From: an uncultured Nitrospira sp.
GTDB taxonomy: Bacteria; Nitrospirota; Nitrospiria; Nitrospirales; Nitrospiraceae
Direction of reading: 5' to 3'
DNA length: 64,000 nt
Assembly: GCA_902500995.1 (NCBI GenBank)
Contig: CABVSR010000017.1
Coordinates: 1 to 64,000 of the forward strand
Below, piece by piece: positions 1 to 64,000 of the stretch. The notes below the pieces were generated by a model. That model ran no database searches and was not told the origin of the DNA. It worked only from the letters and a program-made list of their open reading frames with translations. Made by a program: the position numbers and the translations under genes. The stretch's first letter is position 1, and each line of letters begins with the position of its first letter.

Positions 1-136
1 TGGATGCCGCACGAATAACCAATTGTCCCTGCTGAATCTCCAGATCGACGTCTCCATGCAGGTGACACTGTTCAATGACCGATTTCGGAATCCGGATGCC
101 TTGGGAGTTGCCGATCCGCACAACACGAGCTTTCAT
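1..136 (-). CDS. MazE/AbrB-type antitoxin, N-terminal part (cut by window edge)
   Basis: The minus strand encodes MKARVVRIGNSQGIRIPKSV and continues to the window edge, so about 45 N-terminal residues are visible. The IGNSQGIRIPK stretch is the SpoVT/AbrB swapped-hairpin DNA-binding fold of MazE-like antitoxins, which bind their own promoter and neutralise a cognate toxin. A GAAGGA ribosome-binding site lies about 7 nt upstream of the ATG. The toxin would be expected just beyond the left edge, on the same strand, but cannot be seen. The family is clear; that it works in a toxin-antitoxin pair is inferred. Confidence 0.75.
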   Translation of the reverse strand, partial: MKARVVRIGNSQGIRIPKSVIEQCHLHGDVDLEIQQGQLVIRAAS

Positions 137-169
137 GGCGATGTCCTTCTCGGTGTCTCTGAACGCTGG

Positions 170-179
170 TGTAATTACA
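170..179. promoter_or_regulatory. Palindromic candidate operator of the antitoxin gene
   Basis: TGTAATTACA is a perfect 10-bp palindrome 34 bp upstream of the antitoxin start. A wider GTGTA/TACAC pair surrounds it. MazE/AbrB antitoxins normally autoregulate through such palindromes; binding here is inferred. Confidence 0.35.
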
Positions 180-218
180 ATGGTGCTACACGCTCTGTCT
201 AGGATACACCCCAACACC

Positions 219-1460
219 TCACTCCCTCATCCTCTCCGCCGGATCGACATTCATCCACATCAGCCCGCCGCAGAAGGCGATGCCCGCGGCGACCAGCAGC
301 GAGGCCGTCCAGCCAAAGTGATCGGCGAGCCAGGGCGTGAGGCTTGGTGAAATGATCCCGCCGACGTTGGCCCCCGTGTTCATCACACCCGACAGAGTCC
401 CTGCGTGGGTCTTGGAGAGATCCGTCGTCACGCTCCAATAGGCGCCCACGGTGAAATACAACCAGCCGGCACCGAGCGACAGACAGACGATGGCCAGGGT
501 CTGCGACTCCACCCAGGCTCCGATCGCAATCAATCCGCCTGCCAGCGCCATGCCGAGCATGCCGATTGACAGCCGGGCCTTGCGCAGCCCGAGCAAAGGT
601 ACCAGGTAGTCGGTGACCCAGCCGCCGAGCGGACAAAAGAGGAGAATGGCGAGAAAGGGGCCTGCCGCCAGCCAGCCGCCGCGCAGCAGGTCGATCCCGC
701 GCACATTCACGAGATAGAGGTAAAACCAGCTCATATAGATGTAGGCCACATACCCGAGACAGGCATAACTCCCGACGAGCCACCAGAGCGACCGGGAGCG
801 GAGAATGTGCCGCCAGGGAATCGCAGCGGCGCCACCAGTCACCGACCTGCCGGCCGGCAGTCGATCCCGCGAGCAGAGGACCCAGAACACCGCCACCACC
901 AAACCCATCGCGGCAGAGAGATAGAACACCGATTGCCAGTGATAATTCACCATGACCCAGGATGCGAGGGGAGGGGTGATTGCAGCGCCGATCCCGATCC
1001 CTCCGATGGCGATGCCGATGCCGAGCCCCCGTCGCCCCGGCGGCATCCAATCGGCCACGGCGCGATTGAAGTTCGGCAAGGCCACCGATTCGCCCACACC
1101 GAGCAAGAAGCGCACGAGGACAAGCGCCCCCACTGTTCCGACCAACGAGGCCAGCGGCAGGGTGGCCACCACGGCACTCAACACCGTACAGAGGGACCAC
1201 CAGACCAAGGCGCAGGCCAACACCACACGCGCCCCCCAGCGATCGCCCAAGCGGCCGCCCGGAATCTGACAGAGCGCGTAACCGAAGACAAACGCGGAGA
1301 ACACGTAGCCCATGTCCTGATCGGTCATGCCGTAAGCGGGCATCATCTGCCGGGCCGTAACGGAAATGTTGACGCGATCCATGTACGTGACGCCGCTGAT
1401 GGCGAACAGCAGGGCGAGAATGCCCCAACGAGGTCGTGTCGTGGTGATGCCATCTCCCAA
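219..1460 (-). CDS. MFS transporter, anion:cation symporter-like
   Basis: A 413-residue inner-membrane protein with the usual 12 hydrophobic segments of the major facilitator superfamily. TYMDRVNISV in the first helix and PGGRLGDRWGARVV in the loop after helix 2 are typical of the ACS family, which takes up organic anions such as hexuronates, glucarate or phthalate with protons. The substrate cannot be read from sequence. The start is TTG at 1460, supported by GGAGG 6 nt upstream; no in-frame ATG lies nearby. It is transcribed towards the antitoxin gene and has no functional link to the genes on its right. Confidence 0.88.
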   Translation of the reverse strand: MGDGITTTRPRWGILALLFAISGVTYMDRVNISVTARQMMPAYGMTDQDMGYVFSAFVFGYALCQIPGGRLGDRWGARVVLACALVWWSLCTVLSAVVATLPLASLVGTVGALVLVRFLLGVGESVALPNFNRAVADWMPPGRRGLGIGIAIGGIGIGAAITPPLASWVMVNYHWQSVFYLSAAMGLVVAVFWVLCSRDRLPAGRSVTGGAAAIPWRHILRSRSLWWLVGSYACLGYVAYIYMSWFYLYLVNVRGIDLLRGGWLAAGPFLAILLFCPLGGWVTDYLVPLLGLRKARLSIGMLGMALAGGLIAIGAWVESQTLAIVCLSLGAGWLYFTVGAYWSVTTDLSKTHAGTLSGVMNTGANVGGIISPSLTPWLADHFGWTASLLVAAGIAFCGGLMWMNVDPAERMRE

Positions 1461-1569
1461 CTCAGTCCTCCAATTTTCTTGGTCAGGCTCAAAGGCGAGG
1501 CATTATAGACCGGCGAGCCTCAACCGACGAAGGTTATTTGCGAGGCCTCATAACCGTCGTTCGTCGCTC

Positions 1570-1670
1570 GTATCTCGTCGTTCGTGAAGCGTCGTTCGTT
1601 CAGAGGCTATCAGATGTCAGTCATCAGGTCCGATCCCTCACGAGATACGCTTCACGAGAGACGAGATACG
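1570..1670. repeat. Inverted repeat, 23-bp arms, 55-nt spacer
   Basis: The left arm at 1570-1592 and the right arm at 1648-1670 are reverse complements with 2 mismatches. The short word CGAGATACG occurs twice within and next to the right arm. The element could be a small palindromic mobile element or an RNA hairpin. Confidence 0.6.
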
Positions 1671-1679
1671 GTTTTCTAC

Positions 1680-1709
1680 CGTTTCACCTTTCACGTCTGA
1701 CGTTTCACG
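1680..1709. repeat. CGTTTCAC micro-repeats
   Basis: CGTTTCACC at 1680-1688, TTTCACG just after it, and CGTTTCACG at 1701-1709. The same 9-mer occurs twice before the sdhB-like gene at 6452-6474, which suggests a dispersed intergenic repeat. Confidence 0.5.
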
Positions 1710-1788
1710 CCCCTCAGACCGCGCATCGTATGGATTTCCCGCGCATGCATCCAGTACACTGCGTTAGGTTCTACTTAGAGGAGGGTCA

Positions 1789-4700
1789 GTGAGGGTTCGT
1801 CCCCGCACGGTAGTGCTGTCGATGCTCGGCCTGGTGGTCGCGGGGCTCCTTCTCCTCTTCTATTCCCGCGAGTTGTTCGGCGTCGATATCCTCAAGAACT
1901 TTTTCCTTCAGCAGCTCGAAACCAGCCTTCGCCGCAAGATCGAGGTCGATCGCATCAAACTCGTCGTGTTGCCCAGCATTCGGCTGGAACTCACGAACGT
2001 CGGCATTTACGGCCACGACGACCCGAGCCATATCGTCTTCTCCGCCAAGGAAATCGACATTGTCCTCCGCCTGCTGCCGCTGCTGAAAAAACAGGTTGTC
2101 GCCAAACGCATCTTCCTCAATGAACCGACCGTCACGCTGATTCGCAACCGCTCGGGCCATTGGAATGTGTTGGCCGGCCTGCCGTCCGCCGCGAAGGACG
2201 AGTCGGCCTATCAGATGTTCAGCCGGCTGCTGCAAATCCGGGAAGCCACCATTCAAAAGGGCCACATCACAATTACGGACGAGGCGCGGCCGGACGGGGT
2301 CAGGACCACGACACTCGAAACGGTCGAGATGGCGCTGAAGGTCTATCCGGGGAAGGCCCAGGGCGACTTGCACGTCTCTGCCGCGTTGCCGGCGCAGGGC
2401 ACGCCCTCGTCTTTTTCCCTGACAGGCACCATCGGGTTAAGCGAATCGTCCTCGACGCTGGCGGCGGAGGAACCCTATTCCGTCCGCCCGGCCTTTCAAT
2501 TCGAGGGCGAGATCGACACCACGAATCTTCGCTTGCGAGAAGCGGCCGACTTCTTCGGACCCCGGCCGGTTCCGCCCCAATTGCAGGGTGGCGCCAGTCT
2601 CCAAAGCCGGATTCGTGTCGCGCCGGGCGTGGCCGGCTACGACGTGGTGTTGACCGAGATTGCGGCCAACGTGGATGAACTGGCGGTGACAGGCAAGGCC
2701 AACCTGGCAGGGTTGCTGACCTCGCAACCCACTTTTTCCATCACCTTTGCGTCGCCGTCCATCGATCTCCGGTCGCTCTTCGCGAGGATTCCCGCCCAAT
2801 GGATTCATCCTCAATTGCCCGCGATCGTCGAACAGCGCCAATTGGGCGGCACGGTCGAAATCCTGTCCGCCACCTTGACCGGCGCCACAGCACCCAGCCC
2901 GCAGTTGTCCTTGACCGGTGATTTCCGCATCGACAAGGGCATGGCTTTGATCGGCAACGATCGTGTGCCGACGCAGAATCTGGCCGCGATCGTGTCGGTG
3001 GAGCCGGGACGCATCCGCGTCGGTAAGGTCACAGGCGCCTACGGCACGCTGCAGATTACCGACGGGAAGGCGCTCGTGTCGTTTCTCGACGACGGTCCCT
3101 GGATGGAACTGGATATAAGCGGCGATATGACCGCCGCCGACCTGGTGAAGTTTCTGATCAAAACGATTCGCGCGGACAAACTCACGTCACTGCTCGCGCA
3201 GTCGCGCGACATCGAAGGGCAGACCCATCCCACGTTCCGCCTGGTCGGTCCGCTGGACAAGCCCGAAGGCATTACCTTCGCGGGCGGGGAGGTGCTGGCC
3301 GATCAGGTCAGCCTGATGAATCCGTCGTTGCCGCAACGGCTCACGGCGATGCAGGGGCGTATCGTATTCTCACAAACCGGCGGCGCGCAATTCGATCAAG
3401 TCACGGCCAATGTGGGGGAGGCGCAGCTGCAATTCAACGGGATGATCAGCGGAGGCACGCCCAGCGTCTTTCAGGATTTCGTGATTCGCGCGAAAGGCAG
3501 CGCCTCCCAGCTCCGGCAGATGGTCTCGGCGGGGACCTTTCCCGATGACCTGCTCTATGGGATGGTCACGGCCAGGGTCCAGTTGTCCGGTTCGTCGGCT
3601 GCGCCCCATTTGCGCGGAGAGATCGGCTTGAATGAGGCCAAACTCGTGCTGCCGACGCTGGGGGAAAAACCACTGGGCTCGCCGGCCTCCCTGGAACTGG
3701 ATGCCGACGTGGCGCGCGGGGTCGGCCTGGTCATCTCGCGCCTGGAACTGGTCGTCCCGCCCTTGCGGTTACCGTTGAAGGGCCGCATCACCCTCGGCGA
3801 CCAGTTTTCCATCGACGCGTCACTGGCCACCGGCACGGTGTCGGTCTCCAGCCTTCCTGATTGGGTGTACCGCAGCGGATTCGAAGCCGGCAATCTCGAA
3901 GTATCCATGGACGTGAAGGGCTCGGATGCCGAGTGGAAGAATTGGCGAGCCGGCGGATGGCTGGCGTTGACCAACGGCCTCATGACGCTCAAGGGCGTGG
4001 ACGGGGCCGTCGAAGACATCTACCTTCGCTTGAAGTTTTCCAAAAACATCGCCGATATCAAACAGCTGTCGTTCCGTATCAAAGACAGTGATGTCAGCCT
4101 GTCGGGCGCCCTGAAAAATTGGACGACCAAGCCGGTGATCGCGGTCAAAATCGAGTCGGCCCAGATGGACCTGGATCTGCTCATTCCGAAAGGCCATCGT
4201 TCGCCGATCCGGGAATTTCTTGAAACCCTCGCCTCGACCAGTCAGGTCAGCGCCACGGCGACCATTGAAAAGGGCATCTACAAACATTTGCGCTTCGGCG
4301 GGTTATCGGGGCGGTTGACCATTCAAGACGGCATGTTGGATCTCGACCGTGTCGTGGCGCAATCGGGTACGGGCCATGCGGCCGGGCGGATGGTCGTGCG
4401 GCTTCCCAAGGGAGAACCGGCCGAAACAGAAACCTCGGTCCGCATGACGGGCATTCCCGCCGAAGCGGTGCTGCAGCTGCTGGGCGCGCACGATCAGCCT
4501 GTTACCGGCGACATGAAACTGACCGGCGCGCTGCGCGGGCATGGGCGAAATCCTCATGGCCTATTACCGACGCTCAACGGCAAAGTGGAACTGGTGCTGC
4601 AAGACGGGCATATTCTCAAGACAGAGAAACGCGCCATCTGGAAAATCCTCTCCATTTTGAACCTGCCCGCCGTGCTGCAAGGCAAGGTGGACCTGGAAAA

Positions 4701-5202
4701 AGAAGGGCTGCAATACAACCGTGCGAGCGCCACCCTCACGGTGCAAAACGGGTTGGTCAAATCACAGAACATCATTCTGGACAGCGCAGTGCTGAAGATT
4801 TCTGCGGTGGGGACCTACGACATGCCCACCGATCAGTTGGACATGATTTGGGCGGTGAGTCCGTTCGGCTCCTATTCACAGTTCCTGAAATCCATTCCGC
4901 TGTTCGGCCGGTTGGTGGCAGGGGATCGTAAGGGCCTCGCCACGGCTCTGTTCCAGGTGAAGGGGTCCATCGACGACCCGCAAGTGACCTACATGCCGAT
5001 GAAGTCCTTTACCACCGGATTGACCGGCGTGGCGCAACTCGCCTTCGACCTGTTGAAAAATACGGTGATGCTACCGATCGATATTCTCACGCCGCAGGAA
5101 GAAAAGGAGCCGCTGTTCGATCCGTCGTTGGAGATTCAGACGCCGCCGTCCGCGCCGCCTCCCGTCGAAGTTCCCGCCGCGCCGGCGCCGGCCGCGCCTT
5201 GA
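1789..5202 (+). CDS. AsmA-family envelope protein
   Basis: An 1137-residue protein with a single N-terminal membrane anchor (about residues 7-27) and a long periplasmic body rich in beta-strand repeats. The C-terminal part, with VSPFGSYSQFLKSIPLFGRL and GDRKGLATALFQVKGSIDDP, matches the AsmA-like C-terminal domain shared with YhdP and TamB relatives. These bridge-like proteins are linked to phospholipid transport to, and assembly of, the outer membrane. It ends in a Pro/Ala-rich tail. The GTG start has AGGAGGGT just upstream. The stop overlaps a possible TTG start of the next gene, so the two are probably co-transcribed. The function is family-level only. Confidence 0.8.
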   Translation: MRVRPRTVVLSMLGLVVAGLLLLFYSRELFGVDILKNFFLQQLETSLRRKIEVDRIKLVVLPSIRLELTNVGIYGHDDPSHIVFSAKEIDIVLRLLPLLKKQVVAKRIFLNEPTVTLIRNRSGHWNVLAGLPSAAKDESAYQMFSRLLQIREATIQKGHITITDEARPDGVRTTTLETVEMALKVYPGKAQGDLHVSAALPAQGTPSSFSLTGTIGLSESSSTLAAEEPYSVRPAFQFEGEIDTTNLRLREAADFFGPRPVPPQLQGGASLQSRIRVAPGVAGYDVVLTEIAANVDELAVTGKANLAGLLTSQPTFSITFASPSIDLRSLFARIPAQWIHPQLPAIVEQRQLGGTVEILSATLTGATAPSPQLSLTGDFRIDKGMALIGNDRVPTQNLAAIVSVEPGRIRVGKVTGAYGTLQITDGKALVSFLDDGPWMELDISGDMTAADLVKFLIKTIRADKLTSLLAQSRDIEGQTHPTFRLVGPLDKPEGITFAGGEVLADQVSLMNPSLPQRLTAMQGRIVFSQTGGAQFDQVTANVGEAQLQFNGMISGGTPSVFQDFVIRAKGSASQLRQMVSAGTFPDDLLYGMVTARVQLSGSSAAPHLRGEIGLNEAKLVLPTLGEKPLGSPASLELDADVARGVGLVISRLELVVPPLRLPLKGRITLGDQFSIDASLATGTVSVSSLPDWVYRSGFEAGNLEVSMDVKGSDAEWKNWRAGGWLALTNGLMTLKGVDGAVEDIYLRLKFSKNIADIKQLSFRIKDSDVSLSGALKNWTTKPVIAVKIESAQMDLDLLIPKGHRSPIREFLETLASTSQVSATATIEKGIYKHLRFGGLSGRLTIQDGMLDLDRVVAQSGTGHAAGRMVVRLPKGEPAETETSVRMTGIPAEAVLQLLGAHDQPVTGDMKLTGALRGHGRNPHGLLPTLNGKVELVLQDGHILKTEKRAIWKILSILNLPAVLQGKVDLEKEGLQYNRASATLTVQNGLVKSQNIILDSAVLKISAVGTYDMPTDQLDMIWAVSPFGSYSQFLKSIPLFGRLVAGDRKGLATALFQVKGSIDDPQVTYMPMKSFTTGLTGVAQLAFDLLKNTVMLPIDILTPQEEKEPLFDPSLEIQTPPSAPPPVEVPAAPAPAAP

Positions 5203-5252
5203 CCACCTCCGGAGTGCGTGATAGCATCCGATCATCTGATCGCCTCGACCTC

Positions 5253-6410
5253 ATGAGCCATTCCACCGATCACGAAACCACTCCCGGGCCCGGCGCGACG
5301 CTCTTCATCGCCGCCAGTGAAACCGATTCGAATCTGTATTACGCCACACAATTCATCGCGCCCGATCCCTTCATCTATCTGGAGGTCAAGGGCGAGCGGC
5401 TGATGATCATGAGCGACCTGGAGGTCGATCGCGCGCGTCACCAGGCGACGGTCGATCGTGTCCTGTCGTATTCCGAGCTCGAACGGCGGGCGACCTCGCA
5501 GGGCGTCACGACTCCGGGAAATATCGACGTCATCCATATCGTCTTACAAGATGCCGGCGTGCGCGACGTGCTGGTGCCGCCCACCTTCCCCTTCCTCCAT
5601 GCGCAACGGCTGCAGGAACTGGGATACCGCCTACGCACGAAACGCGACCCGTTTTATGAAAGCCGGGTGGTGAAATCAGCCGAAGAAGTCCGGCACATCG
5701 AGGCGGCCCAGCGCGCGACCGAACAGGCCGTGGCCGCCGCGCACGAGAGCCTGCGCCGCGCGGAGATTCGCGACCATGTGCTCTGGCTCGACGGAGAGGT
5801 GCTGACCTCCGAACGCGTGAAGAAACTGATCAACGTCGCCCTGATGGAATGCGACTGCGTCGCGCAGCATACCATCGTGGCCGGCGGCGAGCAGGCCTGC
5901 GATCCCCACGATGAAGGCAGCGGCCCCTTGCCGGCTCATCGCAGCATTATCTTCGACGTGTTCCCCCGCTCGGCCCACTCCCGCTACTTTGCCGACATGT
6001 CGCGCACCGTCGTGCGCGGACGGCCTTCGCCCGAACTGACGAAGCTGTATCAGACCGTCAAGGATGCGCAGGAAGAGGCCATCACCAAAATTCGAGACGG
6101 CGCCGACGGCGCGGTCATCCATCAGGGCATTTGTGATCGATTTGAAAAGGCCGGCTATAAGACCGGGCTGGTCAACGGCCGGATGCAGGGCTACTTTCAC
6201 GGGACGGGCCACGGCGTCGGACTGGACATCCATGAAGCGCCCCGCATCAGCCGCACGGGTTCACTGCTCCAGGAAGGCCATGTCGTCACCGTGGAGCCGG
6301 GCTTGTATTATCCGGGCCTGGGCGCCGTACGCATCGAAGACATGGTGCTCGTTACCAAGGACGGGTGCCGCAATTTGACGAACTATCCGAAAGTCTTTGA
6401 GCTCGGCTGA
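5253..6410 (+). CDS. M24 family metallopeptidase (Xaa-Pro aminopeptidase-like)
   Basis: A 385-residue cytosolic protein with a creatinase-like N-terminal domain and a pita-bread M24 catalytic domain. The five metal ligands are visible: Asp in IIFDVFPRS, Asp in YFADMSRTVV, His in HGTGHGVGLDIHE, Glu in VEPGLYYPG and Glu in RIEDMVLV. Such enzymes remove N-terminal residues in front of proline, although some M24 members have other substrates. ATG at 5253 was chosen; TTG at 5199, overlapping the asmA stop, would add 18 residues without adding homology. No ribosome-binding site is obvious for either, which fits translational coupling. Confidence 0.85.
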   Translation: MSHSTDHETTPGPGATLFIAASETDSNLYYATQFIAPDPFIYLEVKGERLMIMSDLEVDRARHQATVDRVLSYSELERRATSQGVTTPGNIDVIHIVLQDAGVRDVLVPPTFPFLHAQRLQELGYRLRTKRDPFYESRVVKSAEEVRHIEAAQRATEQAVAAAHESLRRAEIRDHVLWLDGEVLTSERVKKLINVALMECDCVAQHTIVAGGEQACDPHDEGSGPLPAHRSIIFDVFPRSAHSRYFADMSRTVVRGRPSPELTKLYQTVKDAQEEAITKIRDGADGAVIHQGICDRFEKAGYKTGLVNGRMQGYFHGTGHGVGLDIHEAPRISRTGSLLQEGHVVTVEPGLYYPGLGAVRIEDMVLVTKDGCRNLTNYPKVFELG

Positions 6411-6451
6411 CCCATGATTAGGGGTCTCTTAATGGAGCGGGGCCGTTGGCT

Positions 6452-6481
6452 CGTTTCACGTTCTACGTTTCACGCTTCACG
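6452..6481. repeat. CGTTTCACG micro-repeats before the sdhB-like gene
   Basis: CGTTTCACG occurs at 6452-6460 and 6466-6474, with CTTCACG at 6475-6481, directly abutting the start codon region. No Shine-Dalgarno sequence is seen between this repeat and the ATG at 6487. Confidence 0.5.
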
Positions 6482-6486
6482 TTGAT

Positions 6487-7461
6487 ATGCGCCTGACCTT
6501 CACGATCCAGCGCTTCAATCCTGAAACCGACCACCACCCGCACCAGGAAGAGTACCGCCTCGACATCGGACGCGGGATGACGGTGCTCGAAGCGCTGATC
6601 CGCATCAAGAACGAACTCGACGGCCGTCTGGCGCTGCGTTACTCCTGCCGCTCGGCCATTTGCGGCTCCTGCGCCATGCAGATCAACGGCACGCAAAAGC
6701 TGGCCTGCCGGACGTCTATCCGGAGAGAACTGGAGCGGCATGGCAGGATCACGATCGCGCCCTTGCCGAATCTTCCGGTGATCAAGGACCTGGTCGTCGA
6801 CATGGCGCCCTTCTGGGAGAAGATCCGGGCAGTCACGCCCTGGTTGACTCCCATCACCCATCCGACCAAACGCTACGGCTCTTCGGGGCAACTGCGCCTG
6901 TTGCCGGACAGTTATCACTTTCACAACGTGGATGCCTGCATCATGTGCGCAGCCTGCGTGGCAGCCTGCACCTCGCATGAAGTCTCCCGCGGATTTCTCG
7001 GTCCCGCGGCGCTGGCGAAGGCGGCGCGTTTTGTGGCGGACCCGCGCGAACCGTCGGACGCCAAACAGGTCCGGCTTTCTGCGCTCCAAGAGGCGGACGG
7101 GATCTGGGACTGCACCCGGTGCAACATGTGCGTGCAGGTCTGCCCCAAAGACGTGCAGCCGATGGAAGCGATCATCCGCTTGCGCCGGTCCTCGCTGCGA
7201 CATGGTCTAACCGAGGCCGAGGGCGCTCGCCACATTACCGGGTTCGTGGATCTGGTCCGCCAGGAGGGGCGGTTGAACGAAGCCCTGATGCCGCTGAAAG
7301 TCCTCGGGTTCAACCTGAGCCGAGTGCTCGACGTCATGCCCCTGGGCCTCCGCATGTTCTTCAAAGGCAAAGTTCCTCTGCCGTTCGGGCACACCATCCC
7401 CGGTATCGAGCAGGTCCGGGCGATCTTCGCCGCCGCGCGACGGCTGGCCGCGCGCCGCTAA
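6487..7461 (+). CDS. sdhB: Succinate dehydrogenase/fumarate reductase iron-sulfur subunit (SdhB/FrdB-like, type-E cysteine pattern)
   Basis: A 324-residue electron-transfer subunit passing electrons between the flavoprotein SdhA and the quinone site. Cysteines 54, 59, 62 and 74 form the N-terminal [2Fe-2S] site. Residues 151, 154, 157 and 161 form the first cubane motif. The last motif, cysteines 209, 212, 215 and 219 followed by proline, has four cysteines where classical SdhB has three and holds [3Fe-4S]. An extra cysteine here is the mark of type-E enzymes, which carry a second [4Fe-4S]. Type-E complexes use a CCG-domain SdhE, and such a protein is encoded at 17705. No sdhA is in the window. 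About 75 residues extend beyond the last cluster. Confidence 0.82.
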   Translation: MRLTFTIQRFNPETDHHPHQEEYRLDIGRGMTVLEALIRIKNELDGRLALRYSCRSAICGSCAMQINGTQKLACRTSIRRELERHGRITIAPLPNLPVIKDLVVDMAPFWEKIRAVTPWLTPITHPTKRYGSSGQLRLLPDSYHFHNVDACIMCAACVAACTSHEVSRGFLGPAALAKAARFVADPREPSDAKQVRLSALQEADGIWDCTRCNMCVQVCPKDVQPMEAIIRLRRSSLRHGLTEAEGARHITGFVDLVRQEGRLNEALMPLKVLGFNLSRVLDVMPLGLRMFFKGKVPLPFGHTIPGIEQVRAIFAAARRLAARR

Positions 7462-7466
7462 CGGCC

Positions 7467-7907
7467 ATGCCGGGCACTTTCCGATTTCTCGATGACATTG
7501 CCGTCGCGGACATGGCCTTCGAGGCCGAGGGCGATTCACTGCAGGCGCTTTTCGATGCCGCGACTCAGGCCCTCATTCAGAGCCTGGCCGATCCGGCCTC
7601 CGTTGCCCAGACCTGGCAGCAGATCGTCGATGTCGAGGAACCGGACATCGAGACACTGCTGTTCGAATGGCTGAATCGGCTCGTCTATCTCAAAGACGCT
7701 CAAGCAGTGGTCTTTCATCACGCCACCCTAAGGTTGGACACCAACCCTGATCGATCAGTCTGGCGCCTGCATGCCGAATTGGTGGGGGCGCCAGTCGATC
7801 CCTCCTCGCAGGAGCTTCGATCAGACGTGAAGGGCGTGACCAAACATCTCTATGCCGTGAGCCAGGATGAGACGCGCTGGAAAGCCAGGGTGGTATTGGA
7901 CGTGTAA
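7467..7907 (+). CDS. Archease
   Basis: A 146-residue protein of archease length and pattern. It opens with FRFLDDIAVADMAFEAEGDS and has an acidic metal-binding surface. Archease stimulates guanylylation and turnover of the RNA ligase RtcB. The start is the ATG 5 nt after the sdhB-like stop. The rtcB gene follows 76 nt downstream on the same strand, the pairing known from many bacteria and archaea, which supports the call. Confidence 0.9.
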   Translation: MPGTFRFLDDIAVADMAFEAEGDSLQALFDAATQALIQSLADPASVAQTWQQIVDVEEPDIETLLFEWLNRLVYLKDAQAVVFHHATLRLDTNPDRSVWRLHAELVGAPVDPSSQELRSDVKGVTKHLYAVSQDETRWKARVVLDV

Positions 7908-7983
7908 CTGCGCGCACAATGAACGAGCCTTCTTCCATCAACCCCGGTTGACGTTCACTCTGTGTTTCCACGTGGGGCCCTCG

Positions 7984-9435
7984 ATGACACTCAATACCGA
8001 GATGCAGGTGAATCGCATCGACGACTACCTCTGGGAAATCCCGCCTACCGAGAAGCGGGGCATGTTGGTCCCCGCCAGGATTTATGCAAGTCCGGCCATC
8101 CTCGGGTCCATGGATCGCGGGGTCTTCGAGCAGGTCACCAATGTCGCCTGCCTACCCGGCATCCATCGATATGCGCTCTGCATGCCCGACGGCCATTGGG
8201 GATATGGGTTTCCCATCGGCGGGGTCGCGGCCTTCGATCCGGAAGACGGCATCATCTCTCCCGGCGGCGTGGGCTATGACATCAATTGCGGCATGCGGCT
8301 GATCCGCACAGACCTCTCCCTTGCCGAGGTGCAGCCGAAACTTGAACAGCTGATGACCGAATTGTTTCGCCGCGTGCCGGCCGGCGTGGGATCGCGCGGT
8401 TTCGTCACCGTACATCGGCGCGAATTTCGCGAGGTGATGCGGAAAGGCGCGGCCTGGTGCATCGCCCAAGGCTACGGCTGGGAGGAAGACCTCGATCGCA
8501 TCGAAGAGCGCGGCTGCCTCGGCGGCGCCGATCCGGCACAGGTCACGGACTACGCCATCGAACGGGGGATCAACCAACTCGGGACGTTAGGATCCGGCAA
8601 CCACTATCTCGAGGTGCAGGTCGTCTCTGATAAGAACATCTTCGATCGGGAGGCGGCCACGGCGATGGGTTTGAGGGGCCGCGACCAAATCGTGGTGATG
8701 GTCCATTGCGGCTCGCGCGGCTTCGGCCACCAAGTGGCGAGTGACTATCTCAAGGTCTTCGAAAAGGCCATGCGCCGCTACGGAATCAGCGTCCAGGATC
8801 AGCAACTCGCCTGCGCGCCCTTTCGCTCACCGGAAGGGCAGGACTACTTCGGCGCGATGAACTGCGCCGCCAACACCGCCTTTGCCAACCGCCAGGTCAT
8901 CACACATCAAATCCGCGAGGCCTTCGCCGCCGTGTTCGAGTCGACCCCGCATGCGCTCGGCATGCATCTGATTTACGATGTGGCGCACAACATCGCAAAG
9001 GTGGAACGGTATGAGAACGGGGAGTGGTTGGTCCACCGCAAAGGCGCCACGCGCGCCTTCGGGCCCGGTAGCCCTGCACTGCCGGACTGCTATCGCGCGA
9101 TCGGCCAGCCGGTGATCTGCGGCGGCTCGATGGAAACCGGCTCCTATCTCCTGGTCGGCACCGATCGCGCCATGCAGGACACCTTCGGCTCCACCATGCA
9201 CGGATCCGGCCGCACCATGTCACGCGCGCAAGCCAAGCGCACCGTGCGGGGCGAGCAGCTGCTGCGCGACATGAAACAGCACGGCATTCTGGTCAAAGCG
9301 GTGTCCATGTCGGGGCTCGCCGAAGAAGCCGGACTGGCCTATAAAAACATCTCGGAAGTGGTGAACACGGTGGACGGGGCGGGAATCACAAAAAAAGTGG
9401 CGGAACTGAAACCAATCGGCAATATAAAGGGCTAG
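7984..9435 (+). CDS. rtcB: RNA-splicing ligase RtcB
   Basis: A 483-residue GTP- and manganese-dependent RNA ligase that joins 2',3'-cyclic phosphate and 5'-hydroxyl RNA ends. The metal-binding GGVGYDINCGMR, GSGNHYLEVQ and VHCGSRGFGHQ motifs are present. So are HRKGATRAFGPG with the guanylylated histidine and the C-terminal MHGSGRTMSR. All key residues look intact. ATG at 7984 was chosen because homology begins there. It pairs with archease directly upstream. In bacteria this pair usually acts in repair of cleaved RNA or tRNA. No RtcR-type regulator is visible here. Confidence 0.95.
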   Translation: MTLNTEMQVNRIDDYLWEIPPTEKRGMLVPARIYASPAILGSMDRGVFEQVTNVACLPGIHRYALCMPDGHWGYGFPIGGVAAFDPEDGIISPGGVGYDINCGMRLIRTDLSLAEVQPKLEQLMTELFRRVPAGVGSRGFVTVHRREFREVMRKGAAWCIAQGYGWEEDLDRIEERGCLGGADPAQVTDYAIERGINQLGTLGSGNHYLEVQVVSDKNIFDREAATAMGLRGRDQIVVMVHCGSRGFGHQVASDYLKVFEKAMRRYGISVQDQQLACAPFRSPEGQDYFGAMNCAANTAFANRQVITHQIREAFAAVFESTPHALGMHLIYDVAHNIAKVERYENGEWLVHRKGATRAFGPGSPALPDCYRAIGQPVICGGSMETGSYLLVGTDRAMQDTFGSTMHGSGRTMSRAQAKRTVRGEQLLRDMKQHGILVKAVSMSGLAEEAGLAYKNISEVVNTVDGAGITKKVAELKPIGNIKG

Positions 9436-9519
9436 CGCGCCGGGTATAGGACAGCTCGCGCCGCTCCCGGGAGGCCGGGACAAGGGAGCCTTTCCGCCAC
9501 TCATTCAGCGCCGCCCACG

Positions 9520-9876
9520 ATGGAACAACGCCAGCACCCACGATTTCCTACTCGCTTTCGGAGTGCTTTCAGTTCGGTGAATCGCGTCGACGGAGACGGC
9601 ACGGTCGTCGATCTTTCACTGCGAGGCTGCGGGATCGTCACCCAGACGGCCCTCCATCCGGGCACCACGCTGACGCTCCACATCCATGTCCCGGAGCCAG
9701 AGACCACGTTGACCGTCCAGCAAGCGGTCGTACGCTGGTGCCGGGACGGGCGTATCGGTCTCGAATTTCTTTCCCTGCCGCCCGACGAATGGGCTCGCCT
9801 CCAACGCATCGTCAAGGCGCTCACCCGCCATCCCTACGAATTGGCTCACGACCGGCAGGACGAGTCCGGCGCCTAG
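9520..9876 (+). CDS. PilZ-domain protein
   Basis: A 118-residue single-domain cytosolic protein. It starts EQRQHPRFPTRF, the RxxxR part of the cyclic-di-GMP switch, and continues with VVDLSLRGCGIV, the D/NxSxxG motif. Both ligand-binding motifs are present, so c-di-GMP binding is likely. It sits 28 nt before a membrane sensor gene and about 1 kb before a GGDEF-EAL protein, so it could be the local effector of that enzyme. Confidence 0.85.
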   Translation: MEQRQHPRFPTRFRSAFSSVNRVDGDGTVVDLSLRGCGIVTQTALHPGTTLTLHIHVPEPETTLTVQQAVVRWCRDGRIGLEFLSLPPDEWARLQRIVKALTRHPYELAHDRQDESGA

Positions 9877-9904
9877 CGCCTCATCCGGCCGAGGAGGATA
9901 CAGC

Positions 9905-10633
9905 ATGGCTGACGCTTCCGCATCGCGATTGCCCCGGACCTGGCTCCCGGCGCTCCTGATCAGCATGATCGTGTCGGCAGTCTGTGCCGCGGCGCTCTAT
10001 GTGCTCCTGGCTCAGCAGGACCGCTCGCTCGTCGCGCAACGGAATGCCTCCGCCGTCATGGCGGCCGAATATAGCGCGCGCGCCACGGCCCGCACGTTGG
10101 CCTGGTTCACCGAATCAATCGGCGGCGAGAACTTCGCGGCCATCCAGCAGACCTTGGAACAACATGCCCGGCAGGCCAATCTCCTTTCGGTTTCCGTCGT
10201 CATGGCAGACAATGTGGTGGTCGCGGCCGCCGATCCCGCCGCCATCGGCTCCAGGCTTCAAGATACAGCCTGGCAGGCCGCAAGCCGCGCTCAAACCGGT
10301 GCCGTCATGCCGGGAATCGAAAAGGGCAGACCGGCGCTCATCGCCGTGGAGCCGTTTCGCCTGGAGAACCGCATGGCAGGATGGATCAGACTGGCCGTCG
10401 CGGCGCCGCCGGAAGCAGCGGCGCCGCGTTCGGACGACGATTTAGGCCGCGATGTCGCCCTCGTCATCGTCCCGCTGCTGCTCTTGATGGCGACCCTTTT
10501 GATGCTGACGATGCGCGGGCTGATGAGCCGGGTCCGCTCGCTTTTGACCGGTATTCTTCAGGAAGCCAGGGCGCAGACTCCTCATGCGAGGTCCGGTCGC
10601 GGCGATACCTCTGACAACAGCGAGATGGCTTAA
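9905..10633 (+). CDS. Membrane-anchored extracytoplasmic sensor-like protein, no output domain
   Basis: A 242-residue protein with a transmembrane helix near residues 15-37 and a second near 176-197. About 140 residues between them should be periplasmic, and the cytoplasmic tail of about 45 residues is short and basic. The layout is that of a sensor module (Cache-like) without HAMP, kinase or cyclase. GGAGG lies upstream of the ATG. It is between the PilZ gene and the REC-PAS-GGDEF-EAL gene, so it may pass a signal to one of them by contact. The exact family is not recognised. Confidence 0.55.
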   Translation: MADASASRLPRTWLPALLISMIVSAVCAAALYVLLAQQDRSLVAQRNASAVMAAEYSARATARTLAWFTESIGGENFAAIQQTLEQHARQANLLSVSVVMADNVVVAAADPAAIGSRLQDTAWQAASRAQTGAVMPGIEKGRPALIAVEPFRLENRMAGWIRLAVAAPPEAAAPRSDDDLGRDVALVIVPLLLLMATLLMLTMRGLMSRVRSLLTGILQEARAQTPHARSGRGDTSDNSEMA

Positions 10634-10847
10634 CGTCCGGGCATCCAGACGGGAGGGATATACGCTTTCCATAAGCAAGTCAGCCTGTATCCAGACGCTC
10701 CACAAGTGCTATTTCTCTGGCAGTTCTTCCAAAGTTTGATAGGCTGAATCGGATACGCCACCGAGGCCGCCCGCTCGCGAGAGAGACCAACTCCCGGAAG
10801 CGCGGCGCGATGCAACCGGCATTCGACGCACAGGGGACACCCGCATC

Positions 10848-12974
10848 ATGAGCCAAGCGACTCCCAAGATCCTCGTGGCCGACGACGACCCGCTCGCGCG
10901 GCTCTTCGTGAAAAACGCATTGGAACCGGCCGGCATGGATGTCGCTGAGGCTGCCGGCGGAAAAGACGCGCTGGCGAAATTTGAAGCGATCGGGGCAGAC
11001 CTCGTCATTCTCGACATCATGATGCCGGACATGGATGGGTATCTCACCTGTTCCCGGATCCGCACGCTGCCGCGCGGGAAACGGGTGCCTATTCTCGTCC
11101 TCACCGGCCTGGATGACGCCCAGTCCATCGGGCAGGCCTACCAGCACGGCGCGACGGATTTCATTACCAAACCCGTCAATGCCACGGTCCTCTGCCATCA
11201 CGTCCGATACATGCTCCGTACCAATCATGTGCTGCACGCGTTGATCCGGAGCGAATCTCGGCTGGAACTGGCCCAACGCATCGCGCGTATCGGCAACTGG
11301 GATTGGAATCCCAAGACCAACCGCTTCGCCATGTCGAACGAACTGTGCCGTCTCGTCGGCGTGCGGCCGCAGGATTTCGCCGGCACCTTCGAAGCGTTTC
11401 TCGCCCTGGTGCATGAGGACGATCGCCCCATCGTGACGGCGGCGCTCGAAAAGCTGGTCAAGCAACATACGCCCTGCGATATCGATCATCGCATCGTACT
11501 GCCCAACGGCACCGACTTCGTCATCCATCTCCAGGCGGAAGGTATGCGCGAAGAGGAGATGGACGACATCACGGTCATCGGAACGGCGCAGGACATCACC
11601 GAGCGGAAACAGGCGGAGCGGGCCATCCATCAATTGGCCTATTACGACAGTCTGACCGGCTTGGCCAATCGTGTCTTATTCAAGGACCGCCTGTCGAATG
11701 CCCTTTCCTATGCGGCGCGCCACCACCAGCACCTGGCCACGCTGTTCATCGACCTCGATCGTTTTAAGATCATCAATGACACGCTGGGACATACGGTGGG
11801 CGATCTGCTGCTGACGCACGTGGCGGAACGTCTCAGTGAATCGGTTCGCCAGAGCGACTCGGTCGGCCGGCATGCGGACCATGAGCCGATGCATGCGCTC
11901 GCCCGGCTCGGCGGGGATGAGTTCACCATTCTGCTGACCGCGCTCCCCCAGCCGGAAGACGCAGGCCGGGTCGCCCGGCGCATTCTGGAATCGCTGGCCC
12001 ATCCCTTCAGCATCGACGGGCATGAAATCTTTATCTCCGCGAGCATCGGCATTTCGATTTTCCCGTCCGACGGCTCGACGGTGGAGGCGCTGCTGAAGAA
12101 TGCCGACACCGCCATGTACCATGCGAAGGAACAGGGCCGAAACAATTGCCAGTATTACTCGTCCGGCCTGAATGCCGCGGCGGCCGAACGCCTCGATCTC
12201 GAAAACGAACTCCGGCGCGCGTTGGAGCGGGAAGAATTCGTCGTCTTCTACCAGCCGAAGCTCAATATCCACACCCGGCGGATTCTCGGCGCCGAAGCGC
12301 TGGTGCGGTGGAAACATCCCAAGCGCGGCCTGGTGCCGCCGGGCGTCTTTTTGAATGCCGCCATCGACACCGGCCTGATCCGCTCCATGGACGAATGGGT
12401 CCTGCGGGAGGCCTGCCGCCAGGTCAGGGCCTGGGAAAAGGCCGGACTTCCCGCCATTACCATCTCCGCCAACGTGTCCAACTCGTTGTTTCACGGCCGC
12501 ACGCTGCCTGCCACGGTCGCCGATGCGCTGCGGGACTCCGGCTTGAATCCCGCGCAACTCGAACTCGAACTGACCGAATCCATTGCGATGCGGGACGTCG
12601 AGGCCTCCGTGACGATGCTGGAAGGACTGCGGACCATGGGCGTGCGCCTGTCGATCGATGACTTCGGTACCGGCTATTCGTCGTTGAGTTATCTCCAGCG
12701 ATTTCCGCTGAGCCGGCTGAAAATCGATCAATCCTTCGTGCGCGATTTGCTGACGAACGAAAACAACGTGAAGATCACGCGCGCGATCATCGCCATGGCC
12801 CACAGTTTGAACCTGTCGGTGTTGGCGGAAGGCGTGGAAACGGAAGGTCAGTTAGCGAAGTTACTGGAAGAAGGGTGCGATGAAGTGCAAGGGTATCTGT
12901 TCAGCCGCCCCGTCTGCGCGGAAGATTTCGAACGGCTGCTCAGGGGCGATGCCGATGCCCGTACAGCAGCGTGA
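10848..12974 (+). CDS. Response regulator with PAS, GGDEF and EAL domains
   Basis: A 708-residue protein. The receiver domain (about 1-125) has phosphoacceptor Asp in LVILDIMMPDMDG. A PAS domain (about 135-255) is followed by GGDEF (about 265-440) with intact GGDEF, then EAL (about 455-700). EALVRW, the ELTES glutamate, DDFGTGYSS, the KIDQSF lysine and AEGVET are all present, so both diguanylate cyclase and phosphodiesterase active sites look intact. The RQSD inhibitory-site motif is separated from ARLGGDEF by a 12-residue insert, GRHADHEPMHAL. No kinase gene is adjacent. The 3' end overlaps the convergent TPR gene by 35 bp. Confidence 0.92.
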   Translation: MSQATPKILVADDDPLARLFVKNALEPAGMDVAEAAGGKDALAKFEAIGADLVILDIMMPDMDGYLTCSRIRTLPRGKRVPILVLTGLDDAQSIGQAYQHGATDFITKPVNATVLCHHVRYMLRTNHVLHALIRSESRLELAQRIARIGNWDWNPKTNRFAMSNELCRLVGVRPQDFAGTFEAFLALVHEDDRPIVTAALEKLVKQHTPCDIDHRIVLPNGTDFVIHLQAEGMREEEMDDITVIGTAQDITERKQAERAIHQLAYYDSLTGLANRVLFKDRLSNALSYAARHHQHLATLFIDLDRFKIINDTLGHTVGDLLLTHVAERLSESVRQSDSVGRHADHEPMHALARLGGDEFTILLTALPQPEDAGRVARRILESLAHPFSIDGHEIFISASIGISIFPSDGSTVEALLKNADTAMYHAKEQGRNNCQYYSSGLNAAAAERLDLENELRRALEREEFVVFYQPKLNIHTRRILGAEALVRWKHPKRGLVPPGVFLNAAIDTGLIRSMDEWVLREACRQVRAWEKAGLPAITISANVSNSLFHGRTLPATVADALRDSGLNPAQLELELTESIAMRDVEASVTMLEGLRTMGVRLSIDDFGTGYSSLSYLQRFPLSRLKIDQSFVRDLLTNENNVKITRAIIAMAHSLNLSVLAEGVETEGQLAKLLEEGCDEVQGYLFSRPVCAEDFERLLRGDADARTAA

Positions 12975-14631
12975 TGTTGATCCGCCGGTTGGTGAGTCCT
13001 TCCTTAAACGCAATGTCGTCGGTTTCATGAAACAGATCTGAGTTGAACAGAACCGCCCGATTGGCGCGATACGGAATCTTGATTTCCTTCGCCCCTTGCG
13101 ACGTGAGCCAGTCGTAAATACTGCCCCGGGCCTTGTCGCTATTATAGGTTTTGAAGTCCCAGTCCCTGGGCGCTTCCTTATCCCACACCACCAGCCCGCC
13201 GCTCTCGGGATTGAGATTCGCCTCATCCGGCGTAATCCAGAAATTGACGTTCACCGCGGCCGCGTCGGCATGAATGTTCAGCCCGCGCCTGGCGCTATCG
13301 TGTTTGAACGCCCAGGCCTGAGTGAGACGATGCGTGCCGAAGATGCGCGGCAGCCGCCGGCGGAGCTCCTCCGAAATTTGCAGCAGCAGGGGAGAAGCGA
13401 ACCCGTCGCCGAGAAACGCCCCGATGTATCCGTTCTCGTAATCCTTCTTCCAGATGGTCGACGTCCAGCAAAACTCGCGCAGGCGACGGAGCGCGTCTTC
13501 CGACAGTAAGCCATCGATAAAAACGACCTCCGGCTGGGACGCCAGATAACGGGCTTCGATCGCGGCATGGTCCAGATCCGGCGACAGCGCGCCTTCAGCG
13601 ATCGGGTCACAAGGCGCGATGTACAGGAGCCGGTTGAACGAAGGAGCGACCGGCTGCAAGTCGGCAGGGGCGATGGCAACGCGATTCGGCGAGGCGGTGC
13701 CCGGAGCCGGCTTGAGCCGTTCGCGCAACCGAAGGAGAGCCTCGTGGTACCCGCGCCATTCCTCCCCCAGCAACCCGCGCTCAAACAGATAGCCGATTTG
13801 CTCGGCATCGTGTTTCACACGCGAGCGAAAGACGCCTGAGTCGGTGACGGGGCGGCCGTGCGCATACTTGGCCTTGGCCGTGTCGGCAAAACAGCGCAGA
13901 GCACGAGGAATATCTTCCCGCCAGATCCACGCGATCCCCAGATTATAGAGCGCGGTGCCGTAGCCGGGCTGGGCTTGCAACGCGCGTTCGAAACAACGGA
14001 TGGCCTCATCCACATGCCCTTGTTCGAGCAACACCAATCCTAAGTTGTTGTGCGCCTCGGCATGCGCGGGCTTCAAGGCGATGGCCTTCCGGTACTCGTC
14101 TGCCGCGGCATCGAGCTGCCTCTGTGCTTTCAACACGACGCCGAGATTGTTGTGCCCTTCGGCATGATCGGGATTGATCGCTAGTACCTGTTCGTACGTC
14201 GCGCGCGCCTCCGCCAGACGCCCTGATTCTCGATAGATGTTCCCGAGGTTGGTACGGGGCTCGATGTAGCGAGGGTTGAGCTGAATGGCTCGAGTGTAGG
14301 CGTCGATGGCGTCGGGAAGCAGTCCCGCGCGTTGCAGCACCACGCCATGATTGAAGCAGTACACGGGATTGCGCGCATCGGCCGCGCGAGCCTGGGCGAG
14401 GCGGGTGAGCGCGTCCCGGAGGTTGCCGCGCCGGTACAACAACAGGCCCAGTCCGTGGAGGGCATCCGGCTGGAGAGGGCTCCGGGTGATCAGTTGCTCA
14501 TAGGCGCGTTGGGCGTCATCCAGGCGGCCGGCCTGGTGATGCAACTGGGCCTCGCGCAAACCGGCCGAGGCTGCGGCTCCGGACTCTGTTCCGCGCAACT
14601 TTTCTTCGCGGCGACGCTCTTCACGATTCAT
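12940..14631 (-). CDS. TPR protein with C-terminal 2OG-Fe(II) oxygenase-like domain
   Basis: A 563-residue protein. Residues about 25-260 hold consecutive tetratricopeptide repeats with typical PDHAEGHNNLGVVLKAQRQL units, a protein-interaction scaffold. The C-terminal part from about 380 resembles 2-oxoglutarate/Fe(II) hydroxylases: NIHADAAAVNVNFWITPD supplies the HxD pair, and LFNSDLFHETD plus RRINITLLYG supply the distal His and Arg. A peptidyl or small-molecule hydroxylase is likely, but the substrate is unknown. It is the last gene of a minus-strand group after HDOD and sthA. Confidence 0.8.
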   Translation of the reverse strand: MNREERRREEKLRGTESGAAASAGLREAQLHHQAGRLDDAQRAYEQLITRSPLQPDALHGLGLLLYRRGNLRDALTRLAQARAADARNPVYCFNHGVVLQRAGLLPDAIDAYTRAIQLNPRYIEPRTNLGNIYRESGRLAEARATYEQVLAINPDHAEGHNNLGVVLKAQRQLDAAADEYRKAIALKPAHAEAHNNLGLVLLEQGHVDEAIRCFERALQAQPGYGTALYNLGIAWIWREDIPRALRCFADTAKAKYAHGRPVTDSGVFRSRVKHDAEQIGYLFERGLLGEEWRGYHEALLRLRERLKPAPGTASPNRVAIAPADLQPVAPSFNRLLYIAPCDPIAEGALSPDLDHAAIEARYLASQPEVVFIDGLLSEDALRRLREFCWTSTIWKKDYENGYIGAFLGDGFASPLLLQISEELRRRLPRIFGTHRLTQAWAFKHDSARRGLNIHADAAAVNVNFWITPDEANLNPESGGLVVWDKEAPRDWDFKTYNSDKARGSIYDWLTSQGAKEIKIPYRANRAVLFNSDLFHETDDIAFKEGLTNRRINITLLYGHRHRP

Positions 14632-14725
14632 GAGATCCCCCCGTCGATCGGAAGACCGGCCGATCGAGAGAGTAGCGCAGATCAGGGACGGGGGTCAAAG
14701 GACACGAGGAGGGGACCAGGGGAGA

Positions 14726-16144
14726 TCAGGCCGCTTGGGCCTGGTCCTGCCGTTTCCGGCGTTGGCCCAGAATATCGAGCGCGGCCACACGATAGGCTTC
14801 GGCAAAGGTGGGAAAGCTAAAAATGGTATCGATAAACCGGTCGATGGTCGCTCCATCCTGCAGCGCCATCTGGCCTAAGTGAATCAGCTCCGCCGCATGC
14901 TCGCCGACGATCTGCACGCCGAGCAGGCGCTCGCCGGACGGGTCGGCAACCAGCTTCAACAGCCCGTCGCAGGCGCCGGTAATCTGCCCTTTGGCGATTT
15001 CTGTAAACGGCGCGCGGCCGACGATGGGACCCCGATAGCGGTCGGCGGCCTGTTCCTCGTCGAGTCCGATGGAGGCGATTTCCGGAATGGTGTAAATGCC
15101 GATGGGAACCTGATCAGCCGAATCACCGACCGGCAGACCTAGGGCATGGCTCACGGCGCGCCGGCCGTCTTCCATGGCCTGGGACGCGAGAGCGGGCGGG
15201 CGCCCCAGCATGTCGCCGGCCGCAAAAATGTGCGGCACCGCCGTCTGCCCGTACTCGTTCACCGGCAGGTGACCCTTTTCGTCGAGCGATAGTCCCGCCG
15301 CCTCCAGGTTCAACTCCTCGACATTTGGTTGCCGTCCCAGCGCCACCAGCATTTTCTCGCTCTTGACCGCCATGCCGTTGGCCAGCCGAGCGACGACGGA
15401 GGACACGCCGTCCCACGCCACCTCGGTGACCGTGTGGCCGGAATAAAACCGTCCGCCCTGGCGTTCGATGCTGCGTTGAAACACCGCGACGATTTCCTGA
15501 TCCATGAAGGGAAGCGGGCGCTTCGCCCGATCGATGATGGTGACTTCCACCCCCAATAATGCAAAAGTCGCCGCATATTCGCAGGCGATGACGCCGCCGC
15601 CCAAGATCGTCAACGAACGGGGTAGATAAATCATCGACAAGATCGAATCACTATCCAGCACATGTTCATGGTCGACGGGAATCTCGGGAACAGACGAGGG
15701 ACGGGATCCGGTCGCCAGCACGATCATATCGGCGGTCAGCGTTTGGCTGGCGCCGTCGACGGTTTCCAATTGGACTTCGTGCGGGGAGAGCAGTCGGGCC
15801 CGGCCGTGCCGGTAGGTCACGCCGTTGCGCGTCAGTTGCCCGGCCATATAACACTCATGCGCTTTCACGACCTCATCGAGGCGGTGGAGGAGAACGGCCA
15901 TCGGCACATCGAGACGCATCTTGCCTTCGAAAACTTCGTTCGATCGTTTCAAACGCTCGAACTGCAGAGCCGTCTCGCGCAGGGTCTTGCTGGGAATCGT
16001 GCCCCGGTACACGCAATTGCCGCCGATGCCCGGCTCCTGCTCGATCAGGACGACCTTCTTGCCGGCCTTGGCACCCTGGATCGCGGCCTTCTGCCCCGCC
16101 GGTCCGCTGCCGACTACGACGATGTCATAGGCGCTCGCCGGCAT
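14726..16144 (-). CDS. sthA: Soluble pyridine nucleotide transhydrogenase
   Basis: A 472-residue FAD-dependent two-dinucleotide-binding-domain oxidoreductase transferring hydride between NADPH and NAD. The FAD site is VVGSGPAGQKAA. The position of the redox disulfide of related enzymes reads GNCVYRGTIPSK, with the second cysteine replaced by threonine. That loss distinguishes SthA from lipoamide or mercuric reductases. The ATG at 16144 overlaps the HDOD stop by one base (TGATG); a GTG three bases earlier is also possible. The overlap indicates coupled translation with the HDOD gene. Confidence 0.88.
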   Translation of the reverse strand: MPASAYDIVVVGSGPAGQKAAIQGAKAGKKVVLIEQEPGIGGNCVYRGTIPSKTLRETALQFERLKRSNEVFEGKMRLDVPMAVLLHRLDEVVKAHECYMAGQLTRNGVTYRHGRARLLSPHEVQLETVDGASQTLTADMIVLATGSRPSSVPEIPVDHEHVLDSDSILSMIYLPRSLTILGGGVIACEYAATFALLGVEVTIIDRAKRPLPFMDQEIVAVFQRSIERQGGRFYSGHTVTEVAWDGVSSVVARLANGMAVKSEKMLVALGRQPNVEELNLEAAGLSLDEKGHLPVNEYGQTAVPHIFAAGDMLGRPPALASQAMEDGRRAVSHALGLPVGDSADQVPIGIYTIPEIASIGLDEEQAADRYRGPIVGRAPFTEIAKGQITGACDGLLKLVADPSGERLLGVQIVGEHAAELIHLGQMALQDGATIDRFIDTIFSFPTFAEAYRVAALDILGQRRKRQDQAQAA

Positions 16145-17061
16145 CACAATGGCATCGCCTCCACGACGGCCTGGACCTTGTCTTTATGCGCTAAGAGCGC
16201 GTCGATATCTTTGGGGTATAGGTTCAAGTCGGCAAATATCGGATGGTCTCGCACCGTGGCCTCATCGAATCCCTCAGGATCGAGAAAATGTTTGGCCAAC
16301 CGGCCGGCCAGGCAGGTCGTCATACATTCTTGCTTGGCCGTTTTGGCGTAATGGTAATCCACATGAAACCCGATCGATTCCACCACCGGCGGCGGGAGGC
16401 CCCAGTCATCGGCAACCAGCAGGCCCACTTGAATGTAATAGCCGTCGAGGAGTTGATGGAGAAGATCCTGGGTCAAAGGACTGCTCAATTCCTTGGACAG
16501 GGCGACCAGCGTCTGCAACACGACCGGCCGGCCGATCCCATGCAGCAGACCGCACAAGTACGCGCTTTCCACATTGAACCGGCGCATGCGCGCGATTTCT
16601 TTCGCGTAGGCGCCGCTGGCGAGGGAATAATGCCACAGGCTCTTGACTTCCCCATCCCATCCCGGCACTTTGAAGGCGCTGCCTTTGATGGACGCAGAGA
16701 AGGCCAATTCGGACATCAAATTCATCCCCAGCATGGACACCGCATGCTGCAGCGAAACAACGGGATTACGGGTCATATAGGCCGGAGAATTGGCAATACG
16801 GATGACATGGGCGGCGAGCGCTTGATCTTGGTGGATGAGCGCGGCCAGTTTGGCGGCTTCGGCATCGGGATCGTAGACCATGGCCAGGATGCGGGAAGCC
16901 ACCTGTGGCAGAAGCGGGAGTTCGATGGCGCCTTTCCGGATCCGTTCAATCAGGAGCTGTTCCAGCGGGCTGGTTGAGGCCGGGTCTGACATTGGGACAA
17001 GTTCAGCACTCATAGGACTCACACCACAGGTCAAGGTTGCGAGATTGTCGTCGTTGTACAT
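16144..17061 (-). CDS. HDOD-domain protein
   Basis: A 305-residue protein whose core (from about residue 40) is an HDOD domain. It has LPQVASRILAMVYDPDAEAA, then SMLGMNLMSELAFSAS and a conserved YLCGLLHGIGRPV segment. HDOD proteins are signalling relatives of HD hydrolases that usually lack full catalysis and often act in c-di-GMP or two-component networks, which fits the GGDEF-EAL gene nearby. ATG at 17061 is used; internal ATGs at 17013 and 16992 would remove a non-conserved leader. It is the first gene of the HDOD-sthA-TPR group. Confidence 0.82.
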   Translation of the reverse strand: MYNDDNLATLTCGVSPMSAELVPMSDPASTSPLEQLLIERIRKGAIELPLLPQVASRILAMVYDPDAEAAKLAALIHQDQALAAHVIRIANSPAYMTRNPVVSLQHAVSMLGMNLMSELAFSASIKGSAFKVPGWDGEVKSLWHYSLASGAYAKEIARMRRFNVESAYLCGLLHGIGRPVVLQTLVALSKELSSPLTQDLLHQLLDGYYIQVGLLVADDWGLPPPVVESIGFHVDYHYAKTAKQECMTTCLAGRLAKHFLDPEGFDEATVRDHPIFADLNLYPKDIDALLAHKDKVQAVVEAMPL

Positions 17062-17137
17062 CCTTTTCGGTTCGTTTCACCCAAAACCTTAACCGTCCGC
17101 TTTCACGAACCTTTCTCTCCAGGGAGGAGTACCATCC

Positions 17138-17578
17138 ATGATCGCCGTCCTCTTGTTTCTCTGTCTGATAAGTCCCATGGTGGGCCTCACGTCCCGAGCC
17201 CTCGCCGCCGGAGACCAGCCTCCGCCTTCGACAACCGAGAAGATGATACGAGACACGAAGGAAGCCGTGGAATCGACGAAACAGTACACGCTGCAACAGA
17301 AGGAAAGCTTTCAAAAGACGGTCCAAGCCGAGCTGGCTGAGATGCAAGCCAAAATCACGGAACTCCAGACGAAGACCAGCGCCGCCTCCGTGGAAGCCAG
17401 ACACGAGATGCAGAAAGCTCTCAAGGATCTGGAGCACAAAAAGGAAGAGGCCCGCAAGCAATTGGACGAAGTCAGCCGCTCGACCAGTTCGGCCTGGAGC
17501 GCGCTGAAAGACAACGTGACCGCCGCCGTGGCCGACCTCAAGCAAAGCTATAAGGAGACGGTGTCGAAACTGCCTTGA
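17138..17578 (+). CDS. Secreted coiled-coil protein of unknown function
   Basis: A 146-residue protein with a signal peptide (cleavage likely after SRALAA, about residue 24). The rest is almost entirely charged heptad-type helix, with Lys, Glu, Gln and Ala prevalent. GGAGG precedes the ATG by a normal distance. It is transcribed away from the HDOD gene. It resembles periplasmic apolipoprotein-like or phasin-like helical proteins, but I do not recognise a family. Confidence 0.7.
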   Translation: MIAVLLFLCLISPMVGLTSRALAAGDQPPPSTTEKMIRDTKEAVESTKQYTLQQKESFQKTVQAELAEMQAKITELQTKTSAASVEARHEMQKALKDLEHKKEEARKQLDEVSRSTSSAWSALKDNVTAAVADLKQSYKETVSKLP

Positions 17579-17704
17579 GGAGATCGCGCGCCTGCGATGG
17601 ACGATCGCTCTTTTCGCCGTCGATGGATCCGCCCCGATCTGTTCAAGCGGGGCAAGAATAGGATAAGGTGCCTGGACAGACAGGACCAACACCGGACGCA
17701 GCCT

Positions 17705-18625
17705 ATGCCGCTCAAATTTGCCCTCTATCCAGGGTGCGCCGCCAAGGGCGCGACGCCTGAACTCTATCAATCCACCATGGCCATCGTCGGCCGCCTGGGT
17801 CTCGAGGTAGTCGAACTTCAGGCCTCGTCCTGCTGCGGAGCGGGCGTCATCGGGGAAGCCGATCCCGATCTCGCCCTGGCCTTAAACGCCCGCACCTTTG
17901 CGCAGGCCGAGCGGATGGGGCTGGACATCATGACCATTTGCGGCACCTGCCAGGGTGTGATGAGCGCGGCCAATCGGCGATTGAAACAGGAGCCGGCCAC
18001 ACTCGAACGGGTGAACAGCATTCTCGCGCAGGACGGCATCAGCTACGGCGGCGGCGTGCAGGTGAAACATCTGCTCTGGATCGCCGTGCGCGATCTCGGC
18101 CTCGGCCGTGTGGCGGACACGGTCCGGTCGCCGTTTCGCGAGTTTCGCATCGCTCCGTTCTACGGCTGTTACATGCTGCGCCCGTCGTGGGAACTGGGCT
18201 TCGATGATCCGGAAAATCCCAGTTCGCTGGAAAAAATCATTCGCGCCGTCGGTGGAGAGCCGGTCGCCTATGCGGGCAGGACGAAGTGTTGTGGATTCCC
18301 CATCCTTCTGGAGAAGGAGGCCATCGCGGTGGCCATGGCGGGGACCAATATGAAAGACGCGCGCGACCATGGAGCCGATTTCATCGTGACGCCTTGCCCG
18401 CTCTGCCACATGAGCCTGGACATCTATCAGGAGCGCGCGGGGCGGGCGGTCAAGACCGACCTGAACCTCCCCATTCTGCACCTGCCGCAATTGCTCGGCC
18501 TCGCCATGGGCCTGCCTGCGCAAGACCTGGGCCTCTCGCGCCATTTGATTTCAGTCGATCGGATTGTGACTCGTTTGCAGACCACGGACCGTCATTCATC
18601 TTTACCCGCGGAGCCCACGACATGA
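17705..18625 (+). CDS. HdrB-like CCG-domain protein (SdhE-type candidate)
   Basis: A 306-residue protein with two cysteine-rich CCG modules. The first has YPGCAAKG, SSCCGAG and ICGTCQG. The second has YGCYMLRP, TKCCGFPI and TPCPLCHMS. This is the heterodisulfide-reductase subunit B fold, found in HdrB, in SdhE of type-E succinate:quinone reductases, and in LutA/GlpC relatives. It binds iron-sulfur clusters involved in disulfide or quinone chemistry. Because the window also holds an SdhB with the type-E cysteine pattern, a role as SdhE is attractive but inferred. The ATG at 17705 begins the homology. The stop overlaps the cupin start (ATGA). Confidence 0.82.
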   Translation: MPLKFALYPGCAAKGATPELYQSTMAIVGRLGLEVVELQASSCCGAGVIGEADPDLALALNARTFAQAERMGLDIMTICGTCQGVMSAANRRLKQEPATLERVNSILAQDGISYGGGVQVKHLLWIAVRDLGLGRVADTVRSPFREFRIAPFYGCYMLRPSWELGFDDPENPSSLEKIIRAVGGEPVAYAGRTKCCGFPILLEKEAIAVAMAGTNMKDARDHGADFIVTPCPLCHMSLDIYQERAGRAVKTDLNLPILHLPQLLGLAMGLPAQDLGLSRHLISVDRIVTRLQTTDRHSSLPAEPTT

Positions 18626-18939
18626 AGGTCATCGCCCTCTCGGACGTTCAGCAATTCAGCCCGGAGAAAATGAAAAAAAATAACCTCTTCGAGACGCCGC
18701 GGTTTTTTTGCGATGTCTACTGCTTCGAACCGGGACAGGAACAGAAGGGGCATATTCACGGCGAGCAGGACAAGGTCTACCTCGTGTTGGAAGGCGAAGG
18801 CACATTCCTGGTCGGGTCGGAATCACAGATACTGAGAGCAGGGCAGGGCACGATGGCCGCGGCGGGCGAGACACATGGCGTGAAGAATCACACGGCGCAG
18901 CGCTTGAAAGTGCTCGTGTTTGTCGCGCCCAACCCCTGA
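18622..18939 (+). CDS. Small cupin-domain protein
   Basis: A 105-residue single-domain cupin. GHIHGEQDKVYLVLEGEG gives the first metal-binding motif with two histidines and a glutamate region, and GETHGVKN gives the second-motif histidine. It starts inside the stop of the CCG gene (ATGA overlap), so the two are translationally coupled. An A8 run at about 18672-18679 early in the gene does not break the frame. Function is unknown; a metal-dependent sensor or small dioxygenase is possible. Confidence 0.8.
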   Translation: MKVIALSDVQQFSPEKMKKNNLFETPRFFCDVYCFEPGQEQKGHIHGEQDKVYLVLEGEGTFLVGSESQILRAGQGTMAAAGETHGVKNHTAQRLKVLVFVAPNP

Positions 18940-18941
18940 GG

Positions 18942-19700
18942 CTATCGAATTCCCAGCGGTGCGGTGACCGTAATGGCTCCCGCAAGATCTCCTTCGCGGT
19001 GCCCTTCCTTGGGATAGCCGGAGATATCAAGGTCGCCTTTCGGTTCACCGTGGCAAGTCAGACAGTCCTTGGCATAATAAATCGGCATGACCACCCGCAA
19101 TGTGTGCCCTTCCTCGGTCAACTCGCTCACAAAGGCCTCGGCCCGCGGCCTGGCGGACAGCCATTTCAGCACCGATGCTTCGTACTCGTCCGGCTCGTTC
19201 TTCGGGTTGCGCGCGTCGAGCGCGGTCTGCTTGAGTCGAACATGCGAAGATTTGGAGAACCGCGCCGAGGCTTGACTGCCCCAGGTCGCCGGAATGAAGT
19301 TCTTGTATCCGATCCCGCGCTGATTGATGACGACCTGCGCATCCCGCACCACCTCGCGGCTGGCCAGCACCAGCGCAGGTAACAGCTCCTTGGCCAGCGG
19401 CGGAATCACGATCGACGCCGGAGCGGCCGGCAACGCAGTCAGATCGATCCCTGTCTTGACGCGAAACTCTTGCACCAACTGCTGTTCGAAGAGGTGCGGG
19501 GTGAATCCCTTGTCGCCCTTGTGCGGATTGTCGATCAAGGTCTGATTTCGCTCGATCACCGCTCGACCGGACTCGAGCAGCGTGGCCAAGAGCCGCGCCG
19601 TTTCTTCGACTTCAGCCCGCTGGACCGCCCAGGTCGATAACGGCTGAAGCAGGATCGACAGGATCATCACGATCACCCCCACCGGTGTGCGACTGTTCAT
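18942..19700 (-). CDS. DUF3365 (Tll0287-like) periplasmic c-type haem protein
   Basis: A 252-residue protein with a signal peptide (MNSRTPVGVIVMILSILLQP, cleavage near WAVQRA) and a Tll0287-like/DUF3365 domain. A CxxCH haem c motif, CLTCHGEPKGD, lies near the C-terminus. Such domains bind one c-type haem and are found as redox or gas sensors, alone or in membrane kinases. AAAGGAG precedes the ATG at 19700. It lies 20 nt after the solute-binding lipoprotein gene on the same strand and ends 2 bp from the convergent cupin gene. Confidence 0.85.
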   Translation of the reverse strand: MNSRTPVGVIVMILSILLQPLSTWAVQRAEVEETARLLATLLESGRAVIERNQTLIDNPHKGDKGFTPHLFEQQLVQEFRVKTGIDLTALPAAPASIVIPPLAKELLPALVLASREVVRDAQVVINQRGIGYKNFIPATWGSQASARFSKSSHVRLKQTALDARNPKNEPDEYEASVLKWLSARPRAEAFVSELTEEGHTLRVVMPIYYAKDCLTCHGEPKGDLDISGYPKEGHREGDLAGAITVTAPLGIR

Positions 19701-19720
19701 GCCATGCTCCTTTCTGCTCC

Positions 19721-20782
19721 TCACGACGCCGGCTTGAGGCGGCACGATCCCTGAACATAGTGGGCCGCCATTTTTTCTACATCGAAGGGCAATCCTTCCA
19801 GGGAAGCCCGGCGTGGAAAGGCATAGTCCTCGTCGAGCCACTTCGACCGCATCGCCTGAAGCCGTCCCGATTCGTCCAGTTTCAACAGCAAGTCATTGAC
19901 GAGCCACCGCAACCGGTAGCTGTCCTCCGCCACCACGACGCCGTAATCGGCTTTGGTCAGGAACAGGGGAAGCCCGTTGTCACGGACGAGCGGAGACCAG
20001 TCTTTGCGGACCCGCTTGACCATGTATTCCAGCACCGGCTGCGCGCCCAGAATCACGTCGATGCGCGGCTCCGTCTGCGCATCGGCATATTCGAACGCCG
20101 CCGGCAGGGAATCGCAGACGAGTAGCCGGTTGGCGCTCAGATTCGCCTCGGCATAATAATAGGCGCTGGTTTCAGCCTGCACTGCGACCGTCAGCCCGTC
20201 CAACGCATGGCTGGTGGCCGCCAGGCGGTCAGCCGCGGGATGGCGCGCCTGTGCCCTCACATTCGCCTGCACACGGTTGAGCACGTCGGAACTGGTCGTG
20301 ATCCCGCTGATTCCGCCGCCATAAAAATACGGCAGGGAATAGGCGACGCCGGCCCTGGTCGGCGCGGGGGTATTGGTCGCCACGGCGGACACAAACCAAT
20401 CCAAGTGGCCTTCGTTCAGCAGCCGGAAGAGGTCCCTGAAGCGCACGAGATGCAGCACCGGCGTGACGGGACGGCCGCAGCGCCGGGACAACTCATCGGT
20501 CATCGCCCGGATCAGCTCGACATCGAGCCCCGTGACGCGTGCCCCTTCGTCCGTCCAGATCGTCGGAAAGACGAACGGCCGGAATGGCTCCATCGCCAGA
20601 CCGACCTGGACGCGCTCGCGCTCGCAGATGATATCCACTTTGCTGCCGGTGACCGGCCAGACCTGCTCCACCGCATCGATGAGCAGCCCGCAGCCGGACA
20701 GGAGCAGGCACAAGAGCGCCGGCCATAGCGGCTTGCGCCTTGGCGGACGGATCAAAATCGCACCCCTGTCAGAAAGACCCAT
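19721..20782 (-). CDS. Solute-binding lipoprotein, family 3-like
   Basis: A 353-residue protein with a lipobox ending LLSGC after a basic, hydrophobic leader. It is followed by a bilobed periplasmic binding domain: RVQVGLAMEPFRPFVF near the start and VTGLDVELIRAMTDEL, as in amino-acid-type ABC binding proteins and Cache-related sensors. No ABC permease or ATPase is nearby, so it may be a receptor or an orphan binding protein. The ATG at 20782 lies within the end of the beta-barrel gene (31-bp overlap), which implies co-translation. Confidence 0.75.
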   Translation of the reverse strand: MGLSDRGAILIRPPRRKPLWPALLCLLLSGCGLLIDAVEQVWPVTGSKVDIICERERVQVGLAMEPFRPFVFPTIWTDEGARVTGLDVELIRAMTDELSRRCGRPVTPVLHLVRFRDLFRLLNEGHLDWFVSAVATNTPAPTRAGVAYSLPYFYGGGISGITTSSDVLNRVQANVRAQARHPAADRLAATSHALDGLTVAVQAETSAYYYAEANLSANRLLVCDSLPAAFEYADAQTEPRIDVILGAQPVLEYMVKRVRKDWSPLVRDNGLPLFLTKADYGVVVAEDSYRLRWLVNDLLLKLDESGRLQAMRSKWLDEDYAFPRRASLEGLPFDVEKMAAHYVQGSCRLKPAS

Positions 20783-21381
20783 TGTTGCGCCTGGCCTGCT
20801 TCTCCTCGAAAATCCACCCCGTACTGACTGTACTGCACGCTGATATCGACCGACAGACTTTGCGCGACGGGAAACCGCACTCCCACCTGGCCGCCGATCA
20901 AATGCCCGGGCGCATGGTTTCCCGGTCCGGGCAACACGCCTCCCGCAAGCAGGCCGAGATAGGGGACCGCCCGGTCTTCCAACGGTCCGAAAAGAATATG
21001 GCGGATGATGCGGCTGATCGGTCTGTGGGCCGGAAAATCCAGCAGGTCGATAAAGTTATTCCACCGGGGATTCAGGAAGAGCGAGTGCTGATCCGTGCTG
21101 AACTCCTGGGTATGGATGCTAAAGAACTGGTAGATAGCGCGCACCTCTACATTGCCGTACCGCAACGCCGTGATCCCCAACTGCACGCCGATCTCGCGAT
21201 CATCCGGCGCGAAGGTCTGTTGCCGTAGCATCACATCGACATTAAACGGGCGGATGGGGAAATCCAGCACCGCTTCTTGAGCGAGGGCCGCTCCCGGAAC
21301 CAGGAGCCACAGGCCGCCTGCGATGGACAGTAAGCACAGCAGGCCTCTCCAACGTTGGAGTATGGAATCGGCAGTCTGCAT
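20752..21381 (-). CDS. Small outer-membrane beta-barrel protein
   Basis: A 209-residue protein with a signal peptide ending ALAQEA (about residue 35). Alternating amphipathic strands follow, ending WVFLTGVRF, a C-terminal phenylalanine as recognised by the BAM complex. The size fits an 8-stranded OmpW/PagL-like barrel. It is flanked by a small secreted protein gene and by the solute-binding lipoprotein gene it overlaps. The specific family is not recognised. Confidence 0.65.
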   Translation of the reverse strand: MQTADSILQRWRGLLCLLSIAGGLWLLVPGAALAQEAVLDFPIRPFNVDVMLRQQTFAPDDREIGVQLGITALRYGNVEVRAIYQFFSIHTQEFSTDQHSLFLNPRWNNFIDLLDFPAHRPISRIIRHILFGPLEDRAVPYLGLLAGGVLPGPGNHAPGHLIGGQVGVRFPVAQSLSVDISVQYSQYGVDFRGEAGQAQQWVFLTGVRF

Positions 21382-21444
21382 GACGGATCTTCTGGTGAGC
21401 GTAGCCCAGTCTGCCTGAACGGCCGGAAAGCCGCCAGCCCCTTC

Positions 21445-21792
21445 TTACCGGGCCGGCGAAGAGGCATTGGCGGAAATACAGGACTTCATAATTTCGACCC
21501 GGCAGCGGGCGCCGGACGGGACCCCGCGAGCGGCAGCGTCGAGCAGGGCTTGCGGGAGATCCTGCGCGCGCACCGCATCGACCAGCACATGCTCAGGAAC
21601 GCTGTCCGAATCCACGCGCGTGACGCCGGGCACTCGCGCCAATTCCGCAGCGACTGTCGGGCGAGATGAGGAACAATCTGGCCCGGACAAGGAGAGCGCC
21701 ACCCGCTCGTGCAAGGTGTCGGCGTGGACAGGGCTCACCAGACATCCGCCGAACAGGAGCAAGGAGCACTGCGTCATCCCACGAAATCGCAT
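21445..21792 (-). CDS. Small secreted protein, possibly HMA-like
   Basis: About 115 residues with a signal peptide ending VSPVHADT. The mature part reads LSGPDCSSSRPTVAAELARV and continues PGVTRVDSDSVPEHVLVDAV. This resembles the beta-alpha-beta layout of heavy-metal-associated domains but without a CxxC motif; two more cysteines occur near the C-terminus. GGGAG lies 6 nt upstream of ATG 21792, favouring it over the ATG at 21798. It follows nirK but is separated from it by a strong hairpin. Function is unknown. Confidence 0.5.
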   Translation of the reverse strand: MRFRGMTQCSLLLFGGCLVSPVHADTLHERVALSLSGPDCSSSRPTVAAELARVPGVTRVDSDSVPEHVLVDAVRAQDLPQALLDAAARGVPSGARCRVEIMKSCISANASSPAR

Positions 21793-21854
21793 CGGCATCT
21801 CCCAGAAACCATGAACGTTGGATAGCTGTCTGGATCACGGTTTGATATCTCCCA

Positions 21855-21892
21855 AGGAGGGCCGGCGGTCCGCATGGACGGCCGGCCCTCCT
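21855..21892 (-). terminator. Strong hairpin after nirK
   Basis: Arms 21855-21866 and 21881-21892 are perfectly complementary (12 bp, GC-rich), and an inner GTCC/GGAC pair extends the stem. It starts 5 nt after the nirK stop on the minus strand. There is no U-run, so it may be a Rho-assisted terminator or an mRNA 3'-end stabiliser. Confidence 0.65.
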
Positions 21893-21897
21893 GACGG

Positions 21898-22899
21898 TCA
21901 GTGACCCGGCGGGGGCGTGGTCTCGTTCTTCGAGGCCGGCAACTCCCACGGCACCATCGGCATTAACGGCGCCGGTTTCGCATCCGGCCCCGCGAGCAAC
22001 ACCGCAATCGCACCGCGCAACGCGCCCGTGAGCGAATGCGTGACGAGCGGGTAGGCGCCGGCGGATTCCACCACTACGTCGAAGGTGGCCGCGCTGCCCG
22101 GACCGACCACGTAGGTCTGCACGCCTTTGAGGTTATTGGCGGGATTGCCGCTCTCGTACACGTTGTCCCAAATCTCACCGATGGGGTGGAACGAGGAGAA
22201 CTCGTTCGGTCCGGCGTTGACGAAATAGATCCGCACACGCTCTCCCGGTTTGGCGTCAAGCTTCCCCCCGCCGGTCACAAAGGGGTGATATTTGAAGATG
22301 CCCCCGTTGAACATGATCCCGTCGTACTTCCGATCAAACATAGCCTGCACGTCGTTGGGATTCTTGTAGTACTCCGATTGCACCAAGACATACTCACGAT
22401 CGGCTTTCGGCCAGACTTTGGCGTCCTTCGGATCGACGATAATCGCGCCGAACATGCCGCGCGCCACATGTTGGATCATGGGCGGGGCGCCACAGTGGTA
22501 GAAGAACAACCCTGGCTTTTTCGCCACAAAGGTGAAGCTAATGCTCTCTCCCGCATTGACCGCCCGATAATTTTTCAGGAAGTCAATTTCCGCCGCATGG
22601 AAATCCATCGCATGCGGATTCTTGTTCGTGGCGGGGTTCGTCAACGTGAAATTAATCGTATCCCCCTCCGTGACCCGCACGACGGGGCCCGGGAACTGCC
22701 CGTTGAAGGTCCAGGCGGCATACTTTTCACCGCCGCCGTCGATGACGACATCTGTCTCCACGGCGGTCATCTGGATATCGTGAGTTTTGGCCTGGACGGA
22801 GAGCGCCATACTCGCCACCATCCCCAGCGTTAACCCCAACAGCGACGCCGTCTTGCACCGACCGCGTCTGTGATTACTCTTCCATGCCTGTTCTTGCAT
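21898..22899 (-). CDS. nirK: Copper-containing nitrite reductase
   Basis: A 333-residue periplasmic enzyme reducing nitrite to nitric oxide. A signal peptide (about 1-37, ending SVQA) precedes two cupredoxin domains. Type-1 copper ligands are H96, C136, H144 and M149; type-2 ligands are H101, H135 and H288. Catalytic D99 and H238 are present, in PHAMDFH, FFYHCGAPPMIQH and FSSFHPIGE. The C136-H144 loop is short, as in Nitrospira-type NirK. AGGAGG precedes the ATG. A CRP-type palindrome lies upstream and a Crp/Fnr gene precedes it on the same strand, so nitrogen-oxide or redox control is likely. Confidence 0.93.
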   Translation of the reverse strand: MQEQAWKSNHRRGRCKTASLLGLTLGMVASMALSVQAKTHDIQMTAVETDVVIDGGGEKYAAWTFNGQFPGPVVRVTEGDTINFTLTNPATNKNPHAMDFHAAEIDFLKNYRAVNAGESISFTFVAKKPGLFFYHCGAPPMIQHVARGMFGAIIVDPKDAKVWPKADREYVLVQSEYYKNPNDVQAMFDRKYDGIMFNGGIFKYHPFVTGGGKLDAKPGERVRIYFVNAGPNEFSSFHPIGEIWDNVYESGNPANNLKGVQTYVVGPGSAATFDVVVESAGAYPLVTHSLTGALRGAIAVLLAGPDAKPAPLMPMVPWELPASKNETTPPPGH

Positions 22900-22996
22900 T
22901 TCTGCCTCCTATCATTCGATTGATTCACTCAGCGCCGGGGAAGGTCATTCGTTCCCTTTTTCCTATTCCCGTCCGGAATATTGCGCCTCTGCCTGC

Positions 22997-23042
22997 ACCA
23001 TACGCATGCCGAGAATAATAAAACATGACAATTGTCATGTTT
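22997..23042 (-). promoter_or_regulatory. Candidate activator-dependent nirK promoter with 22-bp palindrome
   Basis: A perfect 22-bp palindrome at 23021-23042 has the form AAACATGA-N6-TCATGTTT, the same register as the E. coli CRP consensus (AAA--TGA-N6-TCA--TTT). On the minus strand TATGGT (23002-22997) is a plausible -10 element. A start near 22990 would place the palindrome centre at -41.5, the class II activator position. The likely binder is the Crp/Fnr protein encoded next to it. The palindrome is seen; the promoter is inferred. Confidence 0.6.
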
Positions 23043-23072
23043 CGAAAGATAATGCCGCTGTCGTGAAGAAAC

Positions 23073-23828
23073 TTACGTGGAAGAGAGGAGTTTAAGCTTG
23101 GCGAGATCGCGCACGACCAGACGGGCAGCCGTTCCGGATACCAGACGATCCTTTTTGAATCGCGCCATGATGCGGATGGCGGTTTCAGTGGTCACGCCGA
23201 CCAAATTCGCCATGTCCTGGCGCGTGAGCCGGACGGTCACGCGAATGCCGTTCGGTTCCCGCACGCCGCTCCGCTCGACCAGATTGACGAGCAGCGCCGC
23301 CAGCCGTTGATCGGCCCGGTCGAGCGCCAGCACCTTGGCCTTTTCCTGCGCTTCGTTCAGGCGGTTGCCGAGATAGCGAATGACCTCCATCGCGGCATCG
23401 GGATTTGCGCGGAGCATCTTGAAATAGGCATCTTTTCTCATCCGCAGCACGCTGACATCGCCCATGGGCTGCGCAGTCCCCGGGTGATAGGCCCCGTCGA
23501 ACGTGGCCGCGTCGCAACAAAAGAGGTCACCGGGCATGAGGACTTTGAGGGTGCACTCTTTCCCGTCGAGAGACGATTTCACACACTTGACCGTGCCTTC
23601 CTTCACGATATGGAAGTACTCGGTCGGATCGCCCTCGCGAAAGATGTACTGCCCCTTGCCGTAGCGGGTTTCCGTCATCTCGTCCAGGACCTTCCGGCGA
23701 TCCTGAGCGTTGAGGATCTGGAGCAGAGGAATCTGATTCAACCCGGCGGGAGCGGCGGGTATGGATCGTTCAGCGGCGGGCTGTGTTGGCGATGTCTTTG
23801 GCCGCTTCGACAATCGAACGTACTCCAA
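23073..23828 (-). CDS. Crp/Fnr-family transcriptional regulator
   Basis: A 251-residue regulator with an N-terminal cyclic-nucleotide-binding-type barrel (about 35-150, GQYIFREGDPTEYFHIVKEG) and a C-terminal winged helix with TRQDMANLVGVTTETAIRIM. Glu and Arg in the recognition helix match those that read TGA in CRP/FNR sites. The N-terminal iron-sulfur cysteines of FNR are absent, so it is more like Dnr/Nnr or Crp. ATG 23828 overlaps the transketolase end by 59 bp; a TTG at 23744 is an alternative. It lies directly upstream of nirK. Confidence 0.88.
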   Translation of the reverse strand: MEYVRLSKRPKTSPTQPAAERSIPAAPAGLNQIPLLQILNAQDRRKVLDEMTETRYGKGQYIFREGDPTEYFHIVKEGTVKCVKSSLDGKECTLKVLMPGDLFCCDAATFDGAYHPGTAQPMGDVSVLRMRKDAYFKMLRANPDAAMEVIRYLGNRLNEAQEKAKVLALDRADQRLAALLVNLVERSGVREPNGIRVTVRLTRQDMANLVGVTTETAIRIMARFKKDRLVSGTAARLVVRDLAKLKLLSST

Positions 23829-25656
23829 TTCCGAAATGATCCACGAGCTCGTCGGGCTTTCCGCTACGCGGAATCTCCCGGACGGCCAACTTGCGCAGGG
23901 TCACGCCCTCGGAGGCCAGCGCGCTCAACACGGCGTCACCGAGGCCGCCATGGGCGTAATGGTCTTCGACGGTCAGGAAACGGCCGCCGGTGGCCCGCGC
24001 GCATTCGATCAACGTGGCCTGGTCGACGGGAACGAGACTGTACAAATCCACCACGCGGGCCGCGATGCCGGCCGCTTTCAATTGATCGTGGGCCTTGAGC
24101 GCCTCGAACAACGTGACACCGGCGGCGACAATGGTGAGCTGGTCGCCGGCGCTTTGCCGAAGCACCTTGGAGCCGCCGATCCGGAACGTCTCGTCCGCGC
24201 CATAAATGACCGGGGTCTTCGGCCGGCCGGCACGCAGGTAGACCATCCCCTTGTGGGCCGCGGCCGACTCCATCAATTTGTACATGGACATGCCATCCGA
24301 CGGGTAGAGGACGGTCACACCCGGTTGGGTGGACATCATAGCAAGGTCTTCGAGTCCCATCTGCGACGGGCCATCTTCGCCGATGCTGACACCGACGTGT
24401 GTCCCCACCAGCTTGATGTTCGACTGGCTGATCGCCGCCATGCGAATGAAATCATAGGCCCGGGTGAAGAATGCGGCGAACGTCGCGACGAAGGGTATTT
24501 TGCCGCAAGCGGCGATGCCGGCGGCAGCGCCCAGCATATTCTGCTCCGCGATGAAATTTTCGAGGAATCGGTCCGGAAACCGCTTGCCGAACTTATCGCT
24601 GTAGGTGGAATTCTTCACGTCCGCATCAAGCGCGACCACCTGCTGATTCGCCTCGCCGAGCGCCAGGAGCGCGGCGCCGAACGCTTCCCGCGTGGCCACC
24701 GAATCTCCCACCTTGTACGGAGCCGGCGCCATCGTTCCTTTGTTCGGGGAGGCCGCCTTGGAGGCCGTGGGCAATGACATCTGAGGCTGGATCGAGCTGG
24801 GTTTCAATTGACGCGTCAATTCGTCCAGCGCCTTTTGCGTTTCTTCGCCCTTCTTCAGCGGCTTGCCATGCCACTCCGGATGATTTTCCATGAACGAAAT
24901 GCCGCGCCCCTTGAAGGTTTTCGCGAGCAGGACCGTCGGCCGCCCTTTGGTCCGGGCGGCCTCGCCGAACGCCGCGACCAAGGCGCCGATATCGTGACCG
25001 TCTACCACGATGGCGTTCCAGCCGAACCCGGCCCATCGCATGCGGTAGGCCTCCATATCATGCTGCAGCATGGTCGGATCGCTTTGCCCCAGGCGGTTCA
25101 CGTCCACGATCGCGCAGAGATTGTCCAATCCCGCTTGCCGTGCCACTTCCGCCGCTTCCCAAACCGACCCCTCGACGGATTCGCCGTCACCCATCAGGAC
25201 ATACGTACGGTAGTCGGTCTTGTCGATGGATTTTGCATTGAACGCGAGACCGACCCCTGCCGGCAGCCCCTGGCCCAAGGAACCGGTCGCCATGTCCACG
25301 AAGGAGAGACGGGGAGTCGGATGGCCTTCGAGATCGGAACCGAGGGTGCGCAACTTCAACAGTTCCGCCTTCGGAAACAGCCCCGCTTCCGCCCAGGCGG
25401 CATAGAGCAACGGCGCCGCATGCCCCTTGGAAAGCACGAATCGATCACTATTCGGCAGCTTCGGGTTCTTGGGGTCATACCGCATGACCGAGAAGAACAA
25501 CACCGCCACGATGTCCGCGGCAGAGCAACAGCTGGAGGGATGGCCGCTGCCGGCTTCGCTCGTCGCCCTCACGCTCTCGATGCGGAGCGTCGTCGCCTTA
25601 TTGCCCAGGGCGGTCAGCAGATCAGGGGTTGCGGTGGAGCCAGAAGAGGAAGTCAT
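23770..25656 (-). CDS. tkt: Transketolase, short animal-like type
   Basis: A 628-residue thiamine-diphosphate enzyme of the pentose phosphate or Calvin-type carbon shuffle, moving two-carbon units between sugar phosphates. The cofactor motif GDGESVEGSVWEA ending near VDVNRLGQS is visible. The pyrimidine-binding and C-terminal domains follow, with AEQNMLGAAAGIA and GEDGPSQMGLEDLAM. The length and passages such as LDNLCAIVDVNRLGQS resemble animal transketolases rather than the longer E. coli TktA type. ATG 25656 begins the homology. It is divergent from the pyr operon and overlaps the crp start. Confidence 0.93.
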   Translation of the reverse strand: MTSSSGSTATPDLLTALGNKATTLRIESVRATSEAGSGHPSSCCSAADIVAVLFFSVMRYDPKNPKLPNSDRFVLSKGHAAPLLYAAWAEAGLFPKAELLKLRTLGSDLEGHPTPRLSFVDMATGSLGQGLPAGVGLAFNAKSIDKTDYRTYVLMGDGESVEGSVWEAAEVARQAGLDNLCAIVDVNRLGQSDPTMLQHDMEAYRMRWAGFGWNAIVVDGHDIGALVAAFGEAARTKGRPTVLLAKTFKGRGISFMENHPEWHGKPLKKGEETQKALDELTRQLKPSSIQPQMSLPTASKAASPNKGTMAPAPYKVGDSVATREAFGAALLALGEANQQVVALDADVKNSTYSDKFGKRFPDRFLENFIAEQNMLGAAAGIAACGKIPFVATFAAFFTRAYDFIRMAAISQSNIKLVGTHVGVSIGEDGPSQMGLEDLAMMSTQPGVTVLYPSDGMSMYKLMESAAAHKGMVYLRAGRPKTPVIYGADETFRIGGSKVLRQSAGDQLTIVAAGVTLFEALKAHDQLKAAGIAARVVDLYSLVPVDQATLIECARATGGRFLTVEDHYAHGGLGDAVLSALASEGVTLRKLAVREIPRSGKPDELVDHFGIGVRSIVEAAKDIANTARR

Positions 25657-25819
25657 GCGCGATCCTTTCACGAGTGGGAGCAGATGATTCTGGATGATCC
25701 GGACGATAATGAGATCGAGAGGGAGACATCGCTCTCGGTGGCACGAAGCTAACAAATGGCATGGATGGAGTCAATGAAGGCCTGGCTGTGCGGATCATGC
25801 CTCCCGCAGCAGGGAATTC

Positions 25820-25848
25820 TTGACAGGGTCGGATCAAGTCGTTAAGAT
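25820..25848 (+). promoter_or_regulatory. Sigma-70 promoter of the pyr operon
   Basis: TTGACA at 25820-25825, a 17-nt spacer, then TAAGAT at 25843-25848. Transcription would start near 25855, just before the PyrR motif, giving a leader of about 110 nt. There is no competing strong promoter in the gap. Confidence 0.7.
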
Positions 25849-25857
25849 CGGCTCGCC

Positions 25858-26551
<694 letters not shown>

Positions 26552-26565
26552 CCGGAGAGAGTGTC

Positions 26566-27486
26566 GTGGGGCTCAAACGAAAAGACCTGCTCAGCCTGAC
26601 CGCCTTGTCGGCCGCCGATATTTCACTGATCCTGGACACGGCGGATTCCTTCAAGGAAGTCTCCGGTCGCGAGATCAAGAAGGTCCCGGCCCTGCGGGGG
26701 AAGACCGTCGTGAACCTGTTTTTCGAGCCGAGCACGAGAACCAGAACCTCGTTCGAGTTGGCTGCTAAACGGCTCAGCGCCGATGTCATCAACTTTTCGC
26801 CTTCCTCCAGCAGCGTGGTCAAAGGCGAAACGCTTCTCGACACGGCGCGCAATATTGAAGCCATGCAGGCGGACATTATCGTGCTCCGGCATTCGTCGGC
26901 AGGCGCGGCGGAGACACTGGCGCGAGGCGTGAAATCGTCGGTCATCAATGCCGGCGACGGATGGCACGAACACCCGACCCAGGCCCTGCTCGATCTCTAT
27001 ACCATCCGCAGCCGGGGGATGGGATTCGCCGGACTCAAGGTGGCTATTGTCGGCGACGTCGCGCACAGCCGCGTCGCCCGCTCGAATATTTTCGCCCTCA
27101 CGAAACTCGGGGCCGAGGTGCGGGTGGTGGGACCGCCGACGATGATTCCCTTGCACATCGATCAACTGGGCGCGCAGGTGTATCACAACCTGGATGACGG
27201 GCTCCGGGGCGTGCATGTCATCATGATGCTGCGGCTGCAGTTGGAGCGCCAGGGCCGCGCGCTGTTCCCGACCATCCGCGAATACGCGCGGCAGTACGGA
27301 TTGACCAACGACCGGGTGAAACTGGCGGAACCAGGCGCCATCGTCATGCATCCCGGTCCGATCAATCGGGGCGTCGAAATCGCGCCGGACGTCGCCGACA
27401 GCTTGTCGTCCGTGATCCTGGATCAAGTGGCCAATGGCGTGGCGGTGCGAATGGGAATTTTGTATTTGATGTCGGGAGCCGGGTAA
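26566..27486 (+). CDS. pyrB: Aspartate carbamoyltransferase catalytic subunit
   Basis: A 306-residue enzyme joining carbamoyl phosphate and aspartate, the first committed step of UMP synthesis. The carbamoyl-phosphate motif [15 protein letters not shown], the [13 protein letters not shown] loop, the [12 protein letters not shown] motif and [10 protein letters not shown] are intact. The GTG start has GGAGAGA upstream. No pyrI regulatory chain is encoded next to it; control is likely by PyrR at the leader. pyrC follows after 54 nt. Confidence 0.97.
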
Positions 27487-27540
27487 GCCATTCGGAGCTC
27501 GCCCGCGCGACTTTTACTTTTTGCTTTTTGCGAGTGAACG

Positions 27541-28833
27541 ATGACTCTACTGATTCAAGGCGGTCATGTGATCGATCCCGGACGCATCAACGGCGTAGCG
27601 GATGTGCTGATTGAACAGGGCAAAATTTCAGCGGTCGGGCCGAAGCTCTCGGCACCGGCCGGCGCGACGGTGATCCAGGCGGCCGGGCAATTGGTGCTCC
27701 CGGGCTTCGTGGATCTCCATGTGCACTTTCGCGAACCGGGCTTTGAGTATAAGGAAACGATTCAGTCTGGAACGGACGCCGCCGTGGCAGGGGGGTACAC
27801 CACGGTCTGCGCGATGCCCAATACCAATCCCGTGAACGACAATCAGGCCGTCACCGAATTCATGCTTGAGCGGGCAAAGGCCGCAGGCAAGGCCAATCTC
27901 TATCCGATCGGGGCCATCACGAAACGATCCGAAGGGAAGGAACTGGCCGAAATCGGCGACCTCCGCCGCGCCGGGTGCGTGGCGATTTCCGACGACGGGA
28001 AGCCGGTCATGAACAGCCTTGTGATGCGGCGCGCCATGGAATATGCCCGCGCCTTCGATGTGCCGGTCGTCGATCACTGCGAGGACTTGCATCTCTCCGA
28101 AGGCGGATGCATGAATGAAGGCGTCATTTCGACCGAACTCGGGCTGCCCGGCATTCCCTCGGCGGCGGAAGATGTGATGGTGGCGCGCAACGTCTCCCTC
28201 GCCGAACTGACCGGGGCGCGCCTGCATCTGGCCCATATCAGTACGGCGGGGTCGGTCCGCATGGTGCGTGAAGCGAAGGCGCGCGGACTGAAGGTGACGG
28301 CGGAAGCCTGCCCGCATCATTTCACCCTCACCGAAGAAACCACGCGCGGCTACAACACCCACGCGAAAATGAATCCTCCCCTGCGCACCAGTCAGGATGT
28401 CCAGGCGATCAAGGACGGGTTACGCGACGGCACGATCGACGTGATCGCGACCGACCACGCCCCGCATGCGACGCAGGAGAAACAGCAGGAGTTTACCGAG
28501 GCGCCGTTCGGCATTGTGGGGTTGGAAACGGCCTTGCCGCTGACGCTGGCCCTGGTCGAAGAAGGCGTGCTGACACTCGAATCCGCCGTCGATAAACTGG
28601 CCACCGCGCCGGCCAAGGCTTTTAGCCTCAACGCCGGCACCCTCGCGGTCGGCGCCCCGGCGGATGTGGCCATCGTCGATCCCGGCCTGGAATGGGAAGT
28701 CGATCCGTCGCGGTTCCGTTCCAAGAGCCGCAACACGCCGTTTGCCGGATGGAAGGTCAAAGGGCGGGTGACCACGACCCTCGTCTCCGGGCGGGTCGTC
28801 TATGAACTGGATCGCTCCGGGCGGCCGGCGTAG
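27541..28833 (+). CDS. pyrC: Dihydroorotase
   Basis: A 430-residue type-I dihydroorotase (amidohydrolase fold) cyclising carbamoyl aspartate to dihydroorotate. Metal ligands are visible in DLHVHFREPG, in VVDHCEDLHLSEGG, in HLAHISTAGS and in IATDHAPH. An active rather than pseudo-enzyme is expected, since the HxH and the DHAPH aspartate are present. It sits between pyrB and a DUF4149 gene in the pyr operon. Confidence 0.96.
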   Translation: MTLLIQGGHVIDPGRINGVADVLIEQGKISAVGPKLSAPAGATVIQAAGQLVLPGFVDLHVHFREPGFEYKETIQSGTDAAVAGGYTTVCAMPNTNPVNDNQAVTEFMLERAKAAGKANLYPIGAITKRSEGKELAEIGDLRRAGCVAISDDGKPVMNSLVMRRAMEYARAFDVPVVDHCEDLHLSEGGCMNEGVISTELGLPGIPSAAEDVMVARNVSLAELTGARLHLAHISTAGSVRMVREAKARGLKVTAEACPHHFTLTEETTRGYNTHAKMNPPLRTSQDVQAIKDGLRDGTIDVIATDHAPHATQEKQQEFTEAPFGIVGLETALPLTLALVEEGVLTLESAVDKLATAPAKAFSLNAGTLAVGAPADVAIVDPGLEWEVDPSRFRSKSRNTPFAGWKVKGRVTTTLVSGRVVYELDRSGRPA

Positions 28834-28845
28834 GAACAGACGATT

Positions 28846-29355
28846 GTGCGCCAAGGATTGATCGCCTGCGTCACGTGCGAAATGCTGGCCTTGGCCGTGT
28901 GGATCGGCGGGCTCCTCGTGCTCGTGGCGGCCGTCATTCCCGCCGTCTTCAACACCTTCGGCGGGCAGGATACGGGCGGGTTTTTTCTCACCCGCGCCTT
29001 CGACGGGTATAATCGGTTGGTGCTCGGCGCCGCGGCGATCCTGGTGGCGGGCATTCTGTGGCGAGCCTGGTTGTATCAACAGGGCCTGGCGGACGAGGCC
29101 ATCACCAGAGCCGAATGGTTGCTGGTAGGCGCCATGCTGCTCATCGCCGGCGTGATCACGTTCGTGCTACATCCTCAAGCGGCCGCCCTGCAGGCGCAGG
29201 CCTTTGCCTCCAAAGGGGAAGAGGCGAGGAAGGCCGCGTTCGAAGCGTTCTTTCAGCTGCACAAGCCGGTGCGGGTTTTATATATCCTGAATGTGGGACT
29301 CGGTCTCGCGCTCTTGACCCTGCGCGTGCGATCCTGGATCCGAGTGAAGGAGTAA
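28846..29355 (+). CDS. DUF4149 membrane protein
   Basis: A 169-residue inner-membrane protein with four predicted helices: near 9-32, 52-76, 84-106 and 143-160. It shows the TMEM205/DUF4149 pattern, with [15 protein letters not shown] in helix 1 and [11 protein letters not shown] in the loop before the last helix. The function of the family is unknown. The GTG start lies 12 nt after pyrC, and carA begins 2 nt after its stop, so it is co-transcribed with pyrimidine genes. Confidence 0.75.
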
Positions 29356-29357
29356 GC

Positions 29358-30542
29358 GTGAAAAAAGCGATTCTTGCCCTTGCCGACGGCACCTGGTTCG
29401 AAGGACGGGCATTGGGCGCGGAAGGCGAGACCGGCGGCGAGGTCGTGTTCAATACGGCGATGACCGGCTATCAGGAAGTGCTGACCGATCCTTCCTATCG
29501 CGGCCAGATCGTCACCATGACCTCTCCGCACATCGGCAATTACGGCGTGACGCCGGAGGACGTCGAGTCCAGGCGCATTTGGGCGGAAGGCTTCGTGGTG
29601 AAGGAATCCAGCCGTCTGGCGAGCAACTGGCGCGGCAAGGCGACGCTCGAGGAGTATCTGCAGGCCGCGAATATCGTGGCGATCGAGGGCATCGATACCA
29701 GAGCGCTCACCAGGCATCTGCGCGAGCGAGGCGCCCAGCAGGGAGTGATTTCCCACCTCGATCTCGACCCGCGCCGCGTAGCCGAGAAGGCCCGGCAGGC
29801 GCCGAGCATCATCGGGCGTGATCTGGCGGCCACCGTCACCTGCGAGCATCGGTATCCCTGGACGGAAGGCACAGGCGAGTGGACGCCGAAGATCACGATG
29901 CCGGAACGGGACGCCGCGCAGGCCCCGCGGAACACCTGGCGGGTGGTGGCCTATGATTTCGGCGTCAAACAAAACATTCTGCGGCGGCTGGTGGATGTCG
30001 GCTGCGAGGTCACGGTCGTGCCGGCCTCGACTCCGGCGAAGGATGTGTTGGCGCTGAACCCGCAAGGATTGTTTCTTTCGAACGGTCCCGGCGACCCGGA
30101 GGGCGTTCCCTATGCCATGACGGCGCTGCGCGACCTGATCGGCCGCGTGCCGATTTTCGGCATTTGTCTCGGGCATCAACTGCTCGGACTCGCGCTGGGA
30201 TTTTCCACCTATAAACTGAAATTCGGCCATCACGGCGCGAATCATCCGGTCATCGATCTGCGGACGAGAAAAGTGGAAATCACCTCCCAGAATCACAACT
30301 TTGCCGTGCGCTTCCCCGGCGAAACAGCGGCCGCAGGGCAGGAGTTGCCCATCGTGGACAGTCCGTTTGGGCGCGTGCAACTCACCCACACCAGCTTGAA
30401 CGATGGATCGGTCGAAGGCATGCGCTGCCTGGATCGCCCGGTGTTTTCGGTGCAATACCATCCCGAAGCCTCTCCCGGTCCGCACGATTCCGCTTACCTG
30501 TTTGAACAATTTATCGCCTTGATGGAGACACACCATGCGTAG
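29358..30542 (+). CDS. carA: Carbamoyl phosphate synthase small (glutaminase) subunit
   Basis: A 394-residue subunit that hydrolyses glutamine and channels ammonia to CarB. The N-terminal domain starts [15 protein letters not shown]. The class I amidotransferase domain has nucleophile Cys in [10 protein letters not shown] and the His/Glu pair in [10 protein letters not shown]. The GTG start has AAGGAG upstream. It overlaps sppA by 8 nt. Two protease genes separate it from carB, an unusual arrangement. Confidence 0.97.
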
Positions 30543-31500
30543 CTGGCAGCTTTCCACTGGTCTTCTTGTGCTGGCGCTGGCCCTGATGCAGGCCGCCTGC
30601 GTGACCATCAACCTACCGCCGGGCCCCGGCGCGCTCGAAGAACATAAGGTCAGCGGCAGCGGCAAAGACAAGGTGCTCTTGATGGATGTGTCGGGCGTGA
30701 TCAGCTCGGAAAACAAGGACGGGTTCTATTCCTCGCCCGGCATGCTCGCCACAGTGAAGGAAGAATTGGAGCGCGCCGCGAAAGATGACCGCGTCAAAGC
30801 GATCGTGCTGCGGATCAACAGCCCGGGAGGGACGGTCACCGCATCCGATATTATCTACCATGAACTCAAGACTTTTAAGAACACACGCAACCTCCCGATT
30901 GTCGCGTCCATCATGGATGTGGGCGCGTCCGGCGGGTATTACATCGCCGCCGCAGCCGATACCGTGCTGGCCCATCCGTCATCGGTGACCGGCAGCATCG
31001 GCGTCATCATGTTGACCGTCAATGCCAGAGGCTTGCTGGAGAAAGTGGGCGTGGAAACCAATGCCGTCACCTCCGGCCCCCGGAAGGATATGGGATCGCC
31101 GTTCCGGGCGATGCTGCCGGAAGAACGCGCGATTTTTCAAGGCGTGATCGATGGCTTTTATCAGCGATTTCTGCAGGTCGTGCAGCAAGGCCGCCCGGGT
31201 TTGAACGGCGAGACGATCAAGAAGCTGGCCGATGGCCGGATTTATTCGGGCGAGCAAGCCAGGGCCTCGGGGCTGGTCGATGAAATCGGGTACCTCGACG
31301 ATGCGATCGAGCTGGCGAAGAAAAAAGCGGGACTGACCGAGGCGAAGGTGGTGACCTATCGCCGGCCCGGGGAATACCAGAACAATGTCTATTCGCGGCT
31401 GGTCGCGCCGGCGCCGAGCCTGGCCAATCTGGCGAACGTCGATCTGCTGTCGGTCGTGCGAGGCGGGTCGCCGCAGTTCATGTATCTGTGGATGCCGTGA
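30535..31500 (+). CDS. sppA: Signal peptide peptidase SppA-like serine protease (lipoprotein)
   Basis: A 321-residue S49 peptidase with an N-terminal signal and lipobox (LMQAAC). The nucleophile serine lies in [16 protein letters not shown] and the catalytic lysine in [12 protein letters not shown]. This is the short, single-domain form. It degrades leftover signal peptides or membrane proteins at the periplasmic face of the membrane. It overlaps the carA end, and an M48 protease gene follows, so the pyr operon carries an envelope-proteolysis pair. Confidence 0.9.
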
Positions 31501-31532
31501 GCCGGTGAGTTGCTTCCGCCGCACGGTGCTGA

Positions 31533-32531
31533 TTGAATGGAACAGACGTGATGTATCCGTCAGACCGACATTCAATCGAACGACTGCTCAAGGCGCGGAT
31601 AGGGCGACGCGCGGCCCTCGCGCTGGGTGCGCGCGCCGCCTCGCTGTTGGCGACCACCATGGGGCTGGGGGCGGCGGCGGGCCTGTTGCAATCCCTCGGG
31701 GGCTGCCAGCGGGCGCCCGGCACGGCGCGCGACCAGTTCATCTACATTTCGGAAGAAAAAGAAATTGCGATGGGTCTCTCGGCCTTCCGGGAAGTGCTCC
31801 GGCAGGCCCCCTTGAGCGACAATCCGGAGCTCAACGAAATGGTGCATCGCGTGGGCAATCGCATCGCCAAAGCGGCCAACAAACCGGAATACCAATGGGA
31901 GTTTGCCGTCATTCAGGATGATCGCACCATCAACGCCTTCGCGCTGCCCGGCGGCAAGGTGGCGGTGTTCACCGGGATTTTGAAAGTCACGAAAACGGAA
32001 GACGGATTGGCGACCGTCATGGGCCATGAAGTCGCGCATGCCCTGCAGCGCCACGGGGCGGAACGGATGAGTCGCAGCGTGCTCGAACAAATCGGACAAC
32101 TGGCGGCCCTGGGCGCCGGCGCGGCCGCGGGTCGCCCGGATGCGGCGATGGCGGCCATGACCGTCTACGGGGTCGGCGTGTCGTTGCCCTTCGACCGCCG
32201 GCAGGAATCGGAAGCGGATTTTATCGGACTGCGCTTGATGGCGGAGGCCGGGTACGACCCCCGCGAAGCGGTCGCGTTCTGGGAACGGATGAGCGGCTGC
32301 CCGCGCGCCATGATCAATAAACTGTGTTTCCGTTCGCAGCAGGCGATTCCGGAATTTCTTTCGACGCATCCGTCCGATGTCACCCGCATCAATCAGATCG
32401 AGGCCTGGATCCCCGATGCCATGAAACACTATCATCCCGCAGGAAAGGCGCCGGCGATCCCGTCCGGTCCGATCCAACCCTACCGGCCGCCGGTGGGGCC
32501 CATGCCCGAGGCGCCTCTGCCGACCGGCTAA
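31533..32531 (+). CDS. M48-family zinc metalloprotease, secreted
   Basis: A 332-residue protein. The N-terminus has a GRRAAL motif, a hydrophobic stretch and LGGC, so export by a lipobox or Tat-like signal is plausible. The catalytic zinc motif is [14 protein letters not shown], with the third ligand in [15 protein letters not shown]. It resembles BepA/LoiP/YcaL-type periplasmic proteases that act in outer-membrane protein quality control. A TTG (31533), GTG (31548) or ATG (31551) start is possible; ATG seems best. It sits between sppA and carB. Confidence 0.88.
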
Positions 32532-32553
32532 CTTCTTTTATTCGAGGTCAATT

Positions 32554-35823
<3,270 letters not shown>

Positions 35824-35965
35824 GCCCTGGCCCTGACAGAGCGACAGTTGACAACAGTTTCCAGGAACGGACACGATGCAGACACCCTGTCCTGGACGCA
35901 GGGCGACCGGTCAGACGTCCGACAGGCGCGACGGGAACCGGTTTCAATGGTCATCGGGGGAAGAT

Positions 35966-36442
35966 ATGCCGACACCGATTACGAGAAAAGGTTACGAAGC
36001 GCTGAAAGCGGAACTGGACCGGCTTCACAAAGTGGAACGGCCGCGCGTCATCGAGGCGATTGCGGAAGCGCGCGCGCACGGCGATCTGAGCGAGAATGCC
36101 GAGTACGATGCCGCCAAAGAACGGCAGGGGTTTATCGAAGCGCGTTTGGCGGAGCTGAAGGGCAAGTTGGCCGACTGCCGGATCATCGACATCGCCGGCC
36201 GCACCAGCGACACCGTGGTGTTCGGCGCCACCGTCGTCGTGATCGAACAGGAAGCCCAGGCGAAAAAGCAATACACTCTCGTCGGGCAGGATGAAGCGGA
36301 TCTGAAATTGTCCCGTATTTCTGTTCAATCGCCGGTCGGCCGGGCCTTGATCGGCAAACGAGTCGGGGATCTGGTGGAAGTGACGACTCCCGTCAAGGTG
36401 GTGGAATACGAAGTCATGGAAATCCGCTTCGAGGAATTGTAG
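35966..36442 (+). CDS. greA: Transcription elongation factor GreA
   Basis: A 158-residue factor that rescues backtracked RNA polymerase by stimulating transcript cleavage. The N-terminal coiled coil carries the acidic tip ARAHGDLSENAEYDAAKERQ, followed by the FKBP-like C-terminal domain. The ATG at 35966 gives the normal family length. A 142-nt gap with a small CCCTG/CAGGG hairpin separates it from carB, so it may have its own promoter. Confidence 0.95.
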   Translation: MPTPITRKGYEALKAELDRLHKVERPRVIEAIAEARAHGDLSENAEYDAAKERQGFIEARLAELKGKLADCRIIDIAGRTSDTVVFGATVVVIEQEAQAKKQYTLVGQDEADLKLSRISVQSPVGRALIGKRVGDLVEVTTPVKVVEYEVMEIRFEEL

Positions 36443-36459
36443 GCGGTCTGATCGATGTC

Positions 36460-37260
36460 ATGCCGGTAACCATCCCGCTCATCACTCTGCTGACGGATTT
36501 CGGCGACCGCGATTATTTCGTGGCGAGCGTGAAGGGCGTGATCCTCAACATCAATCCCCAAGCGCAGATCGTCGATCTTTCGCATCATGTCACGCCGCAC
36601 GACGTGGCAGATGCCGCCTATTTGCTCAAATCCTGCTATCGCTATTTTCCGGACGGCACCGTCCACGTGGCCGTCGTTGATCCCGGCGTCGGCACCACCA
36701 GGCGACCGCTGCTGGTCTCGTCCTCGCGGTACTATTTTGTCGGACCGGACAACGGCCTCTTCACGCCGATCTACCAGGAAGAAACGGGCGTCGAAGTGCG
36801 CCATCTCGAAAACCGGCAGTACCGGCTGGATTCCGAAGGCGCCACGTTCGACGGGCGCGACCTCTTCGCTCCCGCCGCCGCCTGGTTGACCAAAGGCCGA
36901 CCGATCGGGTCGTTCGGCCGGCTGGTCCCCAATTATGAACGCCTGCCGATTGCCGAACCCTCATGGGACAAACATGCGATGGCCGGAGAGATTGTCTATA
37001 TCGATCGATTCGGCAATCTGATTTCCAACCTCACCGCCTACCATGTCCGGGAGGTCCGCGGAGTCACGAAACGTTCCGACCCGTACATTCGAATCGGCGG
37101 GCATACCATCGACGGCCTGGCTGGAAATTACGGGGACGGGTCGGCCGATGCCCCCGGGGCCTTGATCAATAGTAACGGATATCTCGAGATCTTTCTCAAA
37201 GAAGGACGCGCGGCCGACCGGTTGAAGGTGGCAAGAGGCGCGCGCATCGAACTCAGTTGA
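36460..37260 (+). CDS. S-adenosyl-L-methionine hydrolase (adenosine-forming), DUF62 family
   Basis: A 266-residue protein of the SAM hydroxide adenosyltransferase family, related to fluorinase and chlorinase but hydrolysing SAM to adenosine and methionine. Signature parts are LLTDFGDRDYFVASVKG, DLSHHVTPHDV, VVDPGVGTTRRPL and IDRFGNLISNL. Its physiological role is poorly understood in any organism. It follows greA after 17 nt. Confidence 0.9.
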   Translation: MPVTIPLITLLTDFGDRDYFVASVKGVILNINPQAQIVDLSHHVTPHDVADAAYLLKSCYRYFPDGTVHVAVVDPGVGTTRRPLLVSSSRYYFVGPDNGLFTPIYQEETGVEVRHLENRQYRLDSEGATFDGRDLFAPAAAWLTKGRPIGSFGRLVPNYERLPIAEPSWDKHAMAGEIVYIDRFGNLISNLTAYHVREVRGVTKRSDPYIRIGGHTIDGLAGNYGDGSADAPGALINSNGYLEIFLKEGRAADRLKVARGARIELS

Positions 37261-37612
37261 TCCCCTCGTCTTCGCTCGCAGCCGAGCCTCTCCTATAGGA
37301 CCTGCGCCAATTTCCTGAATTGACAGGCCAAAGTGGCCGGTGATTTAATGAGCTGATCCACGCGCAGGACGGCATGCGGTCGTCGCTGTCACGGGCCAGG
37401 CTGATCTTCTTCCGCCGTGATTCGGTACGTGAGTCGCACCATGCCTTCGGTTCTGCGTCCCGCCTCCGTCGCCCCTGAAGATGGTATGATCCTGTTGTGC
37501 GCGATCCCTGCCGGCAATAACGCGTCGAGCGGACCCGGCCGCGTGAGACGGACGAGAAACTATGCCGGAGCGACCGATCGACCGATAAGAGGATAGACAG
37601 GAACCGAGTCTC
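37261..37612 (+). promoter_or_regulatory. Intergenic region with an extended -10 promoter candidate
   Basis: No gene is seen in this 352-nt gap. TGG-TATGAT at 37482-37490 is a good extended -10 element, giving a start near 37497 and an untranslated leader of about 115 nt for the adaptor gene. A small GGCCAAAGTGGCC hairpin near 37328 may belong to the upstream transcript end. Confidence 0.4.
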
Positions 37613-38764
37613 GTGACACGACTAGCGCAACATCTCCCGGCCATTCTGCTCTGCCTCTCACTTGTGGCCTGTACCAGCCAGGATCCCCCGGCGCCAACCG
37701 CCAAACCCGTTGCCCCACCGGCCGCCGCCGGTCGCATCCAGCCGGGTGTCCAGACGATGCGCATCGAAGCTCCGCCTTCTCTGCCGGCCCTGACCTTGTC
37801 GGCCCGGGTCACCTACGCGGAAGACGGATTTTCAAGAATTTCCTCCCCGCTCCAGGGACCGGTGCTCGACGTGCGGGTGAAACTCGGCCAGGCCGTCAAG
37901 GCCGGCGACATCTTAATGGTGATCGATGCCGCGGATATCGCGCGCGCCTACGCCGCCTATGTGGAGGAAATTTCGGAATTGGGGCTGGCCGAACGGAATT
38001 ATGAATTGACCAAGGATCTGTACGACGCCCAGGCCATGGCCTTAAAGGATCTGGAACATGCGGAAAACGATCTGAATCGCGAACGGGCCGAATTCAAACA
38101 GGCGAAAGAACGGCTGCTGTCCCTGCGCGTCCCGGCCGCCGAACTGAGCAAACCCCTCGCGCAACAACAGATTACCTCGCGCTTCGAGCTCCGGAGCCCG
38201 CTCACGGGGACGGTCGTGGAACGCAATGTGACGCCGGGACAAATCGTCGGGACGGCTTCCGACCAGCCGCTGTTTACCGTGGCCAACCTGGATCGTCTGC
38301 AGGTGGTGGCCGATGTGTACGAGCACGATCTCTCCGGTATCCAGGTCGGCGCGGTTGCCGCCATGACGGTGGAAGCCTATCCGGGCATCGAATTTCCCGC
38401 CAAGATTGCCGTCATCGGCGATCTCGTCGATCCGGCCACCAGAACGATCAAAATTCGCGCCACCGTTCCCAATCAAGACCGCCGCTTGAAACCGGAAATG
38501 TTTGCCCGGTTGACCATCGCAGGCCACACCATGCGCCCGAAGATTGTGATTCCCAGGCAGGCGGTGATGGAACGATCGGGCAGGCAATGGATCGTGGTGG
38601 AACTCGAGCCGGGTCGGTATGAAGAACGCCCTGTGACCATCGACAGCGTCACGGAGACGCAGGTGACGATTCGAGAAGGCCTCGCGACCGGAGAACGCCT
38701 CGTGCTCAGCCCCTCGTCTCTCAATCACCTCGCCGCGGGCGATACTTCGGCCGGCGGGGCCTAG
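37613..38764 (+). CDS. RND-type periplasmic adaptor (membrane fusion) lipoprotein
   Basis: A 383-residue protein with a lipobox (LSLVAC). The order is beta-barrel, lipoyl half (VLDVRVKLGQAVKAGDILMVI), a helical hairpin (about 110-185), the second lipoyl half (LRSPLTGTVVERNVTPGQIV), then the barrel and membrane-proximal domains (KPEMFARLTIAG). This is the CusB/CzcB/HlyD adaptor layout that bridges an inner-membrane pump to an outer-membrane channel. No RND pump or TolC gene adjoins it; the only neighbour is a convergent beta-barrel gene. The GTG start is used. Confidence 0.85.
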   Translation: MTRLAQHLPAILLCLSLVACTSQDPPAPTAKPVAPPAAAGRIQPGVQTMRIEAPPSLPALTLSARVTYAEDGFSRISSPLQGPVLDVRVKLGQAVKAGDILMVIDAADIARAYAAYVEEISELGLAERNYELTKDLYDAQAMALKDLEHAENDLNRERAEFKQAKERLLSLRVPAAELSKPLAQQQITSRFELRSPLTGTVVERNVTPGQIVGTASDQPLFTVANLDRLQVVADVYEHDLSGIQVGAVAAMTVEAYPGIEFPAKIAVIGDLVDPATRTIKIRATVPNQDRRLKPEMFARLTIAGHTMRPKIVIPRQAVMERSGRQWIVVELEPGRYEERPVTIDSVTETQVTIREGLATGERLVLSPSSLNHLAAGDTSAGGA

Positions 38765-38792
38765 GCAGGCTCACGGCATGGGCCGGCAGCAC

Positions 38793-40019
38793 CTATAACG
38801 CCGCCACGAGAATCCGCACTAACCCCGATAGATCTTCGGTATCGGCTCCCGCCACCGTGCGGTTCGTCATCGTGGTATACGACGCTTCCAGTGACAGAGT
38901 GGTCGGGTGCCCGTAGATCGGATTGAGATGGAACGCGAACATCCCCCGACCGACGATACTCTCCATCCCGATCAACCCGTCGCTCGACTTGGTGCTGGTG
39001 TATCCACCCATCGCACTGACCAGCAGTCGCTGGCTTTGTTTGTAGAGCAACGACAGGGAGGCCATCGGCGTCTGGATCTTTGCGCCGGACCCGCTCTGCG
39101 TTTCCGTGCGGTAGCTGAGCGTCGGCGCGAGGGTGAGCGTGTTGAGGGGACGGTAGGTCGCGATCAGGGTCTGGGCAAAGGTCGTGGATTGAGCGCCCCC
39201 TCGCATGTCATCGTTGGTCAGGATATAGCTCGATGAAAGCCTTGCGTTCCACGTCAGGCCCGTATAGGCCAGGGCTGCTTCCAGGCTGTTACTCTGGCTG
39301 CGTTGGGCGGTCATCCCTGCAGGAATGAAACTGCTCGCCAGGGCGCTCCGTGCATAGGTGAGGCTGAATTCCGGCCACTCCTGCTTCGCCACCGCGATAC
39401 CGATACGGCTCACGTTCTGCTGGATGCGCGGCCGGTTCGGCTCCAGATCCACATTATTCCAGGTCTGACCGGACGAACTGCGCAGCCTCGCGATTCCCAG
39501 CCCCCATTCAGCCCACATTTCCCGGACCGTCTGATCCGGTGAGTTGAAGAAGGCTTTGCCCGCCGATCGATAGTTGACGCCATACCGGACCGGACCGTTG
39601 ACGCCGATCAGCGCCATACGCACCATGCGTTTGGCCCCGTCATCGCGTTGATCGATGCGCGAGGCGAGACCGGCGTCGTTGGTGGCATTGTTCGCCACTT
39701 CGCCTTCTGCCGTCAGCTGCCCCTTGAGCCAAGTAGAATTGGCGCCGACACCTTTGGTTTGGGGCCGCTCGGAGTCGGGGACGAGATCTTTGAGCCGGGT
39801 GGACGTCGACGGGGGCGCAAAGGACGTGGCCTGAAACGACGTATGCAGGACCGGAGAGGCGATCGAAAAGGGAATGGCGGAGGATCCGGATACCCGGGCC
39901 GTGTCGCTGAACTGAATGCGCTGGAGCAGGAGTTCCGACTGTTGCTGGTCTTCGGCCCAAACCGAGGCGGGCAGGAGCAGGAGCAGGCAAAGAACCCGGA
40001 TCATCCGGCTGGTCGTCAT
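38793..40019 (-). CDS. Outer-membrane beta-barrel protein of unknown family
   Basis: A 408-residue protein with a signal peptide (MTTSRMIRVLCLLLLLPASV, cleavage after WAED). About 300 residues of alternating strands follow, such as YGVNYRSAGKAFF, FSLTYARSALASS and SLEASYTTMTNRT, typical of a 14-18-stranded porin-like barrel. The ATG at 40019 starts the signal peptide. It converges with the lone adaptor gene 28 nt away. Substrate and family are not recognised. Confidence 0.6.
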   Translation of the reverse strand: MTTSRMIRVLCLLLLLPASVWAEDQQQSELLLQRIQFSDTARVSGSSAIPFSIASPVLHTSFQATSFAPPSTSTRLKDLVPDSERPQTKGVGANSTWLKGQLTAEGEVANNATNDAGLASRIDQRDDGAKRMVRMALIGVNGPVRYGVNYRSAGKAFFNSPDQTVREMWAEWGLGIARLRSSSGQTWNNVDLEPNRPRIQQNVSRIGIAVAKQEWPEFSLTYARSALASSFIPAGMTAQRSQSNSLEAALAYTGLTWNARLSSSYILTNDDMRGGAQSTTFAQTLIATYRPLNTLTLAPTLSYRTETQSGSGAKIQTPMASLSLLYKQSQRLLVSAMGGYTSTKSSDGLIGMESIVGRGMFAFHLNPIYGHPTTLSLEASYTTMTNRTVAGADTEDLSGLVRILVAAL

Positions 40020-40123
40020 GAAATCATGCTCGCCGAGGCCTCGCGTAAAGCAGCATGAAATCAAGTGTAGCACTCGATTTCCGCGCTCCCGGCCCAGGCG
40101 GCACTGCACAAAACCTGTCGGGC

Positions 40124-40152
40124 GGCTGTTCCGGCGTGAACACCGGACAGCC
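40124..40152 (-). terminator. Hairpin downstream of bioA
   Basis: GGCTGT(T)CCGG and CCGGACAGCC pair around a short loop with one bulged base. On the minus strand it is followed by a short TTTT tract about 13 nt on. It may end bioA transcription. Confidence 0.4.
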
Positions 40153-40194
40153 ATCGCATGAATACGTAGCAATCAGCAGGAAAGACGGGCGATT

Positions 40195-41586
40195 CTAGAG
40201 CGAGGAGGCAGGCGCTTCGGTCGTCTCACGAATGGCTTCGTGCACAATTGCGACCATCGTGGTGAGTTCACGAGGGGAGATGGAGAGGGGAGGGACCAAG
40301 GCGATCACATTGCCGAGCGGCCGCAGGAGGAGCCCACGGACCCGGCACGCCTGCGCGACACGATGCCCGATCCGGCGTTCGAGTGGATAGGGGGTTTTGG
40401 CCTCCCGGTCCTGCACCAGTTCGATGCCGACCATGAAGCCGCATTGACGGATATCACCGACATGCGCCAGACCGGCCAAGGGTGTTAAGAGGCGGGTCAG
40501 CAGGCGGGATTTTGTTCTGACCTGCCGAATGGTCCCTTGCCGCCGGAAGATGTCGAGATTGGCCAAGGCGACGGCGCAACCCAGAGGATTTCCCGTGTAG
40601 CTATGGCCGTGAAAGAACGTCTTCCATTCGTCATAGCGTCCCAGGAAGGCGCGATAGATCGCTTCCGTCGTCAGCGTTGCAGCCAGCGGCATGTACCCGC
40701 CGGTCAACCCTTTGCTGATCGCCATGAGATCGGGAGTGACGCCCTCGTGCTGGCAGGCGAACATCTTCCCGGTCCGCCCGAATCCGGTCGCCACTTCATC
40801 GGCGATCAGCAAGACGTTGTACTTCGTACAGAGCGCGCGCACGCGCGCCAGGTATCCGGGCGGGGCCACCAGCATTCCGGCTGCGGCCTGCACCAGTGGT
40901 TCGACAATGACTCCCGCCAGGTCACGGTGGCGGGTCTTCAACAAGGTGTCGAGCGGTTCGATGCACGCCATCTCACAAGCAGGGTAGGTCCGGCCCAGCG
41001 GGCAGCGATAGCAGTAGGGCGGCTCGACCTGATGGGTGGGAAACAGGAGCGGCTTGAACCGCGCGTGGAACAGGTCGATGTTCCCCACGCTCACGGAACC
41101 GATCGTGTCGCCGTGGTACGCCATCTTCAAATGCACGAAGGACTGTTTCGGTCCTGCCGAGGGATGGATTTGCTGCCAATATTGCACCGCCATCTTGAGC
41201 GCCACCTCGACGGCCGTCGACCCGTTGTCGGAATAAAACACCCGGCGCAGGCCCTTCGGCGCAAGGCGAATGAGTTCCCTGGCCAGACGAATCGCCGGCG
41301 GGTTCGTGAGCCCGAGAAAGGTGGAATGCGCGATCTGCCGGAGTTGCGCCGTGAGGGCTCGATCCAGTTGCGGATGCCGGTGGCCGTGGAGATTCACCCA
41401 CACGGAGGACGTGCCGTCGAGATATCTCCGCCCGTCCGTATCGATGAGGTAGGCCCCTCGCCCCCGTTCGATGATCAGAGGCGTTTCCTCCTCCCACTCC
41501 TGCATTTGCGTAAACGGATGCCAGAGATACGCATGATCCCAGGCCGCGAGCGGTAGGCTGGTCGGACGTTTGGCTGGACGTGTCAT
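40195..41586 (-). CDS. bioA: Adenosylmethionine-8-amino-7-oxononanoate aminotransferase
   Basis: A 463-residue fold-type I PLP enzyme of biotin synthesis, converting KAPA to DAPA with SAM as amino donor. The start has [16 protein letters not shown], characteristic of Bio[20 protein letters not shown] provides the PLP aspartate and [13 protein letters not shown] the Schiff-base lysine. ATG 41586 begins the homology. No other bio gene is in the window. It is divergent from lepA. Confidence 0.93.
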
Positions 41587-41680
41587 CAGATGAGGCGCGT
41601 GACGCTGGAACGGTGCGGTGCGAACGTTCCAATGCGTGAAACTCCGCGCCGCGCGCGGATTATACCGGCGGGCGATTTCT

Positions 41681-41709
41681 TTGACAACGTTGGAGGTGCT
41701 CACTATAAT
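41681..41709 (+). promoter_or_regulatory. Perfect-consensus sigma-70 promoter of lepA
   Basis: TTGACA at 41681-41686, exactly 17 nt of spacer, and TATAAT at 41704-41709. Both hexamers match the consensus at every position. The expected start near 41716 is only about 12 nt before the lepA ATG, giving a very short leader. Confidence 0.85.
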
Positions 41710-41727
41710 GAACCGATTTTGGGGACC

Positions 41728-43539
41728 ATGAGCCAGGATTTGCAAAGTCTCATCCGAAATTTCTCGATCATCGCCCATATCGATCACGGTAAATCGACCC
41801 TCGCCGACCGGCTCCTCGACGCAACCGGCGCAGTGACTGCCCGAGAAGCGAAAGAGCAGATCCTTGATGCGATGGACTTGGAGCGTGAGCGCGGCATCAC
41901 GATCAAAGCCCACGCCGTGGCCATCCGCTACAAGGCTCAGGACGGGAAGCTCTACTTACTGCATTTGATCGATACGCCGGGCCACGTCGACTTCACCTAC
42001 GAAGTCTCGCGCAGTCTCGCGGCCTGCGAAGGATCGCTCCTGCTCGTCGACGCGACGCAGGGCGTCCAGGCCCAGACCATCGCCAACGTGAACCTGGCCA
42101 TGGGCAACCATCACACCATCATCCCGGTCATCAATAAGATCGACCTTGCCAGCGCCGACGTCGAGGGCACCAAGCAACAGATTTCCGACGTGCTCACGCT
42201 GGATGCCACCGATGCCATGCTCGTGAGCGCGAAGGAGGGACTTGGCGTTCCGGAGGTCCTCGAGGCCATCGTCAAACGGATTCCGCCCCCGTCCGGCAAT
42301 CCCGATCGCCCGCTCAAGGCGCTGATTTTCGATTCCTGGTTCGACAATTACCAAGGCGTGATCGTGTTGACCCGTATCATCGACGGCTCCGTCCGCCCGG
42401 GCATGAAGATCAAGGTCATGTCGAATGACCGGCTGTTTGAAGTGACGGAAGTCGGGCAATTCACGCCGAAACGCACCAAGGGCACACAACTTCTGACGGG
42501 CGAGGTGGGCTATCTGTGCGCCAACATGAAGGAAGTGGCCGACGTGAAGATCGGCGACACCTTAACCGACGCCGCACGCCCGACCGACCAGCCGTTCCCC
42601 GGCTACAAGGAAGTCAAACCGCTGGTCTTTTGCGGACTCTATTCAACGGACACGGCCCGTTATGAAGACCTGCGCGATGCGTTACTCAAATTGCGGTTGA
42701 ACGACTCGTCGTTCATCTACGAACCGGAAACGTCACTGGCGCTCGGGTTCGGATTCCGGTGCGGGTTTCTCGGCCTGCTCCACATGGAAATTATTCAAGA
42801 GCGACTGGAACGCGAGTACGGCCTGACCCTTATTACCACCGCGCCCACCGTCATCTACCGCATCCTGACCACCAAAGGGGATGTGCTCGAATTGAATAAC
42901 CCCGCGGAATTGCCCGAGCCGAGCTCGATCGCCTCCTTCGAGGAACCGTTCATCCTCGCCACGCTGATTGCGCCGGAGCGCTACCTCGGGACGTTGTTGC
43001 AGTTGTGCCAGGAACGCCGCGGCATTCAGCGGAGCATTCACTATCTGGATCCCACGCGCGTGGTCATCACCTATGAGCTGCCGCTCAACGAAGTCATCCT
43101 CGATTTCTATGACAAGCTCAAATCCAAGACTCAGGGCTATGCCTCCCTCGATTACGAACTCCTCGGCTACCGCGAGTCCGAGCTGGTGCGGCTGGACATT
43201 TTGCTCAACGGTGAGCCCGTGGACGCGCTGTCGTTCATCACCCATAAGGAACGGGCCTACCAGCGCGGGCGCCAGGTCGCCGAAAAAATGAAAGAGCTGA
43301 TTCCCAAACAGATGTTTGAAATCGCCATTCAAGCCGCCATCGGCAACAAAATCATCGCCCGTGAAACCATCGGTGCCATCAAGAAAAATGTCACGGCGAA
43401 GTGTTACGGCGGCGACATTTCCCGCAAACGCAAACTCTGGGAGAAGCAGAAAGAAGGCAAGAAGCGCATGAAAGCGGTGGGCCGTGTCGAGGTACCGCAG
43501 GAAGCGTTCCTCGCCATCCTCAAGGTGGGCGAGGAATGA
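41728..43539 (+). CDS. lepA: Elongation factor 4
   Basis: A 603-residue translational GTPase that back-translocates or remodels ribosomes and aids assembly. The G motifs are [21 protein letters not shown] and NKID. LepA lacks EF-G domain IV and ends with its own C-terminal domain ([20 protein letters not shown]). ATG 41728 was chosen because [18 protein letters not shown] starts the family and the promoter lies just upstream. Its stop overlaps the lepB start (ATGA), as in the classical lepA-lepB operon. Confidence 0.97.
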
Positions 43540-44315
43540 GCGTGGACCCCAATGCCCGTCCGGAGGAGGTCCCCGCGACGAATGGACCGGCGACGCCACC
43601 CACGCCATCCGAACCGACGACCACTGAACCACGCCTCACCGTTGCCGAGCAACCGGCCCACAAGTCGATCCTGCGCGAATATGCGGAAGCCATCATCATT
43701 GCGATGTTGCTGGCGTTCGCCATCCGCGTTTTCGTGGTGCAGGCGTTCAAAATCCCGTCCGGCTCGATGATTCCGACCCTGCTGGTCGGCGACCATATCC
43801 TCGTCAGCAAATTGTCCTACGGGCTCCAGTGGCCGACGGACTGCAAGTTTCAGCCCGGCTTTCCGCCGGTGACCTGTTATTCCTCGCGCACGCTCATTCC
43901 GTTCGGATCCATCCAGCGCGGCGACATCATCGTGTTTCGCTTTCCCGAGGATGAGGATAAGGATTTCATCAAGCGCGTCATCGGACTGCCGGGTGACACC
44001 ATTCACGTGCGCAACAAGGTCGTGCATATCAACGGGACGCCGTTCGATGACCATGCCTTCACGCAGCACACCGATCCGCCCATCCATGACGGGCACATCA
44101 GCCCGCGAGACAATTTCGGCCCGGTGACCGTGCCGGAAGATGCGTACTTCGTGATGGGAGACAACCGGGATCACAGTCTCGACAGCCGGTTCTGGGGATA
44201 CGTGCGCACGGAGAAAGTGCGCGGCAAAGCATTTCGCATTTACTGGTCGTGGAGCGGCCAAGGATCGTGGACGGAATGGGTACGATGGGAAAGGTTAGGA
44301 AAAGCCATCCAGTAG
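43536..44315 (+). CDS. lepB: Signal peptidase I
   Basis: A 259-residue membrane-bound S26 protease cleaving signal peptides of exported proteins. A Pro/Thr-rich cytosolic N-terminus is followed by one transmembrane helix ([17 protein letters not shown]). The catalytic serine is in [15 protein letters not shown] and the lysine in [26 protein letters not shown] is the third conserved box. It is coupled to lepA by a 4-nt overlap and overlaps the heptose kinase gene by 40 nt. Confidence 0.95.
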
Positions 44316-45349
44316 GGCGATCCGGCCATGCCGGACCGTCGAACGGGCATGCCGCCGAAGACGCGGCAGCGGATCACACCCCACTCAGCGCTTATATCCA
44401 GCGGTTTTCCCGGGCCAGCGTGCTGGTCATCGGAGATCTGATTCTGGATCATTACGTCTGGGGACGGGTCAGCCGGATTTCGCCGGAGGCTCCCGTACCG
44501 GTGGTGCATGTCGAATCGGAATCCCTGAAGCTCGGCGGCGCGGCGAACGTCTTCAACAACATCCTGGCACTCGGCGGCCAGGCGGATATTTGCGGAGTCA
44601 TCGGCGCGGACGAAAGCGGGCGCTTGCTCCTGAAAGAACTGGGCGGGCGCCGCCAGGGTCGAGGGGGAGTGATCATCGATCAGAGCCGGCCGACGACGAG
44701 AAAGTCGCGCGTCGTCGCGCACAACCAGCAGATCGTCCGGTACGACGTGGAACGTCGCAACGAACTGTCCTCGTTACTGCAACGCCGTATCCTGCGGTAC
44801 GTCGAATCGCGTCTGAACGAACTCTCCTGCCTGGTGGTGTCCGATTACGCCAAGGGCGTGGTCACGGCCTCCCTGATGACGGAGTTGACTCACTTGGCAG
44901 GACAGCGCAAGATCCCCATTGTCGTCGATCCCAAGGTGGAACATTTCAGTTATTACAAGGGCGTGACGGTCGTCACTCCGAACCATCTCGAGGCGACGCA
45001 GGCGGCCGGGGTGCAGGGCGAAGACGACAAGACGATCAACAAAGCCGGCATGGTCCTTCGCCAGCGATTGGGATGCCAGACCGTTTTGGTGACGAGAGGC
45101 GAACGAGGGATGAGCGTCTACCAGGGGCATGGCGACCATTGGCACATCCCCACACGCGCGAGACAGGTCTACGACGTGACCGGGGCCGGGGACACGGTGG
45201 TCGGCACCCTGGCGCTGGCGCTCTCGACCGGAGCCAGTATGCGTGAGGCGGCCATGCTCGCCAATCAAGCCGCCGGCGTCGTGGTCGGCATGGTCGGCAC
45301 GGCGACCGTGACCGCCGGCCAGTTGGCGGATGCCTTGGGGCAAAGCTGA
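44276..45349 (+). CDS. hldE: D-glycero-beta-D-manno-heptose-7-phosphate kinase (HldE kinase domain)
   Basis: A PfkB-family sugar kinase of about 357 residues for the ADP-heptose pathway of lipopolysaccharide core. It has VLVIGDLILDHYVWG, SLKLGGAANVFNNI and the catalytic VYDVTGAGDTVVGTLAL with the base aspartate. The cytidylyl/adenylyltransferase domain of two-domain HldE is absent, so this is the separate kinase form (RfaE1/HldA). The start is uncertain: ATG 44276 or 44285, or an upstream GTG at 44249; a variable leader precedes the fold. kdsB begins 1 nt after the stop. Confidence 0.85.
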   Translation: MGTMGKVRKSHPVGRSGHAGPSNGHAAEDAAADHTPLSAYIQRFSRASVLVIGDLILDHYVWGRVSRISPEAPVPVVHVESESLKLGGAANVFNNILALGGQADICGVIGADESGRLLLKELGGRRQGRGGVIIDQSRPTTRKSRVVAHNQQIVRYDVERRNELSSLLQRRILRYVESRLNELSCLVVSDYAKGVVTASLMTELTHLAGQRKIPIVVDPKVEHFSYYKGVTVVTPNHLEATQAAGVQGEDDKTINKAGMVLRQRLGCQTVLVTRGERGMSVYQGHGDHWHIPTRARQVYDVTGAGDTVVGTLALALSTGASMREAAMLANQAAGVVVGMVGTATVTAGQLADALGQS

Positions 45350-45350
45350 G

Positions 45351-47754
<2,404 letters not shown>

Positions 47755-47757
47755 CGA

Positions 47758-47877
47758 GGGATGCTGAAACTGCCTTTCAGCGGCGTTCTCGACTCGACAC
47801 AATCCTCGACGTAGCTCCGCTACGCCTGCGGCTCTGTCTCGTCTGCGGCCTTGCTGAAAGATCAGTTTGAGCATCCC
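47758..47877. repeat. 120-bp inverted-repeat element, copy 1 (after pyrG)
   Basis: The ends form an imperfect inverted repeat of about 24 bp (GGGATGCT...AGCATCCC). GCGTTCTCG is at 47783-47791 and CTGCGGCCTTGCTGA at 47843-47857, with a central hairpin CGTAGC/GCTACG. Both blocks and the total length recur in copy 2 at 62256-62375. It fills the gap between pyrG and kdsA. Confidence 0.85.
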
Positions 47878-47901
47878 CTGGCTTGAAACTCATGGAAACG
47901 T

Positions 47902-48723
47902 ATGGCGTACGAAGTGGATTTGGGACAGTTCAAGGTCGGGGCGGGGCATAAGCCGTTTTTGATCGCCGGGCCCTGTGTGATCGAAAGCGAGCAGCTTGCC
48001 ATGGACACGGCGGGACGCATCGCGGAGATCACCCAGGCACTCGGTATGCCGTACGTGTTTAAATCCTCCTTCGATAAGGCCAATCGCACCTCCATCACGT
48101 CGTTTCGGGGACCGGGACTGGAGAAGGGACTTGCGGTGCTGGCCGCCATCAAGCAGCAGATCGGCGTCCCGGTGCTCACGGACGTCCATTCGGAAGAGCA
48201 GGCCACGGAGGCCGGCCGCGTGGTTGACATTCTGCAGATTCCTGCCTTCCTCTGCCGCCAGACGGATCTCTTGATCGCTGCCGCGAAGACCGGCAAGGTC
48301 GTCAATATCAAGAAAGGACAGTTTTTGTCCCCGCCGGAAATGGGCCATGCCGTCAAGAAAGTGGAAGAGGCCGGCAACCGCCGTATTGTCCTGACGGAAC
48401 GAGGCTCCTCGTTCGGCTACAACAATCTGGTCGTCGACATGCGGGCGTTTCCGATTCTGCGCCGCTTCGGCTATCCGGTGGTCTTCGACGCCACGCACAG
48501 TGTGCAGCTTCCCGGCGGAGGCGGCACGAAATCCAGCGGCCAGCGTGAATTCGTCGAACCCTTGGCTTGTGCGGCGGCAGCAGCCGGCTGCGACGGGTTT
48601 TTCATGGAAGTCCACCCTGATCCGGACTCCGCGTTATCCGATGGACCGAACATGGTTCCGCTTCATGCGCTTCAATCACTGCTCGAACGGGTATTACGGA
48701 TATGCGACGCAGCCGCACGATAA
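47902..48723 (+). CDS. kdsA: 3-deoxy-8-phosphooctulonate synthase
   Basis: A 273-residue aldolase condensing PEP and arabinose 5-phosphate to Kdo 8-phosphate. The barrel signatures are [36 protein letters not shown] and [11 protein letters not shown]. The cysteine in AGPCVIES is the metal ligand of the metal-dependent class (Aquifex type), whereas the E. coli enzyme has asparagine there. It is upstream of kdsD, which makes its substrate. Confidence 0.96.
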
Positions 48724-48785
48724 GCGGGTCCGCGACATCACCGGCGCCAAAGCGTGCCGCTCGACGCCCTCAACAGGATGCCGGC

Positions 48786-49775
48786 GTGCAGGAGGGGAGG
48801 CGTGTCCTGGAAATCGAAGCTCGGGCGGTCCAGGACCTGATTGCCCGTCTCGATGAACGTTTCGCCAAAGCGGTCGACCTGCTGTATCGCTGTCGAGGCA
48901 AAGTGGTCATTTCCGGGATGGGAAAATCCGGGCTCATCGGTCAAAAAATCGCAGCGACCATGGCGAGCACGGGCACCCCGTCGTTTTTTCTGCACCCGGC
49001 GGAGGGCATCCACGGCGACTTGGGGATGGTCGCCCGGCATGATGTGATGATTGCGATTTCGAACAGCGGCGAGGTGCAGGAGGTCCTGCAATTGCTGCCC
49101 TTCGTCAAACGCATCAATATCCCGGTGGTCGCCCTCACCGGAAGGATGCATTCCACGCTCGCCAAGAACTCCGACGTGGCCCTGGATGTCTCGGTCAGCG
49201 AAGAAGCCTGCCCGCTGGGCCTCGCACCCACAGCCAGCACCACGGCCACCTTAGCGATGGGAGACGCTCTGGCGATCGCCCTCCTGCAGAAGCGTGGATT
49301 TAAGCAGGAGGATTATGCGCAATTTCACCCGGGTGGCACACTGGGTCGCCGCTTGCTCGTGAAAGTGCAGGATCTGATGCACAGGGGGTCGGACGTGCCG
49401 CACGTCAAACCCCACACGCCCGGTTCCGAAGCGATTCTTGAAATGACCGGGAAACGGCTCGGGATGACGACGGTCCTCGACGAGGCCGGCGCAGTGATCG
49501 GGATCATCACAGACGGCGACCTGCGACGGTTCCTTCAGCGAGGCGGTGATTTTACGACGGCGACGGCTATGGATCTGGCCAATCCGATGCATAAACGTCC
49601 CGCCAAGGACAACCGCCACCGGGCCCCTAAAACCATCGGCCCGGATGAACTCGCCTCTACCGCCCTGGCGATCATGGAACGCCATACGATTACGGCGCTT
49701 GTGGTCGTAGACGACCAGCAACGCCTGGCGGGGGTGATTCACTTGCATGACCTGCTCAAACACGGCATTGTATAG
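48786..49775 (+). CDS. kdsD: D-arabinose 5-phosphate isomerase with CBS domains
   Basis: A 329-residue enzyme turning ribulose 5-phosphate into arabinose 5-phosphate for Kdo synthesis. The SIS domain has VVISGMGKSGLIGQKIAATM and HPAEGIHGDLGM, followed by two CBS domains (about 200-329). The GTG at 48786 gives the family length; an ATG at 48702 would overlap kdsA and add 28 residues. The Kdo 8-phosphate phosphatase gene kdsC, often next in line, is not here. Confidence 0.93.
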   Translation: MQEGRRVLEIEARAVQDLIARLDERFAKAVDLLYRCRGKVVISGMGKSGLIGQKIAATMASTGTPSFFLHPAEGIHGDLGMVARHDVMIAISNSGEVQEVLQLLPFVKRINIPVVALTGRMHSTLAKNSDVALDVSVSEEACPLGLAPTASTTATLAMGDALAIALLQKRGFKQEDYAQFHPGGTLGRRLLVKVQDLMHRGSDVPHVKPHTPGSEAILEMTGKRLGMTTVLDEAGAVIGIITDGDLRRFLQRGGDFTTATAMDLANPMHKRPAKDNRHRAPKTIGPDELASTALAIMERHTITALVVVDDQQRLAGVIHLHDLLKHGIV

Positions 49776-49805
49776 GGGAGCCCCGAAGACAGGGACGGCG
49801 AGACT

Positions 49806-50420
49806 ATGGGAGAGAGCTGGAAAGAAGCAGGATTGGTGTTGATGCGGTCGGCCGGGCAGGAAAGTAACGTCAACCTGCCGAACGTACTGACGCTCGTCCG
49901 GATTCTGCTGATTCCGGTGTTCGTCATGTTACTGATCGATCCCACGCCGGACCGTGCCTTGAGCGCCGCCATCGTGTTTGTGGTGGCGGCCGTGACGGAT
50001 TTGCTGGACGGGTACGTGGCCAGAAAAACCGGCCAGATTACGAAGCTGGGGCGCCTTCTGGATCCCATTGCCGACAAGCTCCTCGTGCTGTCGGCCTTGA
50101 TTCTCCTGGTGCAGGTCGATCGGGTCAGCGCGCTGGTGGCGATTTTGATCATTGCCCGGGAGGTGGCCGTGACCGGCCTGCGGGCGATCGCAGCCTCCGA
50201 GGGATTGATCATGTCCGCCGAAGTCACCGGCAAATACAAAATGGCCTTGCAGGTCATCGCCATCGTCCTGCTGGTGCTGGAAGGCACCGTGGTGGAGGCC
50301 ATCGGCAATCTGCATCTGGCCGGCATCGTGACGCTCTACCTCTCTCTGATCCTGGGATATGTGTCGGGCGCACAATATGTCTGGAGCTTCTGGCGTCAGG
50401 TCGGGGCAAAAGGTCTCTAG
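49806..50420 (+). CDS. pgsA: CDP-diacylglycerol-glycerol-3-phosphate 3-phosphatidyltransferase
   Basis: A 204-residue membrane enzyme making phosphatidylglycerol phosphate. The CDP-alcohol phosphatidyltransferase motif DLLDGYVARKTGQITKLGRL followed by LDPIADK has all catalytic aspartates. NLPNVLTLVRILLIPVF starts the membrane domain. ATG 49842 is a shorter alternative start. plsY follows, so two phospholipid genes end the Kdo group. Confidence 0.93.
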   Translation: MGESWKEAGLVLMRSAGQESNVNLPNVLTLVRILLIPVFVMLLIDPTPDRALSAAIVFVVAAVTDLLDGYVARKTGQITKLGRLLDPIADKLLVLSALILLVQVDRVSALVAILIIAREVAVTGLRAIAASEGLIMSAEVTGKYKMALQVIAIVLLVLEGTVVEAIGNLHLAGIVTLYLSLILGYVSGAQYVWSFWRQVGAKGL

Positions 50421-50446
50421 GTGGACAACCCGGCGACGATCACCCG

Positions 50447-51052
50447 GTGATGGACAGTCCCTGGCTCATCGGTGTTCTCATCCTCCTTGCCTATCTCCTC
50501 GGGTCGGTTCCTTTCGGGGTCGTGGTGTCGCGCCTGTTGGGCGCCGTCGATCCGCGCACGGCCGGCAGCAAAAACGTCGGCTTCACCAATGTCCTGCGTG
50601 TGAGCGGGAAAAAAGCCGGGATCCTGACACTGCTCGGAGACATTGGCAAAGGCTGGCTGGCCGGGTGGGTGGCGACCATGAGCCTGAATCAAGAGGCCGC
50701 GCTGTTAGGGGTCGCCCTGGCTGCCATCATGGGTCATTTGCACTCGGTGTTTCTCGGATTGAAAGGCGGGAAGGGCGTGGCCACGGCGCTCGGGGCGGCA
50801 CTGGGTGTGGCCCCGTGGGTTGGACTCACCCTGATGGCACTCTGGATCGGCGCGGTGCTGCTGTGGAAGTATTCCTCGGGAGGCGCGCTGTTCGCCTTCG
50901 GCCTGTTTCCGATCGTCGCGTTGTTCTTCCATCGATCCTGGACGTTTATCGGATTTGCCTCTGTCGTCAGTCTCTTGATCTGGATACGGCACAAAGACAA
51001 TCTGATTCGTTTGTGGAGCGGAACAGAATCTCGAATCGGACAGTCAAGTTGA
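50447..51052 (+). CDS. plsY: Acyl-phosphate glycerol-3-phosphate acyltransferase
   Basis: A 201-residue multi-pass membrane enzyme acylating glycerol 3-phosphate with acyl phosphate, the first step of phospholipid synthesis. The three PlsY motifs are present: LLGSVPFGVVVSRLLG, GSKNVGFTNVLRVSGKKAG and LKGGKGVATALGA. A GTG is directly followed by ATG 50450; either may start. The partner plsX is not in the window. Confidence 0.94.
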   Translation: MMDSPWLIGVLILLAYLLGSVPFGVVVSRLLGAVDPRTAGSKNVGFTNVLRVSGKKAGILTLLGDIGKGWLAGWVATMSLNQEAALLGVALAAIMGHLHSVFLGLKGGKGVATALGAALGVAPWVGLTLMALWIGAVLLWKYSSGGALFAFGLFPIVALFFHRSWTFIGFASVVSLLIWIRHKDNLIRLWSGTESRIGQSS

Positions 51053-51081
51053 CATAATACATCTTATCAGACATTAAACCG

Positions 51082-51717
51082 ATGCTGTCTTTTGAGCTGC
51101 TGGCGCGCATCCGCAAAGAACTGTTCCTCACCGGCAGCGCGCTGTACGAAACGATTGTCGCCATCGCGGAACGCGTCAACCGCAAGGTCCATATCCTGCG
51201 CCTCCATAGCCAGGCCACCGCGATTCTGAACCAGACTCACGCCATTCACCGGCACATCGGACAGCGCGTCGCCGCGCTGGCTGCCAAACCAGCGGCTGGA
51301 ATGCATCCAGCAGCTTCCGAATTGGCCATGCTGCAAGACGCAATCCGCACGGCCTCAGATCGGATCAAGGGACAACAAGCCGCCCTGCAAGTCGTTGAAC
51401 GCCAGATTCGGGAGCTCAAGATCGAACTGGCTCACGAAGATCTGTTGACAATGCAGCGCGAACTGGGTCTGCGCGACGCCGGCATTGAACGCGTGGTGGT
51501 CGCCCGTGGCGCGCCGGTCATCGGCCACCCGATCGGCGAATTCGACTTGCCTGCCGCGACCCGCATCGTCGCGGTCTTTCGCGGACCGTTTCTCTTGCCG
51601 CTCTCCCAGACCATGACCCTTCGTCCGGATGACATCGTGATCCTCGTCGGCCTCCGCCATGACCTCGTGCATTGGTTGCCGCATTTCCAGCAGCCGGCTG
51701 CATCGAAATCCGCCTGA
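51082..51717 (+). CDS. Coiled-coil protein with C-terminal RCK_C (TrkA-C)-like domain
   Basis: A 211-residue protein. Residues about 1-135 are helical and likely coiled coil. The last 70, ERVVVARGAPVIGHPIGEFD followed by TRIVAVFRGPFLLPLS and LRPDDIVILVGLRHDL, match the RCK_C/TrkA-C pattern found in potassium-channel and transporter regulators that bind c-di-AMP or other ligands. There is no RCK_N nucleotide domain and no membrane helix. It is between plsY and degQ, 29 nt after plsY. The function is unknown. Confidence 0.65.
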   Translation: MLSFELLARIRKELFLTGSALYETIVAIAERVNRKVHILRLHSQATAILNQTHAIHRHIGQRVAALAAKPAAGMHPAASELAMLQDAIRTASDRIKGQQAALQVVERQIRELKIELAHEDLLTMQRELGLRDAGIERVVVARGAPVIGHPIGEFDLPAATRIVAVFRGPFLLPLSQTMTLRPDDIVILVGLRHDLVHWLPHFQQPAASKSA

Positions 51718-51800
51718 CCGCTCCTTTCGCCGTCGCGGGAAAATCTGGTATTCTGAGGCACCGTTTACTGCACTGGTATGGCCCTCGGAGCTTGCCCGCC

Positions 51801-53207
51801 ATGAAGACACCGATTTTCTTCTCAGCCGCGATGCTGGCCGGACTTGTCCTCGCCGGCTCGTGGATTGGACTGCCGCTCTCGACCGTGGCCGCCGCTGATG
51901 TGGCTCCCGCCCCGCGCGCGGCATCTCCCGGATTGCGCCTGCTGGAAGAACTGCAGACCGTCATTACCGACCTGGCTGAACAGGCCAAACCGTCGGTCGT
52001 GAGCATCTTTCCGATCCAGCCGACCGGCCGGGCGCGCGACGGATCCGGAGACCGGATGCCCAGCTCGACCGGCTCCGGTTCTGGCGTGATCGTCGATGCG
52101 GCGGGCCATATCATTACGAATAACCATGTGGTGGGCGATGCCGCGGAGGTGGAGGTCCGCCTTTCAGATAAAACGAAACTCTTCGCGCAAGTGATCGGGA
52201 AGGATCCGGATACCGATCTGGCGGTGTTGAAAGTGACGGCGGACCATCCCCTCCCCGCCGCCCATTTCGGCGACTCGTCCGGCGTGAAGGTCGGACAGTG
52301 GGTGCTGGCCGTGGGCAATCCGTTCGGCCTGGACCGCACCGTCACCCTGGGTGTGGTCAGCGGCATCGGACGCGAGAATATCAACCTCTCCCGTTACGAA
52401 AATTTTATTCAGACCGATGCGTCGATCAATCCGGGCAACTCCGGCGGGCCGCTCTTCGACCTCCGTGGCGACATCATCGGCATCAATACGGCGATCATCA
52501 ATTTTGCGCAGGGCATCGGCTTTGCCATTCCGTCCAACATGGCGAAACAGGTGATGAACCAGCTGATCGCCAAGGGCAAAGTCGTGCGGGCCTGGCTGGG
52601 CGTCGGGTTGCAACCGCTGACGCCGGATCTGGCCAGCAAGTTCGGCGTAGATGAGAACGAAGGCGTCCTGGTCAATGAAGTGTTCGAACGAGATCCGGCG
52701 GCCTTGGCCGGCATCAAGCCCGGTGATGTCATTACCAAGGTGGATGGCGCGCTCGTGGATACCCCGAACAAATTGTCGCGCCTGGTTGCGGCCTTGGACC
52801 CCGGCTCGACCACCCGCGTCGAAGTCGTGCGCGACGGGAAACGCATCACTCTCCAAGTCGCCCTGAGCGAGCGCCGGGATACGGTCGTCACGGCCTCATT
52901 GCCGCAAAGTCGCACGGACTTGAAGTTGGGCATCGACGTTCAGGATTTGACGGCTGGTCTCGCCGAAAAGTTTCGCCTGAATGAGAGCCGGGGCGTGCTG
53001 ATTTCGAAGGTGGACGCGGGAAGCCTCGCCCAGGCGGAAGGGTTGCGGGAGGGCGATTTGATCAAGGAGGTCAACCGTGTCGATACCGGCACGGTCGGAG
53101 AATTTACCGTCGCGGTCGCCAAGGTCAAACGCGGCGACACGATTCTCCTCCGTGTTCTGCGCGAAGGGCGGGCGTTTTACGTCGTGCTGAAACCTGCCGA
53201 TCACTGA
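51801..53207 (+). CDS. degQ: Do-family periplasmic serine protease/chaperone
   Basis: A 468-residue HtrA protein: signal peptide (ending STVAAADV), trypsin-like domain and two PDZ domains (about 290-375 and 390-465). The catalytic triad is complete: His in HIITNNHVVGD, Asp in DPDTDLAVLKV and Ser in NPGNSGGPLFDL. It degrades or holds misfolded envelope proteins. ATG 51801 begins the signal peptide. DegP and DegQ cannot be separated by sequence alone here. Confidence 0.93.
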   Translation: MKTPIFFSAAMLAGLVLAGSWIGLPLSTVAAADVAPAPRAASPGLRLLEELQTVITDLAEQAKPSVVSIFPIQPTGRARDGSGDRMPSSTGSGSGVIVDAAGHIITNNHVVGDAAEVEVRLSDKTKLFAQVIGKDPDTDLAVLKVTADHPLPAAHFGDSSGVKVGQWVLAVGNPFGLDRTVTLGVVSGIGRENINLSRYENFIQTDASINPGNSGGPLFDLRGDIIGINTAIINFAQGIGFAIPSNMAKQVMNQLIAKGKVVRAWLGVGLQPLTPDLASKFGVDENEGVLVNEVFERDPAALAGIKPGDVITKVDGALVDTPNKLSRLVAALDPGSTTRVEVVRDGKRITLQVALSERRDTVVTASLPQSRTDLKLGIDVQDLTAGLAEKFRLNESRGVLISKVDAGSLAQAEGLREGDLIKEVNRVDTGTVGEFTVAVAKVKRGDTILLRVLREGRAFYVVLKPADH

Positions 53208-53250
53208 GCACATTTACCCACAGTGTCGGGTCACCGCGGCAAGCGGCTCG

Positions 53251-55356
53251 TCAATGGGCCACGACTCCGTGGCGCTCCGCTTTATGCTCCTCCACGATCC
53301 GACCGGCCAGCTCTCGCGGCACCTCTTCATAGTGAGCATATTCCATCACGTAACTGCCTTGCCCGCCGGTCATCGAATTTAACGCCGTGGCATAACTGAC
53401 CATTTCTGCCTGGGGCACGAGGGCCTTGATGGTCTCCATATGGCCGCTGGCCTCCACGAGCACAATCCGCCCGCGTCTGGCGTTGAGATCGCCCAGCACC
53501 GCGCCGACGCATTCGGTAGGAACCTCGACTTCGACCGTCATCAGCGGCTCCAAGAGGATCGGGTGCGCCGCTTCCAGCGCCTTCTTCACGCCCATCGATC
53601 CGGCAATCTTGAAGGCCATTTCAGAGGAATCGACCACGTGGTACGAACCGTCATAGACCGTCACCCGCACATCGACGGCGGGATACCCGGCGAGGGGCCC
53701 CTCATGCAGTGCCTCGACGACTCCCTTCTCGACGGCCGGCACGAAGTTGCGGGGAATGGCGCCGCCGACAATTTTATTCACGAACTCAAATCCCTGGCCG
53801 CGCGGGAGCGGGCCGACCTCGATCCAGCAATCCCCGTATTGGCCATGGCCGCCGGTCTGTTTTTTATACTTTCCTTGCGCTTGGGCCACGCTGCGAATCG
53901 TTTCGCGATACGGAATTTTGGGCGCGTGAAGCACCACGTCCGCGCCGTATTTGCGATGCAGCTTTTCCAGCGTAACATCGATATGCAGCTGGCCCATTCC
54001 GCTCAGCACCATTTCTTTCGTTTCAATGTGACGGACGAATTCCAGGCTCCGGTCTTCCTCAATCAACTTGTGCAACCCGACACTCACCTTTTCGATGTCA
54101 GATTTGGATTTCGGCTCGATCGCAAACGACATCACCGGCCGACCAAGGGAAATCCCGGGTAACGTGATCGGCGCGTGTTCGTCACAGAGCGTATCGCCGG
54201 TCAGGCTGTCTTTCAGCTTTGCGATCGCCACGATATCGCCGGCAACCGCGCGCGGAACTGGGGTGTATTTTTTCCCGAATATCGCAAACAGATGCCCACC
54301 GCGCTCCCGGACCTGCCTCGTGGCATTGTACACATTGCTGTCGGCCTCCAAGGTGCCCGAGTAGAGCCGCACGTACGACAAGCGCCCGACGAATGGATCA
54401 ATAATGGTCTTGAACACGAGTCCCGACAAGGGCGCAGTAGCCGCCGGCTCTCTCGTCACCGACGGCGAGCCTTCAGTGGCCGCCACCCCCAGCACCGGCG
54501 CGATCCGGGCTCGAGCGGCCGGCGACGGCATCAGATGAAGCAGGCTCTGTAACAATGTCTGCACCCCCACATTGCGCAACGCCGATCCTCCGACCACGGG
54601 AACGAGGGCTCCTCGGTGGACCGCGGCTCGCAGTCCTTCCAGCAACAGGGCGTCCGTGAAGGTCCCATCGGTCAGGTAGCGTTCCAGCAACGCTTCGTCG
54701 CTTTCGGCCACCAGCTCCATCACGCGGCGCCGCCCCTGGTCGGCGCGCTCGCGCCACTCGGACGGAATCGGAGACAGCTCGGCGTGCGCGCGATCCGGCC
54801 GTGTGGTGACGACGCAGTTCTGAAGCAGATCGACGGTACCGTTCAACTCCGCGGCCTCTCCTTTGGGGAGTATCAAGGGAACCGCGGGCATCTCCAGTTC
54901 TTTGGTCAGGTGTTCACACATCGCCGCGAAGGCCGTCCCCTCCTTATCCAGATCATTCACGAACACGATGCAGGGCAGACCGGCTTCCCGGATGAGCCCC
55001 CAGAGGCGCTGCAGTTCGCTCCGTACTCCCATGGCCGCATTCACGACCAGCACCGCTCCATCAGCCACGCGCAACGCCGCTCGCGTTTCGGCCGTGAAAC
55101 TGGGCGATCCCGGCGTGTCGAGCAGATTGAGCACCCTGTCCTCACAGAGGCAGCGAACCACAGCCGTGTGCAGCGACGTCCGGTGATGAATCTCTTCGGG
55201 TTCGAAATCGGAGACCGTGTTTCCGGCTTGGATCGAGCCGGGAGAGGTGAGACTGCCTGCGCAGCAGGCGAGCGCTTCGACTAATGAGGTTTTGCCCGAT
55301 CCCGCGTTCGATACCACAGCCACATTTCTGATGGATTCGGTGAGGGGAACATTCAT
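53251..55356 (-). CDS. EF-G-like translational GTPase, divergent
   Basis: A 701-residue protein with all five EF-G domains. The P-loop SNAGSGKTSLVEAL and DTPG are present. Two signature positions differ: the catalytic histidine of DTPGH is serine (LLDTPGSPSF), and NKxD reads NDLD. The switch I region reads EPEEIHHRTS, as in the EF-G2-like side branch. It is probably not the main elongation factor; a ribosome-associated or regulatory role is likely. GGAGGAGG lies 6 nt before ATG 55356. It is convergent with degQ. Confidence 0.85.
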   Translation of the reverse strand: MNVPLTESIRNVAVVSNAGSGKTSLVEALACCAGSLTSPGSIQAGNTVSDFEPEEIHHRTSLHTAVVRCLCEDRVLNLLDTPGSPSFTAETRAALRVADGAVLVVNAAMGVRSELQRLWGLIREAGLPCIVFVNDLDKEGTAFAAMCEHLTKELEMPAVPLILPKGEAAELNGTVDLLQNCVVTTRPDRAHAELSPIPSEWRERADQGRRRVMELVAESDEALLERYLTDGTFTDALLLEGLRAAVHRGALVPVVGGSALRNVGVQTLLQSLLHLMPSPAARARIAPVLGVAATEGSPSVTREPAATAPLSGLVFKTIIDPFVGRLSYVRLYSGTLEADSNVYNATRQVRERGGHLFAIFGKKYTPVPRAVAGDIVAIAKLKDSLTGDTLCDEHAPITLPGISLGRPVMSFAIEPKSKSDIEKVSVGLHKLIEEDRSLEFVRHIETKEMVLSGMGQLHIDVTLEKLHRKYGADVVLHAPKIPYRETIRSVAQAQGKYKKQTGGHGQYGDCWIEVGPLPRGQGFEFVNKIVGGAIPRNFVPAVEKGVVEALHEGPLAGYPAVDVRVTVYDGSYHVVDSSEMAFKIAGSMGVKKALEAAHPILLEPLMTVEVEVPTECVGAVLGDLNARRGRIVLVEASGHMETIKALVPQAEMVSYATALNSMTGGQGSYVMEYAHYEEVPRELAGRIVEEHKAERHGVVAH

Positions 55357-55488
55357 CATGACCTCCTCCGCTAGTCGTCGGCCGCTGTGGGCCTGGTTAG
55401 AAAGAGCTTGGTCGGCTATCCCATCCTTTCTCGATCTGCGCCCTCCTGCCCGGCGACGTGAGGCGAGTTGCGCACCGGGTATGGCGGG

Positions 55489-56205
55489 TCATGCTTTCAA
55501 TGACTCTCCGCCGAGCCATCCCTGGTCGGCAAAACTGACATAACGACCGTCCCCTACGATGAGGTGATCGAGGACCTGAATGCCCAACAACGCGCCGGCC
55601 GACACGAGCCTGGCCGTCAGCACCCGATCTTCCTGGCTCGGGGTGGGATCGCCGCTGGGATGGTTGTGAAGAAAAATGACTCCGGCGGCCGACGCGCGCA
55701 TGGCGGGAATAAAGACTTCCCGTGGATGGACGATGCTCAGCGTCAGGCTGCCCTCCGAAATCGTGACATCGCGAATGACCTGATTCTTGGCATCCAGCAA
55801 GACCACGGCAAAAATCTCATGGCGCAGATCCCGCAAACGCGCGTGGTAATGCTTAAACACATCCGCGCTGGAGTTGATGCGAGTCCCGGTCGTCAATGGC
55901 GCGGAGACGGCGCGTTTCCCCAACTCCACCGCCGCTTTCAATTGTGCCGCCTTCGCCGGCCCGACACCGGCAATCGCATAAAGCTCTTCGGCGCTGCAAT
56001 GCAGCAGTCCGACAATGCCCCCGACACGACTCAGCACTTCCATGCCGACCTTGACGGCCGAGGCATCCTGCCGGCCGACACGCAACAAAATCGCCAACAG
56101 TTGCGCATCGGAGAGGCTCTCCGCCCCCTCGCTGAGCAAGCGTTCACGCGGCCGTTCAGTTTCCGGCCATTCCCCGATCCCACGGGCTGTCTGTTTGAGC
56201 GTCAT
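55489..56205 (-). CDS. radC: RadC/JAB-domain DNA repair-like protein
   Basis: A 238-residue protein with an N-terminal helix-hairpin-helix region (YAIAGVGPAKAAQLKAAVEL) and a C-terminal MPN+/JAB domain. The metal motif HNHPSGDPTPSQED has both histidines and the aspartate. RadC proteins were linked to DNA repair, but their activity is unsettled. It lies upstream of the EF-G-like gene on the same strand, with 132 nt between. Confidence 0.92.
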   Translation of the reverse strand: MTLKQTARGIGEWPETERPRERLLSEGAESLSDAQLLAILLRVGRQDASAVKVGMEVLSRVGGIVGLLHCSAEELYAIAGVGPAKAAQLKAAVELGKRAVSAPLTTGTRINSSADVFKHYHARLRDLRHEIFAVVLLDAKNQVIRDVTISEGSLTLSIVHPREVFIPAMRASAAGVIFLHNHPSGDPTPSQEDRVLTARLVSAGALLGIQVLDHLIVGDGRYVSFADQGWLGGESLKA

Positions 56206-56328
56206 GCCTGCCTTTCACGACAAAAAAATGTCAGCGTGCACCTTTTTGTGCCGGAGACTTGACGCCAGAAGACTGTCATGTATGGCGCTTTCACTGCGTA
56301 ACCAATTGAAATATCACAACTTGACAAT

Positions 56329-56346
56329 TTGGTGCAGCTCTTGCTT
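56329..56346 (+). promoter_or_regulatory. Sigma-54-like promoter candidate before the zinc-ribbon gene
   Basis: TTGGTGCAGCTCTTGCTT has GG (56331-56332) and GC (56343-56344) exactly 10 nt apart, with TGG and TTGCT in place. This fits the -24/-12 pattern. The start would be near 56356, 34 nt before the ATG. TTGACA at 56321 is an alternative -35 element but has no good -10. Confidence 0.4.
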
Positions 56347-56389
56347 GAGAGCAGACACAGCTGTAAACGTCACCACCCAGGAGGAAACA

Positions 56390-56563
56390 ATGGAATGTCC
56401 GAAGTGCAAAGGCATGATGATGTTGGAACGGTTCTCAGACTTTTTCCTCATTTTCTACGCCTGGAAATGCATCAACTGCGGCGCCATCATTGATCGAACC
56501 ATTTCGGCCAATCGCAGAAAGAGCCTCGCCGCTCGCGACGCGCAACCGGTAGCGACTCGCTGA
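56390..56563 (+). CDS. Small zinc-ribbon protein
   Basis: A 57-residue protein with two CxxC pairs, MECPKCKGMM and WKCINCGAII, about 25 residues apart, forming one zinc knuckle. AGGAGG lies 5 nt before the ATG. Similar short zinc-ribbon proteins are, from memory, common and multicopy in Nitrospira. It stands alone, with a possible sigma-54 promoter. The function is unknown. Confidence 0.75.
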   Translation: MECPKCKGMMMLERFSDFFLIFYAWKCINCGAIIDRTISANRRKSLAARDAQPVATR

Positions 56564-56869
56564 GTACGTACCATCGCTCTGTTTGCTGTGTGATGTGGTG
56601 GTGTGACAGCCCAGGATGTGGCCACCTCCTCAGCCCGCGTGAACCGAGTCTTGGTGTCGCCCGATTATAGCGAGCCTCCTGCCACGCGTCAAAGCGCGTG
56701 AACCCTTCCGTGACGTCTACAGCGCTCCCCGCCCCGCGGCGGGGAGAAGACCTTTCCCGCTCCTCGCCGTGCCTCACCGCGCTCCGTCCATCCTTGACCC
56801 CTTCAAAAACGCTGTGTTACATTCTCTCACTTCTTAGCCAGTGACGAATGGCTCTCACCTAACACGATC
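56564..56869 (+). promoter_or_regulatory. Intergenic region with hairpin and rsmD promoter candidate
   Basis: No gene is seen in this 306-nt gap. A perfect 9-bp GC hairpin lies at 56725-56746 (CTCCCCGCC/GGCGGGGAG) without a U-run. TTGACC (56794-56799), an 18-nt spacer and TG-T-TACATT (ending 56823) form a plausible promoter for rsmD. Confidence 0.45.
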
Positions 56870-57442
56870 ATGCGCGTCATCGCTGGGCTTCATCGGGGCC
56901 GACGGTTGCTGGGTCCCAAAGGACAGGTCATCCGCCCGACCTCCGACCGCGTGAAAGAAGCCTTATTTTCAATTCTTGGCGAACGAATCCTTGGGGCGCG
57001 CGTCCTCGACCTCTATGCGGGAACCGGCTCGATTGGGATCGAGGCCCTGAGCCGCGGCGCGGCGCATGTGACCTTTGTGGAGGCTGATCGAGACGCCTTG
57101 CGCCTGGTCCAATCGAATCTCCGGCAATGCGGCCTGGAGCTATCCGCCAACATCTGCGCCTGTCAGGTGAGCCAGTTCTTCCGTCGCGGCACTCAGTGGT
57201 CGGGCCCCTACGACATTGTGTTTTGTGATCCTCCCTATCACCTCACGGCTGAGTTCATTCATCTGGCGGCGGGGTGGCCCGCAGGATGGCTGGCGGACCA
57301 CGCCATCCTCATCCTGGAACATGGACGGAAAGCGGACATCCCTGCTGTGCTGGGGCCACTCTCTCTGGTGAAGCGCTACGACTACGGCGACACTGCGCTG
57401 ACCCGATTCCACCTGACGCCGGGAGAACTCCACCCGGCATGA
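56870..57442 (+). CDS. rsmD: 16S rRNA (guanine(966)-N(2))-methyltransferase
   Basis: A 190-residue SAM-dependent methyltransferase modifying 16S rRNA. It has MRVIAGLHRGRRLLGPKG at the start, the SAM site DLYAGTGSIGIEALSRGA and the catalytic FCDPPYHL. The stop overlaps the coaD start (ATGA), the common rsmD-coaD pairing. Confidence 0.95.
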   Translation: MRVIAGLHRGRRLLGPKGQVIRPTSDRVKEALFSILGERILGARVLDLYAGTGSIGIEALSRGAAHVTFVEADRDALRLVQSNLRQCGLELSANICACQVSQFFRRGTQWSGPYDIVFCDPPYHLTAEFIHLAAGWPAGWLADHAILILEHGRKADIPAVLGPLSLVKRYDYGDTALTRFHLTPGELHPA

Positions 57443-57927
57443 AAACCGCCGTCTATCCCGGCACATTCGATCCGATCACGCATGGGCACAGTGACATCAT
57501 CCGGCGCGGGTTCCGGATGTTCGCACGGGTCATCGTGGCCATCGCTCCCAATCCGAGCAAGCATCCCCTGTTCAGTACGCAGGAACGATTGGACATGGTG
57601 CGCCTGGTCACGAAGGATCTTCCGAACCTGGAGGTCACCACGTTCGAAGGCCTGCTGGTGGATTTTGTGCGCACGAGCGGCGCCCATGCTATTCTGCGGG
57701 GACTGCGCGCGATTTCCGATTTCGAGCACGAGTTTCAGATGGCCCTGGTCAATCGAAAACTGGCGGAAACCGTGGAAACGGTGTTTCTCATGCCGAGCGA
57801 AGAATATTCCTATCTTTCTTCCACCATTATTAAGGATGTCGCCAGCCACGGCGGGTCACTCCAAGACTTTGTGCACCCGGAAGTGGCGCGGAGGCTCCAA
57901 GAACGAATGCGGAGTTTCAAAGGATGA
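57439..57927 (+). CDS. coaD: Phosphopantetheine adenylyltransferase
   Basis: A 162-residue nucleotidyltransferase for coenzyme A synthesis. It has the TxGH-type site AVYPGTFDPITHGHSDII and the EYSYLSSTIIKDVASHGG signature. ATG 57439 overlaps the rsmD stop, and its own stop overlaps the aminotransferase start (ATGA), so three genes are translationally coupled. Confidence 0.97.
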   Translation: MKTAVYPGTFDPITHGHSDIIRRGFRMFARVIVAIAPNPSKHPLFSTQERLDMVRLVTKDLPNLEVTTFEGLLVDFVRTSGAHAILRGLRAISDFEHEFQMALVNRKLAETVETVFLMPSEEYSYLSSTIIKDVASHGGSLQDFVHPEVARRLQERMRSFKG

Positions 57928-59117
57928 AACTGGCAGCCCGTGTCGGACGTATTGTGCCCTCTCCTACCCTGAGCATTACCGCCACAGCGAAAGCCATGGC
58001 GGCACAAGGCCTCGACGTGATCGATTTCGCCTCCGGAGAACCGGACTTCGATACGCCGGAACCGGTCAAAGCCGCGGCTGAAGCCGCGATCCGCGCCGGC
58101 TTTACGAAATACACGCCGTCGTCCGGCATCGATGAACTGCGCCAGGCCATCGCCGACAAGTTGAAAGAGGAACAGGGGCTGCACTACGACAAGTCCCAGA
58201 TTCTGGTGTCCTGCGGCGCCAAACATTCGCTGTACAACGTCGCGGAAGCGTTGTTGGAGGCGGGCGACGAATTGATTATTCCCGTGCCCTTCTGGGTTTC
58301 GTATCAGGACCAAACCCTGCTGAACGACGCCACTCCGGTCCTGCTTCAGACCCGGGAACAGGATGGGTACACCATTACGCAAGATGCGCTGGAGGCCGTG
58401 ATTACGCCGCGCACCAAAGCGATTATCGTCAACAGCCCTTGCAATCCCACGGGGGCCACCTACGACCGGAACACCCTGGAACGCATCGCGGCCGTCGCCT
58501 TGCGCCATGACCTGGTCATCATTTCAGATGAGATTTACGAGAAGGTGCTGTACGACGGCGTGCAGCACATCAGCATCGCCAGCTTGAGCCCGGAAGTCGC
58601 GGCACGCACGGTGGTGATCAACGGGGTGTCGAAAGCCTATGCGATGACCGGCTGGCGGATCGGGTATGCCGCAGGACCGAAACCCTTACTGACGGCGATG
58701 GCGAATATCCAAAGTCAAAGTACCTCGAACCCCTGCTCCATTTCGCAAAAAGCCGCGGTGGCGGCGCTCCGTCTCGGCAATCCCTTTACCACGACGATGG
58801 TGGCGGAATTCGACCGGCGGCGACGCTTGATGGTCGAACGCTTGAACAAGATGCCCGGCGTGACCTGCCGCATGCCGACCGGAGCCTTCTACGCGTTTCC
58901 GAATGTGAGTGGTGTGCTGGCGAAGCGGTGGAAGGATCAACCGATTGGTTCAGCGGCGAACCTGGCCACGTATCTTCTCAATGAAGCGCAGGTGGCGCTG
59001 GTGCCGGGTGAACCGTTTGGAAGCGATGTGCATATCCGGTTGTCGTATGCGACTTCCATGGAGGCCATTGAACGCGGATTGACCCGTATTGAAGCGGCAC
59101 TCCGCCGCTTGTCTTGA
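57924..59117 (+). CDS. Class I aminotransferase (aspartate aminotransferase-like)
   Basis: A 397-residue PLP enzyme. It has SGEPDFDTPEPVK near the N-terminus, NSPCNPTGATY, and the Schiff-base lysine in INGVSKAYAMTGWRIGYAAG. The sequence is of the bacterial I-gamma aspartate/prephenate aminotransferase type; the exact substrate (aspartate, prephenate or both) is not certain. Its start overlaps the coaD stop. Confidence 0.88.
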   Translation: MKLAARVGRIVPSPTLSITATAKAMAAQGLDVIDFASGEPDFDTPEPVKAAAEAAIRAGFTKYTPSSGIDELRQAIADKLKEEQGLHYDKSQILVSCGAKHSLYNVAEALLEAGDELIIPVPFWVSYQDQTLLNDATPVLLQTREQDGYTITQDALEAVITPRTKAIIVNSPCNPTGATYDRNTLERIAAVALRHDLVIISDEIYEKVLYDGVQHISIASLSPEVAARTVVINGVSKAYAMTGWRIGYAAGPKPLLTAMANIQSQSTSNPCSISQKAAVAALRLGNPFTTTMVAEFDRRRRLMVERLNKMPGVTCRMPTGAFYAFPNVSGVLAKRWKDQPIGSAANLATYLLNEAQVALVPGEPFGSDVHIRLSYATSMEAIERGLTRIEAALRRLS

Positions 59118-59247
59118 ACGCACAGCCATGTGCCCGATCGCCTCTTGATTCCGGCCTCCACGAGGTTATGAAGAAGAGAGGTGCTGCAGACAACCAATCG
59201 AGCCAGAGAACCACAAGCGACACCGGACGATCAGAGGAGGAAGACCC

Positions 59248-59658
59248 GTGCCGATCTATGAGTATCAATGTGGCAGCTGCGAACACCGGTTCGAGGTGAA
59301 GCAAAGTATCAAGGACGATCCCATCAAGGAATGCGTGCGCTGCGGGAAGGCAGTCACGAAACTGATTTCACCCCCCGCGATCATGTTCAAGGGCAGCGGA
59401 TGGTATATCACCGACTACTCGGACAAAATGAAGCCCGGAGGCAGCGATACCTCGGACAAGCCGGCGGCGGCGGGTACGGAGACGGCGAAAGCCCCGGCCA
59501 CCTCCGACTCGACGAGCGCCAGTCCGGCTTCGACCTCGGCGCCTGCCGCGCCTGCGCCTTCGACCACCACCAGCACCCCTTCGTCGACCGGCACGAGTAC
59601 ATCCGCTGCCGGCTCCTCCAGCTCGTCCTCGTCCACGTCATCCACAAATAAACCTTGA
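59248..59658 (+). CDS. FmdB-like zinc-ribbon protein with Ser/Thr/Ala-rich tail
   Basis: A 136-residue protein. The first 60 residues are an FmdB/CxxC_CXXC_SSSS domain: MPIYEYQCGSCEHRFE and CVRCGKAVTK give two zinc-binding pairs, and FKGSGWYITDY is conserved. The rest is a low-complexity Ser/Thr/Ala tail. The GTG start has AGGAGG upstream. Function is unknown; the family is often called regulatory without firm proof. Confidence 0.85.
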   Translation: MPIYEYQCGSCEHRFEVKQSIKDDPIKECVRCGKAVTKLISPPAIMFKGSGWYITDYSDKMKPGGSDTSDKPAAAGTETAKAPATSDSTSASPASTSAPAAPAPSTTTSTPSSTGTSTSAAGSSSSSSSTSSTNKP

Positions 59659-59757
59659 TCGGCGAACTCTTTCGACCAAGGGATCGCCTCGCCCGATCGT
59701 GCTGATAGGGGAAACCGTGATCCGTCTAGCGGTCTTGGGACCTGACCGGCAGCGTCT

Positions 59758-60189
59758 CTAGCGATGCTGGGTGGGTTTGAACTTCTTGACCGGGGAGGAT
59801 TTCGCAGGGGATTTCACGCTCGCCTTCGGCGCGGGTTTGACCGGTTTCTTCACGGCTGGTTTCGCGGCAGGAGCCTTGACGGCTTTGACGGCGCGCTCCC
59901 TCGCGGCCGCAATCGTGTGCTCCAGATTGGCGATCATGGCCGACTTTTCTTTATTCACGCGCGTCAGATCTTCCACGCGAATTTGCAGTTCTTCTTTCGC
60001 CTTGTTGGCGGCGTTGAGCTGATTCTGCAAGAGCGCCTTGTCGGCCGCAGCCTGCTGGGCCTCCGCATGCAACTGCTCGATCTGGGCCTGGAGAGCGGGC
60101 GGCCAGAAGTCACATCCTGCCAGCAGCAAGAGACTGCTGAATCCGAGCATCGACCATCCCATCACCGCGCGACGTGAACGCATCTGCAT
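59758..60189 (-). CDS. Coiled-coil lipoprotein with Lys/Pro/Ala-rich tail
   Basis: A 143-residue protein with a lipobox (LLLLAGC), a coiled coil (about 30-95, rich in Ala, Gln and Glu), and a basic KPAVKKPVKPAPKAS-type tail that could contact peptidoglycan or other anionic polymers. GGAGG lies 7 nt before ATG 60189, preferred to the ATG at 60204. An Lpp-like or tethering role is possible. No named family is recognised. Confidence 0.65.
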   Translation of the reverse strand: MQMRSRRAVMGWSMLGFSSLLLLAGCDFWPPALQAQIEQLHAEAQQAAADKALLQNQLNAANKAKEELQIRVEDLTRVNKEKSAMIANLEHTIAAARERAVKAVKAPAAKPAVKKPVKPAPKASVKSPAKSSPVKKFKPTQHR

Positions 60190-60237
60190 ACGTGGTCCTC
60201 CCATGGGGGTGAATTATACCCACAACGCACCGTCAAA

Positions 60238-60885
60238 TCATGTTGAAAGTGTGAACCCTCGTGGTGCCAGAGCCGCCCGGATTCGCTCCACCGGCAACAG
60301 CCCGGCTCGCAACAGGCGCGGCTGGTCGCGCGCATCCACGATGGTCGAGGCAGAGCCGCCCGGCGTGCGTCCGCCATCGAGAATGAGATCAAGGCGCGGC
60401 CCGAGCGCCCGCTGCACCGATTCGGCCTCATCGAGAGGCGGTTCAGATGACCGATTGGCGCTGGTGCCGGTCAGAGGACCGGTCTGCATCAGCAGGCGCT
60501 GCAGTGTCGCGAGCGGTGACCATCGAATCCCGATCGTGCCGGTGCCCGCCGTCAGCAACGGCGACAAGCCGGCCGCGGCGGGAAACACGATGGTCAAGGG
60601 CCCCGGCCATAACAGATCCATCAGCACCGCGGCGGCCGGAGGAATCGAGGCGACCAGTGAACGCAACTGATCGCGGCCGCCGATGAGCACGAGAATCGGC
60701 TTCTCGGGCGGCCGGCCTTTGAGCTCGATCAGCCGGCGCACCGCAGTCTCGTCGGTAGGAGAAACGGCTAGGCCATAATAGGTCTCGGTCGGTAGCGCGA
60801 GAAGCCCCTGCGTTGCCAGCACGCGCCGCACCTGCGGGAGGATGCTTTCGCAGGTGGTGTCGGTGAAGGGAAGAACGAGCGCCAT
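60238..60885 (-). CDS. tsaC: L-threonylcarbamoyladenylate synthase (Sua5/YciO/YrdC)
   Basis: A 215-residue enzyme making threonylcarbamoyl-AMP for the t6A37 tRNA modification. It has GLLALPTETYYGLAVSP, KGRPPEKPI, LLWPGPLTIVFPA and a conserved GTIGIRWS stretch. The Sua5 C-terminal domain is absent, so it is the short TsaC form. It follows purD after 21 nt. Confidence 0.9.
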   Translation of the reverse strand: MALVLPFTDTTCESILPQVRRVLATQGLLALPTETYYGLAVSPTDETAVRRLIELKGRPPEKPILVLIGGRDQLRSLVASIPPAAAVLMDLLWPGPLTIVFPAAAGLSPLLTAGTGTIGIRWSPLATLQRLLMQTGPLTGTSANRSSEPPLDEAESVQRALGPRLDLILDGGRTPGGSASTIVDARDQPRLLRAGLLPVERIRAALAPRGFTLST

Positions 60886-60906
60886 TTCTCGGCCTGCCGC
60901 AATCGA

Positions 60907-62184
60907 TCAAGCCTGGCGCGGAAGGGCTCGATGCGCGATGTCGGTTCGATAGTGGCGGCCCTGGAAGGTGATCCCCGGCACGGCCTGGTACACCTGTGCC
61001 CGCGCTTCCACTAAGGACGGGGCCCACGCCGCGACGGCCAAGACCCTTCCCCCGGCCGTGACCACCTGCCCGGCTTCCCGCCTGGTTCCGGCGTGAAACA
61101 CGGCAAGGGGGGACGTGCTCGAGAGACTGGGCAACCCTTGAATGGGAAATCCCGTCTGGTAGGACCCGGGATAACCCGGTGACGTCATGACCACGCAGAC
61201 CGCGGTGTCTTGCCGCCATTCCACCGGGAGCTGATCGAGACGATGTTCCACCACGGCATCCATCACCTCCAGCAAATCGGTTTTCAATAGGGGCAAGACG
61301 ACTTCGGTTTCCGGATCTCCCATGCGCGCGTTGAATTCCAACACGTAGGGCACGCCGCGGACGATCATCAGGCCTGCGTACAGCACCCCTTGAAAGGGAC
61401 AACCCAGGCGGGCCATCGCGTCGACTGTCGGTTGCAGCACCTCGCGCGTGACCTGCTCCCGAATCGCCGCGGTCGCAATGGGAGCCGGAGCATAGGCACC
61501 CATGCCGCCGGTATTGGGCCCGGCATCACCGTCGCCGATCCGTTTGTGGTCCTGCGCCGGAATCATCGGGACGACGGTGCTCCCGTCGGTGAAGGCCATG
61601 ATGGTCAGTTCTTCACCGTCGAGAAACTCTTCGATCAAGACCCGTTGACCGGCCTGGCCGAAGACGGATTTTTCCATGGCATCGCGTACGGCCTGCTTGG
61701 CCTGCTCACGAGTCGTCGCCACAACCACGCCCTTCCCCTGGGCCAGGCCGTCCGCCTTCACGACAATAGGAACAGGCTGAACATCCAAATAGGCCAGCGC
61801 CTCATCCATCTGCTCGAAGCTCTGCGACGCCGCCGTCGGAATCCGATTGGCGGCCATGACGTCCTTGGAAAAACTTTTGCTGGATTCCAAGCGCGCAGCA
61901 GCCTTCGTGGGCCCGAAAATTTTCAAGCGCGACTTTCTGAACTCGTCGGCAATCCCGAGCGCCAGCGGGGCTTCGGGACCGACGACGGTCAGATCGATCT
62001 GCTCCTTGAGGGCGAAGGCCTTGAGCCCGGCAATGTCGTCCGCCTTGATCGGCACACAGGTCGCGAGGCCATCGATACCCGCATTGCCCGGCGCGCAAAA
62101 GATCTGCGGCTTTCGCGGGCTCTGAGCAATCTTCCAGACCAGCGCATGTTCCCGTCCGCCACTGCCGACCACCAGAATTTTCAC
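60907..62184 (-). CDS. purD: Phosphoribosylamine-glycine ligase
   Basis: A 425-residue ATP-grasp ligase, second step of purine synthesis. It begins MKILVVGSGGREHALVWKI and has VVKADGLAQGKGVVVA, EFLDGEELTIMAFTDG and FNARMGDPETEVVLPL for ATP and magnesium binding. The GTG start is used. It is downstream of purH, with a 120-bp repeat element between them. Confidence 0.96.
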   Translation of the reverse strand: MKILVVGSGGREHALVWKIAQSPRKPQIFCAPGNAGIDGLATCVPIKADDIAGLKAFALKEQIDLTVVGPEAPLALGIADEFRKSRLKIFGPTKAAARLESSKSFSKDVMAANRIPTAASQSFEQMDEALAYLDVQPVPIVVKADGLAQGKGVVVATTREQAKQAVRDAMEKSVFGQAGQRVLIEEFLDGEELTIMAFTDGSTVVPMIPAQDHKRIGDGDAGPNTGGMGAYAPAPIATAAIREQVTREVLQPTVDAMARLGCPFQGVLYAGLMIVRGVPYVLEFNARMGDPETEVVLPLLKTDLLEVMDAVVEHRLDQLPVEWRQDTAVCVVMTSPGYPGSYQTGFPIQGLPSLSSTSPLAVFHAGTRREAGQVVTAGGRVLAVAAWAPSLVEARAQVYQAVPGITFQGRHYRTDIAHRALPRQA

Positions 62185-62255
62185 AGCTCAACCTTTACAT
62201 CAGGTACACAAACGGAATGATCCGACCACAGACATCGCAATAATGTTGCGACGGA

Positions 62256-62375
62256 GGCGACTCAAAATGGTCACTCAGCAAGGCCGCAGAGAGACCAGAC
62301 GTCGAGGCGTACCCGCTGGGTACGTTGAGACGAATGGACGAACGAGAACGCAGCTGATGGCCATTTTCAGTCGCC
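62256..62375. repeat. 120-bp inverted-repeat element, copy 2 (after purH)
   Basis: The ends form an imperfect inverted repeat of about 23 bp (GGCGACT...AGTCGCC). Read on the minus strand it contains GCGTTCTCG and CTGCGGCCTTGCTGA, as in copy 1. The central hairpin is CGTACCC/GGGTACG where copy 1 has CGTAGC/GCTACG. It begins 2 bp after the purH stop. Confidence 0.85.
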
Positions 62376-62377
62376 GA

Positions 62378-63931
62378 TCAGTGGCGGAAGTGTCGCATCC
62401 CCGTGAGAATCATCGCCATCCCATGTTCATCCACAGCCTTGGTCACTTCGGGGTCGCGGATGGATCCACCAGGCTGAATGACACAGGTAATGCCCGCCTC
62501 TGCCGCCGCATCGATGCCGTCGCGGAACGGAAAGAACGCGTCGGACGCCATCACGCAGCCCTTCACGGACGATTGAGCCTTCATGGCGGCCAGTTTCACC
62601 GAATCCACGCGGCTCATTTGGCCCGCCCCAATGCCCACGATCTCACCCGGCCGGCCGTAAATGATGGCATTCGACTTCACATGCTTACAGACCATCCAGG
62701 CAAAGGCGCAGGCGGCATATTCTTGCTCGGTCGGCTTGCGCGAGGTCGGCACCGCCAGGGACTTGATGTCCTTGATGACGCCCAAATCACGGTCTTGCAC
62801 GATCAGTCCACCGACCAGCTTTTTGAGATCATACCCTTCGGCCGTCGCTTTGCTGAGCGGGCCGACATCCAGCAGCCGGAGGTCCTTCTTCCGCTTGAGT
62901 TCGGCCAAGGCTTCCTCGGTAAATGCCGGCGCGATGACCACTTCCACGAAGGTCGAGGTGATTTCTTTCGCCGCGGCCAGATCCACCGGGCGGTTGAACG
63001 CAAGGACACCGCCGAATGCCGACACGGGATCGGTTGCGCGCGCTTTGACATAGGCCTCGACCGGCGTGGCGCCGAGCGCGCAGCCGCAGGGATTGTTGTG
63101 CTTGATGATCGCCACGGCCGTCTCGTCGAATTCCTTCACGAGCTCGAGCGCCGAATTGGCATCCAGGAAATTATTGTAGGACATGGCTTTGCCATGCAGG
63201 ATCTTGCCGCGCGACACCGCCGGCTCCTTGGCGTGCAATTCACGGTAGAAGGCGCCCTGCTGGTGCGGATTCTCTCCGTAGCGCAGCGTCTCCACCCGCT
63301 CGAACTGCAACGAGAGCATGGCGGGAAACTTCACCTCACTCCCCTGCACCTGCTTTTCGAGGTACCCGGCGATCAAACTGTCATACCGCGCCGTGTGTTG
63401 AAATACCTTCATCGCCAGTTCGCGCCGTAGAGCCGGCGTGACGGATCCGGCCTTCACCGCGTCCAGCACACGGGCATAGTCCACCGGATCGACCACGACG
63501 AGCACATCCTCGTGGTTCTTCGCGGCGGAGCGCAACATCGACGGCCCGCCGATATCGATGTTCTCGATGGCCTCTTCAAATGGGCAATGAGGTTTGGCGA
63601 TGGTCGCTTCGAAGGGGTACAGATTCACCACGACCACGTCGATGTTGCCGATGCCGTGTTGCTGCATCTGCTTGACGTGATCGGGCACACCCCGGCGCCC
63701 CAATAACCCGCCGTGAATTTTCGGGTGCAAGGTCTTCACGCGACCGTCAAGAATCTCCGGCGATCCCGTGTAGGCAGCCACATCCGTCACCGCCAGGCCC
63801 GCGTCACGCAAGGCCTTGGCCGTACCGCCGGTGGATAATATTTCCGCGCCGAGGGCCGCCAATCCCTTGGCCATCTCGACAACTCCGGTCTTGTCAGAAA
63901 CACTGATCAGTGCCCGCGCAATGCTGGCCAT
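62378..63931 (-). CDS. purH: Bifunctional AICAR formyltransferase/IMP cyclohydrolase
   Basis: A 517-residue enzyme of the last two steps to IMP. The N-terminal MGS-like cyclohydrolase domain has [20 protein letters not shown] and [18 protein letters not shown]. The transformylase domain has [26 protein letters not shown] and [21 protein letters not shown] 63931 has AAGGAG upstream. purD follows on the same strand. Confidence 0.97.
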
Positions 63932-63968
63932 GATGAACTCCTTCAACTATGGATATCGTGTGGGTGGG

Positions 63969-63998
63969 ATCACATTGGACGAAAAAACGCCGTGACAA
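63969..63998 (-). promoter_or_regulatory. Weak purH promoter candidate
   Basis: On the minus strand TTGTCA (63998-63993), an 18-nt spacer and TGTGAT (63974-63969) give a partial sigma-70 match upstream of purH. The region ends at the window edge, so better sites may lie outside. Confidence 0.3.
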
Positions 63999-64000
63999 TA

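Follow-up and report, generated by a model that had tools for sequence, protein, structure and literature searches.

MITEPsy1 of Pseudomonas syringae pv. phaseolicola is a 100-nt non-coding MITE attributed to the IS5-family insertion sequence ISPsy2. It has been shown to transpose in vivo, duplicates 4 nt (CTAG or YTAA) and carries a terminal repeat with ...TCTGAAAAAGCC (PMC3189936), and the target motif of IS5 has itself been reported as YTAR (PMC10359306). The ERIC (enterobacterial RU-1, 127 bp) and NEMIS/Correia repeats are intergenic palindromes viewed as MITEs (PMC2759123, PMC2229807). GTAG-tagged REPs are palindromic as well, lie 3' of genes and have termini that often supply the TAG stop codon (PMC3733652).

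In the window, meaning here the whole stretch of 64,000 nucleotides analysed from contig CABVSR010000017.1 of an uncultured Nitrospira sp., a sequence-only reading had reported 120-bp palindromes after pyrG and purH, with two blocks in common, a central hairpin whose arms differ between the copies yet pair, a position 2-3 bp past a stop codon and the same orientation relative to the upstream gene. The analysis confirmed this description, the blocks CTGCGGCCTTGCTGA and GCGTTCTCG being exact matches, and NCBIfam matches bore out the gene names pyrG, kdsA and purH. The features are as follows.

46153-47754, plus strand: pyrG (CTP synthase), open reading frame coordinates; TIGR00337 PyrG, 839.5 bits
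47758-47877, element orientation minus, right end facing pyrG: hairpin core of copy 1; R1 covariance model, 111.3 bits
47758-47772 and 47863-47877: outer arms of copy 1
47766: unpaired outer-stem base of copy 1, opposite 47869 (a G-G mismatch when read along the pyrG strand, C-C along that of the element)
47783-47791, plus strand: conserved unpaired block GCGTTCTCG of copy 1 (CGAGAACGC on the element strand)
47843-47857, plus strand: conserved block CTGCGGCCTTGCTGA of copy 1 (TCAGCAAGGCCGCAG on the element strand)
47902-48723, plus strand: kdsA (3-deoxy-8-phosphooctulonate synthase), the gene after copy 1; TIGR01362, 400.8 bits
62256-62375, element orientation plus, right end facing purH: hairpin core of copy 2; R1 covariance model, 113.6 bits
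62275-62289, plus strand: conserved block TCAGCAAGGCCGCAG of copy 2 (reverse complement CTGCGGCCTTGCTGA)
62343-62351, plus strand: conserved block CGAGAACGC of copy 2 (reverse complement GCGTTCTCG)
62378-63946, minus strand: purH, with its stop codon at 62378-62380 (plus-strand TCA); TIGR00355, 687.3 bits

Copy 1 lies 3 bp downstream of the pyrG stop codon TAA (47752-47754) and the right end of copy 2 is 2 bp away from the purH stop, with covariance-model matches spanning 47752-47885 and 62247-62382, respectively. Each copy forms an imperfect hairpin in which the unpaired blocks and a mismatch of the outer stem are conserved, and alignment of the copies revealed that the mismatched position (47766 in copy 1) is unpaired in nearly all of them. 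Compared with dinucleotide shuffles, nearly all of which folded less well, the folds of the two strands had z scores of -5.2 and -6.8 for copy 1 and of -4.0 and -5.5 for copy 2. Neither window copy showed a recognisable left arm or target duplication, and, from the homology of their core and right end, they are best read as old, core-only members of the element family described below. No Rfam match above the gathering score was present in the window. The next-best covariance hit in the window, at 31692-31819 on the minus strand, was weak (20.9 bits) and may be a decayed copy or a chance match.

The window genome (3.97 Mb, 56 contigs) was searched with a covariance model derived from 20 copies, opposite-strand matches of the same palindrome being dropped, and the search revealed about 99 copies at E <1e-5, a figure that may be a lower bound since only 150 candidates were scored. 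Matches were obtained in 60 of the 61 genomes searched and in all 19 of the 19 genera of the Nitrospira order. The surroundings of the copies were examined on 60 genome stretches covering them, and no recurrent mobile gene or transposase adjoined the copies of the window genome. Several same-orientation clusters occur in this genome, including those on C34 and C4; at C34:2267-6256, a stretch of 4 kb contains six copies that all point the same way, and three of these form a tandem array with a period of 131 bp. In G014, many copies with identical top scores are found on separate contigs, probably as the result of a recent burst, and the matching transposase is degraded.

Complete copies elsewhere in the genome measure about 196-201 bp, so that the 120 bp given by the sequence-only reading as the element length holds for the core but not for the whole. 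They consist of a left terminal repeat, a left arm of about 75 bp, which in many copies starts with TAGCAGGCTGCGGAAAAACTCGATTATTGCG or variants, and an imperfect hairpin core of about 124 bp, and carry no transposase gene. The terminal repeat is CAGG[C/A]TG[C/T][G/T]GAAAAA, a second one forming the right end of the core, and its near-matches numbered 80 in the window genome versus 2 for a reversed control. Words of 4 bp conforming to YTAR adjoin the terminal repeats. Of the 33 copies in which a left repeat could be recognised, 12 had identical 4-mers at the two ends (permutation mean 5.0, P 6e-5), and among the 15 copies with YTAR on both sides, 12 had the same word (P 0.002), namely CTAG/CTAG in seven and the less common TTAG/TTAG in three and CTAA/CTAA in two; YTAR was found at the core-left end in 0 of the 64 core-only copies. 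Shorter and longer forms were also observed. A short-core version of 78 bp in L247 (320-500; N. defluvii 3579069-3579146) has the inner motifs of the other copies and perfect terminal repeats, and the core at C14:20849 of the window genome has 79 bp. A longer block inside the central hairpin, CCCTTCTTACCCGCCCACCCCGAGC... in several copies and perhaps a second repeat sitting within the loop, is found at C1:40580, C16:57892, C10:9943 and C30:16928 of the window genome and in L245.

For the sites C1:301163 and C35:17979, the two flanks were linked through a single target word and used to search 29 genomes of the genus Nitrospira for empty counterparts; in many congeners the linked flanks aligned without a gap along all 524 bp, with a single CTAG, CTAA or TTAG. 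The first site is occupied in G022, G018, G005 and G026, where the two halves of the query overlap by 3-4 bp, as target duplication predicts. At this site, one CTAG provides the stop codon of both convergent genes, and after insertion each gene has its own stop. The stretches L283 and L284 (G006 and G008) carry CTAGCCTAGG where other relatives have the single CTAG, possibly an excision footprint made up of the duplicated target plus one base.

A candidate parent was found in Candidatus Nitrospira defluvii (G024), in which a 1316-bp insertion sequence (IS) with perfect terminal repeats is bounded by the same word, TTAG-CAGGCTGCGGAAAAAC...GTTTTTCCGCAGCCTG-TTAG. It encodes a 342-aa frame matching NF033581 (IS5 family) with 278.9 bits, the cut-off being 140, as well as PF05598 and PF01609. 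In L244 (854-1948), an in-frame TGA separates an upstream ATG from the open 342-aa frame, which suggests that this N. defluvii copy may be without its normal transposase start. Relatives of the transposase were found in 16 of the 61 genomes, and the ISs with both ends readable have CAGnnTG-type repeats, most of them with identical YTAR-type duplications: CTAG in L252, L253, L256, L259, L260 and L267, CTAA in L272, ATAG in L258 and TTAG in L261 of the window genome itself, with unequal flanks in L271 (CTAA/CTAG) and L263 (CTAG/CTGG). Five further copies, from related genomes, have CTAG duplications and matching ends of the AAAAA or TTG type. The sole related transposase of the window genome, on C45, is 42% identical and has another terminal repeat (CAGTGTGTTGACAAAC), and the sequence common to MITE and IS is confined to the end of about 16 bp, the interior of the MITE being unrelated to the IS. 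An IS701-type parent, considered because that type targets YTAR, was rejected, as PF13546 is not present in the genome. Because the CAGGCTGCGGAAAAAC terminal repeat and the YTAR duplication are common to the element and the IS5-family IS, and in line with the YTAR target of IS5 (PMC10359306) and the CTAG or YTAA duplications of MITEPsy1 (PMC3189936), we classify the element as an IS5-type MITE, which an IS5 transposase would presumably move in trans. The terminal repeats, the co-varying 4-bp duplications, the exact empty sites and the matching IS5-family IS together give good support to the earlier suggestion of a mobile palindrome directed at the ends of genes.

None of the 97 copies with gene context checked lies inside a predicted gene; the genes were called with a simple, purpose-built codon-usage caller, and distances to gene starts are therefore approximate. 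Since TAG or TAA preceded by C or T is a YTAR word, stop codons can be targets, and nine of the 12 clean duplications include the stop codon of a neighbouring gene, compared to a background of 22% (P 1e-4), calculated as stops among the non-coding or stop-codon YTAR sites of the same stretches. This excess is the combined effect of target choice and survival, and an insertion at a gene end alters no protein because the duplication restores the stop. Regarding spacer types, 24 elements are in convergent and three in divergent spacers, where the background of 490 spacers has 72 convergent and 68 divergent. Among the core-only copies, the right end abuts a stop in 36 cases and a stop is found at left-arm distance in three (P 4e-8), while long copies have stops at the right end in 15 and at the left end in eight cases (P 0.21). 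Neither the random placement and orientation nor the absence of covariation that would speak against the sequence-only reading was observed.

The pyrG-kdsA site was followed through the genus on a kdsA tree, in which the nearest rows to the window kdsA are Nitrospira defluvii and its relatives. An element is present between the two genes in most Nitrospira lineages and was lost several times, after which 9-12 bp separate pyrG and kdsA (empty sites in L178, L184, L185, L190, L194, L203 and others), and the element of L175/L180, in the long form, appears to have re-inserted within a clade otherwise lacking it. In L161, a 21-bp perfect palindrome, GCAGGATGTTGAACATCCTGC, stands before kdsA straight after the pyrG TGA, and the first 16 bases of GCAGGATGTTGAACATCCTGC plus TA occur at C2:106197 and C26:52548 of the window genome; the palindrome reads as a minimal, repeat-to-repeat remnant of the element. 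Seventeen orthologous pyrG copies have another pyrG ortholog as their best match (87-96%, against 70-78% for other copies of the window genome), and the pyrG copy of L164 is closer to another subfamily. Changes on both sides of a pair were observed in 14 of 40 pairs for the 17 orthologs without L164 (58 cells versus 19.7 in shuffles) and in 15 of 40 with L164 included (63 versus 22.2), with no slid version coming near; as the shuffles ignore relatedness, this covariation is support and not proof. The pattern indicates that the pyrG hairpin has been passed down through the genus, with changes in one arm compensated in the other, and kept after insertion; in part it could stem from gene conversion or from replacement, given that the copy of L164 belongs to another subfamily.

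The whole of these data is best explained, with a probability of roughly 0.87, by an IS5-type MITE whose YTAR duplication restores stop codons, whose left arm decays and whose stop-abutting hairpins are kept. The MITE, presumably mobilised in trans by an IS5 transposase, inserts at YTAR (CTAG, CTAA, TTAG) and duplicates those 4 bp, a step that can be followed in the sequences. With a YTAR stop as target, the duplication returns the stop and leaves the gene unharmed, including a convergent pair with one CTAG. After insertion the left arm would decay, and copies with the hairpin directly at the stop would be retained, the hairpin presumably acting, or at least being accepted, as a structure of the mRNA 3' end. 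The sequence-only reading had also offered an RNA 3'-end element, and this is indirectly supported by the compensatory changes at pyrG and the core-only orientation bias, but not by an intrinsic-terminator signature: a consensus scan for loops of 3-8 found no such site in 47600-48050, long-loop forms being outside the scan, and the T run of the pyrG copy is TTT only. An initial count of 48 G-U versus 7 A-C cells, which seemed to favour a strand-specific RNA structure, used pairs predicted from one strand; with pairs predicted from both strands, the cells were 13 versus 5 at the pyrG orthologs (P 0.09) and 30 versus 27 genome-wide, and no strand preference could be demonstrated. The likeliest present role of the hairpin may be that of a 3'-end mRNA structure (protection, processing or assistance to termination), an assignment we hold tentatively, at somewhat less than even odds.

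Alternatively, the element could be primarily a host RNA element, a hairpin transcribed at the 3' end (as terminator, RNase-processing or mRNA-stabilising structure) which spread and was retained for its function at gene ends and for which mobility is secondary. The paired changes in 14-15 of the 40 pyrG pairs, the 36 versus 3 orientation bias, the excess in convergent spacers and the near-absence from divergent ones would all fit, and this explanation is possible, if somewhat less likely than not: exact empty sites with target duplications are the mark of transposition, the pyrG copy has disappeared from several Nitrospira species, leaving 9-12 bp, no intrinsic-terminator-like site was found at the pyrG copy, and the two-strand counts just given lend it no clear support. 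The paired changes could also have arisen without selection, by replacement or gene conversion from copies that already paired, as the subfamily of the L164 copy and the apparent re-insertion in L175/L180 might suggest; this is unlikely, given that the other 17 orthologs match one another best and the signal persists when L164 is left out. A REP/BIME-type element, mobilised by a transposase of the Y1 (RAYT) type that recognises single-strand hairpins with conserved mismatches, would account for the imperfect palindrome, the conserved C-C mismatch and bulge, the intergenic location and the TAG beside the end, and a supply of stop codons has been reported for GTAG REPs too (PMC3733652). Such an origin is highly improbable, however, as IS200/RAYT-type transposition makes no target duplication like the 4-bp one found here, and the unit is 5-10 times the length of a REP (a core of about 124 bp and a unit of about 200 bp versus 20-40 bp); the PF01797 transposase, detected in control genomes, had no match in the window genome. 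Still more improbable is an integron-like attC recombination site travelling with gene cassettes, which the imperfect palindrome of the 60-140 bp class, its position straight after stops and the same-orientation clusters on C34 and C4 recall, but the adjoining genes are core genes with no recurrent mobile gene beside the copies. Integron cassettes were rejected because relatives without the element keep both genes at the empty sites; since the gene stays, it is the element that moves.

Returning to the IS5-type MITE, its stop-restoring duplication of 4 bp explains harmless residence at gene ends, even for convergent genes with one common CTAG. A broader proposal, advanced with some reserve as it seems rather less probable than its opposite, is that a stop-targeting transposon delivers gene-end hairpins throughout the order, and that many of these, retained in the orientation that is of use, shed the transposon arm and turn into 3'-end structures of the mRNA that are then maintained; if so, a mobile element would supply the genome with gene-end signals. 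The family is large and apparently undescribed, occurs in Nitrospira (nitrite oxidisers and comammox, for which genetics is hard) and is tied to a named transposase type, and it provides a testable case of transposon-derived hairpins turning into maintained 3'-end structures. At pyrG-kdsA, gain, loss and re-insertion occur naturally at a single site.

Compared to known systems, GTAG-tagged REPs are 20-40 bp long, RAYT-associated and without such a target duplication, whereas the Nitrospira element has no RAYT. The ERIC and NEMIS/Correia repeats are like the element in being imperfect palindromes of about 100-150 bp predicted to fold in transcripts. Their target is reported to be TA-type, unlike the YTAR of the element, and we know of no reuse of stop codons by either. 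IS5-family ISs of the NF033581 type share the CAGGCTGCGGAAAAAC repeat and the YTAR duplication with the element, which differs in being without a transposase. MITEPsy1 is, like the Nitrospira element, short, non-coding, IS5-family-linked and flanked by a 4-nt target duplication; the part of its description available gives six copies in one strain, genes interrupted too, and reports neither a stop-codon bias nor a conserved hairpin core, while the Nitrospira element has about 99 copies, is order-wide and gene-end biased and possesses a structured, conserved core. The literature searched, which covers few subscription journals, contained no prior description of the element family. The IS5-type MITE mechanism is thus already known as a type, and what appears new, as far as searched, is the family itself, its distribution throughout the order, the way in which a stop codon doubles as the insertion target and the long-term maintenance of the hairpin at a gene end.
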